Below, in pieces: positions 1 to 64,000 of a stretch of 64,000 bases of DNA. The notes under the pieces are model-generated. The model did no database searches, was not told the origin of the DNA, and saw only the letters and a list, made by a program, of their open reading frames with translations. Numbering within the stretch: the first letter of the stretch is position 1; every line of letters starts with the position of its first letter. The translations under genes and the position numbers were made by a program. Source of the stretch: Pseudomonas brassicacearum (GTDB lineage: Bacteria; Pseudomonadota; Gammaproteobacteria; Pseudomonadales; Pseudomonadaceae); the NCBI RefSeq assembly GCF_009601685.2, contig NZ_CP045701.2, forward strand, positions 3,906,001-3,970,000. The letters are read 5' to 3'.

Positions 1-353
1 TCCGGACGGCGGTTGACGTACACCAGCGGGATACCGGCAGCCACGGCGGCCTTGGTGATACGCTGGGTCGCGGCAGTGTCCACCGGGTTGACGATGAGCG
101 CGTCGACCTTCTGGCTGATGAAGTTTTCCACCTGGCTCAGTTGCTTGACCACGTCACTGCGCGCGTCTTCGAACTGCAGGGTGACGCCGTCCGGCAAGGA
201 CTTGGCTTTCTTGTCCATGGATTCGCGCAGGTAAGTCAACCAGGTGTCATCGAACTGGGACATGCTGACGCCGATCTTCAGGTCCGCCAGGGCAGCGCCG
301 CTGGTGAGCATCAACGACAGGGCCAGCGAGGCGATACGGGTCTTGGTCTTCAT
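1..353 (-). CDS. Sugar (probably inositol) ABC transporter substrate-binding protein, partial
   Basis: Periplasmic binding protein of a sugar ABC importer. Only the first 117 codons are present; the gene runs off the left edge. The start at 353 follows a GGAG-containing ribosome site. Residues 1-23 form a Sec signal peptide ending in ALA. The mature part starts DLKIGVSMSQFDDTWL and continues with VDALIVNPVDTAATQ, which is typical of the type I periplasmic fold of ribose/inositol binders (Peripla_BP_4). It is the last visible gene of the inositol cluster and has its own putative IolR-controlled promoter about 300 nt upstream. The ATPase and permease genes would lie to the left of the window. 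Inositol as ligand is inferred from context only. Confidence 0.85.
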   Translation of the reverse strand, partial: MKTKTRIASLALSLMLTSGAALADLKIGVSMSQFDDTWLTYLRESMDKKAKSLPDGVTLQFEDARSDVVKQLSQVENFISQKVDALIVNPVDTAATQRITKAAVAAGIPLVYVNRRP

Positions 354-656
354 GAACGATCTTTCTCCACTTTTTTGTTGGTTTTATGGATAAGGCGTGA
401 CGGATCAGGAACGGGGCAAGGGCACGATGGGCGCGCCGGGCATGCAACACACCACGGCGCCCTTACGCTGGATACACAGGGATTGGAACAGGGGAAGGAC
501 GGCGGACAGGCGCAGCAGATGTGGCAGGTCAAACGCAGAGCGGCTGAAGGTTTTCATCGACGGTACCTAGCTGTGTTTCTTGTTTTTGTTTCGTCTGTCA
601 TCCGTTCAAGGCTGGCTTGGCGGGAGACAGACAGGATTGTCGGTAACCTGGAATCG

Positions 657-685
657 ACTTTATTGGAAAATATTTTCCATATCAA
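657..685 (-). promoter_or_regulatory. Putative IolR operator inside a sigma70-like promoter
   Basis: Positions 664-679 are a perfect 16-bp palindrome, TGGAAAATATTTTCCA, matching the GGAA-N6-TTCC motif known for RpiR-type IolR proteins of rhizobia. On the minus strand it exactly fills the spacer between a -35-like TTGATA (685-680) and a -10-like TAAAGT (662-657), 17 nt apart, so bound repressor would block the promoter. Transcription would run toward the binding-protein gene and leave a leader of about 300 nt (354-650). I see no credible gene in that leader. Confidence 0.65.
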
Positions 686-699
686 CTCATTTTAGAATT

Positions 700-1752
700 T
701 TATTCGTTTTTCATTCCATGACCGACAGGCGTGGACAACCGCACCACTTCGCCCTGCTCGGCACTCTGCCTGGCAGCGTCAAGGATGCGTGTGGTTGCCA
801 GTGCATCACGGCCCTCCACCGGCAGCGGACCAGCGCCCTGCAACGCGGTTTGCAAGTGTTGGTAGAACGCCAGCCAACAGCCACGCTCCGAGGTCACCCG
901 CTCGCGCTCGGTGCCGTGTTCGAACCAGCCCCAGCGCCGATGCTCCTCAGCGCCCCAGCGTTCACCCTCGGTCGCCGGGCTCAACCCGGCCAGCGCCTGA
1001 GCCTCCTGCCCATCCAAGCCTTCGACGGTGTAGCAACCCTGGGTGCCGCTGACCCGAAAGCGCGGGCGCGCTGCGTTCTGCACACAGTTGCCGCTCAAGT
1101 GGGAAATCACGCCGCTGGCATGGGTCAAGGACAGGAAGAAGCCGTTGTCGAACACCTGGTCCGCCTGCCGGTAGTCCAGCTCGGCGTAGACCCGCTCCAC
1201 CGGCCCGAACAGTTGCAGCGCCTGGTCTACCAGGTGGCTGCCCAAGTCGCGCAGGAACCCGCCACCGCTGCCTTTGCCGACCGAGGTCGGCGAGTAGCGC
1301 TCGACGCTGGATTCAAAACGAATGACCTGCCCCAGGGCGCCGGAAGCCAGCAGTTTGCGCAAGGTCAGGAAGTCCGAATCCCAGCGACGGTTCTGGTACA
1401 CGCTCAACGGCACGTTGCGTTGTTCGGCGGCGACCACCATTGCCTCGGCTTGCGCTGCATCCCAGGCAAAAGGCTTGTCGCTGACCACCGCCACGCCGAG
1501 GTCGATGGCTTGCATCACCACCTCCGGGCGGCCGTCCAGCGGCGTGGACACCACCACCGCATCAATGCCGGCGGCGACCAGTTGTTCGAGGGAGTCGAAG
1601 GCTTGGACGTGCGGATAATCATTCGCCAGTTGCTGGCGCCGCTCGGCAGACCGGGTCACCACGCCGACGAACGTGGCCCCGGGCAGACTGCTGATCAACG
1701 GCGCATGAAAAAACCGCCCGCCCTTGCCGTAGCCCACTAGTCCGATTCGCAT
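700..1752 (-). CDS. Gfo/Idh/MocA family oxidoreductase of the inositol cluster
   Basis: NAD(P)-dependent dehydrogenase of the Gfo/Idh/MocA family, 350 aa, the usual length. The N-terminal Rossmann domain starts MRIGLVGYGKGGRFFHAPL (GxGxxG-like glycines at about 7-12). The family signature SDKPFAW lies near residue 90 and corresponds to the EKP motif with its substrate-contacting lysine. The C-terminal alpha/beta domain contains GGGFLRDLGSHLVDQAL, with the conserved GxHxxD-type catalytic region. It follows iolG in the same direction after a 138-nt gap that holds a REP pair. A likely role is oxidation of another inositol stereoisomer, such as scyllo-inositol, or of an inosose derivative. That role is inferred from context; the fold is clear. 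Confidence 0.85.
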   Translation of the reverse strand: MRIGLVGYGKGGRFFHAPLISSLPGATFVGVVTRSAERRQQLANDYPHVQAFDSLEQLVAAGIDAVVVSTPLDGRPEVVMQAIDLGVAVVSDKPFAWDAAQAEAMVVAAEQRNVPLSVYQNRRWDSDFLTLRKLLASGALGQVIRFESSVERYSPTSVGKGSGGGFLRDLGSHLVDQALQLFGPVERVYAELDYRQADQVFDNGFFLSLTHASGVISHLSGNCVQNAARPRFRVSGTQGCYTVEGLDGQEAQALAGLSPATEGERWGAEEHRRWGWFEHGTERERVTSERGCWLAFYQHLQTALQGAGPLPVEGRDALATTRILDAARQSAEQGEVVRLSTPVGHGMKNE

Positions 1753-1787
1753 GAAAGCTCCTTAGATCACGGTTTGAATGCAGTCCC

Positions 1788-1878
1788 TGTGGGAGCTGAG
1801 CTTGCTCGCGATAGCGGTGGATTAGCTTGCATTGATGCTGAATGTGCCGCCGTCTTCGCGAGCAAGCCCGCTCCCACA
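1788..1878. repeat. REP pair (REPIN), GTGGGAGC type
   Basis: Two inverted copies of the common Pseudomonas REP lie between the MocA-like gene and iolG: tgtgggagctgagcttgctc near 1788 and its complement ending in gctcccaca at 1878. The pair could form a long hairpin in the operon mRNA between the two genes. Confidence 0.8.
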
Positions 1879-1890
1879 TTTGGGTTGTGG

Positions 1891-4862
<2,972 letters not shown>

Positions 4863-4938
4863 GCTTGCACCTTGTCTGGAATGCAAATTTACGGCTGACT
4901 CGCTCCCACAGGGGGACTTCATCATTTTGATGACTGGG

Positions 4939-5760
4939 TCAGGCCTGGGAGCTCTGCAGGTGATTCATGCTCGCCCCCAACGCCTGGCGGATGTCGGCCA
5001 GGTCATGGACGCTCTCGGCGAACGGCTCGAAGGATAGGTAGCCCTCGTAGCCACCGGCCCGCAACGCCTCGATCTGCGCAGCGTTGCCGAGGATGTCGGC
5101 CGCGCCCACCAGCACCCGGTGACCATCACGGATCGTTGCCAAAGGCGCCTGGGCATCCTCGACGCCGGAGATGTGCACCAGCCCGGTCAACTCGGGGAAG
5201 AGTTCCTGTTCACCGGCCAAATGATGGTGAAAGGTGTCATGCACCAGGCGGAACACATCCAGCCCGCCCATACTCTTGATCGCTTCCACCGCCGTGCGCT
5301 TGCGGCGCAGCGAACACTCTTCGAAACCCAGGGGTTCAATGAACCCGTAGATGCCGAAGGCGCGCAGGATCGGCGCCAGTTCACTGAGGGCCGTACGCAG
5401 CCCCGCCGCGCGTTCAGCCTCGCTGCGCGGGTCGGCGCGATCATTGAGCGGGCACATCACCAGCCCCTCGGCGCCGCATTCGCGGGCGTAGTCGGCCAGC
5501 CGCACGGCCTGGGCACGCCGCTCTTCGTTCCACACGTCAAAGGGATACAAGGCGTTGATCGACAGCACCTTGATGCCGCGCGCCTCGCACAACTCACGCA
5601 CCCGAGCCGGCGGCATGCCGTCTTCGATCTCGACGCCCTTCAGATCGTTGCGGATCTCGATGGCATCGGTTTTCAACGCCAGGGCCAGGTCGATGAAAGC
5701 AGGCAGTGACAGGCGTGGCGCAACCATTCGGTTCAAGGCAAAACGCAGGGGCTTGTTCAT
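4939..5760 (-). CDS. iolI: IolI-like TIM-barrel inosose isomerase
   Basis: Sugar phosphate isomerase/epimerase-like TIM barrel (AP_endonuc_2 family), 273 aa, close to characterised 2-keto-myo-inositol isomerases. The sequence opens [18 protein letters not shown] and contains metal-site motifs expected for the fold: [14 protein letters not shown], an [11 protein letters not shown] segment near residue 170, and HISGVED after it. IolI interconverts inosose isomers, so other inositol stereoisomers can enter the pathway. The gene sits between iolA and iolD with short gaps (31 and 76 nt), consistent with one operon. The symbol rests on family and position; other TIM-barrel epimerases look similar. 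Confidence 0.8.
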
Positions 5761-5791
5761 TGTTGTTCTCCCTCCGGCACTTATAAAAAGA

Positions 5792-7294
5792 TTATTGGGC
5801 TGTCGGCATGCTGAACTCAGGGCCCTTGGCGATGCTGTCGGGCCAGCGTTGCATCACGCTTTTGTAGCGGCTGTAGAAGCGCAGGCCTTCTTCGCCGTAG
5901 GCATGGTGATCGCCGAACAGCGAACGCTTCCAACCGCCAAAGGAGTGCCAGGCCATGGGCACCGGAATCGGCACGTTGATGCCCACCATGCCGACCTTGA
6001 TGCTGCGGGCGAACGCCCGGGCAATGCCGCCGTCACGGGTGAAGCAAGACACGCCGTTGCCGAACTCATGGGCGTTGATCAGCGCCACCGCCGTGGCGAA
6101 ATCCGGTACGCGAACGATCCCCAGCACCGGGCCGAAGATTTCTTGCTGGTAGATGCTCATCTGGGCGGTGACCTGGTCGAACAGCGTCGCGCCGACAAAG
6201 AACCCCTGCTCGGCCCCAGGCACCTTGAAGCCACGGCCATCGACGATCAGGCGAGCCCCTTCGGCGACGCCAGCGTCGATGAAACCTTCCACCTTGGCCT
6301 TGTGCTCGGCAGTGACCAGCGGGCCCATGTCGGTGCCGGGCTGCTGGCCGTTACCGATTTTCAGTTGGTCAATGCGAGGCAACAATTTGGCGATCAATTC
6401 ATCGCCCACATCGCCCACCGCCACAGCGATGGAAATCGCCATGCAGCGTTCGCCGGCCGAACCGTAGGCTGCACCGATCAACGCATCCGCCGCCTGGTCC
6501 AGGTCGGCGTCAGGCATGACGATCATGTGGTTCTTGGCCCCACCCAGGGCCTGCACGCGCTTGCCGTTCGCCGTGCCCTGCTGGTGGATGTATTCGGCAA
6601 TCGGCGTGGAGCCGACAAAGGAAATCGCTTCGACGTCCGGGTGCTGCAACAGTGCATCCACCGCCACCTTATCGCCTTGAACGACGTTGAACACGCCGTC
6701 CGGCAAGCCGGCTTCCGTCAGCAAACGGGCCATCAGCAAACTGGCGGACGGATCGCGCTCCGAAGGCTTGAGGATGAAGCAGTTGCCAGTGACCAGCGCC
6801 AGGGGAATCATCCACAACGGCACCATCACCGGGAAGTTGAACGGCGTGACCCCGGCACAAACGCCCAGGGGTTGGCGCAGGTTCCAGTTGTCGATGCCGC
6901 CGCCGATGTTGTCGCTGAAATCAGTCTTGAGCAGGTTCGGCGCACCACAAGCGTACTCGACGATCTCGATGCCGCGGGTAACTTCGCCGTGGGCATCGGA
7001 CAGCACCTTGCCGTGTTCACGGCTGATGATCTGCGCCAGCTCGTCGTGGTGACGGTCCAGCAGTTCCTTGAACTTGAACATCACCCGCGAACGACGCAAT
7101 GACGACTGCTCGGACCAGGCCGGGAACGCCGCCAGCGCCGAGGCCACCGCCGCGTCGACGGTGCCCGGCTCGGCCAGGGCCACCCGGGCCTGCACCGCGC
7201 CGGTGGCCGGGTTGAAGACATTGCCGAACCGCGTGCTGTCGCGGTCCTGCACGTGGCCGTTGAGGTAATGGCCGACTACCGGGGCGTCACTCAT
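5792..7294 (-). CDS. iolA: CoA-acylating malonate/methylmalonate-semialdehyde dehydrogenase
   Basis: Converts malonate semialdehyde to acetyl-CoA and CO2 (and methylmalonate semialdehyde to propionyl-CoA), the last step of the inositol pathway. It is 500 aa, full length for the IolA/MmsA aldehyde dehydrogenase family. Visible motifs are the nucleotide-binding [14 protein letters not shown] (about 227-240) and the catalytic cysteine C284 in [14 protein letters not shown], a signature of this CoA-dependent branch. It lies between iolB and the iolI-like gene with about 30-nt gaps. Pseudomonads often also carry a separate mmsA for valine, so the position inside the iol operon is what supports the iolA name. 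Confidence 0.93.
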
Positions 7295-7324
7295 TGTGCG
7301 TGTTCTCCGTGCGAATGTTGGAAA

Positions 7325-8134
7325 TCAGAGGTCCAGCAGCCAGCTGTGCTGCGGATCGTTATGGAACTGCCAGACCCGCTTCGGGCCGGCCATGACGTTC
7401 AGGTAATACGACTCGTACCCGTAGGGCACGCTGACCGGGTGGTAACCCTTGGGCACCACCACCAGGTCGCTGTTCTCCACGGCCATGGCCTGGTCGATGC
7501 TGCGGTCGTCGGTGTAGACCCGCTGGAACACGAAGCCTTGGGACGGGTTGACCTGGTGGTAATAGGTTTCCTCCAGGAAGCTCTGGTGCGGCAGGTCGTC
7601 GGTGTCGTGCTTGTGCGGTGGGTAGCTGGAGGAGTGTCCCGAGGGCGTGCGCACTTCCACCACCAGCAGTGAGTGGGCCGGCTCGCTGGCGGGCAGGATG
7701 TCGCAGACATAACGGGTGTTGGCGCCCTTGCCGCGCACGCTGCGCTTCATGCTGTCCGGGCGGATCAACCGTGGGCCATGGCTGTGCTGGGCAGACCCCG
7801 GCGCGGCGCACACGGCAATCTGTACATCGCTCAACGCGGTGACCTGGGCCTGGCTGCCGGGCGGCAGGTAAGCGGCATACGGTGACTTGTCCTCGAACAC
7901 CGACTGGCGATCGCCGAGGTTGTCCCAATCGAAGGCCCCCTGCCCTGGTGCTTCGCCCTTGAGGCTGATGCGCCCGCTGAGCAGCACCAGGCACAACTCC
8001 TTGTCGCCGGCGGCCACCGGCAGGGTTTCACCGAGGCTCAGGCGATAGGCGGCGAACCCGACGTATTCCAGCTCACCTGCCGGCAACTGGACCATGGTTC
8101 GACCACTGGAATGGCTCTTGATCAACAGGCTCAT
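7325..8134 (-). CDS. iolB: 5-Deoxy-glucuronate isomerase
   Basis: Isomerises 5-deoxy-D-glucuronate to 2-deoxy-5-keto-D-gluconate. It is 269 aa, matching the KduI/IolB cupin family. The second cupin carries PPHKHDTDDLPHQSFLEETY, with the metal-binding histidines and glutamate expected for IolB, and a later PKGYHPVSVPYGYESYYLNV segment with the final histidine. Its ATG overlaps the iolE stop by 4 nt (ATGA), which implies translational coupling. Family signature and operon position agree. Confidence 0.95.
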   Translation of the reverse strand: MSLLIKSHSSGRTMVQLPAGELEYVGFAAYRLSLGETLPVAAGDKELCLVLLSGRISLKGEAPGQGAFDWDNLGDRQSVFEDKSPYAAYLPPGSQAQVTALSDVQIAVCAAPGSAQHSHGPRLIRPDSMKRSVRGKGANTRYVCDILPASEPAHSLLVVEVRTPSGHSSSYPPHKHDTDDLPHQSFLEETYYHQVNPSQGFVFQRVYTDDRSIDQAMAVENSDLVVVPKGYHPVSVPYGYESYYLNVMAGPKRVWQFHNDPQHSWLLDL

Positions 8135-9024
8135 GACGGACTCCTTTCTTGCAGCAAGGCACGCAGCGTGTCGTAGCCCTTTTTGGCGTAGGCATAACTC
8201 GGCGCCACGGCCGGATCCTGCTCGGCTTCCACCACCAGCCAGCCTTGGTAGTCGGCGGCCAGCAGCACATCGAGCAACGCGGCGAAGTCGATGTCACCGT
8301 CCCCCGGCACAGTGAAGGTGCCGTTGATGATGCAGTCGGGGAAACTCCAGAGGTTATTGCGCGCCAGTTGCACCACTGGTTTGCGCACGTCCTTGAAGTG
8401 CACATGGCAGACCCGCTCGATGTGTTTGCGCAGCACCTGCAACGGCTCGCCACCGCCCATGTAGCAGTGGCCCGAGTCGAACAGCAGGCCCACTTCGCTG
8501 CCGGTCAGGGCCATCAGTTTGTCGATGTCCGTGGGCGACTCGACGTAGGCGCCCATGTGGTGGTGATAGGCCAGGCGCACACCTTGGGACAAAGTGAAGC
8601 GCGCCAGTTCGGTGAGCTTGTCGGCGTAGGCTTGCCAGGCTTGATCCGTATGGAAACGCGGCCGCTCGATCAGTGAAATGCGTTGGCCTTGAATGGAATC
8701 GGCGACTTCACCATAGACCAGCACCTTGGCGCCGTTCTGTGCCAGCAGCTCGACGTGGCTGGCGATGGCGTCGATCTCCTCGGCCGCCGAACGCCGGGCC
8801 AGGCGACTGGAATACCAGCCGGAAACCAGCGCCAGGTCATAAGGCCGCAGCACATCGCCGACGCCCTTGGCGTCCTTGGGGAATTTGCCGTTGAGTTCAA
8901 AACCTTCGTAGCCGATTTCCTTGCCTTCACTCAGCGCCGTGCTCAACGGCGTCTCGCCGCCCAACGACGGCAAGTCGTCGTTGCTCCAGGAAATCGGGTT
9001 GATGCCAATTCGAATAGCGGGCAT
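8131..9024 (-). CDS. iolE: myo-Inosose-2 dehydratase
   Basis: Dehydrates 2-keto-myo-inositol to 3D-(3,5/4)-trihydroxycyclohexane-1,2-dione. The protein is 297 aa with a TIM-barrel fold. The opening IRIGINPISWSNDDLPSLGG is characteristic of IolE. A metal-site region reads LAYHHHMGAYVESPTDIDKL, then LLFDSGHCYMGGGEP, with VCHVHFKDVRKP further on. A ribosome site (AAAGGTG) precedes the ATG at 9024. It overlaps iolB by 4 nt. A 227-nt gap with a REP pair separates it from iolC upstream, so transcript levels may drop between them. Confidence 0.95.
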   Translation of the reverse strand: MPAIRIGINPISWSNDDLPSLGGETPLSTALSEGKEIGYEGFELNGKFPKDAKGVGDVLRPYDLALVSGWYSSRLARRSAAEEIDAIASHVELLAQNGAKVLVYGEVADSIQGQRISLIERPRFHTDQAWQAYADKLTELARFTLSQGVRLAYHHHMGAYVESPTDIDKLMALTGSEVGLLFDSGHCYMGGGEPLQVLRKHIERVCHVHFKDVRKPVVQLARNNLWSFPDCIINGTFTVPGDGDIDFAALLDVLLAADYQGWLVVEAEQDPAVAPSYAYAKKGYDTLRALLQERSPS

Positions 9025-9101
9025 GGCTGCACCTTTTATTGTTGTCTCTAATGTTCAACCGATCACCTGTGGCCAGAGATTGCTCCCGCTCGGCTGCGCC
9101 C

Positions 9102-9205
9102 TGTAGGAGCTGTCGAGTGCAACGAGGCTGCGATCTTTCCAATACCAATTGAGTCGAGAGCGAACGATCAAGATCAAAAGATCGCAGGCTTCGCCAGCTC
9201 CTACA
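9102..9205. repeat. REPIN of the GTAGGAGCTGTCGAG family
   Basis: The left arm starts tgtaggagctgtcgagtgc at 9102 and the right arm ends gcttcgccagctcctaca at 9205. The loop contains about two copies of the AGATCA hexamer. It lies inside the iol operon between iolC and iolE. A short GTGGCAGGGAGC-like remnant follows before the iolC stop. Confidence 0.85.
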
Positions 9206-9251
9206 GCGTCCTGCGGGAGCGAGCTCCCTGCCACACAAGCCTGCACAGTCA

Positions 9252-11189
9252 TCAATCCCGCGCGGCACGCCACGCCTCGATCAACTCCACGAACCTGCCC
9301 TGCACCTGCCGGATCAGCGTTTCATCATCGATTTCCCCGGCCAGCCAGGCCCGACTCGGCTCCTGGAAGATCGTGCGGCCCACGGCAAAACCGCGGCAGG
9401 TGGTGCTCTGACTGGCCTGGCGGAAGCCTTCGGCCAAGGTAGAGGCCGGGGCGTTGAGGCCCAGCAGGACCACGCCGCGGCAATACGGGTCGCGTTGCTG
9501 GATCAGCTCATCGAGCTGTTTCCATTGCTCCGCGCCCTGGGCTTCGATCTTCCACCACGCCGGAAAGATACCCAGGTTGTAGAGGCGTTTAAGGGCGCGA
9601 TAGAGCACGTCCGGGTGCGGCGATGGATGATCCTTGGGCGGAATGACTTCCAGCAGCAATTCATGGCCGCTGACCTGGGAGGCCTTGTACAACCCCATCA
9701 ATTGCGCTTCCTGCTCCAGGCGCAGCAGCGGTTCGTCGTCAGGGTGAAATTGCACCAGGCACTTGATGATCTGTTCCTGTGGCCAGGCGATCAGGTTGCT
9801 GCCAATGGAGCGTCCGTGTTCGAACGCCAGTGGCCGCGAACCCTGCACTTCTACCGGTCGCGCCACCCACCAGCCACGTCCGGTGGCAGCGTTCAGCGAG
9901 TCCTGGCCGAAACGTTGGTCGGCCAGCAGACCGACGTCGGCCTCGATGCCTTGGCGCTGCAGGTCGGCTTCGACCCGCTCTACCGCCTGGATGAACAATT
10001 GCTTGAGTTCGCCGATGCTGCTCAACTCACGGCCACCCTTCTGGGCCAGTTCCACCAGCTGCCAGCGATGGTCGAAAGCAAAGACGAACAGTTGTTTCCA
10101 GGCCTTGCGGGGCACGCTGACCTGATGCAACCGTTGCAGCACGGCGTCCTGGTCCGGCCGGGTGATGGGCACCGGGCTCTTGAATAAATAGTCGAGCTCG
10201 GCCCGGGTCGGCATCGCCGGCGCACAGGCATGGCGCGACACCACCAGGCCGCCGCAGGCATTGGCCAACTGACAGCAGCGCTCATCGCTGGCGTCCTCCA
10301 GCCAACCGGCGAGGAACCCCGACATGAATGCATCACCGGCGCCCAATACATTCAAGACCTCGACCCGGACACCTGGGTAAAGGGCGCCGTCTTCAAGGCG
10401 GGCCGGGATAGCGCCATGGATCACCGTGCAACCTTGCGGGCCAAGCTTGACCACCAGGGTCGCCGCCGTCAGCGAGCGCACGGTGCGCAAGGCGCTCAGC
10501 AGGTCTTCGCTACCGCCCGCGATCAGGAATTCTTCTTCAGTGCCAACGATGAGGTCGAAACGCGACAGAATGCCTTGCACATGCTGGCTGACCTTCTGGT
10601 CGGCCACAAAGCGGGTTTCCCCATCGGCCTTGCCCGCCAGGCCCCAGAGCACCGGCCGATAATCGATGTCCAACACGCATTTGACGTTGTGCTTCTGGGC
10701 GTAATCCAGCGCCTGGATGCTGGCCTTGTACACGCCATCGGTAGAGAAATGGGTGCCGGTGATCAGCAGCGCCTTGCTGGAAGCGATAAAGGTTTCGTCG
10801 ATGTCTTCGGCGCGCAGCGCCATGTCGGCGCAATTTTCCCGATAGAACACCAGGGGAAAGGTTTCCCGGTCCTTGATACCCAGCAGGACCATGGCCGTCA
10901 GGCGTTCGGGATCGACCTTGATGCCGCTGACGTCGCAGCCCTCGCGCGTCAGGGACTCCACCAGGAAGCGGCCCATGTGGTCATCCCCTACCCGGCTCAA
11001 CATCGCCGACTTGAGCCCCAATCGCGCCGTGCCGAAAGCGATGTTGGCAGAGGAACCGCCCAGGTATTTGGCGAAGCTTGCGACATCTTCCAGGCGCGCG
11101 CCGACTTGCTGCGCATAGAGGTCGACACCCAGGCGTCCCAGGCAAATCACATCCAATTGACGCCCACCGGCAAAACGAGTCTGGCCCAT
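9252..11189 (-). CDS. iolC: Fused 5-dehydro-2-deoxygluconokinase / DUF2090 aldolase-like protein
   Basis: 645-aa two-domain enzyme. Residues 1 to about 335 are a PfkB-family kinase: the N-terminal glycine motif YLGGSSANIAFGTARLG lies at about 42-58 and the anion-hole motif GAGD at 283-286. This domain phosphorylates 2-deoxy-5-keto-gluconate. Residues about 345-645 are a DUF2090 domain, annotated in related genomes as 5-dehydro-2-deoxyphosphogluconate aldolase (the IolJ step), which yields dihydroxyacetone phosphate and malonate semialdehyde. No separate iolJ is visible, which fits the fusion supplying both steps. It is the first gene of the iol operon, with an AGGAG ribosome site and a putative IolR operator about 125 nt upstream. 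Confidence 0.93.
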   Translation of the reverse strand: MGQTRFAGGRQLDVICLGRLGVDLYAQQVGARLEDVASFAKYLGGSSANIAFGTARLGLKSAMLSRVGDDHMGRFLVESLTREGCDVSGIKVDPERLTAMVLLGIKDRETFPLVFYRENCADMALRAEDIDETFIASSKALLITGTHFSTDGVYKASIQALDYAQKHNVKCVLDIDYRPVLWGLAGKADGETRFVADQKVSQHVQGILSRFDLIVGTEEEFLIAGGSEDLLSALRTVRSLTAATLVVKLGPQGCTVIHGAIPARLEDGALYPGVRVEVLNVLGAGDAFMSGFLAGWLEDASDERCCQLANACGGLVVSRHACAPAMPTRAELDYLFKSPVPITRPDQDAVLQRLHQVSVPRKAWKQLFVFAFDHRWQLVELAQKGGRELSSIGELKQLFIQAVERVEADLQRQGIEADVGLLADQRFGQDSLNAATGRGWWVARPVEVQGSRPLAFEHGRSIGSNLIAWPQEQIIKCLVQFHPDDEPLLRLEQEAQLMGLYKASQVSGHELLLEVIPPKDHPSPHPDVLYRALKRLYNLGIFPAWWKIEAQGAEQWKQLDELIQQRDPYCRGVVLLGLNAPASTLAEGFRQASQSTTCRGFAVGRTIFQEPSRAWLAGEIDDETLIRQVQGRFVELIEAWRAARD

Positions 11190-11312
11190 GCTGGCTCCTG
11201 TTATTTTTATCAGCCTGCGTTTGTCGCCGAAACCGGCGCCAACGCTGTTGGTGGATGCAGACTAAAACGAGCAGCGCGCAACAATCAATAATTATTCTAT
11301 AAATTTTTTATG

Positions 11313-11328
11313 TGGAATATTTTTTCCA
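11313..11328. promoter_or_regulatory. Putative IolR operator between iolC and iolR
   Basis: TGGAATATTTTTTCCA fits GGAA-N6-TTCC, the same motif as at 664-679. It lies in the AT-rich divergent region (11190-11502), 124 nt upstream of iolC and 175 nt upstream of iolR. It could therefore control both the catabolic operon and the regulator's own gene. Confidence 0.65.
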
Positions 11329-11502
11329 ATAGACCATGACCCAAGCGAGCCAGACGCAGTGCATCGTTTCAGCAGAGGCGGCAACATTTGTCCGCCCATG
11401 ATTTTCCCTGCGCCTACGCTGTAGACTGCGACCAGCCAACCTATTGTCGAGGGCCGGCCTTTTTCCGGGCCGCCCTAAAAGAACAAGCCAGAAGGATTTT
11501 CT

Positions 11503-12426
11503 ATGACCCGCCCCGATGATCTGCCGGCGCCGTCCGAGAGCGCGTCCGAACCCGCCCTCCCGAGCCCACCGATCAATGCCGAGCGCCTGTTGCAACTGAT
11601 CACCGATGAGTACGAAAGCCTGCCGCGCCAGCTCAAACGCATCGCCAGCTACATGAGCCAGCAGAGCGACCGGATCATGGTCGACCGCATCAGCGACATT
11701 GCCCGGGAATGCGAAGTGCACCCCTCGGCCATCGTCAGGTTCTCCCAGCGCTTTGGCTTCAGTGGGTTCAGCGAAATGCAGGCGTTGTTCCGCGAGGCCT
11801 ACACCCACAAGACCACCCCGGTGCAGAACTACCAGCAGCGCATCCGCAGCATGATCGCCAACAAGTCGCAGAAGGCCAGCGGCGGCGACCTGGCTCGCGA
11901 GTGCGTCAATGCGACCCTGTCGGGCATCGAGCGCCTGGGGTTGGAACTGGACGACCAGGCGTTCGAAAAGGCCGTGGACCTGGTGGTCAACGCCGACAAT
12001 ATCTATGTGGTGGGTGTGCGTCGCTCGTTCGCGGTCGCCGATTACCTGGTCTACAACCTGCAACACACCAATAAACGCATTCACCTGGTGTCCGGCCTGG
12101 GCGGCAGTTACCGCGAGCAGATGCGCAGCGTGCGCGCCAACGACCTGGTCATCGCCATCAGCTTCACGCCCTACGGCAAGGAAACCCAGCACTGCCTGCG
12201 CATTGCCCAGCACCACCAGGCCAAGACCCTGATCATCACCGACAGCAACCTGTCGCCCCTGGCCAAACGGGCCAACGCGGTGTTGCTGGTCAACGAAGGC
12301 AGCTCGTTCGCCTTCCGTTCGTTGAGTGCCACGCTGTGCCTGTGCCAGGCGTTGTTCATCGCCGTGGCTTACCGACTGGAACTCAAGGTCGATGAAATCC
12401 ATGAACAGGTCGGGTTCGAGGATTAA
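11503..12426 (+). CDS. iolR: RpiR-family transcriptional regulator of inositol catabolism
   Basis: 307-aa regulator of the RpiR family. The N-terminal helix-turn-helix (about residues 25-100) contains SYMSQQSDRIMVDRISDIAR and VHPSAIVRFSQRFGFSGFSE. The C-terminal SIS domain (about 145-285) contains NIYVVGVRRSFAVADYLVYN and would sense a phosphorylated sugar of the pathway. RpiR-type IolR proteins repress inositol genes and are released by an intermediate. It is divergent from the iol operon across a 313-nt region holding a GGAA-N6-TTCC palindrome. Symbol from family plus location. Confidence 0.88.
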   Translation: MTRPDDLPAPSESASEPALPSPPINAERLLQLITDEYESLPRQLKRIASYMSQQSDRIMVDRISDIARECEVHPSAIVRFSQRFGFSGFSEMQALFREAYTHKTTPVQNYQQRIRSMIANKSQKASGGDLARECVNATLSGIERLGLELDDQAFEKAVDLVVNADNIYVVGVRRSFAVADYLVYNLQHTNKRIHLVSGLGGSYREQMRSVRANDLVIAISFTPYGKETQHCLRIAQHHQAKTLIITDSNLSPLAKRANAVLLVNEGSSFAFRSLSATLCLCQALFIAVAYRLELKVDEIHEQVGFED

Positions 12427-12462
12427 CACCCGCAAGACTTTCTAAATTCTAAAGGAGAAGTC

Positions 12463-13074
12463 ATGAAACTGATCGGCATGCTGGACTCGCCCTACGTGCG
12501 ACGCGTCGCCATTTGCGCCAAGTGCCTGGGCGTTGCCCTGGAGCACGAGTCCGTTTCGGTGTTCAGGCATTTCGAACAGTTCCAGCGCATCAACCCGGTG
12601 GTCAAGGCCCCGACCCTGGTGCTGGACGACGGCAACGTGCTGATGGACTCCACATTGATCATCGACTACCTCGAGGCCTTGGCCGCGCCGGGCAAAAGCT
12701 TGATGCCGGTCGACCTTGGGCAACGGCTGCGCTCACTGCGCCTGATTGGCTTGGCCCTGGCGGCGTGCGAGAAGTCGGTACAGATCTACTACGAACGCAA
12801 CCTGCGGCCGACAGAGATCCAGCACGCCCCCTGGGTTGAACGCGTGGAAGGCCAATTGGCGGCGGCCTATGGAATGCTGGAACAGGAGCTGGAGAAACAG
12901 CCGTTGGGCACCGATGGCACACTCGATCAGGCCGGCATCAGCGTGGCAGTGGCCTGGAGCTTCACCAACCTGGTGGTGCCGGACCAGCTGCAGGGCAAGG
13001 CTTTCCCGTTGATCAGCGCGTTTACGGCTTATGCCGAAGGGTTGGAGGCGTTTGTCAGTACGCCGATGGAATAA
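12463..13074 (+). CDS. Glutathione S-transferase family protein
   Basis: 203-aa cytosolic glutathione transferase. The N-terminal thioredoxin-like domain begins MKLIGMLDSPYVRRVAICAK, with the active-site serine expected near residue 9, and contains VKAPTLVLDDGNVLMDSTLI, the cis-proline and glutathione-binding DS motif. The C-terminal half is the helical domain. It sits 36 nt after iolR with AAAGGAG as ribosome site, so it may be cotranscribed, though nothing ties it to inositol. The substrate cannot be predicted. Confidence 0.9.
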   Translation: MKLIGMLDSPYVRRVAICAKCLGVALEHESVSVFRHFEQFQRINPVVKAPTLVLDDGNVLMDSTLIIDYLEALAAPGKSLMPVDLGQRLRSLRLIGLALAACEKSVQIYYERNLRPTEIQHAPWVERVEGQLAAAYGMLEQELEKQPLGTDGTLDQAGISVAVAWSFTNLVVPDQLQGKAFPLISAFTAYAEGLEAFVSTPME

Positions 13075-13112
13075 TCGGCTGTGAACAAAAAATCCTGGAG
13101 GTAACCAGAGTA

Positions 13113-13141
13113 CCTGTGGAAGCAAAGCTTGCTCCCACAGG
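13113..13141. terminator. Hairpin between convergent gst and hcnC genes
   Basis: A single REP-like hairpin with arms CCTGTGG and CCACAGG around an AAGCAAAGCTTGC core. It lies 39 nt after the transferase stop and 7 nt before the hcnC stop. It has no T-tract, so it is a candidate bidirectional stop or mRNA 3' end rather than a classical terminator. Confidence 0.45.
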
Positions 13142-13147
13142 ATTAGC

Positions 13148-14407
13148 TCAGGCCAGTTCCATTTCCTTGGGCTCTGCCGTCGTCGCCACCTCGAAGCGAT
13201 CTTCCAGGAACGGGGTAATGTCCAGCGGCAACGGTTCGTTGTTCACCAGCTTGTCCAACAGTACCCCGGTGATGGCCGAGGTCAGGATGCCGGTGCGGAA
13301 ATGCCCGCAGGCGTTGAGATAGCCTTGCACCCCGCGCATCGGCCCCAGGATCGGCAATTCATCAGGTGACCCCGGGCGCAGGCCGGCCCAGGTCCGCTTG
13401 AGGTTGATGTCGGCCAGTTGTGGGATGCACCGCACCGCGCCTTGCACCAACCCTTCGATCTCCGGATAGGTCGTGGTCACGTCGAAGCCTTTGTCTTCGG
13501 TGGTGCTGCCGATGAGGATTTCACCATTGTCTTTCTGCGCCACATAGCAGTCGCTGGTGGTCAGGCAACCGTTGAGGATCTTGGGCATGCGCTCGGTCAG
13601 CAGGATCTGCCCCTTGACCGGCTTGACCGGAATCCGCACGCCAGTGGCCTGCTCACTCAAGTCCGCCGCCCAGGCACCGGCCGCGTTGATCAGGGTCCGG
13701 CAGTTGAACGTCCCCGCCTCGGCGGTTTCCACGCCTGTGACCCGCGTGCCGCTGCGCAGCACCTCGGTCACGCTGGTGTTGAAGAACAAGTCGACACCGT
13801 TCTGCCGGGCGCCTTCGGTGTAGGCGTCGGCCAGGCGGAACGGGCTGACCTGGTGATCGCAGAGAAACTCCAGCGCCCCCAGGGCCTCATGGCTGACATT
13901 CGGCTCCGCCTCACGCAGGGCAGCCTGGTCAAGCCAGCGCACCTGGTCTGCCAGGTGGGGAATGCAGGCGACGATGTGCTCGGCGTACAAGCGGTCTTCG
14001 TCGTCGTAGATCACGAACTTGAGCCCGGTCTCCTCGAACTTGAAGTCCATGCCATGGTTGTCGATCAATTCGCGGTGCAACTGCGGATACATCGCGTTGG
14101 ACTGCAAGGCGAAATCAAAGAACGACTGGGGCAGGATGTGCGGCGTACTGGCATCCACCGCCACGGCGGCGCCCTGGGCCTGGCGCTTGCGGTTGGCCGA
14201 CATCATGCGAAAGAAGATCACTCCGCAACCCAAGCCCACCGACTCGCCAATGGCCCACAGGCCACCTGCCGAGGCACGGGTCGCATTGCCGGGGCGCTTG
14301 GCGTCGATCAGGGCGATCTTCAGGTGTTTGCGCTTGGACAGTTGATAGGCACACGAGGCCCCGATCACACCGCCGCCAGCGATGACCACGTCATAGTCCT
14401 TAATCAT
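13148..14407 (-). CDS. hcnC: Hydrogen cyanide synthase subunit HcnC
   Basis: 419-aa FAD-dependent amine oxidase subunit of hydrogen cyanide synthase, which oxidises glycine to HCN and CO2 at the cytoplasmic membrane. The dinucleotide motif GGGVIG lies at residues 11-16 of MIKDYDVVIAGGGVIGASC. The segment SAGGLWAIGESVGLGCGVIF and the DAO-family C-terminus GYLNACGHFRTGILTSAITG match HcnC as I know it from fluorescent pseudomonads. The start at 14407 overlaps the hcnB stop by 8 nt. The related opine and hydroxyproline dehydrogenase beta subunits share the fold, but the gamma-alpha-beta order and the promoter favour HcnABC. Confidence 0.85.
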   Translation of the reverse strand: MIKDYDVVIAGGGVIGASCAYQLSKRKHLKIALIDAKRPGNATRASAGGLWAIGESVGLGCGVIFFRMMSANRKRQAQGAAVAVDASTPHILPQSFFDFALQSNAMYPQLHRELIDNHGMDFKFEETGLKFVIYDDEDRLYAEHIVACIPHLADQVRWLDQAALREAEPNVSHEALGALEFLCDHQVSPFRLADAYTEGARQNGVDLFFNTSVTEVLRSGTRVTGVETAEAGTFNCRTLINAAGAWAADLSEQATGVRIPVKPVKGQILLTERMPKILNGCLTTSDCYVAQKDNGEILIGSTTEDKGFDVTTTYPEIEGLVQGAVRCIPQLADINLKRTWAGLRPGSPDELPILGPMRGVQGYLNACGHFRTGILTSAITGVLLDKLVNNEPLPLDITPFLEDRFEVATTAEPKEMELA

Positions 14408-15809
14408 GGGAAACGGCCTCCATACCGACATTCTGGAACGCTGAAAAGGGAATCGGATCGATGGGGAAACGCGGCCGCAGCCAGCCCACGTCGGCACGCC
14501 CGGTGGCTTCACGCAAGCGGTCACTGCAATAGCCGACGCACATCCGCCCCTGGCAATCGCCCATGCTCACGCGGGTGCGCATCTTCAGGCTGGCCATGTC
14601 CTGCACGCCTTGCTCCAGCGCCCGGTCGATGTCGGCACGGGTGGCGTGCTCGCAGCGGCAGATCACCGTATCGGCGGCCGGCAACGCGGTTTGCCCGGCG
14701 CCACGCTGGGTGTAGCGATCCACGGCGGCGCGAAAGCGAATGATCCGCTCCAGTTGTGCCTGGTAGCGCTCCCGATGCGCCAGGGCGGTAGACGGGTCCA
14801 GCACGTTGCGTTGCATCAGGATCGACAGCGCCGCGATGCGCCCGCTCAGCATGGCGGCTTCACCGCCGCGAATCCCGCCCATGTCGCCAGCCAGGTGAAT
14901 GTGCGCTTCGCTGCTTTGTTGCCAGGCATCGGACACGGCCCGCAAATAGCCGTCGTCGCTGAAGCCATGTTCCAGGCCCATCTGTTGGCTCAATTGAGTC
15001 CGCGGGATAAACCCGTAGCCGACTGCCAGCGTCTGGGCTGGAATCTGTTCAGCGCGTTTGAGGTCGGGCTCCCAGGTACTGGAATACGGCGCGACGGTCA
15101 CATGGCTCAATTCACCTTCCCCGTCAGCCTGCACCACGCCCCAGCCATAGCGCACGGGAATGCGATTGAGCTTGAGGTAAGCCAACATGCTCAAGCCGTC
15201 GAGAAACAGTTGCGGCTTGTTCAGCAACGCCAGGCTTTCCTTGGCGATCCGGCCGAACGCACAAGCCTCATACACACCCGCCACCGCCACGCCCGATGCG
15301 TGCAGTTGGCAGGCCACCAGTGGCAACAACGGACCGGTGCCCGCGATCACCACTGGGCTCGGCGGCTTGACCACACCGCTCTTGATCTGCAATTGCAGGC
15401 CGCCGAGCATCATCACGCCCGCCAGGGTCCAGCCAGGAAACGGCACGCTGCGTTCATGACAACCGGCCGCCAGGACCAGATGGGAATAGGCGACCTCGCC
15501 CAGGCGCTCGTCGGCATCGAGCAGCATCAGCGCCCGGAAGCCTTCGGCACCGATGACACGGCTGCTCAATCGCACGTCGATCAGGCCGGCGTGGCGCTGG
15601 TATTCTCCGTGGAGTTTCTCCAGGGCTTCGCTGTAGCGCGGGCCCAGGTAATCCAGGCGCACACCATCACGCAGCGGCCCGCGATACACCACGCCACCCA
15701 GGCGCGGCGCTTCTTCGAGCAAGGTGCAGCGCACGCCGTGGGAGGCCAGTTCAATGGCCGCGGCCATGCCCGCCGGCCCACCGCCGACAATCACCGGATC
15801 GAGGTTCAT
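14400..15809 (-). CDS. hcnB: Hydrogen cyanide synthase subunit HcnB
   Basis: 469-aa FAD/NAD(P)-type oxidoreductase subunit of HCN synthase. The N-terminal motif GGGPAGMAAAIELASHG binds FAD, and a second dinucleotide-binding region VVIAGTGPLLPLVACQL lies near the middle. The C-terminal bfd-like part has four cysteines in CRCEHATRADI and MGDCQGRMCVGYC, as in related heteromeric amine dehydrogenases. The ATG at 15809 overlaps the hcnA stop by 4 nt, so the subunits are coupled in translation. The first 45 codons of the longer frame are overlap with hcnA and are not used here. Confidence 0.85.
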   Translation of the reverse strand: MNLDPVIVGGGPAGMAAAIELASHGVRCTLLEEAPRLGGVVYRGPLRDGVRLDYLGPRYSEALEKLHGEYQRHAGLIDVRLSSRVIGAEGFRALMLLDADERLGEVAYSHLVLAAGCHERSVPFPGWTLAGVMMLGGLQLQIKSGVVKPPSPVVIAGTGPLLPLVACQLHASGVAVAGVYEACAFGRIAKESLALLNKPQLFLDGLSMLAYLKLNRIPVRYGWGVVQADGEGELSHVTVAPYSSTWEPDLKRAEQIPAQTLAVGYGFIPRTQLSQQMGLEHGFSDDGYLRAVSDAWQQSSEAHIHLAGDMGGIRGGEAAMLSGRIAALSILMQRNVLDPSTALAHRERYQAQLERIIRFRAAVDRYTQRGAGQTALPAADTVICRCEHATRADIDRALEQGVQDMASLKMRTRVSMGDCQGRMCVGYCSDRLREATGRADVGWLRPRFPIDPIPFSAFQNVGMEAVSHD

Positions 15810-16129
15810 GGCGCCTCCGTTTCGGTGATGCGGTTGACCCGGGTTTCGATCTGCATGCCAGGGCGCACCAGGGTCTGGCAGGCGCGGCGCTTGTGGCGAC
15901 CGTCGATCTTGACCAGGCAGCATTGGCACACGCCCATGCCGCAATAGGCACCGCTGATCTGGTCGTGGTCGTTGCGGGCCACCTGGCGTTGTCCCAGGGA
16001 CTGGATGACGGTGAGGACGGTTTCACCGTGGGCAGCGCCGACAGCCTGCCCGTCCAGGCGTACCGTCATGTCGGCCTGTGGCAGCGGCTGGATATCGAAT
16101 TTTCGGCGTAGAAGGTCTGAAGGTTGCAT
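15806..16129 (-). CDS. hcnA: Hydrogen cyanide synthase 2Fe-2S subunit HcnA
   Basis: 107-aa ferredoxin-like subunit that passes electrons from glycine oxidation toward the respiratory chain. Cysteines 63, 68 and 71 (in AYCGMGVCQCCLVKIDG) plus C84 (RRACQT) make the 2Fe-2S site. The length and the order hcnA-hcnB-hcnC match known cyanogenic pseudomonads. The promoter region shows an ANR-like box and the leader an RsmA/E-type motif just upstream of the start, both expected for a Gac/Rsm- and oxygen-controlled hcn operon. An alternative reading as the gamma subunit of an opine or hydroxyproline dehydrogenase is less likely. Confidence 0.85.
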   Translation of the reverse strand: MQPSDLLRRKFDIQPLPQADMTVRLDGQAVGAAHGETVLTVIQSLGQRQVARNDHDQISGAYCGMGVCQCCLVKIDGRHKRRACQTLVRPGMQIETRVNRITETEAP

Positions 16130-16137
16130 GATACTGC

Positions 16138-16147
16138 TCTTCCTTGA
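16138..16147 (-). promoter_or_regulatory. RsmA/RsmE-type motif at the hcnA ribosome site
   Basis: On the minus strand TCAAGGAAGA fits the WCANGGANGW binding consensus of CsrA/RsmA proteins. It ends 8 nt before the hcnA start and overlaps the Shine-Dalgarno sequence. A second GGA (GCAAGGAGCC) lies about 30 nt further upstream. Translational repression relieved by Gac-controlled small RNAs is known for hcnA in related species; here it is inferred from the motif. Confidence 0.55.
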
Positions 16148-16263
16148 AGATTCTGTGGGGGCTCGGCTCCTTGCGGCACACCATCACCGGTTCGCATCGG
16201 TACCCTGCAGCGGTAGCGCCAAAACAGGGCAACAGACGCAACATGATAGTGCGCACGAAATTT

Positions 16264-16304
16264 ATGTTAGGGATTATTTGTGACCAAGTGTTGATCCAGG
16301 CCAG
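16264..16304 (-). promoter_or_regulatory. Putative ANR-dependent hcnA promoter
   Basis: On the minus strand 16304-16291 reads CTGGC-CTGG-ATCAA, close to the FNR/ANR consensus TTGAT-N4-ATCAA with one perfect half. A -10-like TAACAT (16269-16264) is centred about 31 nt downstream, which puts the box near -41.5, the class II position. HCN genes are induced by ANR at low oxygen. The 277-nt divergent region (16130-16406) also carries the promoter of the two-component genes. Confidence 0.55.
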
Positions 16305-16406
16305 CGAAATGGCTCGCCGGCTCATGAACTTTTTTTCAGAAAGCCGACAGGTATTCTTTGGCAGAATGCTGCGCAATAGCACCAACTTCCCAACACGGTA
16401 CCGCCC

Positions 16407-17090
16407 ATGAACCGCATCCTGACCATCGAAGACGACGCCGTGACCGCCCGTGAAATCGTTGCCGAGCTGACCCGCAACGGCCTGGATGTCGATTGGGTCG
16501 ACAACGGCCGCGAAGGCCTGGAACGGGCGGTGAGCGGCGACTACGACCTGATCACCCTCGACCGCATGCTGCCCGAGCTCGACGGCCTGGTAATCGTCAC
16601 CACGCTGCGCACCATGGGCGTGGCCACGCCGATCCTGATGATCAGCGCCCTCTCCGACGTGGACGAGCGGGTCCGCGGCCTGCGGGCCGGCGGCGACGAT
16701 TACCTGACCAAGCCGTTCGCCACCGACGAAATGGCCGCCCGGGTCGAAGTGCTGCTGCGGCGCAACAATGGCGCCCGCGAACCGGAAACCGTGTTGCGGG
16801 TGGCTGACCTTGAGTTGAACCTGATCAGCCGCGAAGCCAGCCGCAACGGGCAACTGCTCAGCCTGCTGCCCACCGAATACAAGTTGCTGGAGTTCCTGAT
16901 GCGCAACAGCGGACAGATCCTCTCGCGCATGATGATTTTCGAGGAAGTCTGGGGCTATCACTTCGACCCCGGCACCAACCTGATCGACGTCCACATCGGC
17001 CGCCTGCGCAAGAAAATCGATCCGCCGGGCCTGGAACCGCTGATTCGCACGGTACGGGGTTCCGGCTATGTCATTGCTGAACCCCGCTAA
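16407..17090 (+). CDS. OmpR-family response regulator
   Basis: 227-aa two-component response regulator. The receiver domain (about 1-120) has the acidic pocket ED/D at 8-10, phosphoacceptor D52 in LITLDRMLPELDG, and the conserved lysine in YLTKPFATDE. The C-terminal winged helix (about 130-227) ends in RLRKKIDPPGLEPLIRTVRG. It overlaps the sensor kinase gene by 23 nt. It diverges from hcnABC, so it might control cyanide production or share its promoter region, but the sequence does not show this. Target genes are unknown. Confidence 0.92.
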   Translation: MNRILTIEDDAVTAREIVAELTRNGLDVDWVDNGREGLERAVSGDYDLITLDRMLPELDGLVIVTTLRTMGVATPILMISALSDVDERVRGLRAGGDDYLTKPFATDEMAARVEVLLRRNNGAREPETVLRVADLELNLISREASRNGQLLSLLPTEYKLLEFLMRNSGQILSRMMIFEEVWGYHFDPGTNLIDVHIGRLRKKIDPPGLEPLIRTVRGSGYVIAEPR

Positions 17091-18453
17091 AGGCTGGCGC
17101 TCCTCCAGCAGCCGCCTGCTGGCGCTGTACAGTTCGCTGTTCGTGATCTGGAGCGCGATCCTGATGGGGGTCATGTATTACGAAGTGTTCGGCTACCTCG
17201 ACAGCCTGGCCAAGCACTCCCTGATGCAACGCCAGCACCTGTTCGCCCGGATCCATGGCGATCAACTGGAAGATGCGCTCATGGCCAGCCTGACGCTGGA
17301 CGAGCGCGGCGTTGACGCCTACGGCTTGTTCGATCCACTACTGCGGCATTTGAGCGGGCCGATCGTGCGGATCCCGGCGGACCTGCCGCTGGACGGCAAG
17401 ATCCACATGCTCGGCGGTTGCGTCGATTCCGACGACCCGAGCGTGCCTTCCGACAGTTGTGACGCGGTGGCGACCCGGACCCAAGACGGCCGCTGGCTGG
17501 TACTGGCGCGGGACAATGGTTCGCTGTTCGCCGTGACCCGCATCATCTTGCACGCGCTGTTCTGGGGGGTATCGCTGACGATCCTGCCGGGGATCGCCGG
17601 CTGGCATCTGCTGCGTCGCCGACCGTTGCAGCGGATTCGCAAACTGCAGGCCAGCGCCGAAGCCATCGTCGCCGGCGACCTGACCCACCGCCTGCCGCTG
17701 TCGAGCCGGCGTGATGAATTGGACATGCTGGCGGCGATCGTCAATGCCATGCTCGAGCGCATCGAACGCTTGATGAATGAGGTCAAGGGCGTGTGCGATA
17801 ACATCGCCCATGACCTGCGCACCCCTTTGACGCGTCTGCGCGCCCAACTTTATCGCATCCAGCAGCAAGCGCCGGACGGCTCGCCCGAGGCCTTGCAAAT
17901 GGACCAGGTGATCGGCGAAACCGACACCCTGATGGCACGGTTTCGTGGCTTGTTGCGGATTTCCGAGCTGGAAGACCAGCAACGGCGCTCGGGCTTCGTG
18001 CGCCTCGACCCGTTGCAGTTATTGCAGGAGTTGCATGACTTTTACCTGCCGCTGGCCGAGGAAGGCGAACTGACCTTCATCCTGGAGGCGCCTGATGCCC
18101 TGCCCCTGCTCAACGGCGACCGGGCATTGCTGTTCGAAGCCGTGTCGAACCTGCTGAGCAACTCCATCAAGTTCACCCCGCCGGGAGGCACGGTGATACT
18201 GCGCGGGGTCGATCAGGGCGACAGCACGCGCATCGAAGTGCTCGACTCAGGCCCGGGCATTCCCGATGCGGAGCGCAAGGCCGTGTTCCGCCGCTTCTAC
18301 CGTGCCGAGGGCAGCAGCCAGCACGGCGGATTCGGCCTGGGCCTGTCGATCGTCGCGGCGATCGTCAATCTGCATGGGTTCACACTAGAGGTGGGCAGCA
18401 GCGAATACGGCGGCGCACGGTTGGTGCTCGATTGCCGGGGGACGTTGTTGTAG
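17068..18453 (+). CDS. Membrane sensor histidine kinase
   Basis: 461-aa sensor kinase paired with the preceding regulator. Two transmembrane helices (about 17-41 and 157-180) bracket a periplasmic domain of about 115 residues containing two cysteines (C118, C131) that could form a disulfide. A HAMP linker follows (about 183-235). The phosphoacceptor is H248 in NIAHDLRTPLTRL. The ATPase domain has NLLSNSIKF, DSGPGIPD and GGFGLGLSIV. The start lies inside the regulator gene, as is common for such pairs. The signal sensed is unknown. Confidence 0.92.
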   Translation: MSLLNPAKGWRSSSSRLLALYSSLFVIWSAILMGVMYYEVFGYLDSLAKHSLMQRQHLFARIHGDQLEDALMASLTLDERGVDAYGLFDPLLRHLSGPIVRIPADLPLDGKIHMLGGCVDSDDPSVPSDSCDAVATRTQDGRWLVLARDNGSLFAVTRIILHALFWGVSLTILPGIAGWHLLRRRPLQRIRKLQASAEAIVAGDLTHRLPLSSRRDELDMLAAIVNAMLERIERLMNEVKGVCDNIAHDLRTPLTRLRAQLYRIQQQAPDGSPEALQMDQVIGETDTLMARFRGLLRISELEDQQRRSGFVRLDPLQLLQELHDFYLPLAEEGELTFILEAPDALPLLNGDRALLFEAVSNLLSNSIKFTPPGGTVILRGVDQGDSTRIEVLDSGPGIPDAERKAVFRRFYRAEGSSQHGGFGLGLSIVAAIVNLHGFTLEVGSSEYGGARLVLDCRGTLL

Positions 18454-18483
18454 CCATGGGACTGGAACAGCACCTGTGGCGAG

Positions 18484-18701
18484 AGTGCTCGCTCCCGCCA
18501 GGAACTGCGCAGAAGCTGCGCAGAAGCTGTGTAGGAACTGCGCAGAAGCTGTGTAGGAGCTGTGTAGGAGCTGTGTAGGAGCTGTCGAGTGCAACGAGGC
18601 TGCGATCTTTCCCCAGACACTTGAATCTCAAGCGAAAGATCAAGATCAAGATCAAGATCAAGATCAAGATCAAAAGATCGCAGGCTTCGCCAGCTCCTAC
18701 A
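18484..18701. repeat. 11-bp tandem array plus REPIN with six GATCAA hexamers
   Basis: 18484-18585 is a degenerate tandem array with 11-bp period; the unit is GTAGGAGCTGT, and the last three copies are exact. It runs into a REPIN at 18574-18701 whose loop holds six AGATCA hexamers. A degenerate GTGGCGAGAG-type REP lies just before it at about 18472-18500. The right end of the REPIN supplies the stop codon of the DUF1652 gene. Confidence 0.85.
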
Positions 18702-18948
18702 GAAGATGGTCACTGCGATGCAGCGGGATGTTTTCCAGCTCATAGCGCAGCTCGTCGATCAACTTTGCGATGCTCTCTTCCGACCGGACGCTGTCGACAC
18801 TCATGCCACTCACCACCAGGTCTACTTCACCGCTTTCACGATGATACAAGCGCACGGTGAGGGTCCCGTCACCATTGAGGCTGCATTCGCAAGCCAGCGG
18901 CGTAAAGCTTTCTTCGAGGCGGGCGCGCAAGGGGGCCAGATGGGTCAT
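18697..18948 (-). CDS. DUF1652 domain protein
   Basis: 83-aa protein of the DUF1652 family, small proteins found mainly in Pseudomonas with no known function. The start at 18948 (MTHLAPLRARLEESFTPLAC) is chosen because the family begins here; the longer frame upstream has no support. The fold should be mixed alpha/beta, with GDGTLTVRLYHRESGEVDLV in the centre and an amphipathic C-terminal helix. No signal peptide or membrane segment is seen. Its TAG stop is formed by the CTGTAGGAGC end of the adjoining REPIN. Confidence 0.75.
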   Translation of the reverse strand: MTHLAPLRARLEESFTPLACECSLNGDGTLTVRLYHRESGEVDLVVSGMSVDSVRSEESIAKLIDELRYELENIPLHRSDHLL

Positions 18949-19187
18949 GCGATGCACCTCAGCCGCGGGGGCGCAAATGAACGGTGGACAGTGCCGGCCT
19001 CCTGGTTCGTATAGACATCCTGTCGCTCTCATACTGAGTTCGTTCTCTGCACATTGTGGCGTATTCCTTGACTGTTTCGTGGGGACGCGACATCACGGAC
19101 GATGTCGCACACTGACAGCCTAAGGAACCGCCTCTCCCTGCAAAACCCGAATTTGCACCAGCACGCCCGGTGCATTTGCACTGGCTA

Positions 19188-20672
19188 TCATGGTGCCTTC
19201 CTGCGCCATTCATTAGCGAACAATCCCCGCTCCCGCGCCCAGACAATCGCCTCGCTGCGGCTATGGACATCGAGTTTCGAATACAGCGTAGCCACGTGAT
19301 TGCGCACGGTGTTGGGCGCCAGCTTCAGGCGCGCGGCGATTTCCTTGTCTGCCAGGCCTTCGCAAATCAGCCCCAGCACGTCCCGCTCCCGGGCCGTCAG
19401 CTCGGTGAATGACACACTCGGCACCTGAGCGTTGATGCTCTTCACGTTGGCCAGTTTTTCAATCAGGGTCCGACTGAACCAGGAAGCGTCTTTCATCACT
19501 TCCTCAATAGCCGCCACCAACTCCAGCTCCGAACGTTTGCGCTCGGTGATGTTCATCAGCACCAGCAGGTAGCAAGGCTTGTCCTGGATGAGCACGGTAT
19601 CGGCGGCCACCTCACAGTCGATGAGTTCGCCGCCCTTCTTGTGCACCTTGACGTCGATGCTTGAAACAGCGGCAGCCTTTTCCAGCCGGGCAAACAGCGC
19701 GGCGCTGGCATCCTTGTCGAGAAAGCCGACTTCCTCCACGGTCTTGCCCAACAGCTCTTCGCTGGCGTAACCGGAGGTCTGGAGAAACGCCTCGTTGACT
19801 TCCAACAACTGTTGTTCGGCGCTGCACACCAGGGTCGGTACGGGCGAGAGGCGGAACGACTTGGCAAAGCGCTCCTCGCTCTGGCGCAGCGCCGTTTCTG
19901 CCTTGCGTCGCGGCTCCATGTCCATGAAGGAAAACAGCATGCAGTCTTCGTCGTGCAGGTCCAGCGGCTGGCCGGCGACGATCACCTGTTTGCCGGTGCC
20001 GTCGGGCAATTTCAACTCGGCCTGCATTTGCGGAATGGTCGCGCCCTGCCCCAGGCGCTCGATGGCCAAATCGCGTTTTTCGGCGGCCTCAAGCACATCA
20101 AGCTCATACACCGAACGCCCGATCACCTGCTCGCGGCTGTAGCCGGTCATCTCCAGGAACCCCGGATTGACCTTGATGTAACGCAGGTCGCTGAGGCGAC
20201 AGATCACCGCCGGGGCCGGGTTGGCGCCGAAGGTTTTCTCGAAGCGCTGCTCGGCGCTGGCCCATTCGGTGGCATCGCTTAAGATCAGCACGAGAAGCTC
20301 CGGCTCGCTGTTGCGGTCGGCCAGCACCATGCTGCGGATCCGATGCACCCAGGTGCGATCCGGGTCGGCCTGGGGCGTGACTTCCACCAGCACATCACTG
20401 AACTCATCGCCACGGGCAACCCGGGCGATGGGATAGTTGTCTTCGCTCAACGGGTGATTGTTGCGATAACGCAAATTGAAACGCCGGGCGTATTGCCGGG
20501 CCGTGGTGCCCAGCTCACGGAGGTCGTCGACCCCGTGCATCGCCAAGGCCGCTGCGTTGGCCCAGGCAATGGTCTGGTCGACCTCGATCAACATCACCCC
20601 GTCGGACAGCCCGGCAATGATCTGCAGCAATTGACGACGGTTGGTATCGGTGGTCGGGACTTGCTGATTCAT
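19188..20672 (-). CDS. Triple-PAS LuxR-type transcriptional regulator
   Basis: 494-aa single-protein regulator. Three PAS domains are visible: about 10-125, 135-255 (NPAPAVICRLSDLRYIKVNP) and 265-385 (SPVPTLVCSAEQQLLEVNEA, ending in LLVLMNITERKRSE). A LuxR-type helix-turn-helix occupies the last 65 residues (ELTARERDVLGLICEGLADK, then LAPNTVRNHVATLYSKL). There is no kinase or receiver domain, so a ligand, redox or small-molecule signal may be sensed directly by the PAS modules. The start at 20672 follows GGAGACC. No regulatory target can be named. Confidence 0.88.
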   Translation of the reverse strand: MNQQVPTTDTNRRQLLQIIAGLSDGVMLIEVDQTIAWANAAALAMHGVDDLRELGTTARQYARRFNLRYRNNHPLSEDNYPIARVARGDEFSDVLVEVTPQADPDRTWVHRIRSMVLADRNSEPELLVLILSDATEWASAEQRFEKTFGANPAPAVICRLSDLRYIKVNPGFLEMTGYSREQVIGRSVYELDVLEAAEKRDLAIERLGQGATIPQMQAELKLPDGTGKQVIVAGQPLDLHDEDCMLFSFMDMEPRRKAETALRQSEERFAKSFRLSPVPTLVCSAEQQLLEVNEAFLQTSGYASEELLGKTVEEVGFLDKDASAALFARLEKAAAVSSIDVKVHKKGGELIDCEVAADTVLIQDKPCYLLVLMNITERKRSELELVAAIEEVMKDASWFSRTLIEKLANVKSINAQVPSVSFTELTARERDVLGLICEGLADKEIAARLKLAPNTVRNHVATLYSKLDVHSRSEAIVWARERGLFANEWRRKAP

Positions 20673-20767
20673 TGGGTCTCCATGTGGTCGCAAGTGCATG
20701 GAGATTACGACCACCCGCAGTGACGACACGTTCCCGTAGGAGTTGCATAGAAGCTGCGCAGGAGCTG

Positions 20768-20870
20768 TGTAGGAGCTGTCGAGTGCAACGAGGCTGCGAT
20801 CTTTCCCCTAACACTTGAATCCCAAGCAAAAGATCAAGATCAAAAGATCGCAGGCTTCGCCAGCTCCTAC
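20768..20870. repeat. REPIN upstream of the RAYT gene
   Basis: Left arm from tgtaggagctgtcgagtgc at 20768, right arm ending gccagctcctac at 20870, with two GATCAA hexamers in the loop. Degenerate 11-bp units precede it (about 20737-20767). It ends 105 nt before the RAYT start. Confidence 0.85.
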
Positions 20871-20975
20871 GGAAATCGGCATGCGCTGAAATATTGCGCA
20901 ATTGCTTTTTCAATCGTCCTTCGTCGCAACGACTAATTTTCGATGATCTACATATTTTCCTTTGGAGATCACGCA

Positions 20976-21434
20976 ATGCCCGCCGCAGCACATGGATGTC
21001 GTTTGCGTAAAGGTCGAGTAAATGAACCCGACCGAATCTATCTGCTGACTGCCGTGGTGTACCAGCGCCAACCTGTTTTTAGCGATTGGCGACTGGGCCG
21101 GCTGCTCGTCGATCAGTTGCGCTGTGCCGAAGAAGTCTCAATGGTGACCTCCCTCGCCTGGGTAGTGATGCCGGATCATGTGCATTGGCTGGCACAATTG
21201 CATAGCGGCAGTCTGGCCGAGCTGATGAGCCGCATCAAATCCCGCAGCAGCCGAGCGGTCAATCTTGCCCGTTGCCAGCAAGGCCGATTATGGCAGCGAG
21301 GCTACTATGATCGTGCGCTACGCAAGGATGAGGATCTGAAGGACGCTGCACGGTACATCATCAGCAATCCGTTGCGTGCCGGATTGGTGATGCGCGTGGG
21401 TGACTATCCCCTGTGGGATGCCATTTGGATTTGA
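20976..21434 (+). CDS. REP-associated tyrosine transposase (RAYT)
   Basis: 152-aa transposase of the RAYT branch of the Y1/IS200-like (HUH) family. The metal-binding motif is MPDHVHWL (H68, H70) and the nucleophile is one of Y110/Y111 in LWQRGYYDRALRKDED, the usual spacing. RAYTs are single-copy domesticated enzymes thought to move or maintain REP/REPIN sequences. The gene is bracketed by REPINs of the GTAGGAGCTG family, one ending 105 nt upstream and a half-copy beginning 6 nt after the stop, so this is the likely cognate family. The start at 20976 follows GGAG. All key residues are intact. Confidence 0.92.
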   Translation: MPAAAHGCRLRKGRVNEPDRIYLLTAVVYQRQPVFSDWRLGRLLVDQLRCAEEVSMVTSLAWVVMPDHVHWLAQLHSGSLAELMSRIKSRSSRAVNLARCQQGRLWQRGYYDRALRKDEDLKDAARYIISNPLRAGLVMRVGDYPLWDAIWI

Positions 21435-21439
21435 TGAGC

Positions 21440-21629
21440 AAAAAGATCGCAGGCTTCGCCAGCTCCTACATATCGACGCGTTCCCTGTAGGAGCTATGTA
21501 GGAGCTGCGTAGGAGCTGTCGAGTGCAACGAGGCTGCGATCTTTCCAAGACCAATTGAGTCCAAAGCAAAAGATCAAGATCAAGATCAAGATCAAGATCA
21601 AAAGATCGCAGGCTTCGCCAGCTCCTACA
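21440..21629. repeat. Half REP and full REPIN downstream of the RAYT
   Basis: 21440-21470 is one REP arm (aaaagatcgcaggcttcgcc, ending agctcctaca), placed 6 nt after the RAYT stop. About 40 nt on, 11-bp units lead into a full REPIN at 21508-21629 with five AGATCA hexamers in its loop. Confidence 0.85.
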
Positions 21630-21666
21630 TAGGCGTTCCCCCGTGGGAGCTACGATCTTTTAGCCT

Positions 21667-22950
21667 TCAAGCCGCCATGCGCCCCTCGGCAATCGCTTGT
21701 GAGGCGGCCAGCATCGCTCGCAGCAGCACCGCGCAGCCAGCGGCGAGGTCGTCCGGGGCGGCGTTTTCGATTTCGTTGTGGCTGATGCCGCCTTCGCAGG
21801 GCACGAAGATCATGCCGGCCGGGCCCAGTTCGGCGAGGAAGATCGCGTCATGGCCCGCGCCGCTGACGATGTCCAGATGGGACAGGCCCAGCCCCTGGGC
21901 CGCGCTGCGTACGGCGTCGACGCAGCCCTTGTCGAAATACAGCGGCGGGAAGTCGGCCGTGGGTTTCAACTCGAAGGTCAGGCCGTGCTGCCGACAGGTG
22001 TCTTCGATGACCTGCTTGACCTCGGCAATCATCGAATCCAGACGCGCCGGCTCCAGGTGACGAAAGTCCAGGGTCATGCGCACTTCGCCGGGGATGACAT
22101 TGCGCGACCCCGGATAGGCTTGCAGGCAACCCACCGTGCCGCAGGCATGGGGTTGATGACCCAGGGCGGCGCGGTTGACAGCACCGACGATGATCGACGC
22201 GCCCACCAGGGCATCCTTGCGCAGGTGCATCGGGGTCGGGCCGGCGTGGGCTTCGACGCCGCGCAACGTCAGGTCGAACCACTTCTGCCCCAGCGCGCCC
22301 ATCACCACGCCGATGGTCTTGCCTTCGTCTTCGAGGATCGGCCCCTGTTCGATGTGTGCCTCGAAATACGCCCCCACCGGATGCCCACTGACCGGACGCG
22401 AACCCGCATAGCCAATGGCATCGAGCGCCTGGCCCACGCTGATGCCTTCGGCGTCGACCTTGGCGAGGGTTTCTTCGAGGGTGAATTTTTCGGCGAACAC
22501 GCCGGAGCCCATCATGCACGGGGCGAAACGCGAGCCCTCTTCGTTGGTCCAGACCACCACTTCCAACGGTGCCTCGGTTTCGATGTTCAGGTCATTGAGG
22601 GTGCGCAGCACCTCCAGCCCGGAGAGCACGCCAAAGCAGCCGTCGAACTTGCCGCCGGTGGGCTGGGTGTCGATGTGGCTGCCGGTCATCACCGGCGGCA
22701 GGTTCGGATTGCGCCCCGGGCGACGGGCGAAGATATTGCCCACCGCATCGATGCTGACAGTGCAGCCCGCCGCCTGGGTCCATTGCACGAACAGGTCGCG
22801 GGCCTGGCGGTCAAGGTCGGTCAGGGCCAGCCGGCACACCCCACCCTTGACCGTGGCACCGAGCTGGGCCAGGTCCATGAGCGATTGCCACAGGCGATCG
22901 CGGTTGATGTGCTGATGGGTGGATTGCAGAACGTCGATGGCTGCGTTCAT
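21667..22950 (-). CDS. pydC: N-carbamoyl-beta-alanine amidohydrolase (beta-ureidopropionase)
   Basis: 427-aa zinc-dependent amidase of the M20/HyuC family. In pyrimidine breakdown it cleaves N-carbamoyl-beta-alanine to beta-alanine, CO2 and ammonia. Metal ligands are visible: H92 (TGSHIDTQPTGGKFDG), D103, E138 (WTNEEGSRFAP), and a late histidine in GGISHNEIENAAPDD. The substrate-recognition segment VEAHAGPTPMHLRKDALVGA is present. The start at 22950 is chosen for the GGAG site 10 nt upstream. It is cotranscribed with the NCS1 permease and divergent from the dihydropyrimidinase. Allantoate amidohydrolase is a close relative, but the neighbours point to the pyrimidine pathway. Confidence 0.88.
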   Translation of the reverse strand: MNAAIDVLQSTHQHINRDRLWQSLMDLAQLGATVKGGVCRLALTDLDRQARDLFVQWTQAAGCTVSIDAVGNIFARRPGRNPNLPPVMTGSHIDTQPTGGKFDGCFGVLSGLEVLRTLNDLNIETEAPLEVVVWTNEEGSRFAPCMMGSGVFAEKFTLEETLAKVDAEGISVGQALDAIGYAGSRPVSGHPVGAYFEAHIEQGPILEDEGKTIGVVMGALGQKWFDLTLRGVEAHAGPTPMHLRKDALVGASIIVGAVNRAALGHQPHACGTVGCLQAYPGSRNVIPGEVRMTLDFRHLEPARLDSMIAEVKQVIEDTCRQHGLTFELKPTADFPPLYFDKGCVDAVRSAAQGLGLSHLDIVSGAGHDAIFLAELGPAGMIFVPCEGGISHNEIENAAPDDLAAGCAVLLRAMLAASQAIAEGRMAA

Positions 22951-23017
22951 GGGGATCTCCATTTTTTCAGGCATGTTTTTGGTGTGCTTGAGGCCGCTAT
23001 CGCGATGAGGCCCTCCT

Positions 23018-24496
23018 TCACACCGCTGTTTTGGCAACGGACGGGCTCGCTCGCAGACTGCACAACCCGTAATAAATCACCCCGCCCAGCGCCGAGCCGG
23101 TGAACCAGCCGTAGCTGTAGAACCAACTGAACGCATCGCTGCCCAGGGACAGCAGCGTCAGCACCACCGGCACGCCAAAGGCGATGAAGCCGTTCCAGTT
23201 CCACGCCGGGTAGACGTCGTCGCGGTACAGCCCGGCCAGGTCCAGTTGCTGTTTCTTGATCAGGAAATAATCCACCACCATGATCCCGGCAATCGGCCCC
23301 AGCAGGCTCGAATAACCCAGCAGCCAGTTGGAGTAGACCGACTCAAGGCTGACCTCGGAGACGATCAGGCCAAGTTTCTTCAACAGTTCGTGGGCCATCA
23401 GCGCCAACCCCACCAGCCCGGTGAGCATCACCGCCTTGGTGCGGCCGATCAGTTTCGGCGCCAGGTTCTGGAAGTCGTTGGTGGGCGAGACGATGTTGGC
23501 GGCGGTGTTGGTCGAGAGCGTGGCGACAATGATCAGGACCATCGCCAGGGCCACCCACACAGGGCTCTGGATGTGCCCGATCAAGCTCACCGGGTCGGAG
23601 ACGGTCACCCCCACCAGTTTTTCCGAGGCCGCGGTCATGACCACACCGAGGGAGGCGAACAGGAACATGGTCAATGGCAGGCCGATGACCTGCCCCACGA
23701 TCTGGTCTTTCTGGCTCTTGGCATAACGGCTGAAGTCAGGAATGTTCAACGACAGGGTGGCCCAGAAACCGACCATGGCCGTCAGCCCGGCCAGGAAATA
23801 GCTGGTCACGCCAGCCCCTTCGGGACGCTTGGCCGGGACCGCCATCAGTTCAGTCATCGAAACGTTGGGCAATGCCCATAGCAACAGCCCCGCGCCCACC
23901 AGCACCAACAGTGGCGCAGACAAGGTTTCCAGCCACTTGATCGACTCGGCGCCGCGCAACACCACCCACAGGTTGATGACCCAGAACAGCATGAAGCCGA
24001 TCACTTCGCCGGTGCCACCCAGGCTCTTCCAGCCTTCGAACACCGAGCCGAGAAGCAGGTGGATCGCCAGTCCGCCGAACATCGTCTGGATGCCGAACCA
24101 GCCACAAGCCACCAGGGCGCGAATCAGGCACGGCACGTTGGAGCCAATCACGCCGAAGGATGAGCGCAACAGCACCGGAAACGGAATGCCGTACTTGGTC
24201 CCGGCAAAGGCATTGAGGGTCAGGGGGATCAGCACGATGATGTTGGCAAACAGAATCGCCAGCAGCGCCTCGCCCACCGTCAAGCCGAAATAGGCAGTGA
24301 GCACACCGCCCAAGGTGTAGGTCGGCACGCAGATCGCCATGCCCACCCACAATGCGGTGATGTGCCATTTGTTCCAGGTTCGCTCGTGCACCTGGGTCGG
24401 CGCAATGTCGTGGTTATAACGGGGGCTGTCGAGGACGTCGCTGCCGGCTTCAAGCTCGAACAACCCGTCGCGCTCAGTCACTGTTGATCTGGTCAT
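23018..24496 (-). CDS. NCS1-family nucleobase/hydantoin permease
   Basis: 492-aa inner-membrane cation symporter of the NCS1 family, with about 12 hydrophobic helices. The family opening DIAPTQVHERTWNKWHITAL is followed by the first helix, and GTKYGIPFPVLLRSSFGVIG is the conserved loop between helices. LSLNIPDFSRYAK matches the NCS1 substrate/cation site region. Uracil, dihydropyrimidines or hydantoins are plausible substrates given the locus. The start at 24496 (MTRSTV) has GTGGAG upstream; an in-frame ATG at 24529 lacks a clear ribosome site. It lies 67 nt upstream of pydC in the same direction. Confidence 0.9.
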   Translation of the reverse strand: MTRSTVTERDGLFELEAGSDVLDSPRYNHDIAPTQVHERTWNKWHITALWVGMAICVPTYTLGGVLTAYFGLTVGEALLAILFANIIVLIPLTLNAFAGTKYGIPFPVLLRSSFGVIGSNVPCLIRALVACGWFGIQTMFGGLAIHLLLGSVFEGWKSLGGTGEVIGFMLFWVINLWVVLRGAESIKWLETLSAPLLVLVGAGLLLWALPNVSMTELMAVPAKRPEGAGVTSYFLAGLTAMVGFWATLSLNIPDFSRYAKSQKDQIVGQVIGLPLTMFLFASLGVVMTAASEKLVGVTVSDPVSLIGHIQSPVWVALAMVLIIVATLSTNTAANIVSPTNDFQNLAPKLIGRTKAVMLTGLVGLALMAHELLKKLGLIVSEVSLESVYSNWLLGYSSLLGPIAGIMVVDYFLIKKQQLDLAGLYRDDVYPAWNWNGFIAFGVPVVLTLLSLGSDAFSWFYSYGWFTGSALGGVIYYGLCSLRASPSVAKTAV

Positions 24497-24870
24497 GTCC
24501 GCTCCACTGTTTTCATTATTTTTGCTCATCGACTGGCGATGGCCGGAGTACTTGCACGCGTGCTACCGACCACCTCGCCAGACTACGACGGCACTCAATA
24601 ACCGTGCCGAATAACGCGCCGAGCTGACCAGACGATCGATATAACCTTCTCAAACATTTGATATTTAAAGATTTAAAGCCAATTAACCGCCCTGCTTCAC
24701 TTTGTCCTCATCGACTTGAGGCTAGATGACCTGCACGTCCTGTCGAGTTCGAGATTCAAAGTGGTGCACCCCGAATCAAGGCGAGGTGTCTGGACCGCAC
24801 TTCAAGCGCTTTCAAGCCGCTGATTTACCATGACAAATCTCGCTCAAATAATGATCCTGTCAAGTGCGTC

Positions 24871-24896
24871 AAAATGGTGAGCAGGCTCACCATTTT
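24871..24896. promoter_or_regulatory. 26-bp perfect palindrome in the divergent pyd promoter region
   Basis: AAAATGGTGAGC is followed after AG by its exact complement. It sits in the 605-nt region (24497-25101) between the divergent permease and dihydropyrimidinase genes and is the only strong symmetrical site there. Its position suggests an operator for a dimeric regulator, possibly the TetR protein at 29398-30018. The rest of the region is AT-rich toward 25000 and shows no gene. Confidence 0.6.
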
Positions 24897-24990
24897 GGTG
24901 ATTTTCAGATTTAATCGTTTAATTTCAATAAGTTAATTAACGCATAAGCTTATAAAAAATAATCTTGCTCATTTCAATAACTCCAGCTAG

Positions 24991-26541
<1,551 letters not shown>

Positions 26542-26612
26542 GCGAACGCCGTGCGCAGACAAAAAACACTGCCCATCAGAGGCAGCACCTCAAACACCGT
26601 GAGGCCCATTCC

Positions 26613-27980
26613 ATGATCCAGCCCTTGAGTCACCTCCCCCATTCCCTGGAAGACCCGGCCACCCTCGCCGATCGCTTCAGCGACCTGGCGCCGCCGCTCA
26701 ACGCGCGCCAGGCCCACTTGGAAGCGTCCCGCTGCCTGTACTGCTATGACGCGCCGTGTGTGAACGCCTGTCCGAGCGAGATCGACATTCCTTCATTCAT
26801 TCGCAACATCCACCAGGACAATGTCCAAGGCGCGGCGCAGACGATTCTTTCGGCCAACATCCTCGGTGGCAGTTGCGCCCGGGTCTGCCCCACCGAGGTC
26901 CTTTGCCAGCAAGCCTGCGTGCGCAACAACGCCCATGAGTGCGCGCCCGTGTTGATCGGCTCGTTGCAGCGCTACGCCGTAGACAACGCCCACTTCAGCG
27001 AACACCCCTTCCCGCGTGCCGCCGCCACCGGCAAGCGCATCGCCGTGGTCGGGGCCGGGCCGGCGGGGTTGTCGTGTGCACATCGCAGCGCCATGCATGG
27101 CCATGAGGTGGTGATGTTCGAAGCCCGGGAGAAAGCCGGCGGCCTCAACGAATACGGCATCGCCAAGTACAAACTGGTGGACGATTACGCCCAACGTGAA
27201 CTGGACTTCCTGCTGGAGATCGGCGGCATCGAAATCCGCCACGGTCAGAAACTCGGCGAGAACCTGAGCCTGAGCGACCTGCACCAGCAGTTCGACGCGG
27301 TGTTCCTCGGCCTCGGCCTGGCCGCCAGCAAACAACTGGGCCTGAGTGACGAACAAGCGCCAGGGCTGTTGGCCGCCACCGACTACATCCGCGAACTGCG
27401 CCAGGCCGACGACCTCAGCCAGTTGCCCCTGGCCGACCGCTGCATCGTCCTCGGCGCCGGCAACACCGCCATCGACATGGCCGTGCAAATGGCTCGCCTC
27501 GGTGCCCGGGACGTCAGCCTGGTCTACCGTCGCGGCCTTGAAGACATGGGGGCCACCTTGCACGAGCAAGACATCGCCAAGGCCAATCAGGTGCGCCTGC
27601 TGACCTGGGCCCAGCCACAACAGGTGTTGCTCGATGACGGCGGGCATGTGCGCGGCATGCGCTTCTCCCGCACGCATATGGAGAACGGCCGGCTGGTCAT
27701 CGGCACCGACACCTTCGACCTGCCCGCCGACGCCATTTTCAAAGCCATCGGCCAGGCCTTCGACGACAACGCACTGTTGGACCCGCTGGCCCGGGAACTC
27801 AAGCGCCAGGACGGACGGATTTTGGTGGACGAACACCTGCGCACCAGCATTCCCGGTGTCTACGCCGGCGGTGACTGCACCAGCCTGGACCAGGACCTCA
27901 CGGTGCAAGCCGTGCAGCATGGCAAGCTCGCCGCCGAGGCGATCAACGCTCAACTGATGCTCAACGTGGAGGCTGCGTAA
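26613..27980 (+). CDS. preT: NAD(P)H-dependent dihydropyrimidine dehydrogenase subunit (PreT/PydX)
   Basis: 455-aa small-subunit-like flavoprotein of dihydropyrimidine dehydrogenase, which feeds electrons from NAD(P)H to PreA. The N-terminal part carries cysteine clusters (CLYCYDAPCVNACP and CARVCPTEVLCQQAC) for two Fe-S clusters. The FAD motif VVGAGPAGLSCAH follows at about 145, and a second dinucleotide site VLGAGNTAIDMAVQMARLG at about 280. It ends with GVYAGGDCTSLDQDLTVQAV, the FAD-contact region. It directly abuts preA. In E. coli the PreT-PreA pair reduces uracil and thymine; the PydX name is used in pseudomonads. Confidence 0.93.
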   Translation: MIQPLSHLPHSLEDPATLADRFSDLAPPLNARQAHLEASRCLYCYDAPCVNACPSEIDIPSFIRNIHQDNVQGAAQTILSANILGGSCARVCPTEVLCQQACVRNNAHECAPVLIGSLQRYAVDNAHFSEHPFPRAAATGKRIAVVGAGPAGLSCAHRSAMHGHEVVMFEAREKAGGLNEYGIAKYKLVDDYAQRELDFLLEIGGIEIRHGQKLGENLSLSDLHQQFDAVFLGLGLAASKQLGLSDEQAPGLLAATDYIRELRQADDLSQLPLADRCIVLGAGNTAIDMAVQMARLGARDVSLVYRRGLEDMGATLHEQDIAKANQVRLLTWAQPQQVLLDDGGHVRGMRFSRTHMENGRLVIGTDTFDLPADAIFKAIGQAFDDNALLDPLARELKRQDGRILVDEHLRTSIPGVYAGGDCTSLDQDLTVQAVQHGKLAAEAINAQLMLNVEAA

Positions 27981-29255
27981 ATGGCCGATCTGTCGATTGT
28001 CTTCGCCGGCATCAAAGCGCCCAATCCGTTCTGGCTGGCCTCCGCGCCACCCACCGACAAGGCCTACAACGTCGTGCGTGCCTTCGAGGCCGGCTGGGGT
28101 GGCGTGGTCTGGAAAACCCTCGGAGAGGATCCGGCGGCGGTGAACGTGTCCTCGCGTTATTCGGCCCACTACGGTGCCAATCGCGAAGTGCTGGGCATCA
28201 ATAACATCGAGCTGATCACCGACCGTTCGCTGGAGATCAACCTGCGGGAAATCACCCAGGTGAAAAAGGACTGGCCGGACCGGGCGTTGATCGTGTCGCT
28301 GATGGTGCCCTGCGTCGAAGAGTCCTGGAAACGCATCCTGCCCTTGGTGGAGGCTACCGGTGCCGATGGTATCGAGCTGAACTTCGGCTGTCCCCACGGC
28401 ATGCCGGAACGGGGCATGGGCGCGGCAGTCGGCCAGGTGCCGGAGTACGTCGAGCAAGTGACCCGCTGGTGCAAGACCTATTGTTCGTTGCCGGTGATCG
28501 TCAAGCTCACGCCGAACATCACCGACATTCGCGTCGCCGCCCGAGCGGCCCATCGCGGCGGCGCGGATGCGGTGTCGTTGATCAATACCATCAACTCCAT
28601 CACCAGCGTCGACCTGGACCGTATGGTCGCCCTGCCCAGCGTTGGCAGCCAAAGCACCCACGGTGGTTACTGCGGCTCGGCGGTCAAGCCCATCGCGCTG
28701 AACATGGTCGCCGAAATCGCCCGCGACCCGCAGACCCAAGGCCTGCCGATCTGCGGCATCGGCGGCATCGGCAGTTGGCGCGACGCCGCCGAATTCATCG
28801 CCCTGGGCAGCGGCGCGGTGCAGGTCTGCACGGCGGCGATGCTGCATGGTTTTCGCATCGTCGAAGAGATGAAGGACGGCCTGTCGCGCTGGATGGACAG
28901 CCAGGGCCACGCCAACCTGCAAGCGTTCTCCGGGCGCGCGGTGGGCAACACCACCGACTGGAAGTACCTGGACATCAACTACCAGGTCATCGCCAAGATC
29001 GACCAGGAGGCGTGCATCGGATGCGGGCGCTGCCACATCGCCTGCGAGGACACCTCACACCAGGCCATCGCCAGCCTCAAGCAGGCTGACGGCACCCATA
29101 AATATGAAGTGATCGATGAAGAGTGCGTGGGCTGCAACCTGTGCCAGATCACCTGCCCGGTGCAGGACTGCATCGAGATGGTGACGGTGGACACCGGCAA
29201 GCCGTTCCTGGATTGGAACCATGATCCGCGTAATCCCTACCATGTAGCGGTCTGA
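27981..29255 (+). CDS. preA: Dihydropyrimidine dehydrogenase catalytic subunit (PreA/PydA)
   Basis: 424-aa catalytic subunit. Residues about 1-310 form a dihydroorotate-dehydrogenase-like FMN barrel starting LSIVFAGIKAPNPFWLASAP, with ELNFGCPHGMPERGMG near the pyrimidine site and ICGIGGIGSWRDAAEFI at the FMN phosphate. The C-terminal part holds two 4Fe-4S motifs, CIGCGRCHIACED and CVGCNLCQITCPVQDC. Reaction: uracil or thymine plus NAD(P)H gives the 5,6-dihydro base. The start codon immediately follows the preT stop, so translation is coupled. Confidence 0.95.
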   Translation: MADLSIVFAGIKAPNPFWLASAPPTDKAYNVVRAFEAGWGGVVWKTLGEDPAAVNVSSRYSAHYGANREVLGINNIELITDRSLEINLREITQVKKDWPDRALIVSLMVPCVEESWKRILPLVEATGADGIELNFGCPHGMPERGMGAAVGQVPEYVEQVTRWCKTYCSLPVIVKLTPNITDIRVAARAAHRGGADAVSLINTINSITSVDLDRMVALPSVGSQSTHGGYCGSAVKPIALNMVAEIARDPQTQGLPICGIGGIGSWRDAAEFIALGSGAVQVCTAAMLHGFRIVEEMKDGLSRWMDSQGHANLQAFSGRAVGNTTDWKYLDINYQVIAKIDQEACIGCGRCHIACEDTSHQAIASLKQADGTHKYEVIDEECVGCNLCQITCPVQDCIEMVTVDTGKPFLDWNHDPRNPYHVAV

Positions 29256-29280
29256 GGACTGAGGTGTCTGGACTGACGCC

Positions 29281-29374
29281 ATCGCGAGCAGGCTCGCTCC
29301 CACACTGGGTCGTGTCGTTCACAGAGTTTGTGTACGCCAGAAATCCACTGTGGGAGCGAGCCTGCTCGCGATAG
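29281..29374. repeat. REP pair between convergent preA and TetR genes
   Basis: Inverted REPs of the GTGGGAGC type: atcgcgagcaggctcgctcc at 29281 and tgggagcgagcctgctcgcg ending near 29374, separated by about 45 nt. The location between convergent genes suits a bidirectional transcript end. Confidence 0.85.
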
Positions 29375-29397
29375 GGCCATCAGCCACACCACAAATT

Positions 29398-30018
29398 TCA
29401 GGGCTCCAACCCAATCCCCCGCAAAATCACACTGGTCACCGTCTGCACCGCCCGTTCGAACTGCATGTCCGACAGCGGCTGGTGGTCGTTGAGAATGTTG
29501 ATCTGGTGGTCGAAGTCGGCGTAGTGCTGGGTCGAGGCCCAGATCATGTAGAGCAGGCTTGAAGGCTCCACCGGCAGGATGCGTTTGTCCTCCACCCATT
29601 GGCGGATTTTCGCTTCCTTCATCTTGGCCCAGTCGTAGAGGCTGGCGTCCAGGGCCTGGCCCAGCGTTGGGGCGCCGTGGATGATTTCGTTGGCCCAGAC
29701 CTTCGAGCCGTAGGGCCGGCTGCGGGAGTGGTTCATCTTGGCGCGGATGTAGCTGCTGAGCACCACCCGTGGGTCGTCGAACATTTCGAAGCACAAGGCG
29801 TCCTGCTTCCAGACCTCCAGCAGGTCGAACAGCACGGCGCTGTACAGTTCGCTCTTGGTGCTGAAGTAATAATGCAGGTTGGAACGGGGCAATTGCACTT
29901 CGGCGGCAATGTCGGCCATGGCGGTGCTGCCGAAGCCTTTTTCGGCAAAGACCTTCTCGGCGGCCAACAGGATTTTCTCGACGTTACTGCGACGAATCTC
30001 GATCTTGTGATTGCCCAT
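29398..30018 (-). CDS. TetR-family regulator of the pyrimidine locus (RutR-like)
   Basis: 206-aa TetR-type repressor. The helix-turn-helix is at about 15-55 (ILLAAEKVFAEKGFGSTAMA, then LPRSNLHYYFSTKSELYSAV). The C-terminal domain resembles the RutR/YcdC group (SSLLYMIWASTQHYADFDHQ), which in E. coli senses uracil. It is convergent with preA and separated by a REP pair; the start at 30018 follows GGGAG. It is a plausible regulator of the pyd genes through the palindrome at 24871-24896, but that link is inferred. Confidence 0.85.
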   Translation of the reverse strand: MGNHKIEIRRSNVEKILLAAEKVFAEKGFGSTAMADIAAEVQLPRSNLHYYFSTKSELYSAVLFDLLEVWKQDALCFEMFDDPRVVLSSYIRAKMNHSRSRPYGSKVWANEIIHGAPTLGQALDASLYDWAKMKEAKIRQWVEDKRILPVEPSSLLYMIWASTQHYADFDHQINILNDHQPLSDMQFERAVQTVTSVILRGIGLEP

Positions 30019-30086
30019 GAGGGCTCCCTGGCAACAGCGTTGGTCAAGACTAGCATTCACCCACTTCTGAAAACACTGGGGAGCCC

Positions 30087-30770
30087 TGTAGGAGCTGGCG
30101 AAGCCTGCGATCTTTTGATCTTGATCTTGATCTTGATCTTGATCTTCCGACTCAATCGGCAATGGAAAGATCGCAGCCTCGTTGCACTCGACAGCTCCTA
30201 CACAACTCCTACAGCTCATACGGTAGGCCTCTGTAGGAGCTGGCGAAGCCTGCGATCTTTTGATCTGGATCTTTCGCTCACGACTCAATTGGCAGTGGAA
30301 AGATCGCAGCCTCGTTGCACTCGACAGCTCCTACACAACTCCTACAGCTCATACGGTAGGCCTCTGTAGGAGCTGGCGAAGCCTGCGATCTTTTGATCTT
30401 GATCTTTCACTTCCGACTCAATCGGCAATGGAAAGATCGCAGCCTCGTTGCACTCGACAGCTCCTACACAACTCCTACAGCTCATACGGTAGGCCTCTGT
30501 AGGAGCTGGCGAAGCCTGCGATCTTTTGATCTTGATCTTGATCTTTCACTTCCGACTCAATTGGCAGTGGAAAGATCGCAGCCTCGTTGCACTCGACAGC
30601 TCCTACACAACTCCTACAGCTCATACGGTAGGCCTCTGTAGGAGCTGGCGAAGCCTGCGATCTTTTGATCTTGATCTTGATCTTGATCTTCCGACTCAAT
30701 CGGCAATGGAAAGATCGCAGCCTCGTTGCACTCGACAGCTCCTACACAGCTCCACACAGCTCCACACAGC
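30087..30770. repeat. Tandem array of five REPINs
   Basis: Five head-to-tail units begin at 30087, 30232, 30365, 30498 and 30637 (lengths 145, 133, 133, 139 and about 134). Each has the arm tgtaggagctggcgaagcc, a loop of GATCTT hexamers, and the complementary arm ending cgacagctcctaca. A constant linker containing ctcatacggtaggcctc separates the first four from their neighbours. Unit lengths differ by multiples of 6 bp because the hexamer count differs. Degenerate 11-bp units follow to about 30810. The array lies downstream of no coding gene and fills most of the space before the DUF6124 remnant. Confidence 0.9.
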
Positions 30771-30839
30771 TCCTACGCAACGCTTACACAACGCCTACAC
30801 AGCTGCAACAGAGGCCAGCGGGAGCATGCGCCCTCAGCG

Positions 30840-31184
30840 CTATGTCGACTGGCGTGCTTCGACGTTGTCCAACGCGCGGTTTGCCAGCATTGCGCTCAGT
30901 TCAATCGATTGCTGGATGCCCAGGGCGATATGGCGCCTGGAACCTTCCAGGTCAAAGGCCAGGTCACTGACCATGGCATTGGCCGAGGCCAGGTTTTCGC
31001 TGAGGTTGGCGAGCAGGGTTTAGGTGTCGACGCCATGGGCGACGGTGAACAGCTGGCCGGGATCGGACTCGGGTTTGCTGGGTTTGGGCTTGAGGTAGGA
31101 GTCGAGGATGCGGTCGGCGGCTTTGTCGAATGCTTTTGTGTTGGATGGATCGGTGTCCGGTGGGTTGGGGGTTACTTTGAACGT
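30840..31184 (-). pseudogene. DUF6124 family gene with lost start and in-frame stop
   Basis: A 114-codon frame reading TFKVTPNPPDTDPSNTKAFD, then AADRILDSYLKPKP, and ending NRALDNVEARQST matches DUF6124 proteins, a family common in several copies in fluorescent pseudomonads (function unknown). Intact members start MFKVTPNPP. Here the expected ATG is ACG (31184-31182), 8 nt after a GGAG site. A TAA at 31022-31020 interrupts the frame after GVDT, where the family has a glutamate, so GAA to TAA is a likely single change. The frame stays open on both sides. Two independent lesions argue for a dead gene. Confidence 0.75.
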
Positions 31185-31226
31185 AGATGAAGCTCCGATG
31201 CTGTAGAAGGGAGCCAACACCCTCTC

Positions 31227-31384
31227 GCTACCAAACGAATTAGGGTGGCGGCCATACGAAGGTTGGTAGACCGGGCATCGGAGCCGGCGCCTCCGAAGAG
31301 GCCCTGCGCATGGCCACCAAAACGCGAAGTGCATGATTGCACTTGCAAGAGATGACGCTATGCACCGACACCTGGGCTACCAAA
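31227..31384 (-). ncRNA. Structured 5' leader candidate of the DUF6124 gene
   Basis: Upstream of the DUF6124 remnant, 31318-31244 (minus strand) can fold into a long hairpin. GGTGGCCATGCG pairs with the CGTATGG and CCACC segments across a 3-nt bulge, and a GC-rich inner hairpin lies within. The octamer TTTGGTAGC occurs twice in the same direction, at 31384-31376 and 31235-31227, on either side of the hairpin. Similar leaders appear before DUF6124 genes as far as I recall, but no function is established. 31385-31567 shows no gene, only a small CGCTGAT/ATCAGCG hairpin. Confidence 0.4.
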
Positions 31385-31567
31385 CCCGATCGCTGATTCA
31401 ATCAGCGACCCGGAAACGATAGCGCCCGACCCCAAGGCGCACAAGCTGGCGGATTCTGGCGCAGTTGTAGGCAACGGCGCAAGACAACGTAGCCCGATCC
31501 CGAATGATCCTATATCTGGATAAACACGCCCCCTTTTGGACTGGGAGCCTGGGTTAACACAAACACC

Positions 31568-31679
31568 TGTGGCGAGGGAGCTTGCTCCCGCTGGGTGGCG
31601 AAGCCGCCCCGAAAAATTCTGCGTTGAAACAAAAAAAGGCCTGCTTCGCAGTCCAGCGGGAGCAAGCTCCCTCGCCACA
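31568..31679. repeat. REP pair, GTGGCGAGGGAGC type
   Basis: Inverted copies: gtggcgagggagcttgctcc near 31569 and its complement ending ctcgccacaa at 31680, about 65 nt apart. The 31680-31920 stretch to the oprD promoter shows no gene. Confidence 0.8.
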
Positions 31680-31920
31680 AGAGCCCGCTCAAGCCTTCCG
31701 ATCACCCACATTCGACTAATGTCTTAGACCAGTCATCGCACAACCAAGCGCCCTCATCGCTATTCTCAAGCCCCGGATTTTCCCAGCGCCAAGGCCTGCG
31801 ATCTTGACCTCAATCGGTGACAACCATTGAAATTCCTCATTTTGAAGCATCCCCAAGTTGGATAATTCCGATAATGGCCAGTTGACAATGGGGAGCAGCT
31901 TCCAAATAATCGCCCTCATG

Positions 31921-31941
31921 TTGTACGACGACGTATGACAA
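31921..31941. promoter_or_regulatory. Candidate operator upstream of the OprD gene
   Basis: TTGTACGACGACGTATGACA lies 30 nt before the GTG start: TTGT and ACAA ends around ACG-rich centres, partly symmetrical. The core GTACGAC recurs upstream of the uronate dehydrogenase gene at 33394-33400. GntR-type regulators of uronate and aldarate genes use TTGT/ACAA-ended sites, so a common regulator is plausible but no such gene is in the window. Confidence 0.4.
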
Positions 31942-31971
31942 ATAAAAACAACAAAAAGTAGGAGCGTCACA

Positions 31972-33273
31972 GTGAGCACACGTGTCCGTTTTTCGCCCGA
32001 CCGCCGCCCAAACCGCCGTACCCTTCTCAACGCCAGCCCCGCGCTGCTCCTGCTCGGTTGCAGCAGCCTTGCTGCGTTTGTGCCAATGAGCGCCAGCGCC
32101 GAAGGCTTTGTTGATGACGCCAAGGTCAATCTCAACCTGCGCAACTTCTACATCAACCGCAACTTCACCAACCCGAACAACGCCCAGGGCAAAGCCGAGG
32201 AATGGACCCAGAGCTTCATTCTCGACGCCAAGTCCGGTTTCACCCAAGGCACGGTCGGTTTCGGCATGGACGTGCTGGGGATGTACTCGGTCAAGCTCGA
32301 CGGCGGCCGTGGCACGGCGAACACTTCCCTATTGCCGGTTCATGACGACGGTCGCCCCGCCGACGACTTCGGCCGCCTGGGCGTGGCCCTCAAGGCCAAG
32401 GTATCGAAAACCGAACTGAAGGTCGGTGAATGGATGCCGGTGTTGCCGATCCTGCGTTCCGACGATGGCCGTTCCCTGCCGCAGACCTTCCGCGGCGGCC
32501 AGGTGACCTCCACTGAAATCAACGGCCTGAGCCTCTACGGCGGCCAGTTCCGCGCCAACAGCCCGCGCAACGACGCGAGCATGGAAGACATGTCGATGAA
32601 CGGCCGCGGCGCGTTCACCTCCGACCGTTTCAACTTCGGCGGCGGCGAATATGCCTTCAACGACAAACGCACCCAGGTCGGCGTCTGGTACTCGGAACTG
32701 TCCGACATCTACCAGCAAAAATATTTCAACCTGACCCACAGCCAGCCCATCGGTGACTGGACCCTGGGTGCCAACCTCGGCTACTTCATCGGCAAGGAAG
32801 ACGGCAGCGCCCTGGCCGGCGACCTGGACAACAAAACCGCGTTCGCCATGCTCTCGGCCAAATACGGCGGCAACACTTTCTACGTCGGCCTGCAAAAACT
32901 CAGCGGCGACGACGCCTGGATGCGCGTCAACGGCACCAGCGGCGGCACCCTGGCCAACGACAGCTACAACTCCAGCTACGACAACGCCCAGGAAAAATCC
33001 TGGCAAGTGCGCCACGACTTCAACTTCGCCGCCGTCGGCGTGCCGGGCCTGACGTTGATGAACCGCTACATCAGCGGCGACAACGTGCACACCGCTACGG
33101 TTGATGACGGTAAGGAATGGGGCCGCGAAACCGAACTGGCCTACACCGTGCAGAGTGGCGCGCTGAAAAACCTCAACGTGAAATGGCGTAACGCATCGAT
33201 TCGTCGTGACTTCAGCAACAACGAATTCGACGAAAATCGACTCATTTTCAACTACCCGATTTCGCTTCTGTAA
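31972..33273 (+). CDS. OprD-family outer-membrane porin
   Basis: 433-aa substrate-specific porin of the OprD/OccK family. It starts at a GTG with GGAG 7 nt upstream. A long signal region (about 1-44) ends SASA before EGFVDDAKVNLNLRNFYINR, the usual first strand. The body is rich in alternating strands, contains RLGVALKAKVSKTELKVGEW (a conserved OprD segment) and the loop LPQTFRGGQVTS, and ends with a strand RLIFNYPISLL. It precedes uronate dehydrogenase, lactonase and TRAP genes, so it probably admits hexuronates such as glucuronate or galacturonate. Confidence 0.93.
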   Translation: MSTRVRFSPDRRPNRRTLLNASPALLLLGCSSLAAFVPMSASAEGFVDDAKVNLNLRNFYINRNFTNPNNAQGKAEEWTQSFILDAKSGFTQGTVGFGMDVLGMYSVKLDGGRGTANTSLLPVHDDGRPADDFGRLGVALKAKVSKTELKVGEWMPVLPILRSDDGRSLPQTFRGGQVTSTEINGLSLYGGQFRANSPRNDASMEDMSMNGRGAFTSDRFNFGGGEYAFNDKRTQVGVWYSELSDIYQQKYFNLTHSQPIGDWTLGANLGYFIGKEDGSALAGDLDNKTAFAMLSAKYGGNTFYVGLQKLSGDDAWMRVNGTSGGTLANDSYNSSYDNAQEKSWQVRHDFNFAAVGVPGLTLMNRYISGDNVHTATVDDGKEWGRETELAYTVQSGALKNLNVKWRNASIRRDFSNNEFDENRLIFNYPISLL

Positions 33274-33283
33274 TACAGGATCA

Positions 33284-33308
33284 TTGCCATGGGCGCATCC
33301 CATGGCAA
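33284..33308. other. Perfect 10-bp hairpin after the porin gene
   Basis: TTGCCATGGG and its complement enclose CGCAT, 11 nt after the oprD stop. No T-tract follows, so it may be an mRNA 3' stabiliser or a weak terminator separating the porin from the downstream genes. Confidence 0.45.
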
Positions 33309-33390
33309 CGGGCGGCAGGGAAGCCGGTTTAGAGCGGTTCGTCGATCAAACGTTGACAAGGTAGCAGAAGGATAAGGATATTCCCTCTCG

Positions 33391-33403
33391 GTCGTACGAC
33401 AAC
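33391..33403. promoter_or_regulatory. Candidate operator upstream of udh
   Basis: GTCGTACGAC is a perfect 10-bp palindrome followed by AACTTATAAC, about 45 nt before the udh start. It shares GTACGAC with the candidate site before the porin gene (31921-31941). Confidence 0.4.
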
Positions 33404-33444
33404 TTATAACAACTGTACCTCTCACTGTTTGCTCAGGTAATGCC

Positions 33445-34266
33445 ATGACCACGACACAGATTCGCCACCCCTTCAATCGCCTCCTATTGACCGGCGCCGC
33501 TGGCGGCCTTGGCAAAGTCTTGCGCGAACGCCTCAAGCCTTTCGCGCGCCACATTCGCCTGTCGGACATCGCCAACATGACCCCGGCCATCGACGAAAGC
33601 GAAGAAGTGGTGCCGTGCGACCTGTCGGACAAGCAGGCCGTGCATCAACTGGTCGAAGGCGTCGATGCCATCCTGCACTTCGGCGGTGTTTCGGTGGAAC
33701 GTCCGTTCGAAGAGATCCTCGGCGCCAACATCAGCGGCGTTTTCCACATCTATGAAGCCGCCCGCAAACACGGCGTCAAGCGGGTGATCTTCGCCAGCTC
33801 CAACCACGTTATCGGCTTCTACAAACAAGATCAGACCCTCGACGCCCTCTGCGCTCGCCGCCCGGATGGCTACTACGGCCTGTCCAAGTCCTACGGCGAG
33901 GACGTGGCCAGCTTCTATTTCGATCGCTACGGCATCGAGACCGTCAGTATCCGCATCGGCTCGTCGTTCCCGGAACCGCAGAACCGCCGGATGATGAGCA
34001 CCTGGCTGAGCTTCGACGACCTCACCCAACTGATCGAATGCTCGCTCTACACCCCGAAAGTCGGCCACACCGTAGTCTACGGCGTCTCCGCCAACCGCGA
34101 CGTCTGGTGGGACAACAGCCACGCCGCTCACCTGGGTTATCAGCCCAAGGATACTTCCGAGATTTTCCGCGACAAGGTCGAAGCCCAGCCAATGCCGGCC
34201 GCCGATGACCCGGCCAGGATCTATCAGGGCGGTGCCTTTGTCGCAGCCGGCCCGTTCGACGACTGA
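33445..34266 (+). CDS. udh: Uronate dehydrogenase
   Basis: Oxidises glucuronate or galacturonate at C1 with NAD+ to the aldaro-1,5-lactone. 273 aa, extended SDR family, as in characterised Pseudomonas Udh. The NAD site is TGAAGGLG (G17, G20, G23) and the catalytic pair is Y144/K148 in DGYYGLSKSYGED. The sequence PCDLSDKQAVHQLVEGVDAI and FASSNHVIGFY are typical. The following gene is an SMP-30 type lactonase that would open the product, and a TRAP importer follows. The later aldarate dehydratase genes are not in the window. Confidence 0.92.
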   Translation: MTTTQIRHPFNRLLLTGAAGGLGKVLRERLKPFARHIRLSDIANMTPAIDESEEVVPCDLSDKQAVHQLVEGVDAILHFGGVSVERPFEEILGANISGVFHIYEAARKHGVKRVIFASSNHVIGFYKQDQTLDALCARRPDGYYGLSKSYGEDVASFYFDRYGIETVSIRIGSSFPEPQNRRMMSTWLSFDDLTQLIECSLYTPKVGHTVVYGVSANRDVWWDNSHAAHLGYQPKDTSEIFRDKVEAQPMPAADDPARIYQGGAFVAAGPFDD

Positions 34267-34308
34267 TTCGCCTGTTGTTCATGGGATAAAACGAACCAAG
34301 GAATCGCC

Positions 34309-35214
34309 ATGCAAGCCGAATTGATTGTCGATGCTCGCAACGCCGTCGGGGAAAGCCCGGTATGGGTCCCCGAGGAAAATGCCCTGTATTGGGTGGACAT
34401 TCCCAGCGGTGGCCTGCAGCGCTGGAACGCCAGCAGCGGAAAAATCCAGGGCTGGGAAGCCCCTGAAATGCTCGCCTGCCTTGCCCGTCATCAGGACGGT
34501 GGTTGGGTAGCGGGCATGGAGAGCGGTTTCTTTCGCCTGTACCCCCATGATGACGGCAGCCTGGACAGCGAACTGTGCGCAAGCGTCGAGCACAGCCGCA
34601 CCGACATGCGCCTCAATGATGGCCGTTGCGACCGCCAGGGCCGCTTCTGGGCCGGCAGCATGGTGCTGAACATGGGCGCCAATGCGGACGCAGGCCGGAT
34701 GTATCGCTACGAGGCGGGCCAGCGCAGCCCGGTCGAGGCACAACTGAGTAGTTTCATCGTACCCAACGGCCTGGGCTTCAGCCCGGACGGACGCACGATG
34801 TACCTCTCCGATTCACACCCGCTGGTGCAGCAGATCTGGGCTTTCGACTACGACATCGACAGCGGCACGCCGTCCAACCGGCGGCTGTTCGTCGACATGA
34901 TGCCGTTGGCCGGTCGCCCGGATGGCGCCGCGGTGGATGCCGAGGGTTGCTACTGGATCTGCGCCAACGATGCCGGCCTGATTCACCGTTTCACTCCCGA
35001 TGGACGCCTCGACCGTTCACTGCAAGTGCCCGTGAAGAAACCGACCATGTGCGCCTTTGGCGGCAGTCGTCTGGACACCCTCTTCGTGACCTCGATCCGC
35101 CCGGGTGACGACAACGACCCGCAGTCCCTGGCCGGTGGTGTGTTCGCCCTCAATCCCGGCATCAAGGGCCTGGATGAACCTGCTTTCGGAGGACGGAAAC
35201 ACTCCGCGAACTGA
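34309..35214 (+). CDS. SMP-30/gluconolactonase-family lactonase
   Basis: 301-aa six-bladed beta-propeller of the SMP-30/regucalcin family. Metal ligands fit ARNAVGESPVWVPEENALYW (Glu near 15), a central Asn in FIVPNGLGFSPDGRTMYLSD, and an Asp in GRPDGAAVDAEGCYWI. It probably hydrolyses the galactaro- or glucaro-lactone made by uronate dehydrogenase, 43 nt upstream, to the aldarate. The family also includes gluconolactonases and arabinolactonases, so the assignment to aldarolactone is from context. Confidence 0.88.
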   Translation: MQAELIVDARNAVGESPVWVPEENALYWVDIPSGGLQRWNASSGKIQGWEAPEMLACLARHQDGGWVAGMESGFFRLYPHDDGSLDSELCASVEHSRTDMRLNDGRCDRQGRFWAGSMVLNMGANADAGRMYRYEAGQRSPVEAQLSSFIVPNGLGFSPDGRTMYLSDSHPLVQQIWAFDYDIDSGTPSNRRLFVDMMPLAGRPDGAAVDAEGCYWICANDAGLIHRFTPDGRLDRSLQVPVKKPTMCAFGGSRLDTLFVTSIRPGDDNDPQSLAGGVFALNPGIKGLDEPAFGGRKHSAN

Positions 35215-35270
35215 TCTGCTTTGCCGCTTCACATCGATAGACATAAAAACAACAACACTGGAGATTGACC

Positions 35271-36239
35271 ATGAATTTCAAACGCACGCTTCTGATCGCA
35301 GCCCTGCCCCTGGCCTTCCTGGCACAGGCGGCCCATGCCCTCGACATCAAGATCGCCGACGTCCACCCCAAGGGCTACCCGACCGTAGTCGCCGAGGAAT
35401 CCATGGGTAAAACCTTGGAAAAGGAGAGCAACGGCGAGCTGAAGTTCAAGTATTTCCCAGGCGGTGTACTGGGTTCTGAAAAAGAAGTCATCGAGCAGAT
35501 GCAAGCTGGCGCGATCCAGATGTCGCGGGTCAGCCTGGGTATCGTCGGCCCTGTGGTGCCGGACGTGAACGTCTTCAACATGCCGTTCATTTTCCGCGAC
35601 CAGGCCCACATGCGCGCCGTTATCGACGGTGAAGTCGGCGACGCCATTCTCGACAGGATCACCAATTCCGAGTTCGGCCTGGTGGCCCTGGCCTGGATGG
35701 ACGGCGGCACGCGCAACCTCTACACCAAGAAACCGGTGCGCAAGCTCGAAGACCTTCATGGCATGAAAATCCGCGTGATGGGCAATCCGATGTTCATCGA
35801 CACCCTCAACGCCATGGGCGGCAACGGCATCGCCATGGACACCGGCGAGATCTTCAGCGCCTTGCAGACCGGCGTGATCGACGGCGCGGAAAACAACCCG
35901 CCGACCATGCTCGAGCACAACCACTACCAGAACGCCAAGTACTACAGCCTGACCGGCCACCTGATCCTGCCAGAGCCGATCGTGATGTCGAAAATCACCT
36001 GGAACAAGCTCACCCCAGAACAGCAAGTCATGGTGAAAAAAGCCGCCAAGGCCGCCCAGGCTGAAGAACGCGTGCTGTGGGACAAAAAGACCGCCTCCAG
36101 CGAAGAGAAACTCAAGGCCGCTGGCGTCGAGTTCATCACCATTGACAAAAAACCCTTCTACGACGCCACCGCACCGATCCGGGCCAAATACGGCGCGCCG
36201 TATGCCGACTTGATCAAGCGTATCGAAGCGGTCCAGTAA
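35271..36239 (+). CDS. TRAP transporter solute-binding protein (DctP family)
   Basis: 322-aa periplasmic binding protein of a TRAP importer. Signal peptide 1-23 (cut after AHA). The conserved arginine for a carboxylate ligand is expected in RNLYTKKPVRKLEDLHGMKI, which also carries the family's P-[IV]-hinge. QTGVIDGAENNPPTMLEHNH is the DctP signature. Start ATG at 35271 with GGAG 8 nt upstream; an in-frame TTG two codons earlier is not needed. It lies 56 nt after the lactonase gene. The ligand is probably a hexuronate. Confidence 0.93.
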   Translation: MNFKRTLLIAALPLAFLAQAAHALDIKIADVHPKGYPTVVAEESMGKTLEKESNGELKFKYFPGGVLGSEKEVIEQMQAGAIQMSRVSLGIVGPVVPDVNVFNMPFIFRDQAHMRAVIDGEVGDAILDRITNSEFGLVALAWMDGGTRNLYTKKPVRKLEDLHGMKIRVMGNPMFIDTLNAMGGNGIAMDTGEIFSALQTGVIDGAENNPPTMLEHNHYQNAKYYSLTGHLILPEPIVMSKITWNKLTPEQQVMVKKAAKAAQAEERVLWDKKTASSEEKLKAAGVEFITIDKKPFYDATAPIRAKYGAPYADLIKRIEAVQ

Positions 36240-36315
36240 CACCTCTGGATCTGTACTCATGAAAAGGCTGGGCGCGCCGGCGGTTAAAAGGCGCGCCCGG
36301 TTACGGTGGAACCCG

Positions 36316-36843
36316 ATGAAGAATTTGCTGCTGCGTATCAACGACACGATTTACATGACTTGCATCTGGGTGGCCGGCCTATCAGTCCTGGCAATTGCCC
36401 TGATGATTCCGTGGGGGGTGTTTGCCCGCTATGTACTGGGTACCGGCTCCAGCTGGCCGGAGCCCGTCTCTATCCTGCTGATGATCGTGTTCACCTTTAT
36501 TGGCGCTGCCGCCAGTTACCGCTCCGGCTCGCACATGGCCGTGGACATGGTCACCAGCCGCCTGCCGTCACACTGGCGAACCCTGGCTTCGGTTTTCACC
36601 CAGCTATTGATGGCGGCCGTCTGCATTTTCATGACCGTCTGGGGCACCAAGCTGTGCATGACCACCTGGAATCAGTTCATGAGCGCCATTCCCACCCTGC
36701 GCGTCGGCATCACCTACATGCCGATTCCGATCGGTGGCTTCCTGACGTTGATTTTTGTGCTGGAAAAACTCTTGCTGGGCGATCAAAGCCAGCGTCGGGT
36801 CGTGCAGTTCGACCTGGTTGAAGAAAACGAAGGTGCCGCTTAA
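36316..36843 (+). CDS. TRAP transporter small permease (DctQ family)
   Basis: 175-aa membrane protein with four hydrophobic helices, typical of DctQ subunits. It starts MKNLLLRINDTIYMTCIWVA. RYVLGTGSSWPEPVSILLMI and FIGAAASYRSGSHMAVDMV match the conserved DctQ core. The ATG at 36316 is preferred over one 19 codons upstream because the ribosome site (GGTGGA) and family start are here. Its stop overlaps the next start (TAATG). Confidence 0.9.
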   Translation: MKNLLLRINDTIYMTCIWVAGLSVLAIALMIPWGVFARYVLGTGSSWPEPVSILLMIVFTFIGAAASYRSGSHMAVDMVTSRLPSHWRTLASVFTQLLMAAVCIFMTVWGTKLCMTTWNQFMSAIPTLRVGITYMPIPIGGFLTLIFVLEKLLLGDQSQRRVVQFDLVEENEGAA

Positions 36844-38123
36844 TGGACGCTCTGATTCTGCTGGGCAGTTTTTTGTTGTTGATCCTGATCGGCATGCCGG
36901 TCGCCTATGCACTGGGCGCGGCCGCCTTGATCGGGGCGTGGTGGATCGATATCCCATTCCAGGCGATGATGATCCAGGTCGCCGGTGGGGTGAATAAATT
37001 TTCGCTGCTGGCCATTCCATTCTTCGTCCTGGCCGGCGCGATCATGGCCGAGGGCGGCATGTCCCGCCGACTGGTGGCGTTCGCCAGTGTGCTGGTCGGA
37101 TTCGTGCGCGGTGGCCTGTCTCTGGTCAACCTCGTGGCCTCGAGTTTTTTTGGCGCAATCTCCGGCTCCTCGGTGGCCGACACCGCCTCGGTCGGTTCGG
37201 TGCTGATCCCGGAAATGGAACGTCGCGGCTATCCGCGTGAATTCGCCACCGCCGTCACCGTCAGCGGCTCGGTACAAGCACTGCTGACACCGCCCAGCCA
37301 TAACGCGGTGCTGTACTCGCTCGCCGCCGGCGGCACAGTATCGATCGGTTCGCTGTTCATGGCGGGCATCGTCCCCGGCATCCTGATGAACCTCAGCCTG
37401 ATGGCGCTGTGCCTGATTTTCGCGAGAAAGCGCAATTACCCCAAGGGTGAAGTGATTCCGCTCAAGCAAGCGTTGAAAATCTGCAAGGAAGCCATGTGGG
37501 GCATGATGACGCTGTTCATCATCCTCGGCGGCATTCTCTCGGGTGTTTTCACCGCCACCGAATCGGCCGCCATTGCCGTGGTGTGGGCATTCTTCGTGAC
37601 CATGTGCATCTACCGCGACTACAAGTGGAGCGAGTTGCCGAAGCTGATGCACCGCACGGTCCGCACGATCTCCATCGTGATGATCCTGATCGGCTTCGCC
37701 GCCAGCTTCGGCTACATCATGACGCTGATGGAGATCCCGGCGAAGATCACCACCGCGTTCCTGACGCTGTCGGACAACCGCTACGTGATCCTGATGTGCA
37801 TGAACGTGATGCTGCTGATCCTCGGCACCGTGATGGACATGGCGCCGCTGATCCTGATCCTGACCCCGATCCTGATGCCCGTGATCATAGGCATCGGCGT
37901 GGACCCGGTGCAGTTCGGCATGATCATGCTGGTGAACCTGGGTATCGGGCTGATCACGCCTCCGGTAGGCGCGGTATTGTTCGTCGGTTCCGCCATCGGC
38001 AAGGTCAGCATCGAAAGCACCGTCAAGGCCCTGCTGCCGTTCTACGGCATGCTGTTCCTGGTCCTGCTGCTGGTGACCTACGTCCCCGCCATCTCGCTGT
38101 GGCTGCCGCATCTGGTGATGTAA
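36843..38123 (+). CDS. TRAP transporter large permease (DctM family)
   Basis: 426-aa large permease subunit with about 11-12 transmembrane helices. Family signatures: LIGMPVAYALGAAALIGAWW, SSFFGAISGSSVADTASVGS, and LLTPPSHNAVLYSLAAGGT. The C-terminal GLITPPVGAVLFVGSAIGKV is also typical. It works with DctQ as a sodium-coupled importer and receives substrate from the binding protein. It is the last gene of the hexuronate operon; a hairpin (38136-38158) follows. Confidence 0.93.
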   Translation: MDALILLGSFLLLILIGMPVAYALGAAALIGAWWIDIPFQAMMIQVAGGVNKFSLLAIPFFVLAGAIMAEGGMSRRLVAFASVLVGFVRGGLSLVNLVASSFFGAISGSSVADTASVGSVLIPEMERRGYPREFATAVTVSGSVQALLTPPSHNAVLYSLAAGGTVSIGSLFMAGIVPGILMNLSLMALCLIFARKRNYPKGEVIPLKQALKICKEAMWGMMTLFIILGGILSGVFTATESAAIAVVWAFFVTMCIYRDYKWSELPKLMHRTVRTISIVMILIGFAASFGYIMTLMEIPAKITTAFLTLSDNRYVILMCMNVMLLILGTVMDMAPLILILTPILMPVIIGIGVDPVQFGMIMLVNLGIGLITPPVGAVLFVGSAIGKVSIESTVKALLPFYGMLFLVLLLVTYVPAISLWLPHLVM

Positions 38124-38135
38124 CGCCGCGCGCAA

Positions 38136-38158
38136 GCACCCTTATGGTGAGGGTGCTG
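38136..38158 (+). terminator. Weak hairpin after the TRAP operon
   Basis: AGCACCCT and AGGGTGCT form an 8-bp stem around TATGGTG, 12 nt after the dctM stop. No T-tract, so termination is uncertain. Confidence 0.4.
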
Positions 38159-38175
38159 GCTCCGCTGAATTGCGG

Positions 38176-38300
38176 CAGGAGCCGCGTAGGAGCTGCGTAG
38201 GAGCTGTCGAGTGCAACGAGGCTGCGATCTTTCCCCAGACACTTGAATCTCAAGTGAAAGATCAAAGGATCGCAGCCTCGTTGCACTCGACAGCTCCTAC
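38176..38300. repeat. REPIN with symmetrical long arms
   Basis: Two 11-bp units lead into a REPIN at 38197-38300. Unlike other copies, both arms are the same GAGCTGTCGAGTGCAACG type, giving a perfect inverted repeat of about 33 bp per arm. The loop has a single GATCAA. Confidence 0.85.
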
Positions 38301-38364
38301 AGCGCGCAGTCGCGGCCACTCCCTTGCCATAACGGATTTTTCCCATTCGAAAGACGCGACTACC

Positions 38365-39234
38365 ATGACGCTGCCTCTCCTATACCTCGAAGACGAACTG
38401 ACCCGCCTCACCCTCGCCCCGCACCTGGGCGCCAGCCTCGTGGAATGGACCTTGCGCGGCAGCGGCGCGCCGCTGTTACGCCCGCCCACGCCGCAAGCGC
38501 TGGAAAACGGTCTGCCCGGCAAACTCGGCGGCTTCCCCCTGATCCCCTGGTCAAACCGGATCGCCCAAGGCGGTTTCGATTGCCCGGACGGCTGGCTCTC
38601 CCTGGAAGCCAACAGCCCCAACGATCCGTTCCCGATCCATGGCAGCGCCTGGCAACAGCCGTGGCAAGTGATAGAACAAGGCGCCCAGGAAGTCTTGTTG
38701 CAACTCGACAGCCAATCCCCATTCGCCTACTGCGCCAGCCTGCGGATCCGCTTGAATGGCGGTCAGTTGCAGATCGCCATGCACGTCACCCACATGGCCG
38801 AACGGGCCGCGTGGCATGGGCTGGGGTTGCATCCGTATTTTCCGCGCACCGCCGGTACTCGCTTGCAAACCTGCGCCAGCGAAGTCTGGCTCTGCGATGC
38901 ATCGAAACTGCCAACGCAACTAAGGGACATTCCCACAGAGTGGGATTTCCAGCACGCCCGGTTACTGCCAGACGCCCTGGTCGACAACGGCTTCGGCGGT
39001 TGGGACGGGCGATGCCTGATCCAGCAACCGGACCTGGGTTATGAGCTGGAATGCCGGGCCAGCGGCAGTGAGTACTTCCTGCTGTACTGCCCCGTCGGGC
39101 TGGATTTTTTCTGCATCGAACCGGTGAGTCATCCAGTCAACGCCCACCATCTGTCGGGGCGGCCGGGCTTGCGTTTGCTGGAGCAAGGGCAGTCGGTGAC
39201 GCTGGGGTTTTCGATGCAGTGTCGGTTGCTCTAA
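38365..39234 (+). CDS. Aldose 1-epimerase family protein
   Basis: 289-aa galactose-mutarotase-like protein. The fold is indicated by LTLAPHLGASLVEWTLRGSG at the start, FPLIPWSNRIAQGGFDCPDG (the conserved arginine of the active site), FPIHGSAWQQPWQV (first histidine), GLGLHPYFPRT (second histidine) and the late FFCIEPVSHP (Glu as base). It interconverts sugar anomers; a uronate or galactose-type substrate would suit the preceding operon. A REPIN separates it from the TRAP genes. The ribosome site before 38365 is weak, so the start is the least certain part. Confidence 0.85.
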   Translation: MTLPLLYLEDELTRLTLAPHLGASLVEWTLRGSGAPLLRPPTPQALENGLPGKLGGFPLIPWSNRIAQGGFDCPDGWLSLEANSPNDPFPIHGSAWQQPWQVIEQGAQEVLLQLDSQSPFAYCASLRIRLNGGQLQIAMHVTHMAERAAWHGLGLHPYFPRTAGTRLQTCASEVWLCDASKLPTQLRDIPTEWDFQHARLLPDALVDNGFGGWDGRCLIQQPDLGYELECRASGSEYFLLYCPVGLDFFCIEPVSHPVNAHHLSGRPGLRLLEQGQSVTLGFSMQCRLL

Positions 39235-39246
39235 TGCCCACTTCCC

Positions 39247-39334
39247 TGTGGGAGCTAGGCTTGCCCGCGATGAAGTGGACGCGGTCTCCCGGGAACCGAG
39301 GCGTCTGCATCGCGAGCAAGCTTTGCTCCCACAG
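39247..39334. repeat. REP pair between epimerase and bkdR
   Basis: Inverted GTGGGAGC-type REPs (tgtgggagctaggcttgccc at 39247; complement ending tgctcccaca near 39333) lie between convergent genes. Confidence 0.85.
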
Positions 39335-39357
39335 GGATTGGTACGGTCTTTTGATGT

Positions 39358-39846
39358 TCAGGTGCCCAAGGTCAACCCATTGGCCGGCAACGGCAGCGCG
39401 GTCTTGTAGCGCACTTGCTTGAGGGCAAAGCTGGAGCGGATGTTCGCCACGCCCGGGACCTTGGTCAAAAAGTCCATCATGAACCGCTCCAGCGACTGGA
39501 TGGTCGGCACCAGCACGCGGATCAGGTAATCCGGATCGCCGGCCATCAAGTAACACTCCATCACCTCCGGCCGATCGGAGATCGCCTCTTCGAAGTGCTG
39601 CAGCGCCTCTTCCACCTGTTTCTCCAGGCTGACATGGATGAACACGTTGACGTGCAGCCCCAGCAGGTCGGCATCCAGCAGCGTGACCTGCTCGCGGATC
39701 ACCCCCAGTTCCTCCATGGCCCGGACGCGGTTGAAGCACGGGGTTGGCGACAGGTTGACCGAACGGGCGAGATCGGCATTGGTGATGCGGGCGTTTTCCT
39801 GAAGGCTGTTCAGAATGCCGATGTCAGTGCGATCCAATTTACGCAT
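39358..39846 (-). CDS. bkdR: Lrp/AsnC-family activator of the bkd operon
   Basis: 162-aa Lrp-type regulator. The N-terminal helix-turn-helix is [20 protein letters not shown] and [20 protein letters not shown]. The C-terminal RAM domain, with [16 protein letters not shown], binds amino acids. It is divergent from bkdA1 across 192 nt, the arrangement known from P. putida, where BkdR activates the branched-chain ketoacid dehydrogenase operon in response to branched-chain amino acids. Confidence 0.95.
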
Positions 39847-40032
39847 GGGACAAATAATCCTGTTTTTTATCGTTGTGCAGATTTTTTATCTGCAAATGAT
39901 CTGAACAGCAAGCTAACAGAGAAAAATATTCTTCTTCGTCGAGCCTATGATTGTTGTAGGACAATTTCCCGTACCCGGGGAAATTCGTCAGCTAGCGCGC
40001 CCACTACAAGAAATTCACAAGATCGAGCGTAG

Positions 40033-41274
<1,242 letters not shown>

Positions 41275-41275
41275 C

Positions 41276-42334
41276 ATGAACGATCACAACAACAATATCC
41301 AGCTGGACACCGCCATGACCACTACCACCATGACCATGATCCAGGCCCTGCGCTCGGCCATGGACGTGATGCTCGAACGCGACGACAACGTCGTGGTGTT
41401 CGGCCAGGACGTGGGTTACTTCGGCGGCGTGTTCCGCTGCACCGAAGGCCTGCAGAACAAGTACGGCACCTCGCGGGTGTTCGACGCACCGATTTCCGAG
41501 AGCGGCATCGTCGGCGTGGCGGTGGGCATGGGCGCCTACGGGTTGCGGCCGGTGGCCGAGATCCAGTTCGCCGACTACGTCTACCCGGCGTCGGACCAGA
41601 TCATTTCCGAAGCCGCGCGCCTGCGCTATCGCTCGGCCGGCGAGTTCACCGCGCCGATGACCCTGCGCATGCCCTGCGGCGGCGGTATCTATGGCGGCCA
41701 GACCCACAGCCAGAGCATCGAAGCGATGTTCACCCAGGTCTGCGGCCTGCGCACCGTCATGCCGTCCAACCCGTACGACGCCAAGGGCCTGCTGATCGCC
41801 TCCATCGAAAACGATGACCCGGTGATCTTCCTCGAACCCAAGCGTCTGTATAACGGCCCGTTCGACGGCCACCACGACCGCCCGGTAACGCCGTGGTCGA
41901 AACACCCCTCGGCGCAAGTGCCGGACGGTTACTACACCGTACCGCTGGACGTCGCCGCCATTACCCGTCCGGGCAAGGACGTGACCATCCTCACCTACGG
42001 CACCACGGTCTATGTGTCCCAGGTCGCCGCCGAGGAAACCGGCATCGACGCCGAAGTCATCGACCTGCGCAGCCTGTGGCCGCTGGACCTGGAGACCATT
42101 GTCAAGTCGGTGAAGAAAACCGGCCGCTGTGTGGTGGTCCACGAAGCCACCCGCACCTGCGGTTTCGGTGCCGAACTGGTGGCGTTGGTGCAAGAACACT
42201 GCTTCCACCACCTGGAAGCGCCTATCGAGCGTGTCACCGGTTGGGACACCCCCTACCCGCACGCGCAGGAGTGGGCGTATTTCCCAGGGCCGTCCCGTGT
42301 GGGCGCGGCGTTGAAACGGGTCATGGAGGTCTGA
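41276..42334 (+). CDS. bkdA2: Branched-chain 2-oxoacid dehydrogenase E1 beta
   Basis: 352-aa E1 beta subunit. MTMIQALRSAMDVMLERDDN then VVVFGQDVGYFGGVFRCTEG is the family start. The central GGGIYGGQTHSQSIEAMF and C-terminal VHEATRTCGFGAELVALV are conserved. The start at 41276 matches the known Pseudomonas N-terminus MNDHNN. It abuts bkdB with no gap. Confidence 0.97.
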   Translation: MNDHNNNIQLDTAMTTTTMTMIQALRSAMDVMLERDDNVVVFGQDVGYFGGVFRCTEGLQNKYGTSRVFDAPISESGIVGVAVGMGAYGLRPVAEIQFADYVYPASDQIISEAARLRYRSAGEFTAPMTLRMPCGGGIYGGQTHSQSIEAMFTQVCGLRTVMPSNPYDAKGLLIASIENDDPVIFLEPKRLYNGPFDGHHDRPVTPWSKHPSAQVPDGYYTVPLDVAAITRPGKDVTILTYGTTVYVSQVAAEETGIDAEVIDLRSLWPLDLETIVKSVKKTGRCVVVHEATRTCGFGAELVALVQEHCFHHLEAPIERVTGWDTPYPHAQEWAYFPGPSRVGAALKRVMEV

Positions 42335-43603
42335 ATGGGCACGCACGTTATCAAGATGCCGGACATCGGCGAAGGCATCGCCGAAGTTGAACTGTCGGTG
42401 TGGCACGTCAAGGTCGGCGACATGGTGGTCGAAGACCAGGTACTGGCCGATGTCATGACCGACAAGGCCATGGTCGACATCCCCTCGCCAGTGCATGGCC
42501 GGGTCATCGCCCTGGGTGGCGAGCCCGGCGAAGTGATGGCGGTGGGCAGCGAACTGATCCGCATTGAAGTCGAAGGTGCGGGTAACCTGAAAGAATCGGC
42601 CCAACAGGCTCCCGTTGCGGCGGTTGCCCAGGCGCCCAAGCCTACGCCAGCGGCCACACCGGAACCGGTGCTGGAAAAAACCGCCGCGCCACGCTGCGCC
42701 CCGCAAGCGCCTGTGGCCCGCGACCCCGACGAGCGTCCACTGGCCTCGCCGGCCGTGCGCAAACACGCGCTGGACCTGGGCATTCAATTGCGCCTGGTCC
42801 AGGGCAGCGGCCCCGCCGGGCGTATCCTGCACGAAGACCTCGAGGCGTATCTGGCCCAGGGTTCGTCGACCCAGGCCAAGGGCGGCTCCGGTTATGCCGA
42901 ACGCCACGACGAGCAACAGATCCCGGTGATCGGCATGCGCCGCAAGATCGCCCAACGCATGCAGGAAGCGACCCAGCGCGCCGCCCACTTCAGCTACGTC
43001 GAGGAAATCGACGTCACCGCCCTGGAAGAGCTGCGGGTTCACCTGAATGAAAAACACGGCGCCAGTCGCGGCAAGCTGACCTTGCTGCCGTTCCTGGTCC
43101 GCGCGTTGGTCGTGGCCCTGCGCGATTTTCCGCAGATGAACGCGCGCTACGACGACGAAGCCCAGGTCATCCACCGCTCAGGCGCCGTGCATGTCGGCGT
43201 CGCCACCCAGAGCGACATTGGCCTGATGGTACCGGTGGTGCGTCACGCCGAGGCCCGTAGCTTGTGGGACAGCGCGACGGAAATCGCCCGCCTGGCCACG
43301 GCAGCCCGCACGGGCAAGGCCAGTCGCGATGAGCTGTCCGGTTCGACCATCACCCTGACCAGCCTCGGCGCGCTCGGCGGCATCGTCAGCACACCGGTGC
43401 TGAACCTGCCGGAAGTGGCGATTGTCGGCGTGAACAAAATCGTCGAGCGGCCGGTGGTGATCAAGGGCCAGATCGTGATCCGCAAGATGATGAACCTCTC
43501 CAGCTCTTTCGATCACCGGGTGGTCGACGGCATGGACGCGGCGCAATTCATCCAGGCCCTGCGCGGCTTGCTCGAACAACCTGCCACTTTGTTTGTGGAG
43601 TAA
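42335..43603 (+). CDS. bkdB: Branched-chain 2-oxoacid dehydrogenase E2 (lipoamide acyltransferase)
   Basis: 422-aa E2 core. The lipoyl domain (1 to about 80) carries K44 in DVMTDKAMVDIPSP. An Ala/Pro-rich linker (about 85-130) leads to the E1/E3-binding domain (SPAVRKHALDLGIQLRLVQG). The catalytic acyltransferase domain ends with FDHRVVDGMDAAQFIQALRG, the HxxxD active site. It starts immediately after the bkdA2 stop. It forms the scaffold of the complex. Confidence 0.97.
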   Translation: MGTHVIKMPDIGEGIAEVELSVWHVKVGDMVVEDQVLADVMTDKAMVDIPSPVHGRVIALGGEPGEVMAVGSELIRIEVEGAGNLKESAQQAPVAAVAQAPKPTPAATPEPVLEKTAAPRCAPQAPVARDPDERPLASPAVRKHALDLGIQLRLVQGSGPAGRILHEDLEAYLAQGSSTQAKGGSGYAERHDEQQIPVIGMRRKIAQRMQEATQRAAHFSYVEEIDVTALEELRVHLNEKHGASRGKLTLLPFLVRALVVALRDFPQMNARYDDEAQVIHRSGAVHVGVATQSDIGLMVPVVRHAEARSLWDSATEIARLATAARTGKASRDELSGSTITLTSLGALGGIVSTPVLNLPEVAIVGVNKIVERPVVIKGQIVIRKMMNLSSSFDHRVVDGMDAAQFIQALRGLLEQPATLFVE

Positions 43604-43606
43604 GAG

Positions 43607-44989
43607 ATGCAAACTTTGAACACCACGCTGCTGATCATCGGCGGCGGTCCTGGCGGTTATGTGGCGGCGATCCGCGCCGGGCAACTGGGCATCTCGACCA
43701 TCCTGGTGGAAGGCCAGGCGCTGGGCGGGACCTGCCTGAACATTGGCTGCATTCCGTCCAAGGCATTGATTCACGTGGCCGAGCAGTTCCACCAGACCCG
43801 GCACCACAGCCAGGGCTCGGCCTTGGGCATCACGGTGGCGGCACCGACGCTGGACATCGGCAAGAGCGTGGAATGGAAGGATGGCATCGTCGATCGCCTC
43901 ACCACCGGCGTCGCGGCGTTGTTGAAAAAGCACAAGGTCCAGGTCATTCACGGCTGGGCCAAGGTGATCGATGGCAAGACGGTCGAGGTTGGCGACACCC
44001 GCATCCAGTGTGAACACCTGCTGCTGGCTACCGGCTCGAAAAGCGTCGACCTGCCCATGCTACCGATTGGCGGACCGATCATTTCCTCCACCGAAGCCCT
44101 CGCCCCCACCTCGGTGCCCAAGCACCTGGTGGTGGTCGGCGGTGGCTACATCGGCCTGGAGCTGGGCATCGCCTATCGCAAGCTCGGCGCCGAGGTCAGT
44201 GTGGTCGAGGCCCAGGAGCGGATCCTGCCAGCCTATGACGGCGAGCTGACCCAACCGGTGCACGAGGCGCTCAAGCAGTTGGGCGTGAAGCTGTACCTCA
44301 AGCACAGCGTCGAAGGTTTCGATGCCCAGGCCAGCACCTTGCAAGTGCGTGACCCCGATGGCGAGACGCTGAACCTGGGCACCGACCGGGTGCTGGTGGC
44401 CGTTGGTCGCAAACCCAACACCCAGGGCTGGAACCTCGAAGCGCTGGATTTGGCGATGAACGGTTCGGCGCTGAAAATCGACAGCCGTTGCCAGACCAGC
44501 ATGCGCAACGTCTGGGCCATCGGCGACCTGAGCGGTGAACCGATGCTCGCCCACCGGGCCATGGCCCAGGGTGAAATGGTCGCCGAGCTGATCGCCGGCC
44601 AGCACCGGGAATTCAACCCGACGGCCATCGCCGCGGTGTGCTTCACCGACCCGGAACTGGTGGTGGTCGGCAAGACGCCGGACGAGGCCAAGGCAGCCGG
44701 TCTGGATTGCATCGTGTCGAGCTTCCCGTTCGCCGCCAACGGTCGGGCCATGACCCTGGAATCGAAAAGCGGTTTCGTGCGGGTCGTGGCGCGCCGGGAC
44801 AATCACCTGATCGTTGGCTGGCAGGCGGTTGGCGTCGGCGTGTCGGAGCTGTCCACCGCGTTCGGCCAATCCCTGGAGATGGGCGCGCGCCTGGAGGACA
44901 TCGCCGGCACCATCCACGCCCACCCGACGCTGGGCGAGGCCGTGCAGGAAGCGGCGTTACGGGCGCTGGGGCATGCTTTGCATCTGTAA
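43607..44989 (+). CDS. lpdV: Dihydrolipoamide dehydrogenase of the branched-chain complex (LPD-Val)
   Basis: 460-aa flavoprotein E3. FAD motif [17 protein letters not shown]; redox disulfide C43/C48 in [16 protein letters not shown] motif [19 protein letters not shown]; dimer-interface histidine/glutamate region [18 protein letters not shown]. Three nt after bkdB. It is the dedicated E3 of the bkd operon, distinct from the general lpd gene elsewhere in such genomes. Confidence 0.96.
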
Positions 44990-45017
44990 TACATAAGTTA
45001 TGGACCAGCAATGTCTG

Positions 45018-45167
45018 GGGATTTATCCCCGCTGGGATATTGTAGGAGCTGGCGAAGCCTGCGATCTTTTGACCTTGATCTTTCGCTTAGGACTCAATGG
45101 GTAGTGGAAAGATCGCAGCCTCGTTGCACTCGACAGCTCCTACGGCAGCCCAGTGGGGATAAATCCC
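45018..45167. repeat. Composite repeat: REPIN nested inside another inverted repeat
   Basis: A GTAGGAGC-type REPIN (45041-45143) sits between two 19-bp arms of a different repeat: GGGATTTATCCCCGCTGGG at 45018-45036 and its complement with one mismatch at 45149-45167. The GATCTT loop count is about two, one copy mutated. The interval 44990-45274 also holds the ilvE promoter, which I cannot place exactly. Confidence 0.75.
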
Positions 45168-45274
45168 TTGCCACAGGCTGCGAAATAACCCCGGAATGAA
45201 GTATTGTTGTCCCCATCCAAAAAACGTCAGAAGCCTTGAACCGTTTCGACGGTTGTTAAGAAATAGAGGGTGTC

Positions 45275-46294
45275 ATGGGTAACGAGAGCATCAATTGGGA
45301 CAAACTGGGCTTTGACTACATCAAGACCGACAAGCGCTACCTGTCGCACTGGCGCGATGGCGCCTGGGACGCGGGCACCCTGACCGACGACAACGTGCTG
45401 CACATCAGCGAGGGCTCCACCGCCCTGCACTACGGTCAGCAGTGCTTCGAAGGCCTGAAGGCCTATCGCTGCAAGGACGGCTCCATCAACCTGTTCCGCC
45501 CGGACCAGAACGCCGCCCGCATGCAGCGCAGCTGCGCCCGCCTGCTGATGCCGCAAGTCGAGACCGAGCAGTTCGTCGAAGCCTGCAAGCAAGTGGTCCG
45601 CGCCAACGAGCGCTTCATCCCGCCTTACGGCACCGGCGGCGCGCTGTACCTGCGCCCGTTCGTGATCGGCGTGGGTGACAACATCGGCGTGCGCACCGCA
45701 CCCGAGTTCATCTTCTCGATTTTCTGCATCCCGGTCGGCGCCTACTTCAAGGGCGGCCTGACCCCGCACAACTTCCTGATCTCCAGCTTCGACCGCGCCG
45801 CCCCACAAGGCACCGGCGCGGCCAAGGTCGGTGGCAACTACGCCGCCAGCCTGATGCCCGGTTCCCAGGCCAAGAAGGCGAATTTCGCCGACTGCATCTA
45901 CCTGGATCCGCTGACCCATTCGAAAATCGAAGAAGTCGGCTCGGCCAACTTCTTCGGCATCACCCACGACAACAAATTCATCACCCCCAACTCCCCTTCG
46001 GTCCTGCCGGGCATCACCCGCCTGTCGCTGATCGAACTGGCCAAATCGCGCCTGGGCCTGGAAGTGATCGAAGGTGACGTGTTCATCGACAAGCTGTCGG
46101 ACTTCAAGGAGGCCGGTGCCTGCGGTACCGCTGCGGTGATCACCCCGATTGGCGGCATCAGCTACAAGGACAAGCTGCACGTGTTCCACAGCGAAACCGA
46201 AGTCGGCCCGATCACCCAGAAGCTCTACAAAGAGCTGACCGGCGTGCAGACCGGCGACGTGGAAGCGCCAGCGGGTTGGATCGTCAAGGTTTGA
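45275..46294 (+). CDS. ilvE: Branched-chain amino acid aminotransferase
   Basis: 339-aa class IV aminotransferase of the BCAT type. It interconverts valine, leucine and isoleucine with their 2-oxo acids and so supplies the substrates of the bkd complex upstream. The PLP lysine is K184 in GAAKVGGNYAASLMPG, as in mitochondrial-type BCATs. YGTGGALYLRPFVIGVG, SGSAN-like EEVGSANFFGITHDN and GAGACGTA-like KEAGACGTAAVITPIGGI are the other family motifs. Separate promoter after the composite REP region. Strong assignment. Confidence 0.95.
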   Translation: MGNESINWDKLGFDYIKTDKRYLSHWRDGAWDAGTLTDDNVLHISEGSTALHYGQQCFEGLKAYRCKDGSINLFRPDQNAARMQRSCARLLMPQVETEQFVEACKQVVRANERFIPPYGTGGALYLRPFVIGVGDNIGVRTAPEFIFSIFCIPVGAYFKGGLTPHNFLISSFDRAAPQGTGAAKVGGNYAASLMPGSQAKKANFADCIYLDPLTHSKIEEVGSANFFGITHDNKFITPNSPSVLPGITRLSLIELAKSRLGLEVIEGDVFIDKLSDFKEAGACGTAAVITPIGGISYKDKLHVFHSETEVGPITQKLYKELTGVQTGDVEAPAGWIVKV

Positions 46295-46315
46295 TCCAAG
46301 CCCTCGCCGGGCTCT

Positions 46316-46528
46316 GTAGGAACGGTGTAGGAGCTCTGTAGGAGCTCTGTAGGAGCTGTCGAGTGCAACGAGGCTGCGATCTTTCCCCAGACACTTGAGT
46401 CTCAAGCGAAAGATCAAGATCAAGATCAAGATCAAGATCAAGATCAAGATCAAGATCAAGATCAAGATCAAGATCAAGATCAAGATCAAGATCAAGATCA
46501 AAAGATCGCAGCCTTCGGCAGCTCCTAC
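46316..46528. repeat. REPIN with fifteen GATCAA hexamers
   Basis: Three 11-bp units (GTAGGAGCTCT variants) lead into a REPIN at 46348-46528. Its loop contains 15 uninterrupted AGATCA copies (46411-46500, 90 bp), the longest in the window. Both strands are open in several frames through the repeat, giving artefactual DL or IK dipeptide runs. Confidence 0.95.
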
Positions 46529-46553
46529 CCTCCCTCACCCTATGGCCCCCCCA

Positions 46554-47483
46554 TTACCCCCGACGCAAAACCGGCCACCGCCCCCAACGCTGGCGGAACC
46601 ATCCGTAACCGCTGACCAGCAAGATCCCGCCCAACACCAGAACCGCGCCCACGATAAAGTTCGGCTCCAGCGGCTCATCCAGCAACCAGACGCCAAAACC
46701 GATGCCAAACAGCGGCGTCATGAACGACAGCACCCCCAGTTGCGAAGCCAGGTAGTGACGCAGCAGGGAAAACCAGATCAGGAAGCTGGCAAAGGACACC
46801 AGCAACACCTGGAACGCCATGCTGGCAATGAGTTGTGGCGTGGGGTTGATCGTCGTTTGCCCCAACGCTATCGACATGCCGATCAGCAGCACCCCGGCGC
46901 CTACCAATTGGTACAGCAGCGTCTGGCTGGCCGGCAGATTCGTCAACCGCGAACAGCGTACCGTCACCGTGGTTGCGCCCCACAATGCGCCGGCCAGCAA
47001 GCCCATGCCGTCACCGAGCAATGAACTGCCGTTCGCCGCGCCCGAGCCCCCACTGAAGGCCACCACGATCCCGCCGAATGCAACGGCGATGCCCAGCCAT
47101 TGCGCCGGCTTGAGGCGTTCGCTCGGCAGTTTCCAGTGCAAGCCCAGGGCGGCGAACATCGGTGCGGTGTAGAGGAAAATCACCATGTGCGAAGCCGTCG
47201 TATGCCGCAGGCCTTCGCCGACCATCACGAACTCCAAGGCAAACAACAGCCCCACCAGCAAGCCCGGACGCCAACTGCCATCGGCCAGGGACAGGCGCTC
47301 ACCGCGCGCCAGCACCAACAGCCAGACCAGTACCGCAGCGATGGCCGAGCGCACGCCCAGTTGCAGCATCGGCGCCATGTCGGCAGCGCCGGCCTTGATC
47401 GCGACTTGCTGGAAACCCCAAATGGCACAGAGGCCGGTCATCAGGGCGCAGACCTGGCCATCCAGGGCGCGGCGGGTGGTCAT
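46554..47483 (-). CDS. EamA/DMT-family transporter
   Basis: 309-aa inner-membrane protein with ten predicted helices and two EamA repeats, typical of metabolite exporters. The first repeat begins LMTGLCAIWGFQQVAIKAGA; the second begins LAGALWGATTVTVRCSRL and ends PLFGIGFGVWLLDEPLEPNF, the usual second-repeat signature. Start at 47483; the reading frame extends further upstream without support. It is divergent from an AraC-type gene 109 nt away that may control it. Substrate unknown. Confidence 0.9.
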   Translation of the reverse strand: MTTRRALDGQVCALMTGLCAIWGFQQVAIKAGAADMAPMLQLGVRSAIAAVLVWLLVLARGERLSLADGSWRPGLLVGLLFALEFVMVGEGLRHTTASHMVIFLYTAPMFAALGLHWKLPSERLKPAQWLGIAVAFGGIVVAFSGGSGAANGSSLLGDGMGLLAGALWGATTVTVRCSRLTNLPASQTLLYQLVGAGVLLIGMSIALGQTTINPTPQLIASMAFQVLLVSFASFLIWFSLLRHYLASQLGVLSFMTPLFGIGFGVWLLDEPLEPNFIVGAVLVLGGILLVSGYGWFRQRWGRWPVLRRG

Positions 47484-47592
47484 GGGAACGGTCCTTGGGC
47501 AGAAAGAGATGAAAGGATTGTCTGCCTGACACCTTTGCTGGATATAGTGATTACCCGACAAGCCATCCCGGTAATCCGCCATTGCGGTCGAT

Positions 47593-48387
47593 ATGCAGCC
47601 TCCAGCCCAACATCTGAAGACTCCTCCGTTCGAAGCGGCCCTGCCCTCGCCGATTTTCTTTCGCAGCGCCTGCATGCCGGCCCATGCCACTTACCCCCGG
47701 CATCGGCATGCCTGGGGTGAGTTCGTCTACTCCTACAGTGGTGTGATGGAAATCGAGATCGCCCAGCACCATTACCTGGCGCCACCGCAGTACGGCATCT
47801 GGTTGCCGCCGGACATGGAACACGTCGGCTTCAATCGCCATGAGGCCTGCCATTGTTCCTTGTACCTGGTCGCCGAACTGTGCGATGCGCTGCCAGCCGT
47901 ACCCTGTGCGCTGACCTTGAGCCCGCTGATTCGAGCCCTGCTGGAAGAATTGCGCAGCGACCCACCGAGCCAGCCACAGACGCCCGAGCAGCAGCGTTTG
48001 CTGCAGGTGTTGGTGGACAAGCTGGCGCAGGCACCTCATGTCGGCAGCTACCTGCCTTCCTCGGATGATCCCCTGCTCGGCCCCGTGCTGCGGGCCTTGG
48101 AGGCGAACCCCAGCGACCCGCGCTCCTTGCCGCAACTGGCCCGCGCCGCCAACACCACCGAGCGCACACTGATGCGCCGGGCTCAACGGGACCTGGGCAT
48201 GTCATTGGTGGAATGGCGCCAGCGCCTGAAAGTCATCGAGGCCCTGGCCCTGCTCGAACGTGGCCAGAGCGTGGAAACCATTGGCCTGGACCTGGGCTAC
48301 AGCAGCGCCTCGGCGTTCATCAGCATGTTCCGCAAAATGATGGGCACCACGCCGGATGAGTATCGCCGCAGGCACATGGCTGGATGA
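47593..48387 (+). CDS. AraC-family transcriptional regulator
   Basis: 264-aa regulator. The N-terminal cupin (about 20-100) contains RHRHAWGEFVYSYSGVMEI and IWLPPDMEHVGFN. The C-terminal double helix-turn-helix (about 165-262) contains LARAANTTERTLMRRAQRDL and IGLDLGYSSASAFISMFRKM. Such proteins with AraC-type cupins often regulate the divergent exporter gene, here the DMT transporter. Effector unknown. Confidence 0.9.
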   Translation: MQPPAQHLKTPPFEAALPSPIFFRSACMPAHATYPRHRHAWGEFVYSYSGVMEIEIAQHHYLAPPQYGIWLPPDMEHVGFNRHEACHCSLYLVAELCDALPAVPCALTLSPLIRALLEELRSDPPSQPQTPEQQRLLQVLVDKLAQAPHVGSYLPSSDDPLLGPVLRALEANPSDPRSLPQLARAANTTERTLMRRAQRDLGMSLVEWRQRLKVIEALALLERGQSVETIGLDLGYSSASAFISMFRKMMGTTPDEYRRRHMAG

Positions 48388-48406
48388 TGTGGGTGGTGCT
48401 GAAATT

Positions 48407-48501
48407 GCTATCGCGAGCAAGCTCCCACAGGATATCTTGGGTGTTCATGAGCCTTGCGTTCACCGCAGGCCCATTGTGGGAGCGAGCTTGCTCGCGATAG
48501 C
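48407..48501. repeat. REP pair overlapping the ArsR-like gene end
   Basis: Inverted REPs: gctatcgcgagcaagctccc at 48407 and ttgtgggagcgagcttgctc to 48501. The right REP is translated as the C-terminus of the ArsR-like gene. Confidence 0.85.
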
Positions 48502-49215
48502 GCCAGTGGGTTTGACGTCGACTTCGGCACTCACGCCAAACCGCCCCGCCATCTCCCGGCGACCACTGGCCGTCACTCCCAGCGCCCGACTGTCCAGGTC
48601 CTGGATCACCCACTTGCGCTTGATCGCCACTTGCAGCAACGCCGCCCCCAAGGCACCGCCCAAGTGCGGACGGCGCATGCTCCAGTCCAGGCAGGGACAG
48701 GCGAATCGGCGGCGTTGCGTGGCAAGGTGCCGGACATCGACACCCAATCCCTCGAACACCGCCTCGCCGGATTCACTCAGCCGATAGCCGTCACCTTCCA
48801 CCTCTATCAGCCATCCGGCCTCGATCATCCGATCATGCAGGCGCACGGCCAAGGTGCCGGCCATGTGGTCGTAACAGGTGCGGGCAAATTGCAGACGGTC
48901 CGGTGTGCGCGGCGTGAAGGTCGGCACGGCGCTCTGACCGATCACCATCAGCGCCTCCAATGCCTGGGCGACGCGCGGGTCGGCCAGGCTGTAATACCGA
49001 TGACGGCCCTGGACATGCAGGCGCACCAAGGCCATTTGCTTGAGTTTCGCCAGATGGGCGCTGGCGGTCGAGGCACTGACCTGGGCGATGCTCGCCAATT
49101 CGGTGCTGGTGCGGGCATGGCCGTCCATCAGCGCGCACAGCATCCGGGTGCGGGCCGGTTCGGCAATGGCCGCGGCCACTTGGGACACGCCCAAGTCATG
49201 CTGCTCTGCGTTCAT
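48460..49215 (-). CDS. ArsR-type winged-helix regulator
   Basis: 251-aa regulator with an ArsR helix-turn-helix in the first 95 residues (IAEPARTRMLCALMDGHART, then VSASTASAHLAKLKQMALVR and GRHRYYSL). The long C-terminal part contains cysteines FACPCLDWSMRRPHLGGALG, as in a common Pseudomonas group of unknown effector. The last residues (TGAIASKLAPTMGLR) are encoded by a REP sequence, so the natural stop was probably lost and replaced. It is divergent from the P450 gene and may control it. Confidence 0.87.
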   Translation of the reverse strand: MNAEQHDLGVSQVAAAIAEPARTRMLCALMDGHARTSTELASIAQVSASTASAHLAKLKQMALVRLHVQGRHRYYSLADPRVAQALEALMVIGQSAVPTFTPRTPDRLQFARTCYDHMAGTLAVRLHDRMIEAGWLIEVEGDGYRLSESGEAVFEGLGVDVRHLATQRRRFACPCLDWSMRRPHLGGALGAALLQVAIKRKWVIQDLDSRALGVTASGRREMAGRFGVSAEVDVKPTGAIASKLAPTMGLR

Positions 49216-49297
49216 ATTTCGCTCCCCGACGAATCAAGCCCTGCATCGATTGGAGATAGTAGCAACACTTTCTTCATCATGAACAAGGCCGCGCTTC

Positions 49298-50434
49298 ATG
49301 GACCCGATCACCGCCGCGACGCATCCCGACCCTTACCCTTTTTACGCCACCTTGCGCGCTGCCGGCGGGCTGGCCTTCGATCCCGGGCTGAACCTGTGGA
49401 TCGCCAGCAGCGCCGAGGCCGTGTGTGCCGTGTTGCACCATCCCGATTGCCATGTACGCCCGGCCCACGAGCCGGTGCCAAAGGCCATCGCCGAGGGGCC
49501 GGCCGGACGGGTGTTCGGGCACCTGATGCGCATGAACGAAGGTGAACGACAGCGTTGCCCGAGGGCGGCGATTGCGCCGCGGTTGCAGGACATCGATCCC
49601 CGACAGGTCGAGGCACGGGTCAGGGCCCGCGTTCTGCAAGAGGGTGCCGAAGGCCTGCACCAGGCCCAATTCATCGGGCCGGCCAGCGTGGTTGCGGCGT
49701 TGCTGGGTTTCAGCCCGACGGACTGTCACCGGGTCAGCGAATTGACCGGGGATTTCGTCGCCGGCCTGTCGCCCCTGAGCCAAGCGCCGCAACTGGACGC
49801 GGCGCACCGGGCCAGCGAGCAACTGGCCAGGTTGTTCAAGGAGCGGATCGAGGCGCAGGACAGCCCTTTGTTGCAGAGCATTGGCCAAGGCTTCGAAGAC
49901 ACTGATCCGGACAGCAAAATCGCCAACCTGATCGGTTTGCTCTCGCAAACCTATGAAGCCACGGCTGGTCTGATTGGCAACGCGTTGCTGGCACTGATCG
50001 GCGACCCGGCGTTGCGCCAGGCGCTGCGGAACGATCCGGCACAGGTCGGCTTGCTACTGGCCGAAGTCCAGCGCTTCGATCCTCCCGTGCAGAACACCCG
50101 CCGTTTCGTCGCCGCCCCTTGCGAAATCCTTGGCGCCGCACTGAACCCTGGAGAGACGATCCTGGTGCTGCTGGCCTCAGCCAACCGCGACCCGCAACTC
50201 AACCCCCGACCAGACACCCTGCTGCTCGAGCGCCCGAACCGCCGCAGTTTCAGCTTCGGCAGCGGGCGCCATGAATGCCCGGGCCAAACCCTGGCCATGC
50301 ACATCGCCCGCGCCACGCTGGCGGCGATGCTTGAGCGTGAACCGCCACTGGACCCGTTGACCTGGTGCTACCGCCCCTCCGTCAACGGCCGCATTCCGCT
50401 GTTCAGCGAGCGGTCCCGCGCCGACACGCCATGA
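49298..50434 (+). CDS. Cytochrome P450
   Basis: 378-aa soluble bacterial P450. The heme ligand is C327 in FSFGSGRHECPGQTLA. The K-helix ExxR is LLAEVQR (near 251-254), followed by FDPPVQNTRRF. The I-helix reads LLSQTYEATAGLIGNAL, with the acid-threonine pair shifted from the classical AGxxT (a threonine replaces the glycine). No ferredoxin or reductase gene is adjacent. It lies 82 nt from the divergent ArsR-like regulator. The substrate cannot be predicted; it may be an orphan detoxification or secondary-metabolism enzyme. Confidence 0.92.
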   Translation: MDPITAATHPDPYPFYATLRAAGGLAFDPGLNLWIASSAEAVCAVLHHPDCHVRPAHEPVPKAIAEGPAGRVFGHLMRMNEGERQRCPRAAIAPRLQDIDPRQVEARVRARVLQEGAEGLHQAQFIGPASVVAALLGFSPTDCHRVSELTGDFVAGLSPLSQAPQLDAAHRASEQLARLFKERIEAQDSPLLQSIGQGFEDTDPDSKIANLIGLLSQTYEATAGLIGNALLALIGDPALRQALRNDPAQVGLLLAEVQRFDPPVQNTRRFVAAPCEILGAALNPGETILVLLASANRDPQLNPRPDTLLLERPNRRSFSFGSGRHECPGQTLAMHIARATLAAMLEREPPLDPLTWCYRPSVNGRIPLFSERSRADTP

Positions 50435-50449
50435 CCCGCCCTTGCATCA

Positions 50450-50791
50450 TCAATCGTCTCGAGTCAGGACTTCCAGCAACTCGATTTCAAAGATCAGGTT
50501 GGCGTTGGGCTTGATGTGGGCGCCCATGGATCGCTCACCGTAGGCCAGGTGGGCCGGCACCCACAACTTGCGCTTGCCGCCTACTTGCATGCCCATCAGG
50601 CCCAGGTCCCAGCCCTTGATGACGCGACCGGTGCCGATCACGCATTGAAAGGGTTTGCCGCGACTGTAGGACGAATCGAATTCGGTGCCGTCTTCAAGGG
50701 TGCCGCGGTATTGGGTGGTGATCAGCGCGCCTTTGACGACGCTTTTGCCGTCGCCCTGTTTCAGGTCGATGATTTGCAGCTCTTCATTCAT
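50450..50791 (-). CDS. FKBP-type peptidyl-prolyl isomerase
   Basis: 113-aa single-domain FKBP without signal peptide, thus cytoplasmic. The core GALITTQYRGTLEDGTEFDS, VIKGWDLGLMGMQVGGKRKL and PAHLAYGERSMG are conserved, including the active-site tryptophan and tyrosines. Start at 50791 is where the family begins (MNEELQIIDLKQGDG). It is convergent with the P450 gene 15 nt away. Role: proline isomerisation in protein folding. Confidence 0.93.
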   Translation of the reverse strand: MNEELQIIDLKQGDGKSVVKGALITTQYRGTLEDGTEFDSSYSRGKPFQCVIGTGRVIKGWDLGLMGMQVGGKRKLWVPAHLAYGERSMGAHIKPNANLIFEIELLEVLTRDD

Positions 50792-50937
50792 GGCGATATC
50801 CCTCGTGTAATCCAGGCGCGGGGTTTTCGCAGAAATCCGGGCGCATGGCAAACGTTGTCTACCCTGCAGCAGGGAACCGCGACGTTGACTTCGGTTCACA
50901 TGGGTATCGACCCTGCATTTCAGATAAGGATGTTCTG

Positions 50938-51999
50938 ATGATCGACTCTCGCCCGCTCCACGGTTTCATTCCGCCGTACATTCTCAATCGCATCATCGCC
51001 CACGGCTCTGAACAGCAACGCTCCAGCGCGCTCGGCACCTTGACCCACGTGCGCAGCCTGCGACACACCCCCGGCCCGCCCGGCCACCTTCCCGCCGCCG
51101 CGAAGCTGCCCAAGCCCGGCAAGGCCGGACAGCCGCAACGCAGCGTGCATGACGCCCAGAACACCATGGAACTGCCCGGCCAGCCGGTCCGCCTGGAAGG
51201 CCAGCGGGCCACTGGCGACCCGGCCGTGGACGAAGCCTACGATGCACTCGGCGCCACCTATGATTTTTTCTGGAACGTGCTGGGGCGCGACTCCATCGAC
51301 AACAAAGGCTTCGCCCTGGTGGGCAGCGTGCATTATGGCCAGGGCTATGAAAACGCCTTCTGGAACGGCGCGCAGATGGTATTCGGCGACGGCGATGGCG
51401 AAATCTTCCAGCGCTTCACCCGCTCCCTGGACGTGGTGGCCCACGAGTTGGCCCATGGCATCACCGACAGCGAGGCCGGCTTGATCTACGCCAACCAATC
51501 CGGGGCGCTGAACGAGTCCATCTCCGATGTGTTCGGTGTGCTGGTCAAGCAGTTCGTGCTCGAACAGACCGCCGAGCAGGCCGACTGGCTGATCGGCGCC
51601 GACCTGCTCACCGACAAGATCAACGGCGACGGCCTGCGCAGCATGTCCAACCCCGGCAGCGCTTACGATGACCCGTTGCTGGGCAAGGACCCGCAACCTT
51701 CGCACATGCGCGAATTCGTCATTACCCGTGAAGACAACGGCGGCGTGCACATCAACTCCGGCATCCCCAACCGGGCCTTTTATCTGGTAGCGACCACGCT
51801 GGGCGGATTTGCCTGGGAAAAGGCCGGCCGGATCTGGTATGAAACCTTGTGCGACCGAAGATTGGCCAATGACGCGTCCTTCAGCGCCTTCGCCCGCCTG
51901 ACCGTCGAGCACGCCCGCCAGCGCTTCGGCACGCGGGAAGTGCAAGCGGTACAAAGCGGTTGGGCCCAGGTCGGCGTCGACCTGACACAGGAGAGCTGA
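50938..51999 (+). CDS. Protealysin-like M4 metalloprotease
   Basis: 353-aa zinc metalloprotease of the thermolysin family, protealysin group. There is no signal peptide. The short propeptide has the conserved PLHGFIPPYILNRI motif near the start. The zinc site is HELAH at 169-173, and the third ligand is E193 in LNESISDVFG. A late histidine in GGVHINSGIPNRAFYLV completes the catalytic set. The start at 50938 follows AAGGA. Its stop overlaps the next gene by 1 nt, and that gene encodes an emfourin-type inhibitor. Protealysins act inside or outside the cell by poorly known routes; an intracellular or contact-delivered role is possible. Confidence 0.92.
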   Translation: MIDSRPLHGFIPPYILNRIIAHGSEQQRSSALGTLTHVRSLRHTPGPPGHLPAAAKLPKPGKAGQPQRSVHDAQNTMELPGQPVRLEGQRATGDPAVDEAYDALGATYDFFWNVLGRDSIDNKGFALVGSVHYGQGYENAFWNGAQMVFGDGDGEIFQRFTRSLDVVAHELAHGITDSEAGLIYANQSGALNESISDVFGVLVKQFVLEQTAEQADWLIGADLLTDKINGDGLRSMSNPGSAYDDPLLGKDPQPSHMREFVITREDNGGVHINSGIPNRAFYLVATTLGGFAWEKAGRIWYETLCDRRLANDASFSAFARLTVEHARQRFGTREVQAVQSGWAQVGVDLTQES

Positions 52000-52322
52000 T
52001 GAAAACCCTTCCAAAGCTCGATGACAAGGCGGTGATACGGCTGTCGCGCCAGGGCGGCGTGGCCGCCATCCACGCGCTGACCCGACCACGGGAAATCGAA
52101 TTCGCCCAATGCGACCTCGACCAGCGCACGCGCATCTGTTCGGTGCTGGAGGGTTGCCTGCCACTGACGTCCTCCACGCCCGGGCGCGGCGACCAGCGGT
52201 TTTTCCAGATCGAGGTGCACTACCACGCCAACGACCAGGACGACGAGATGGTGCTGCAGGTGCCCGAGGACCAGGCACCTGGCGAGCTGGTTCACCTGTG
52301 GGACAAAGGCGAAGTGCTCTAG
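51999..52322 (+). CDS. Emfourin-like protealysin inhibitor
   Basis: 107-aa small protein of the family that contains emfourin, the protein inhibitor of protealysin from Serratia. The sequence begins MKTLPKLDDKAVIRLSRQGG and has alternating strand-like segments (QRFFQIEVHYHAND). No signal peptide, as for its protease partner. The overlap with the protease stop (TGATG) implies coupled, near-equal expression of enzyme and inhibitor. Identification rests on size, position and general resemblance. Confidence 0.8.
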   Translation: MKTLPKLDDKAVIRLSRQGGVAAIHALTRPREIEFAQCDLDQRTRICSVLEGCLPLTSSTPGRGDQRFFQIEVHYHANDQDDEMVLQVPEDQAPGELVHLWDKGEVL

Positions 52323-52330
52323 GAAGTGCT

Positions 52331-52639
52331 CTAACGTGTCGCCGGCACGATCTTGACGATGGCGCCGGACACGGTTTCGATCAGCAAGTACTTATCGTCG
52401 ATATGCACCCATTGCTGCTCGTTTGTCGGTTGCTCGAGTTTCTTCTGTTTCCAGTCTTTCATGGCCCTGTCCGCGCGCTGGTAATCCGCCGGTACCCGGT
52501 CGTTCTCCACCAGCCTGCGGCCATTGCTCGGCGAATGCTCCAGGGCGTCTCCGGTTTTCTCGACCGCTTGCGCAACAGGCCCAAGGGCTCCGAGGCCGGC
52601 GATCAGGACCAGGCTGGCGATCAGGGATGGTTTGCGCAT
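52331..52639 (-). CDS. RcnB-like periplasmic protein
   Basis: 102-aa secreted protein with a signal peptide (1 to about 25, ending AQA). The core DWKQKKLEQPTNEQQWVHID, then DDKYLLIETVSGAIVKIVPA, is the RcnB family signature. RcnB in E. coli helps control nickel/cobalt efflux from the periplasm. This member lacks a neighbouring efflux gene, so a metal role is not shown. It is convergent with the inhibitor gene. Confidence 0.85.
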   Translation of the reverse strand: MRKPSLIASLVLIAGLGALGPVAQAVEKTGDALEHSPSNGRRLVENDRVPADYQRADRAMKDWKQKKLEQPTNEQQWVHIDDKYLLIETVSGAIVKIVPATR

Positions 52640-52742
52640 AGAAAAAACTCCAGTTATTCAAGGGACTGAATCTGGGACTTCACGGGCAGCGAATCATTCC
52701 GTAATTCCTCGAAACCGCTGCTCCCGCCGCCCCTGTAGACGC

Positions 52743-52826
52743 CGCATAGAAACTGCGTAGGCGCTGCGTAGAAACTGCGTAGGCGCTGTGTAGGAGCTGT
52801 GTAGGAGCTGTGTAGGAGCTGTGTAG
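52743..52826. repeat. 11-bp tandem array interrupted by the IS110 element
   Basis: About seven units of 11 bp: degenerate GTAGGCGCTGC and GTAGAAACTGC types, then three exact GTAGGAGCTGT copies. The array stops at GTGTAG (52826), where the IS110 begins, and the REPIN that should follow resumes at 54053. Confidence 0.85.
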
Positions 52827-52841
52827 ATACCGTCTTGCCCC

Positions 52842-53813
52842 TCATCGAGCAAGGGCAAATTTTGGATCAAATGGCTGACCCGATTTGAGAACGGCGTAAA
52901 CGAAATGTAGTAGCTTGCGCATCGCTGCGCAGATGATCTGCTTGGGGGCCTTGCCGTTGGCCTTCAAGCGATTCTTCATGGCGATAATGGGTTCGTTGTG
53001 CTTCAACGCTACCAGGCCAGGCATGTACAGACCCGCACGAACGCGCGCCGAGCCAATCCTCGAAATTACTGTTCTGCCTTTGAGCTTTCCTGAGTCCTGT
53101 AGCTTTGGGTTCAACCCAGCAGCAGCGACCAGTTTGCGAGGGTCATCATATTTACGCAGGTCGCCCAGTTCGGCCAGCAGCCGCTCAAGGGTTTTCTGCC
53201 CGATCCCGTCGATGGTCACGATCAAATCGCGCATTTGGCGCATGTCCGGATCATCGTCGATGTGTTTTTTGATCACTTTGTGAGTTTCAGCAATCTCTTT
53301 TTCGATGTGGCGCAGCACGGAGTTGATCGAGTCTTTGACTTTTTCGTCAGACACATCCAGGCGGTTGAGCTCCATTTGCTCCATTTCCTGAAGATCATCC
53401 AGCCGACGGACCATTGCCTTTAGTTGGCGGTATTTCTTCGGCTCCGGTGCCCACTGCTGAAGCTTTTCCGCCTTTTCCCGAGCAAAGTCAGCAATCAGTT
53501 TGGCATCGCTTTTATCGGTTTTGATCCGACGTAACTCGCTGTCGGCGTAAGCGTGGGTTGTTGCCGGATTTACTACGCAGACCCGGTAACCCTTGTTGTA
53601 GACGAACTCGGCAAGTTCAAGATGATAAACGCTGGTAGCTTCCATCACGATCCGGGCTGCAGGCTCGGCATGCTTGTTCAGCCAAGCTTCAAACTCCTTG
53701 AAGCCTTTCGAGTTGTTAGCCAGTTTGGCTTTGGTTTTGTGCTTGCCGTTTGGCAGATGAGTGGCGATATCAAAAGTGTTTTTAGCGACGTCGACACCGA
53801 CGAAATTGGACAT
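52842..53813 (-). CDS. IS110-family transposase (DEDD recombinase)
   Basis: 323-aa recombinase. The N-terminal RuvC-like domain has the DEDD residues D8 (FVGVDVAKNTFD), E58 (IVMEATSVYH), D100 and D103 (IKTDKSDAKLI). A coiled-coil linker spans about 130-190. The C-terminal Tnp domain has GIGQKTLERLLAELGDL and AAGLNPKLQDSGKLKGRTVI; S241 in DSGKLKG is at the place of the catalytic serine of IS621. All key residues are present, so the enzyme looks functional. It works with a bridge RNA from the adjacent left end. Codon use is less GC-biased than the neighbours. Confidence 0.95.
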   Translation of the reverse strand: MSNFVGVDVAKNTFDIATHLPNGKHKTKAKLANNSKGFKEFEAWLNKHAEPAARIVMEATSVYHLELAEFVYNKGYRVCVVNPATTHAYADSELRRIKTDKSDAKLIADFAREKAEKLQQWAPEPKKYRQLKAMVRRLDDLQEMEQMELNRLDVSDEKVKDSINSVLRHIEKEIAETHKVIKKHIDDDPDMRQMRDLIVTIDGIGQKTLERLLAELGDLRKYDDPRKLVAAAGLNPKLQDSGKLKGRTVISRIGSARVRAGLYMPGLVALKHNEPIIAMKNRLKANGKAPKQIICAAMRKLLHFVYAVLKSGQPFDPKFALAR

Positions 53814-53859
53814 GACCGTCTCTCCGTTGATCCGTTTCCGATCATCACTGCACTCTGTC

Positions 53860-54040
53860 CAACCTTGCGAATGCGGGCTCTCGCCAGGGACGGGCCCAAG
53901 ATACCGTTCGAACTATACGAGTGAGTGTGGAGGGCTGGAGCACTATCTACATCACAGGCAAAAAGCCTAAGGAGCTGTACGGCTTCCAAGTCCCTCCCTC
54001 GATGATCAGTCGAGAACTATCGCTTCTGTCGGAGCGATAG
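53860..54040 (-). ncRNA. Predicted IS110 bridge RNA
   Basis: The left end on the transposase strand reads as a bridge RNA of the IS621 type. 5' hairpin: CTATCGCT/AGCGATAG (54040-54017). Target loop: ACAGCTCCT at 53978-53970 is identical to the left target plus core beside the element; hairpin AGGC-TTTTT-GCCT (53968-53956); then TGTAG at 53951-53947, complementary to CTACA of the right target. Donor loop: ACGGTATCT at 53907-53899 is identical to the element's right end plus core (52833-52825); later CAAG at 53867-53864 pairs with CTTG at the left end. The order left guide, hairpin, right guide in both loops is as known. RNA ends are approximate. Confidence 0.75.
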
Positions 54041-54052
54041 TCGAGATACAAG

Positions 54053-54160
54053 GAGCTGTCGAGTGCAACGAGGCTGCGATCTTTCCAAAGACACTTGAAT
54101 CTCAAGCGAAAGATCAAAAGATCAAAAGATCAAAAGATCGCAGGCTTCGCCAGCTCCTAC
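54053..54160. repeat. REPIN half cut off by the IS110, with 8-bp loop repeats
   Basis: GAGCTGTCGAGTGCAACG onwards is the continuation of the REP at 52821. The loop holds AGATCAAA repeated three times (8-bp period instead of 6). The right arm ends cagctcctac at 54160. A GCGGGAGCAAGCTCCCTCGC hairpin follows directly (54161-54186). Confidence 0.85.
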
Positions 54161-54242
54161 GCGGGAGCAAGCTCCCTCGCCACAGGTTGTACATGGCATA
54201 GTGACAAGTCTTGAACTACAACTCCCGTCGGATGGACCTACC

Positions 54243-55343
54243 ATGAGCACCACGGCCTCTTCCCCCGCCCTCAAGGAAATCTTCAACAGCGCGCGCCTGG
54301 CGCACATCGCTGGCGAAATGCGCGCGGTGTACCCGGCGTTCGATGCCAAGGCGTTCTTGCACATGGCCAACGACGGACTGGCCGAGTTGTCCGTGATGCA
54401 GCGTATGGCCCGGGTCAGTGAGTGCCTGCATGCGGTGCTGCCCCTCGGTTATGAAGCTTCACTGGAGGTGCTGCGCGCCCTGGCCCCGCGCCTGAACAGC
54501 ATGTTCGTCAGCATGTTCCTGCCACACTACGTGGCCTCTTATGGCCGGCATCGCTTCGACGTGTCGTTGGACGCGCTCAAGTACTTCACCCGGTTCGGCT
54601 CTTCGGAGTTCGCCGTGCGGCACTTCCTGCGCGACGATCTGGAACGCACCCTCAAGGTCATGCACGACTGGGCGCTGGACGCCAACGAGCACGTGCGCCG
54701 CCTGGCCAGCGAAGGCAGCCGGCCGCGCTTGCCGTGGTCGTTTCACCTGGAGCCGATCCAGGCCAACCCTGACCTTGCCGCGGCGATCCTCGACACGCTC
54801 AAGGCCGACGATAGCCTTTACGTGCGCAAATCCGTGGCCAATCACCTCAACGATGTCACCAAGCAGCATCCCGACTGGGTATTGGACCAGATCGAAGGCT
54901 GGCCCCTGCAAAACCGCCACACGGCGTGGATCGCCCGGCATGCGCTGCGTAGCCTGATCAAACAAGGCAACCCCAGGGCGCTGGGCGTCATCGGGGTCGG
55001 CGGCAAGGCACAGGTCCAGGTGCTGGATTTGCAGGTCACGCCTGCGGTGATTCGCCTGGGGGAACAGGTCACGCTGTCCTTCACGGTGCAATCAACCCTG
55101 GAGCAGAGCCAACGCCTGGTGATCGACTATGCCGTCGACTACGTGAAAGCCTCGGGCGGCACCTCGGCCAAAGTCTTCAAACTCAAGACCTTCGACCTGC
55201 CCGCCCAGGGTTGCGTCAACCTCAGCCGCTCCCAGCACATTCGCGAGCTGACCACCCGCAAACATTACGCGGGCCGGCATGCCGTGCACCTGTTGGTCAA
55301 CGGCGAGCGGCTGGGTAGCACGGCGTTCGATATCGTCCCCTGA
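54243..55343 (+). CDS. DNA alkylation repair protein, AlkD/HEAT-repeat type
   Basis: 366-aa helical-repeat protein. HEAT-like repeats are visible between about 70 and 265: RFGSSEFAVRHFLRDDLERT, VMHDWALDANEHVRRLASEG, YVRKSVANHLNDVTKQHPDW and NRHTAWIARHALRSLIKQGN. AlkD-type proteins excise alkylated bases. The C-terminal 100 residues (VQVLDLQVTPAVIRLGEQVT onward) form a beta-rich extension not found in AlkD itself but common in this Pseudomonas group. Start at 54243, not 42 nt earlier, by family length. Convergent with the GGDEF gene. Confidence 0.82.
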   Translation: MSTTASSPALKEIFNSARLAHIAGEMRAVYPAFDAKAFLHMANDGLAELSVMQRMARVSECLHAVLPLGYEASLEVLRALAPRLNSMFVSMFLPHYVASYGRHRFDVSLDALKYFTRFGSSEFAVRHFLRDDLERTLKVMHDWALDANEHVRRLASEGSRPRLPWSFHLEPIQANPDLAAAILDTLKADDSLYVRKSVANHLNDVTKQHPDWVLDQIEGWPLQNRHTAWIARHALRSLIKQGNPRALGVIGVGGKAQVQVLDLQVTPAVIRLGEQVTLSFTVQSTLEQSQRLVIDYAVDYVKASGGTSAKVFKLKTFDLPAQGCVNLSRSQHIRELTTRKHYAGRHAVHLLVNGERLGSTAFDIVP

Positions 55344-55350
55344 GGGGGTG

Positions 55351-57429
55351 TCAGACCATCGCCACGGTTTTCGCCTGGCGAATATCGTGGATGAACCGCT
55401 CAGCCGGCAGCGGATGCCCCAGCAGATAGCCCTGCAGCGAGTCGCAACCCAACTGGGTCAGGAAGTCTTGTTGCACATCGGTTTCCACGCCTTCGGCGAC
55501 GATCCGCAGGCCCAGGGCCTGGCCGAGGGCGACGATGGCCGAGACGATGGCCGCGTCATCGCTGTCGTGCTCCAGGTCACGCACGAAGCCGCGATCGATC
55601 TTCAGCTCGTTGGCCGGCAGGCGCTTGAGGTACATCAGGCTCGAATAGCCAGTGCCGAAATCGTCGATGGACAGGTCCACGCCCATGTCCGAGAGCTGTT
55701 GCAGCACCGTCATGCTCGCGTCCGCATCGCTCATGGCGGTGGTTTCGGTGATTTCCAGGGTCAGGCTGTTGGCCGGCAGCTGATGCGTCTCCAACGCCTT
55801 GGCCACGCTCTGCACCAAACCGGTATGGCAGAACTGCAAGGCCGACAGGTTCACCGCAATGCGCCAGTCGGTATAACCGAGCACGTACCATTCGCGCATC
55901 TGCCGACAGGCTTCGTTCAGCACCCATTCGCCAATGGGAATGATCAACCCGGTCTTTTCCGCCAGGTCGATGAAGGTGTCGGGCATCAACAGGCCCTGGG
56001 TCGGGTGGGTCCAGCGCAACAAGGCCTCGGCCCCGACCGGACGACCGTTGGCCGCGTCGAACTTGGGCTGGTAATGCAGGCTGAACTGCCGCTGTTCGAC
56101 GGCCAGGCGCAAGTCTTGAAGCAACTGCAATTGCTTGCGGGCGTTGCTGTTCATCGACGCATCGAAAAAGCTGTAGCCGTTTTTGCCGGCGCCCTTGGCG
56201 TGGTACATCGCCGCGTCGGCATTCATCAACAGTTCTTCGGCGCTCTGGCCGTTGCCAGGGTAAAGGGCGATGCCGACGCTGGCGGAGATCTGCAAGTCAT
56301 GATCGGCCACCCGGAAGGTGCGTGCGATCAAGCTGACCTGACGTGCCGCCAGTCGCAAGGCATCGTCGGGTTCGGCCAGTTGCACCAACAGCACGAACTC
56401 ATCACCGCCGATCCGCGCCAGGGTGTCCTGGCTGCGCAGGTCCTCGCGCAGGCGCAGGGCCACGTCTCGCAGCAACAAATCGCCCATGTGGTGACCAAAG
56501 GCATCGTTGACCGGCTTGAAACCATCCAGGTCGATGAACATCAGGGCGAAGCAGCCGCCCTGCTCCTGTACCCGGTGCATGGCCTGGTCGATCCGATCAG
56601 CCAGCAATACCCGGTTGGGCAGCCCGGTGAGGGGGTCGTGCAGGGCCAACTGGGTCAGTTCCCGGTTGGCCCGGGTCAGCGATTGGGCCAGCTCGGCGGT
56701 GCGGGCTTCCAGGCGCGCGTCGAGAATCGACGTCAGCAAGGCAATGGCCAGCACCGCCAGGGTGGTGATCAACACCAGATTATCCAGGCCCTTGCCGCTC
56801 AAGCCGTCCAGGGAGCCACAAAAGCTGCCGTCGCTGAACCGCGCCCCGGCCATGCCGGTGTAGTGCATGCCGACGATGGCGATGCCCATGACCACCGCAG
56901 CGCCTGCGCGAGCCAGACGCACGTGGGGGATGTTCTGGCGCAGGCGAAAGGCAATCCACAGCGCCGCCGCCGAAGCGCCGAAGGCAATCACCAACGAAGC
57001 CCCGAACAACGTCGGGTCATAGTCGATGCCTGGCTGCATTTGCAGCGCGGCCATGCCGGTGTAGTGCATGGTGCTGATCCCGGCGCCCATGATCAGCGCG
57101 CCGAACGCCAGTTGCCACGCCGGCAATCGTGGCTGGCTGACCAGCCACAGGGCAAAACCGCTGGAAAGAATCGCGACCAGCAGCGACAGCGCCGTGATCG
57201 ATACGTCGTAGCCAAGCGCCACCGGCAAGCTGAACGCCAGCATGCCGATGAAGTGCATGGACCAGATGCCCACCCCCATTGCCAGCGCGCCACCGCTCAT
57301 CCACAAATGCGCGGCGCGCCCCTGGGCGGTCGCGATCCGCCCGGCCAGATCCAGCGCGGTATAGGAAGCCAGCACGGCAACAAACAGGGAAATCGAAACA
57401 AGGGCTGGGGAATAACTGCCAATGAGCAT
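55351..57429 (-). CDS. MHYT-GGDEF-EAL cyclic-di-GMP enzyme
   Basis: 692-aa membrane signalling protein. The MHYT sensor (about 1-230, seven helices) has three motif copies: SMHFIGM, TMHYTGM and GMHYTGM, proposed to bind copper and sense gas or redox. The GGDEF domain has an intact RIGGDEFVLL. The EAL domain has intact GAEALLRW plus later DDFGTGYSSLMYL and KIDRGFVRD. Both catalytic motifs are complete, so synthesis and breakdown of c-di-GMP are both possible. The start at 57429 is preferred over codons at 57528. It belongs with the MorA/YkoW-like group. Confidence 0.93.
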   Translation of the reverse strand: MLIGSYSPALVSISLFVAVLASYTALDLAGRIATAQGRAAHLWMSGGALAMGVGIWSMHFIGMLAFSLPVALGYDVSITALSLLVAILSSGFALWLVSQPRLPAWQLAFGALIMGAGISTMHYTGMAALQMQPGIDYDPTLFGASLVIAFGASAAALWIAFRLRQNIPHVRLARAGAAVVMGIAIVGMHYTGMAGARFSDGSFCGSLDGLSGKGLDNLVLITTLAVLAIALLTSILDARLEARTAELAQSLTRANRELTQLALHDPLTGLPNRVLLADRIDQAMHRVQEQGGCFALMFIDLDGFKPVNDAFGHHMGDLLLRDVALRLREDLRSQDTLARIGGDEFVLLVQLAEPDDALRLAARQVSLIARTFRVADHDLQISASVGIALYPGNGQSAEELLMNADAAMYHAKGAGKNGYSFFDASMNSNARKQLQLLQDLRLAVEQRQFSLHYQPKFDAANGRPVGAEALLRWTHPTQGLLMPDTFIDLAEKTGLIIPIGEWVLNEACRQMREWYVLGYTDWRIAVNLSALQFCHTGLVQSVAKALETHQLPANSLTLEITETTAMSDADASMTVLQQLSDMGVDLSIDDFGTGYSSLMYLKRLPANELKIDRGFVRDLEHDSDDAAIVSAIVALGQALGLRIVAEGVETDVQQDFLTQLGCDSLQGYLLGHPLPAERFIHDIRQAKTVAMV

Positions 57430-57708
57430 GGTTTTTTCTCGTAACAGGAGAACCGGACTGCTTCCATGCCCGGTTGGAGGCCGGCGATTGTACTGAATCG
57501 TGACAGGGACGCACGAACCAAATGTCAAAAAGCCATCAACGCTGGGATATTTTCGACGAAAGACACATCGCCGGTTTTTTCAGGACTCACACTATTTTTC
57601 AGGCAGTCCAAATCCGTTCAACACAAAGCCTTGTGAGCGCTTACGGACAAACACCTGGCCCAAGTGGTTCAGCTACTATCGAAGAACCCCGTCAAGAAGG
57701 ATTCTTTC

Positions 57709-58362
57709 ATGAGCGTTCCCGCCAACCGGGCTTTGACCACCGCACTGGTAGTAATCGATGTACAGAACGACTTCATCCCCGGCGGCCAACTGGCAGTGCC
57801 GGGGGGCGATGAGATCGTGCCGCTGATCAACCAGTTGGGCCATTCATTCAGGCACGTCGTCCTCGCCCAGGACTGGCACCCGGCCGGGCACGCCTCGTTT
57901 GCGTCCAGCCATCGGGGCAAGCAACCGTTCGACATCATTCAATTGCCCTATGGCGAACAGACACTTTGGCCCGACCACTGCATACAGGGCAGCAAGGGCG
58001 CCGCGCTGCACCCGACACTCGATCTCGCCCATGCCAGGCTGATCATTCGCAAAGGCTGCAACCCGGACATCGACAGCTATTCAGCCTTCATGGAGGCGGA
58101 CCACCTGACCCCTACCGGCTTGACCGGCTACCTCAAGGAGCGCGGCATCGACACGGTTTACCTGGTGGGGCTGGCGCTGGATTTTTGCGTGATGTTCTCG
58201 GCGCTCGATGCCCGGTTGGCGGGGTTCAACACGTTTGTGGTGCTGGATGCCTGCCGGGGCATCGGTATCGACGGCTCGATGGAGGCGGCGATCCGGCGAA
58301 TGCAGGAAGCGGGCGTGCAATTGATCGAGTCCAGCGCGATAGATGGCCGCCCCTTCGCTTGA
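57709..58362 (+). CDS. pncA: Nicotinamidase
   Basis: 217-aa isochorismatase-fold amidase that converts nicotinamide to nicotinate for NAD salvage. The catalytic Asp is D17 in ALVVIDVQNDFIPGG. QDWHPAGHASFAS carries metal-binding residues (Asp, His, His). The nucleophilic cysteine lies in YLVGLALDFCVMFSALDA. CIQGSKGAALHP is typical of PncA. Start at 57709 follows AAGGA. Divergent region to the GGDEF gene is 279 nt without other features. Confidence 0.93.
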   Translation: MSVPANRALTTALVVIDVQNDFIPGGQLAVPGGDEIVPLINQLGHSFRHVVLAQDWHPAGHASFASSHRGKQPFDIIQLPYGEQTLWPDHCIQGSKGAALHPTLDLAHARLIIRKGCNPDIDSYSAFMEADHLTPTGLTGYLKERGIDTVYLVGLALDFCVMFSALDARLAGFNTFVVLDACRGIGIDGSMEAAIRRMQEAGVQLIESSAIDGRPFA

Positions 58363-58403
58363 CGGCTCATACTAGGCGTCTTCTTTCCGGACAGTGAGTT
58401 GCC

Positions 58404-59045
58404 ATGCCCTTCCTCGCCCGCACCCACCCGCGTCTGTCCAGCGCCACGGTCCTTGGCCTGGCGGTGGGTATCCTGGCTCCCGTGGACTCGATCATCAACA
58501 AAATCCTGATCGGCTGGAATGTCGGCGTCTGGACCTACCTGGTGCTGATGTCCTGGCTGACCGTTCGAGCCAAGGCGCCCGACGTCCGACGCATCGCTGA
58601 AATCGAAGATGAAAATGCCGGGCTGGTCCTGCTGGTGGTCTGCATCGCCGCGTTGGCCAGCCTGGCGACCATCACCCTGGAACTGGCCGGCAGCCGCGAC
58701 CTGAATGCCGCCGGCAAGCTGTTGCATTACGGTTTCACGGCAATGACCGTGATCGGTTCATGGTTGCTGATCGGGGTGATCTTCAGCGTGCACTACGCGC
58801 GGCTGTATTACACCTGGGAGGGCAAGGAGCCGGCACTGAGGTTTGCCGAAGGGCTGACCACGCCCAACTATTGGGATTTCCTGTATTTCTCTTTCACCAT
58901 CGGCGTGGCGGTGCAGACCGCGGACGTGGGCGTCGCCACGCGGCAACTGCGCAAGATCGTCCTGGCGCAATCGCTGATCGGGTTTGTGTTCAACACGGCG
59001 ATCCTGGGGTTTTCGATCAATATTGCGGCGGGGTTGTTTGGCTAA
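58404..59045 (+). CDS. DUF1345 membrane protein
   Basis: 213-aa inner-membrane protein with about five helices. [20 protein letters not shown] opens the hydrophobic part, and [20 protein letters not shown] and [20 protein letters not shown] are DUF1345 signatures. Function unknown. It lies 41 nt after pncA in the same direction and may be cotranscribed. Confidence 0.85.
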
Positions 59046-59056
59046 TGGCTACCCCC

Positions 59057-59237
59057 TGTAGGAGCTGCCGAAGGCTGCGATCTTTTGATCTTGATCTTGA
59101 TCTTGATCTTGATCGTTCGCTTGCGACTCAATTGTCTGGGACAAGATCGCAGCCTCGTTGCACTCGTCAGCTCCTACATTGGCTCCTATATCAGCTCCTA
59201 CATCAGTTCTTACATCAGTTCTTACATCAGCTCCTAC
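59057..59237. repeat. REPIN plus 12-bp tandem array
   Basis: REPIN at 59057-59178 with about five GATCTT hexamers; one arm is altered (tgccgaaggctgcgatc). From 59168 a 12-bp period array follows: cagctcctacat and variants, six units to 59237. It separates DUF1345 from the convergent sensor kinase. Confidence 0.9.
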
Positions 59238-59267
59238 GGATGTGGCGGGCGATATATCGAGCCTGCA

Positions 59268-60569
59268 TCAGGACGGTGTTGGCAGCCACAGCCTGAAGCG
59301 CGCTCCGCCCAGTGGCGAGGCTTCGACGGTCAGTGTGCCGCCCTGGGCTTCCAGGGCCCGGCGGCTGATGGCCAGGCCGAGGCCGAAGCCGCCGGTGGCG
59401 CGGTCGCGGCTGCGGTCCAGGCGGTAGAACGGCTCGAACACACGCTCGCGTTCACTGTCGGGAATACCGATGCCATCGTCGTCGACCCAGATCTCACAGC
59501 CTTGATCACTGACCAGCACACCCACCTGGATCCGCTTTTCGCAATAACGCATGGCATTGCGCAGCAGGTTCTGCAAGGCCCGGGCGGTCAGGCGCGGGTC
59601 CAGTACGAAGCGTTCCAGCGCCCCATGCAGCAGCACGTCGATCACCACGTCCGGCGCCGCCAGGTCCTCGTCGACGCTGCCCAGGATGCTGTCGATGAAC
59701 TCGTCCAACGCCACTTCGACCCGTTCGGGCAGATGCTGCGGGTTCTGCAGACGGCTGTAGGACAGCAGTTCCAGCACCAACTCATCCAGCTCGCGAATGT
59801 GCGCCACCAACCCTTGCAGGCGCTCACGACTGGCCATCGGCAGCTCTTCGGACAGCGCCAGGGCCAAGCCGAAGTCCAGCCGCGTCAGTGGCGTGCGCAG
59901 TTCGTGGGACACGGCGTTGAGCAGGTCCCGCTGCTGGTTGAGCAAATTCTCGATGTCGCCGGCCATGGTGTCGAACACGTGGGCCAAGCTGCCGATGTTG
60001 GAGCTCGACGCGATCTGCGTGCGTTCGCTCAAGTGGCCCTTGCCGAAACGCTCGGCGGTGCGCTTGAGCCGCTCCAGGTCGCGCCAGTGCGGCCGCAACC
60101 AGAGCAACAGGCAGGCCAGCATCGTCGCGCCGATCAACACGTTGATGCTCCAGTACAGCCCACTGACCTCGGTCGGGTCCGGGGGCACGATCATCTTGAC
60201 CGCCATGCGCTCATTCAGCGGCGCGGCGGCCAGGGTTCGCCAGGCCCAGTCGCCCAGACGCACCACATTCTCGCCGCGCTTGAGACGCGCCTGTTCATCG
60301 GCGCTGAAGCCCTCGTCATCGACAGCGGCCAGTTCGATGCGCAGCGGCTCGAACTCCTTGTCCATCTGCGCCGCCAGCGCCGGCCACTGCTCGCTGGGCA
60401 CAGCGCGGAACTGCTTGACCATCAAGGTTTGCAGGCCACGGGAATAATCGAGGTTGTAGGTCAGGAAACGCTCATGGAACAGGCGGACCACCAGTTCCGG
60501 CATCAGGTAGATCGCCGCGCTGTAGGAGACGATGGTGACCAGGTACAAGCGAATCAGCAGCTTCCACAT
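59268..60569 (-). CDS. RstB-like sensor histidine kinase
   Basis: 433-aa sensor kinase. TM1 is at about 4-22, then a periplasmic domain of about 115 residues, TM2 near 140-160 (INVLIGATMLACLLLWL). HAMP follows. The phosphoacceptor histidine is in LLNAVSHELRTPLTRLDFGL. The ATPase domain has NLLRNAMRYC, VDDDGIGIPD and GGFGLGLAIS. It lies 4 nt after the response regulator. RstB resemblance is by overall layout; the signal is unknown. Confidence 0.9.
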   Translation of the reverse strand: MWKLLIRLYLVTIVSYSAAIYLMPELVVRLFHERFLTYNLDYSRGLQTLMVKQFRAVPSEQWPALAAQMDKEFEPLRIELAAVDDEGFSADEQARLKRGENVVRLGDWAWRTLAAAPLNERMAVKMIVPPDPTEVSGLYWSINVLIGATMLACLLLWLRPHWRDLERLKRTAERFGKGHLSERTQIASSSNIGSLAHVFDTMAGDIENLLNQQRDLLNAVSHELRTPLTRLDFGLALALSEELPMASRERLQGLVAHIRELDELVLELLSYSRLQNPQHLPERVEVALDEFIDSILGSVDEDLAAPDVVIDVLLHGALERFVLDPRLTARALQNLLRNAMRYCEKRIQVGVLVSDQGCEIWVDDDGIGIPDSERERVFEPFYRLDRSRDRATGGFGLGLAISRRALEAQGGTLTVEASPLGGARFRLWLPTPS

Positions 60570-60573
60570 CGGC

Positions 60574-61275
60574 TCAGCATTCCCACTCGGAACGACTGAA
60601 CAGATAGCCCTTGCCCCACACGGTCTTGATCTTGCGGGCTTCGTCGGCATTGTCGTCGAACTTGCGCCGCAACTTGGAAATCGCCACGTCCACCGAACGG
60701 TCGGTGCCGTTGAACTCGATGCCGCGCAGGCGTTGCAGGATCTGGTCGCGGCTCAGCACTTCGCCGGAATGGCGGGCCAGCACCACCAGCAAGTTGTATT
60801 CGCCGCTGGACAACTCCACCGCTTGCCCACGCCAGGTTACGGTGCGCTCGGACAGGTCGATGCACAGGTTGCCCATGACAAGGCGGTCGTTGACCGTCTG
60901 CGGCTCGGTCAGGCTGCTGCGGCGCAACAAGGTGCGCACCCGCGCCAGCAACACCCGGGGCTCGCAAGGCTTGGTGACGTAGTCGTCGGCGCCCATCTCC
61001 AGGCCCAGGACCTGGTCGTGGCTGTCGTCCCGGGCAGTGAGCATCAGGATCGGCAAAGTCGCCGAGTCGGCCCGCAGCAAGCGGCAAACCTGCAAGCCAT
61101 CCAGCCCCGGCAGCATCAGGTCGAGGATCACCAGGTCCGGCGGATCGACCCGCGCCCGTTCACGCACATGATCGCCACGGCTGAGCACGCTGACCTGATA
61201 GCCGTTGCGCTCCAGGTAACTGGCGATCAGTTCGGAGAGTGCGGTGTCGTCTTCGACGAGGAGGATGTTGGGCAT
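60574..61275 (-). CDS. RstA-like OmpR-family response regulator
   Basis: 233-aa response regulator. Receiver domain (1-120): acidic pocket EDD at 8-10, phosphoacceptor Asp in DLVILDLMLPGLDG, lysine in DYVTKPCEPRVLL. Winged helix (about 130-230): LSSGEYNLLVVLARHSGEVL then RSVDVAISKLRRKFDDNADE. Start ATG at 61275 is used; an in-frame TTG 4 codons upstream is unlikely. Operon with the kinase. It is downstream of the autotransporter, whose terminator (61400-61426) separates them. Confidence 0.92.
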   Translation of the reverse strand: MPNILLVEDDTALSELIASYLERNGYQVSVLSRGDHVRERARVDPPDLVILDLMLPGLDGLQVCRLLRADSATLPILMLTARDDSHDQVLGLEMGADDYVTKPCEPRVLLARVRTLLRRSSLTEPQTVNDRLVMGNLCIDLSERTVTWRGQAVELSSGEYNLLVVLARHSGEVLSRDQILQRLRGIEFNGTDRSVDVAISKLRRKFDDNADEARKIKTVWGKGYLFSRSEWEC

Positions 61276-61399
61276 GGGTGTATCCAAAGGTACGAGGCGC
61301 TGAGAATCTCAAGCCGCCAAGGATATACGCCCTCATCCGCCGCTGAGCAAAACCCTTACATAATTTCACACAGCGTCTACAGATATTTACCGCAAATAC

Positions 61400-61426
61400 A
61401 AAAATGCCCCGACATTGTCGGGGCAT
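61400..61426 (-). terminator. Rho-independent terminator of the autotransporter gene
   Basis: On the minus strand ATGCCCCGAC and its complement GTCGGGGCAT form a 10-bp GC-rich stem with a 3-nt loop, followed by TTTTTG. It is 28 nt after the autotransporter stop, the clearest terminator in the window. Confidence 0.85.
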
Positions 61427-61453
61427 CACTGTGCTCAAGGCAGCACTCATCAA

Positions 61454-63988
61454 TCAGAAGAAATAACTCAACCGCAAGCTACCACTCCAATCCTGACTGA
61501 CGGTTGTCCCTTTGCTGCCTCCAACCTGACCAGAGACCTGCCAGTTACGTTGGGCCGGCGTCCACTTCAGGCCCGCACCGTACTCAAGCGCTGTGCTGGC
61601 GCGGTCGTCATCGAAGCTGTCGTCGTTGATCCTGACCTCGTTGGTCTTTATGAACTCATGATTAATACCCGCCGACAAACTCGGCTCCAACAGGCCGCCA
61701 TTTTCGAGACTGATCACGCGTCCGCCCCTGAGGCCCACGTTTCCTTGCAGAGAACGCATAGTGTCGGCTTTGACTTCAAGGCCGTTGTCCAAGCGATAGC
61801 TATCGCTCTGGGTCACGCCCGTCGAGACTCGCACCTGCGGCTCGATGAAATAGTTATCTTGCAAGCGAATGTGCTTGCCCACCGCGACCGAACCGCTTGC
61901 GCCCAATGCCTTGTAATCACCCTTGGCGCGTGTACCGTCGCTCATGGTGACCCTGGCTTTATTCTTGAACTGGTTGACCTTGGCCATGACGTTGACGAAT
62001 ACACCGCTCTGGACGTCATAAGTACTGCCATAGACACCGAGGTTTACGCTGTCGACCGTTGCGCTGGATCCGTACCGCAGATCCATGTTGGTGTGGCTGG
62101 TGCCTACGAAACCACCGAGTACCCATGCGCGATTGCCGATATCCACCAATGTGTCGGCACCGCCGGTGATCCCGTTCTGGTTCTGCGAGTAGCCATCGCC
62201 ATAGGCGTTGTCGACGCTGTATTGATTACCGTAAGTACGTACCCAGACGCTGTTGCTCAACTTGGTGTCGTTATCGCTGGCCGAACGCATTGACGCCTCG
62301 GGCCGTGCGCTTAATCCCCGATCACCGATCTGATCGTTGAGCATGTTCATCTCTGCGTTCAAGACGCTACGAGCACTGCCGGCCAAAGCCAATGCGGTAT
62401 TGGTGGACGGGCTGACGGTGTCTCGGTCGGGATCGAGAAACAAACCCTCCCCGTCCTTCTTCAACCGGTAAACGAACGTACCGGCGTCGACCGTTTCTCG
62501 ACCACCCAGCGAGAAACTCGCATCGCCAGCGGCGATGTTGCCGATTTTGACGGCTTCGGCACTGGTTGGTGTGGTCCCGGTCGCGGAGACCAGCAACTGA
62601 TGTTGCCCGCTGGCAGTACCGGTGACATTCAGGAAATCCGTATCGCCGTTACCCAGGTCGGTGCCCATGACAAAGGTACCGCTACCGGACAGCTCGCCGA
62701 TGTTCAACTGTTGAAACTGCTCGTTCGTCCCCATGCGCACCACGCCGCTGCTCATCCCGAGACGCTGCACGGTACTGTCGCCAGTCATTACCCATTGCGC
62801 TGCATTATTGATGTTCAAGTTGCTGGAATTGGTGATCTGGCCGGTCAGCATTGAGCCGTTATTGAGCAATACACTGCCGTTGGTATCCGACAGCACATCG
62901 CCTGTCATTTGGCTGTTGTTGTCCAGTTTCAGGTCAAATACGTTCTCCACATTGCCATTGATCACAGAACCGTTATTCAGATTGACTGCGGCCGCTGTAC
63001 CCGCCACAGCCAGTACGTTGCCGTTCAGCGTGCTGTTGGTGTTGAGGTTAACGTTAGTGACATTCTGCAAATTGCCTTCAAGCGAGGAGGCGTTCTGCAT
63101 CAACCACGAGATCGTACTGCCCGTTTCGGCAATGACATCGCCGCGAAGCGCGCTGGCATCAACGTTGACGTTGGCAGTGGAGCGGTTGGTGGCTTGCAAT
63201 AATGTTCCGTTACCACCGTTCAGTTGGGAGCCATTAAGCACATTGATGGTTGCGACGGCGCCAGCAGCACCAAAGGAACCAACAACGATCGCCGAGCCGG
63301 TGTCCCCCGTTACGAGCGTATTGTTCAACGTCACCGTACTGGCCTTGACGCCCGTATTGTCCGCGCCGATTCGCAGGCCGTCCTGAGCACCGGAGATCGT
63401 ACTTCCGGTCGCTGAAAGCGTTGCCCCTTCCAGTTGGACGCCGTAACTGGTTGCGCCGGTGCCACGCACGGTCGAATCGTTGACCGTCAGGACGCTGAAG
63501 CCCGTGGCGTTTGCGCCGCCGACGAGGCCGGTAATGGTGCTTGCGCCAGTGACTGTGGCGCTGGAGGCGGTTGGGGTGTTGATGTTACGCCCCAACAGCA
63601 GGCCCATGCTGTTGGTACTGGTAATCGTGCTGGCCTGGATCGTGGCAGAGCTGTCACTAAGCGAAAGCGCTCCTCTCCCCACCGAGCTTTCTACAGTTGC
63701 GCCAGCCATCACGATATCGGAGCCATTGTGGGCTTCAATCCGCGCACTCTGACCACCATTGAATATGACATTGGCATTTTCCGAGCGGATCGTGAGTGCG
63801 CTCGCATTGTTTATTGTCAATGTTCCACCTTGAGACACGGCCCACGTCTCTGGTGCAGGAGGATTAGTAACGGTCTCACTTTCCCCTGGAGCAAGAATTC
63901 TGGCATGAACCGCAGGAGTGCCTAGGAACAATACGGCAAGCAGATAGCCCGTTCTCTTGCGATTTATGATCGTTGGAAATTGAGGCAT
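61454..63988 (-). CDS. Pertactin-like autotransporter (type Va secretion)
   Basis: 844-aa surface protein. Signal peptide 1-29 (LLAVLFLGTPAVHA). The passenger (about 30-530) is a beta-helix: early part rich in serine/threonine with repeated SxATxxxSTIxG-like turns, middle part with imperfect asparagine-rich repeats such as VNLNNGSVINGNVENVFDLK. The C-terminal autotransporter beta-domain (about 570-844) ends SLRLSYFF, the outer-membrane aromatic terminus. No RGD or protease motif was seen. GGAG precedes the ATG at 63988, 12 nt from the window edge; the promoter lies outside. Adhesion or biofilm roles are possible but not shown. Confidence 0.92.
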   Translation of the reverse strand: MPQFPTIINRKRTGYLLAVLFLGTPAVHARILAPGESETVTNPPAPETWAVSQGGTLTINNASALTIRSENANVIFNGGQSARIEAHNGSDIVMAGATVESSVGRGALSLSDSSATIQASTITSTNSMGLLLGRNINTPTASSATVTGASTITGLVGGANATGFSVLTVNDSTVRGTGATSYGVQLEGATLSATGSTISGAQDGLRIGADNTGVKASTVTLNNTLVTGDTGSAIVVGSFGAAGAVATINVLNGSQLNGGNGTLLQATNRSTANVNVDASALRGDVIAETGSTISWLMQNASSLEGNLQNVTNVNLNTNSTLNGNVLAVAGTAAAVNLNNGSVINGNVENVFDLKLDNNSQMTGDVLSDTNGSVLLNNGSMLTGQITNSSNLNINNAAQWVMTGDSTVQRLGMSSGVVRMGTNEQFQQLNIGELSGSGTFVMGTDLGNGDTDFLNVTGTASGQHQLLVSATGTTPTSAEAVKIGNIAAGDASFSLGGRETVDAGTFVYRLKKDGEGLFLDPDRDTVSPSTNTALALAGSARSVLNAEMNMLNDQIGDRGLSARPEASMRSASDNDTKLSNSVWVRTYGNQYSVDNAYGDGYSQNQNGITGGADTLVDIGNRAWVLGGFVGTSHTNMDLRYGSSATVDSVNLGVYGSTYDVQSGVFVNVMAKVNQFKNKARVTMSDGTRAKGDYKALGASGSVAVGKHIRLQDNYFIEPQVRVSTGVTQSDSYRLDNGLEVKADTMRSLQGNVGLRGGRVISLENGGLLEPSLSAGINHEFIKTNEVRINDDSFDDDRASTALEYGAGLKWTPAQRNWQVSGQVGGSKGTTVSQDWSGSLRLSYFF

Positions 63989-64000
63989 GGGGGACTCCGC

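Follow-up and report, generated by a model that had tools for sequence, protein, structure and literature searches.

How does an insertion sequence in Pseudomonas brassicacearum find the repeat in which it resides? The window, the whole stretch of 64,000 nucleotides that was analyzed (G000:C1:3906001-3970000, from a genome that is a single contig of 6.58 Mb), holds an element (Table 1) whose left end very probably encodes an IS621-type bridge RNA. Judging from the sequence comparisons below, the loops of this RNA would pair with the target and with the joined element ends, and the transposase would exchange strands at CT.

By its sequence, the element is an IS621-like member of the IS110 family, IS110 group. 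It combines a DEDD RuvC-like domain and a Tnp domain with a catalytic serine, a CT dinucleotide core is common to target and donor at both junctions, and a long non-coding left end (237 nt upstream of tnp) accompanies a short right end (15 nt, 52827-52841, past the tnp stop codon). The 323-aa product scores above cut-off for both PF01548 and PF02371, passes the NCBIfam model NF033542 'IS110 family RNA-guided transposase' with 219 bits against a cut-off of 140, and matches the solved structures of IS621 (8wt6, 2.7e-65) and ISCro4 (9t56, 8e-65). It is 43% identical to IS621 across the aligned part, with D8, E58, D100, D103 and S241 aligning to D11, E60, D102, D105 and S241 of IS621; each of these residues is present in 70 or 71 of the 72 copies compared below. 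The only other copy in this genome among the best five candidates scored is identical over 1224 bp (0 differences), and, as the original prediction had it for other copies of the element, its insertion site is again ACAGCTC-CT-ACA.

Table 1. Features of the element and its surroundings, in window coordinates
Feature	Position	Strand	Basis or remark
IS110-group element between two CT cores	52827..54050	-	1224 bp; ends set where identity between copies stops
Left CT core	54051..54052	-	sequence reading
Right CT core	52825..52826	-	sequence reading
Left target ACAGCTC within REP repeat	54053..54059	-	sequence reading
Right target ACA	52822..52824	-	sequence reading
Left donor ACGGTAT, right end of element	52827..52833	-	sequence reading
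Right donor TGTATC, left end of element	54045..54050	-	sequence reading
Transposase, bridge-RNA-guided recombinase type, 323 aa	52842..53813	-	domains, structure matches, residue alignment
-35-like TTGCTC, 17 nt before TATCTT formed across core on end joining	52847..52852	-	promoter scan
Predicted bridge RNA, ~192 nt	53851..54042	-	both ends inferred
5' stem-loop 1	54015..54042	-	helix 1; 6/10 pairs changed on both sides
Extra 5' hairpin CTCGA-CTGATCA-TCGAG	53998..54014 (loop 54003-54009)	-	helix 2
Target-binding stem and loop	53929..53997	-	helices 3-5
Left target guide ACAGCTC + CT	53970..53978	-	co-variation with flanks
Right target guide TGTAG	53947..53951	-	position; co-variation test
Donor-binding stem and loop	53857..53913	-	helices 6-7
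Left donor guide ACGGTAT + CT	53899..53907	-	match to right end; co-variation
Right donor guide CAAG	53864..53867	-	table of 72 copies

The prediction of a guide RNA started from two 9-nt identities on the minus strand: ACAGCTCCT at 53978-53970 equals the target flank at 54059-54051, exact to the base, and ACGGTATCT at 53907-53899 equals the right end of the element plus core at 52833-52825, with coordinates that are likewise exact. Could these be chance matches in biased, repeat-rich sequence? When the 237-nt left end is shuffled with its dinucleotides preserved, either 9-mer alone does turn up about 0.1% of the time (ACAGCTCCT in 115 and ACGGTATCT in 83 of 100,000), but both together occurred in 0 of 100,000, as the prediction had anticipated, and the pattern recurs in 68 of 72 relatives. 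Coincidence is thus a vanishingly small prospect. The shorter segments proposed to complete the guides, TGTAG and CAAG, do lie at the expected place of the 3' guide halves, although they are not significant by themselves. The order of left guide, hairpin and right guide, occurring twice, is indeed that described for the IS621 bridge RNA (PMC11208160, PMC11208158).

If the left end carries a guide, then the guide should change with the insertion site. Relatives were detected at an E-value of 0.001 in 140 of 398 genomes of the genus, with the best five candidates scored per genome; a transposase search gave 18 loci, all in Pseudomonas records. The comparison set, drawn from these relatives and the named loci of that search and not exhaustive, comprises 72 copies whose two ends could both be read; they come from 27 Pseudomonas genomes and have transposases 39-100% identical to that of the window; two copies with broken transposase frames (L068 and L069) were retained. 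The motif CTTGTAT served to locate left ends, and [GA]TATCT right ends, so that those letters are fixed by rule, whereas the seven left-target letters are free of the end-locating rules. A coverage rule removed truncated copies among L021-L026, L038, L050, L051, L054, L079, L120 and L127-L129, as well as L055 and L056; repeat entries for the same copy and L053 (30% identity) were also dropped before the 72-copy table. Two pairs of copies lie about 1.3-1.6 kb apart in direct orientation (L105/L106 in G041, L149/L155 in G586), and a third pair at such a distance is divergent (L117/L119 in G078).

The left-target guide agrees with its own flank at 7/7 bases in 68 of the 72 copies, the remaining four (L097, L121, L123, L125) having one or two mismatches, and the match includes both core bases in 62. 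It ends sharply, with base -8 agreeing in just 13 of 72. Fourteen distinct target guide 7-mers are represented, and in 13 of these 14 guide classes the own guide ranks first for its flank; the exception, G012, has mixed insertion sites. Permuting guides among the 27 genomes gave a mean agreement of 4.09/7 and a maximum of 5.46, and 0 of 20,000 permutations reached the observed 6.93; the genomes are related, and the cases therefore do not amount to independent events. The co-variation of guides with flanks that had been predicted is therefore present across the 14 guide classes.

Might the transposase instead read the REP sequence as DNA, the 9-nt identities being remnants of captured targets or protein-bound subterminal repeats? 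Direct repeats are common near element ends, and IS families without known guide RNAs are described as targeting REP (PMC1525189). Yet the identities change with the flank across the 14 guide classes and occupy fixed places within the loops of a co-varying RNA fold (see below). Moreover, the guide of the window element has A where relatives at 80-94% identity have G, with the exception of L067, and the flanks differ likewise (L067 has ACAGCTG in guide and flank alike); guide and flank change by one base together while the transposases are 93-94% identical. Genome G100 adds a further argument against DNA reading: its A-type repeats are commoner (199 versus 42 G-type), yet the guide and both insertions are G-type. 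Taken together, we regard recognition of REP by the protein itself as very improbable.

What, then, is the resident target? The genome has 522 ACAGCTCCTAC sites versus 25 for a reversed control, and 433 ACAGCTCCTACA sites versus 11. The element thus appears, as had been proposed from its sequence, programmed for a resident REP family. Its own genome favors the A type, ACAGCTCCTAC (522), over the G type, GCAGCTCCTAC (251), whereas the G type dominates in G011 (323 versus 21), G216 (305 versus 19) and G129 (790 versus 88), where guides have G. That the guide merely follows the commonest repeat fails in G100, given the counts above. Read in reverse complement, the G-type site corresponds to the beginning of the described REP class PF20, GTAGGAGCTGCCGAAGGCTGCGAT (PMC3686654). 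In six uninterrupted repeats inspected in the own genome, ACAGCTC-CT-AC runs through the insertion point, letters that the search pattern itself required. The target also occurs in tandem arrays with an 11-bp unit (GTAGGAGCTGT / ACAGCTCCTAC) at 52779-52822, at 18553-18585 and genome-wide. A three-unit 29-mer was found in 16 of 398 genomes of the genus, most often in the own genome (69 times). The idea that the element makes these arrays is unsupported, because G011 and G216 hold the element but no three-unit 29-mer.

The other guides can be judged in the same set of copies. In all 72 copies the left donor guide reproduces seven bases of the element's right end, a figure that is not fully independent because the donor letters [GA]TATCT are partly fixed by the right-end rule; three donor variants (ACGGTAT, ACGATAT and ACAGTAT) each come with a matching donor guide. 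The right-target guide co-varies weakly with the right target: across the 27 genomes it beats permuted guides only at +3 (32 of 3000 as good) and +4 (0 of 3000), positions +1 and +2 being nearly constant and +5 and +6 showing nothing. The constancy of CT across the 72 copies is not independent evidence, since the extraction rule required CT. Departures at the core bases of target or donor guides are seen in the groups L091-L096, L097, L098-L102, L104-L108 and L113-L119. Despite CT cores, 18 of the 72 donor guides have C rather than T at their last core base, and the target guides of G110 and G265 (L091-L096) carry A or G there in place of T. The second core base may not need to be paired.

Does the left end have the architecture of a bridge RNA? 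The predicted layout is a 5' stem-loop, then a target loop, then a donor loop, plus one extra 5' hairpin; the RNA start was placed from the promoter-like site at the junction and the foot of the first stem-loop, and its end from the donor-loop stem. Folded singly, the left end has no unusual stability (z -0.87, not used as evidence), and the structural evidence therefore comes from an alignment of 22 sequences (the window and 21 relatives) out of 36 distinct left ends. The consensus contains 38 pairs in seven helices, with 97.4% of cells paired, a level that leans towards the fold because it was predicted on the same alignment, and with 19 pairs changed on both sides; RNAalifold gave 41 pairs, from which three joining guide letters to each other were left out. 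Shuffles were as good in 0 of 500 on four of five measures and in 2 of 500 on the fifth, and sliding the partners along reduced pairing to 34-48%. Hence the conserved fold that the original prediction called for exists, with compensatory changes. Rfam contained no matching family for the left end (the sole hit, mir-351, reached 22.3 bits versus a cut-off of 70). An RNA model trained on these rows, with IS621 kept out, recovers the left-end RNA of IS621 (L130) at an E-value of 3e-10; for the G012 element, at 39% identity, the E-value is 1e-13.

The guide rule also extends to sequences outside the set from which it was derived. Searching 390 genomes of the order with the RNA model alone gave a match in 14; added sources were protein-found loci in the class (8 of 274 genomes), four plasmid loci of 15 listed, and IS621 and G012 as references. 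Own-genome loci, G113, G188 and L149 were left out because the set already included them, they were partial, or L155 repeats them. Twenty-eight of the 29 sources gave 29 hits, several of which share a genome, and L179 gave none. Each hit was anchored at the CTTG closest to the start of the model, with a limit of 12 bases; this succeeded for 19 and not for ten. Compared with their own guides, the anchored flanks agreed at 7/7 in eight cases, at 6 in eight, at 5 in one and at 1-2 in two. Without both references, each at 6, this leaves 14 of 17 at 6 or 7 of 7 and two of 17 that fail; guides of other hits reach at least 6 in 6.1% of pairs. In L170 the rules chose the wrong place; inspection by eye gives the flank TTGCGCC and the hairpin CCCAA-CTGATCA-TTGGG, which stay outside the counts.

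The extra hairpin follows the first stem-loop, ahead of the target loop, and is present in 67 of 72 copies; it was not found in the five G012 copies, nor in IS621. Its stem changes pairwise (CTCGA/TCGAG in 41 copies, CCCGA/TCGGG in 26), and its consensus, C[UC]CGA-CUGAUCA-UCG[AG]G, contains the self-complementary hexamer UGAUCA in a loop that is the least variable of four compared (21-22 of 22 identical per base). Among the 29 outside hits it appears in L169 of Xanthomonas sacchari, in L173 and L174 and, by eye, in L170; L133 has a CTGATCA loop on an imperfect stem. What might such a hairpin do? The IS621 complex is described as drawing on two bridge RNA molecules, one for the target loop and another for the donor loop (PMC11208158). 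Because the loop is self-complementary and nearly invariant and the IS621 complex uses two RNAs, we considered, as a speculation with rather poor prospects, that the hairpin might be a dimerization element whose loop-loop kiss would join two bridge RNAs ahead of their assembly by the transposase. The loop TTGATCC of the five G041 copies, in which only GATC is self-complementary, counts against this idea. Co-folding the hairpin with itself (-19.2 versus -3.4 kcal/mol for a single copy) did not discriminate, as the same stem with each of five shuffled loops reached -10 to -24. If functional, the hairpin would add a further RNA component to bridge recombinases.

How would the RNA be made and used? 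In the joined ends, TTGnnn, 17 nt and TATCTT form the best promoter-like pair of the scanned stretch in 20 of 21 elements, at one place, with the -10 spanning the core; L077 and L112, which have longer right ends, still carry TTGC at that place. In single elements 5 to 83 of 200 shuffles were as good, so the scan is no more than suggestive of a promoter at the joined ends, from which transcription would begin close to the base of the first stem-loop. By homology, we envision a scenario whereby the element leaves as a circle, its joined ends create a promoter, and the resulting bridge RNA binds the transposase. The first loop would then pair with the target repeat ACAGCTC-CT-ACA and the second with ACGGTAT-CT-TGTATC, the junction of the element's two ends, so that the transposase could swap strands at the shared CT. 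Alternatively, the left-end RNA might mainly regulate transposase expression, as proposed for ISPpu9, whose two RNAs, each about 180 nt long and one of them antisense to the leader of tnp, were interpreted as regulators (PMC8450116). Regulation would not require the RNA to carry copies of flank and right end, yet both copies are present and co-vary, making this an exceedingly improbable main function; the RNA may still have a side role in regulation.

The bridge RNA reading places the element in a known kind of system, RNA-guided DNA recombination, of which it is a new example and not a new system, because guide-target co-variation across IS110 (5,511 RNA-target pairs; PMC11208160) and natural retargeting (between ISEc11 and ISXne4; PMC11187229) are already in print. 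Within the largely open-access IS110, REP and IS621 literature covered, none of the titles dealt with the bridge RNA of an element from Pseudomonas. The relatives form a naturally occurring series of IS621-like bridge RNAs, in which 14 target guides agree almost perfectly with their landing sites. Such a series is a ready orthologue set for RNA-guided recombinases, and it records a natural specificity of seven left-target bases plus CT with a sharp edge.

How does the element compare with its known relatives? With IS621 of E. coli it shares the layout of its predicted RNA, upstream of the gene with target loop then donor loop, left guides of seven bases plus CT, the CT core, a left end beginning TGTAT, the same D-E-D-D-S residues and insertion in REP sequences (for IS621 described in PMC1525189). 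It differs from IS621 in its target and donor letters, in the extra hairpin and in the promoter-like -10, which in IS621 lies 7 nt further into the left end rather than across the core. ISPpu9 and ISPpu10 of Pseudomonas putida KT2440 resemble it by description, being IS110-family elements inserted in REP with a 2-bp direct repeat (PMC1525189), and the small RNAs of ISPpu9 are described as antisense upstream and sense downstream of tnp (PMC8450116). Like the seekRNA of IS1111-group elements such as ISPa11 and ISEc11, its predicted RNA matches both target strands; unlike the seekRNA, which as described lies downstream of tnp with matches in reverse order (PMC11187229), it is positioned upstream, with the left guide first.
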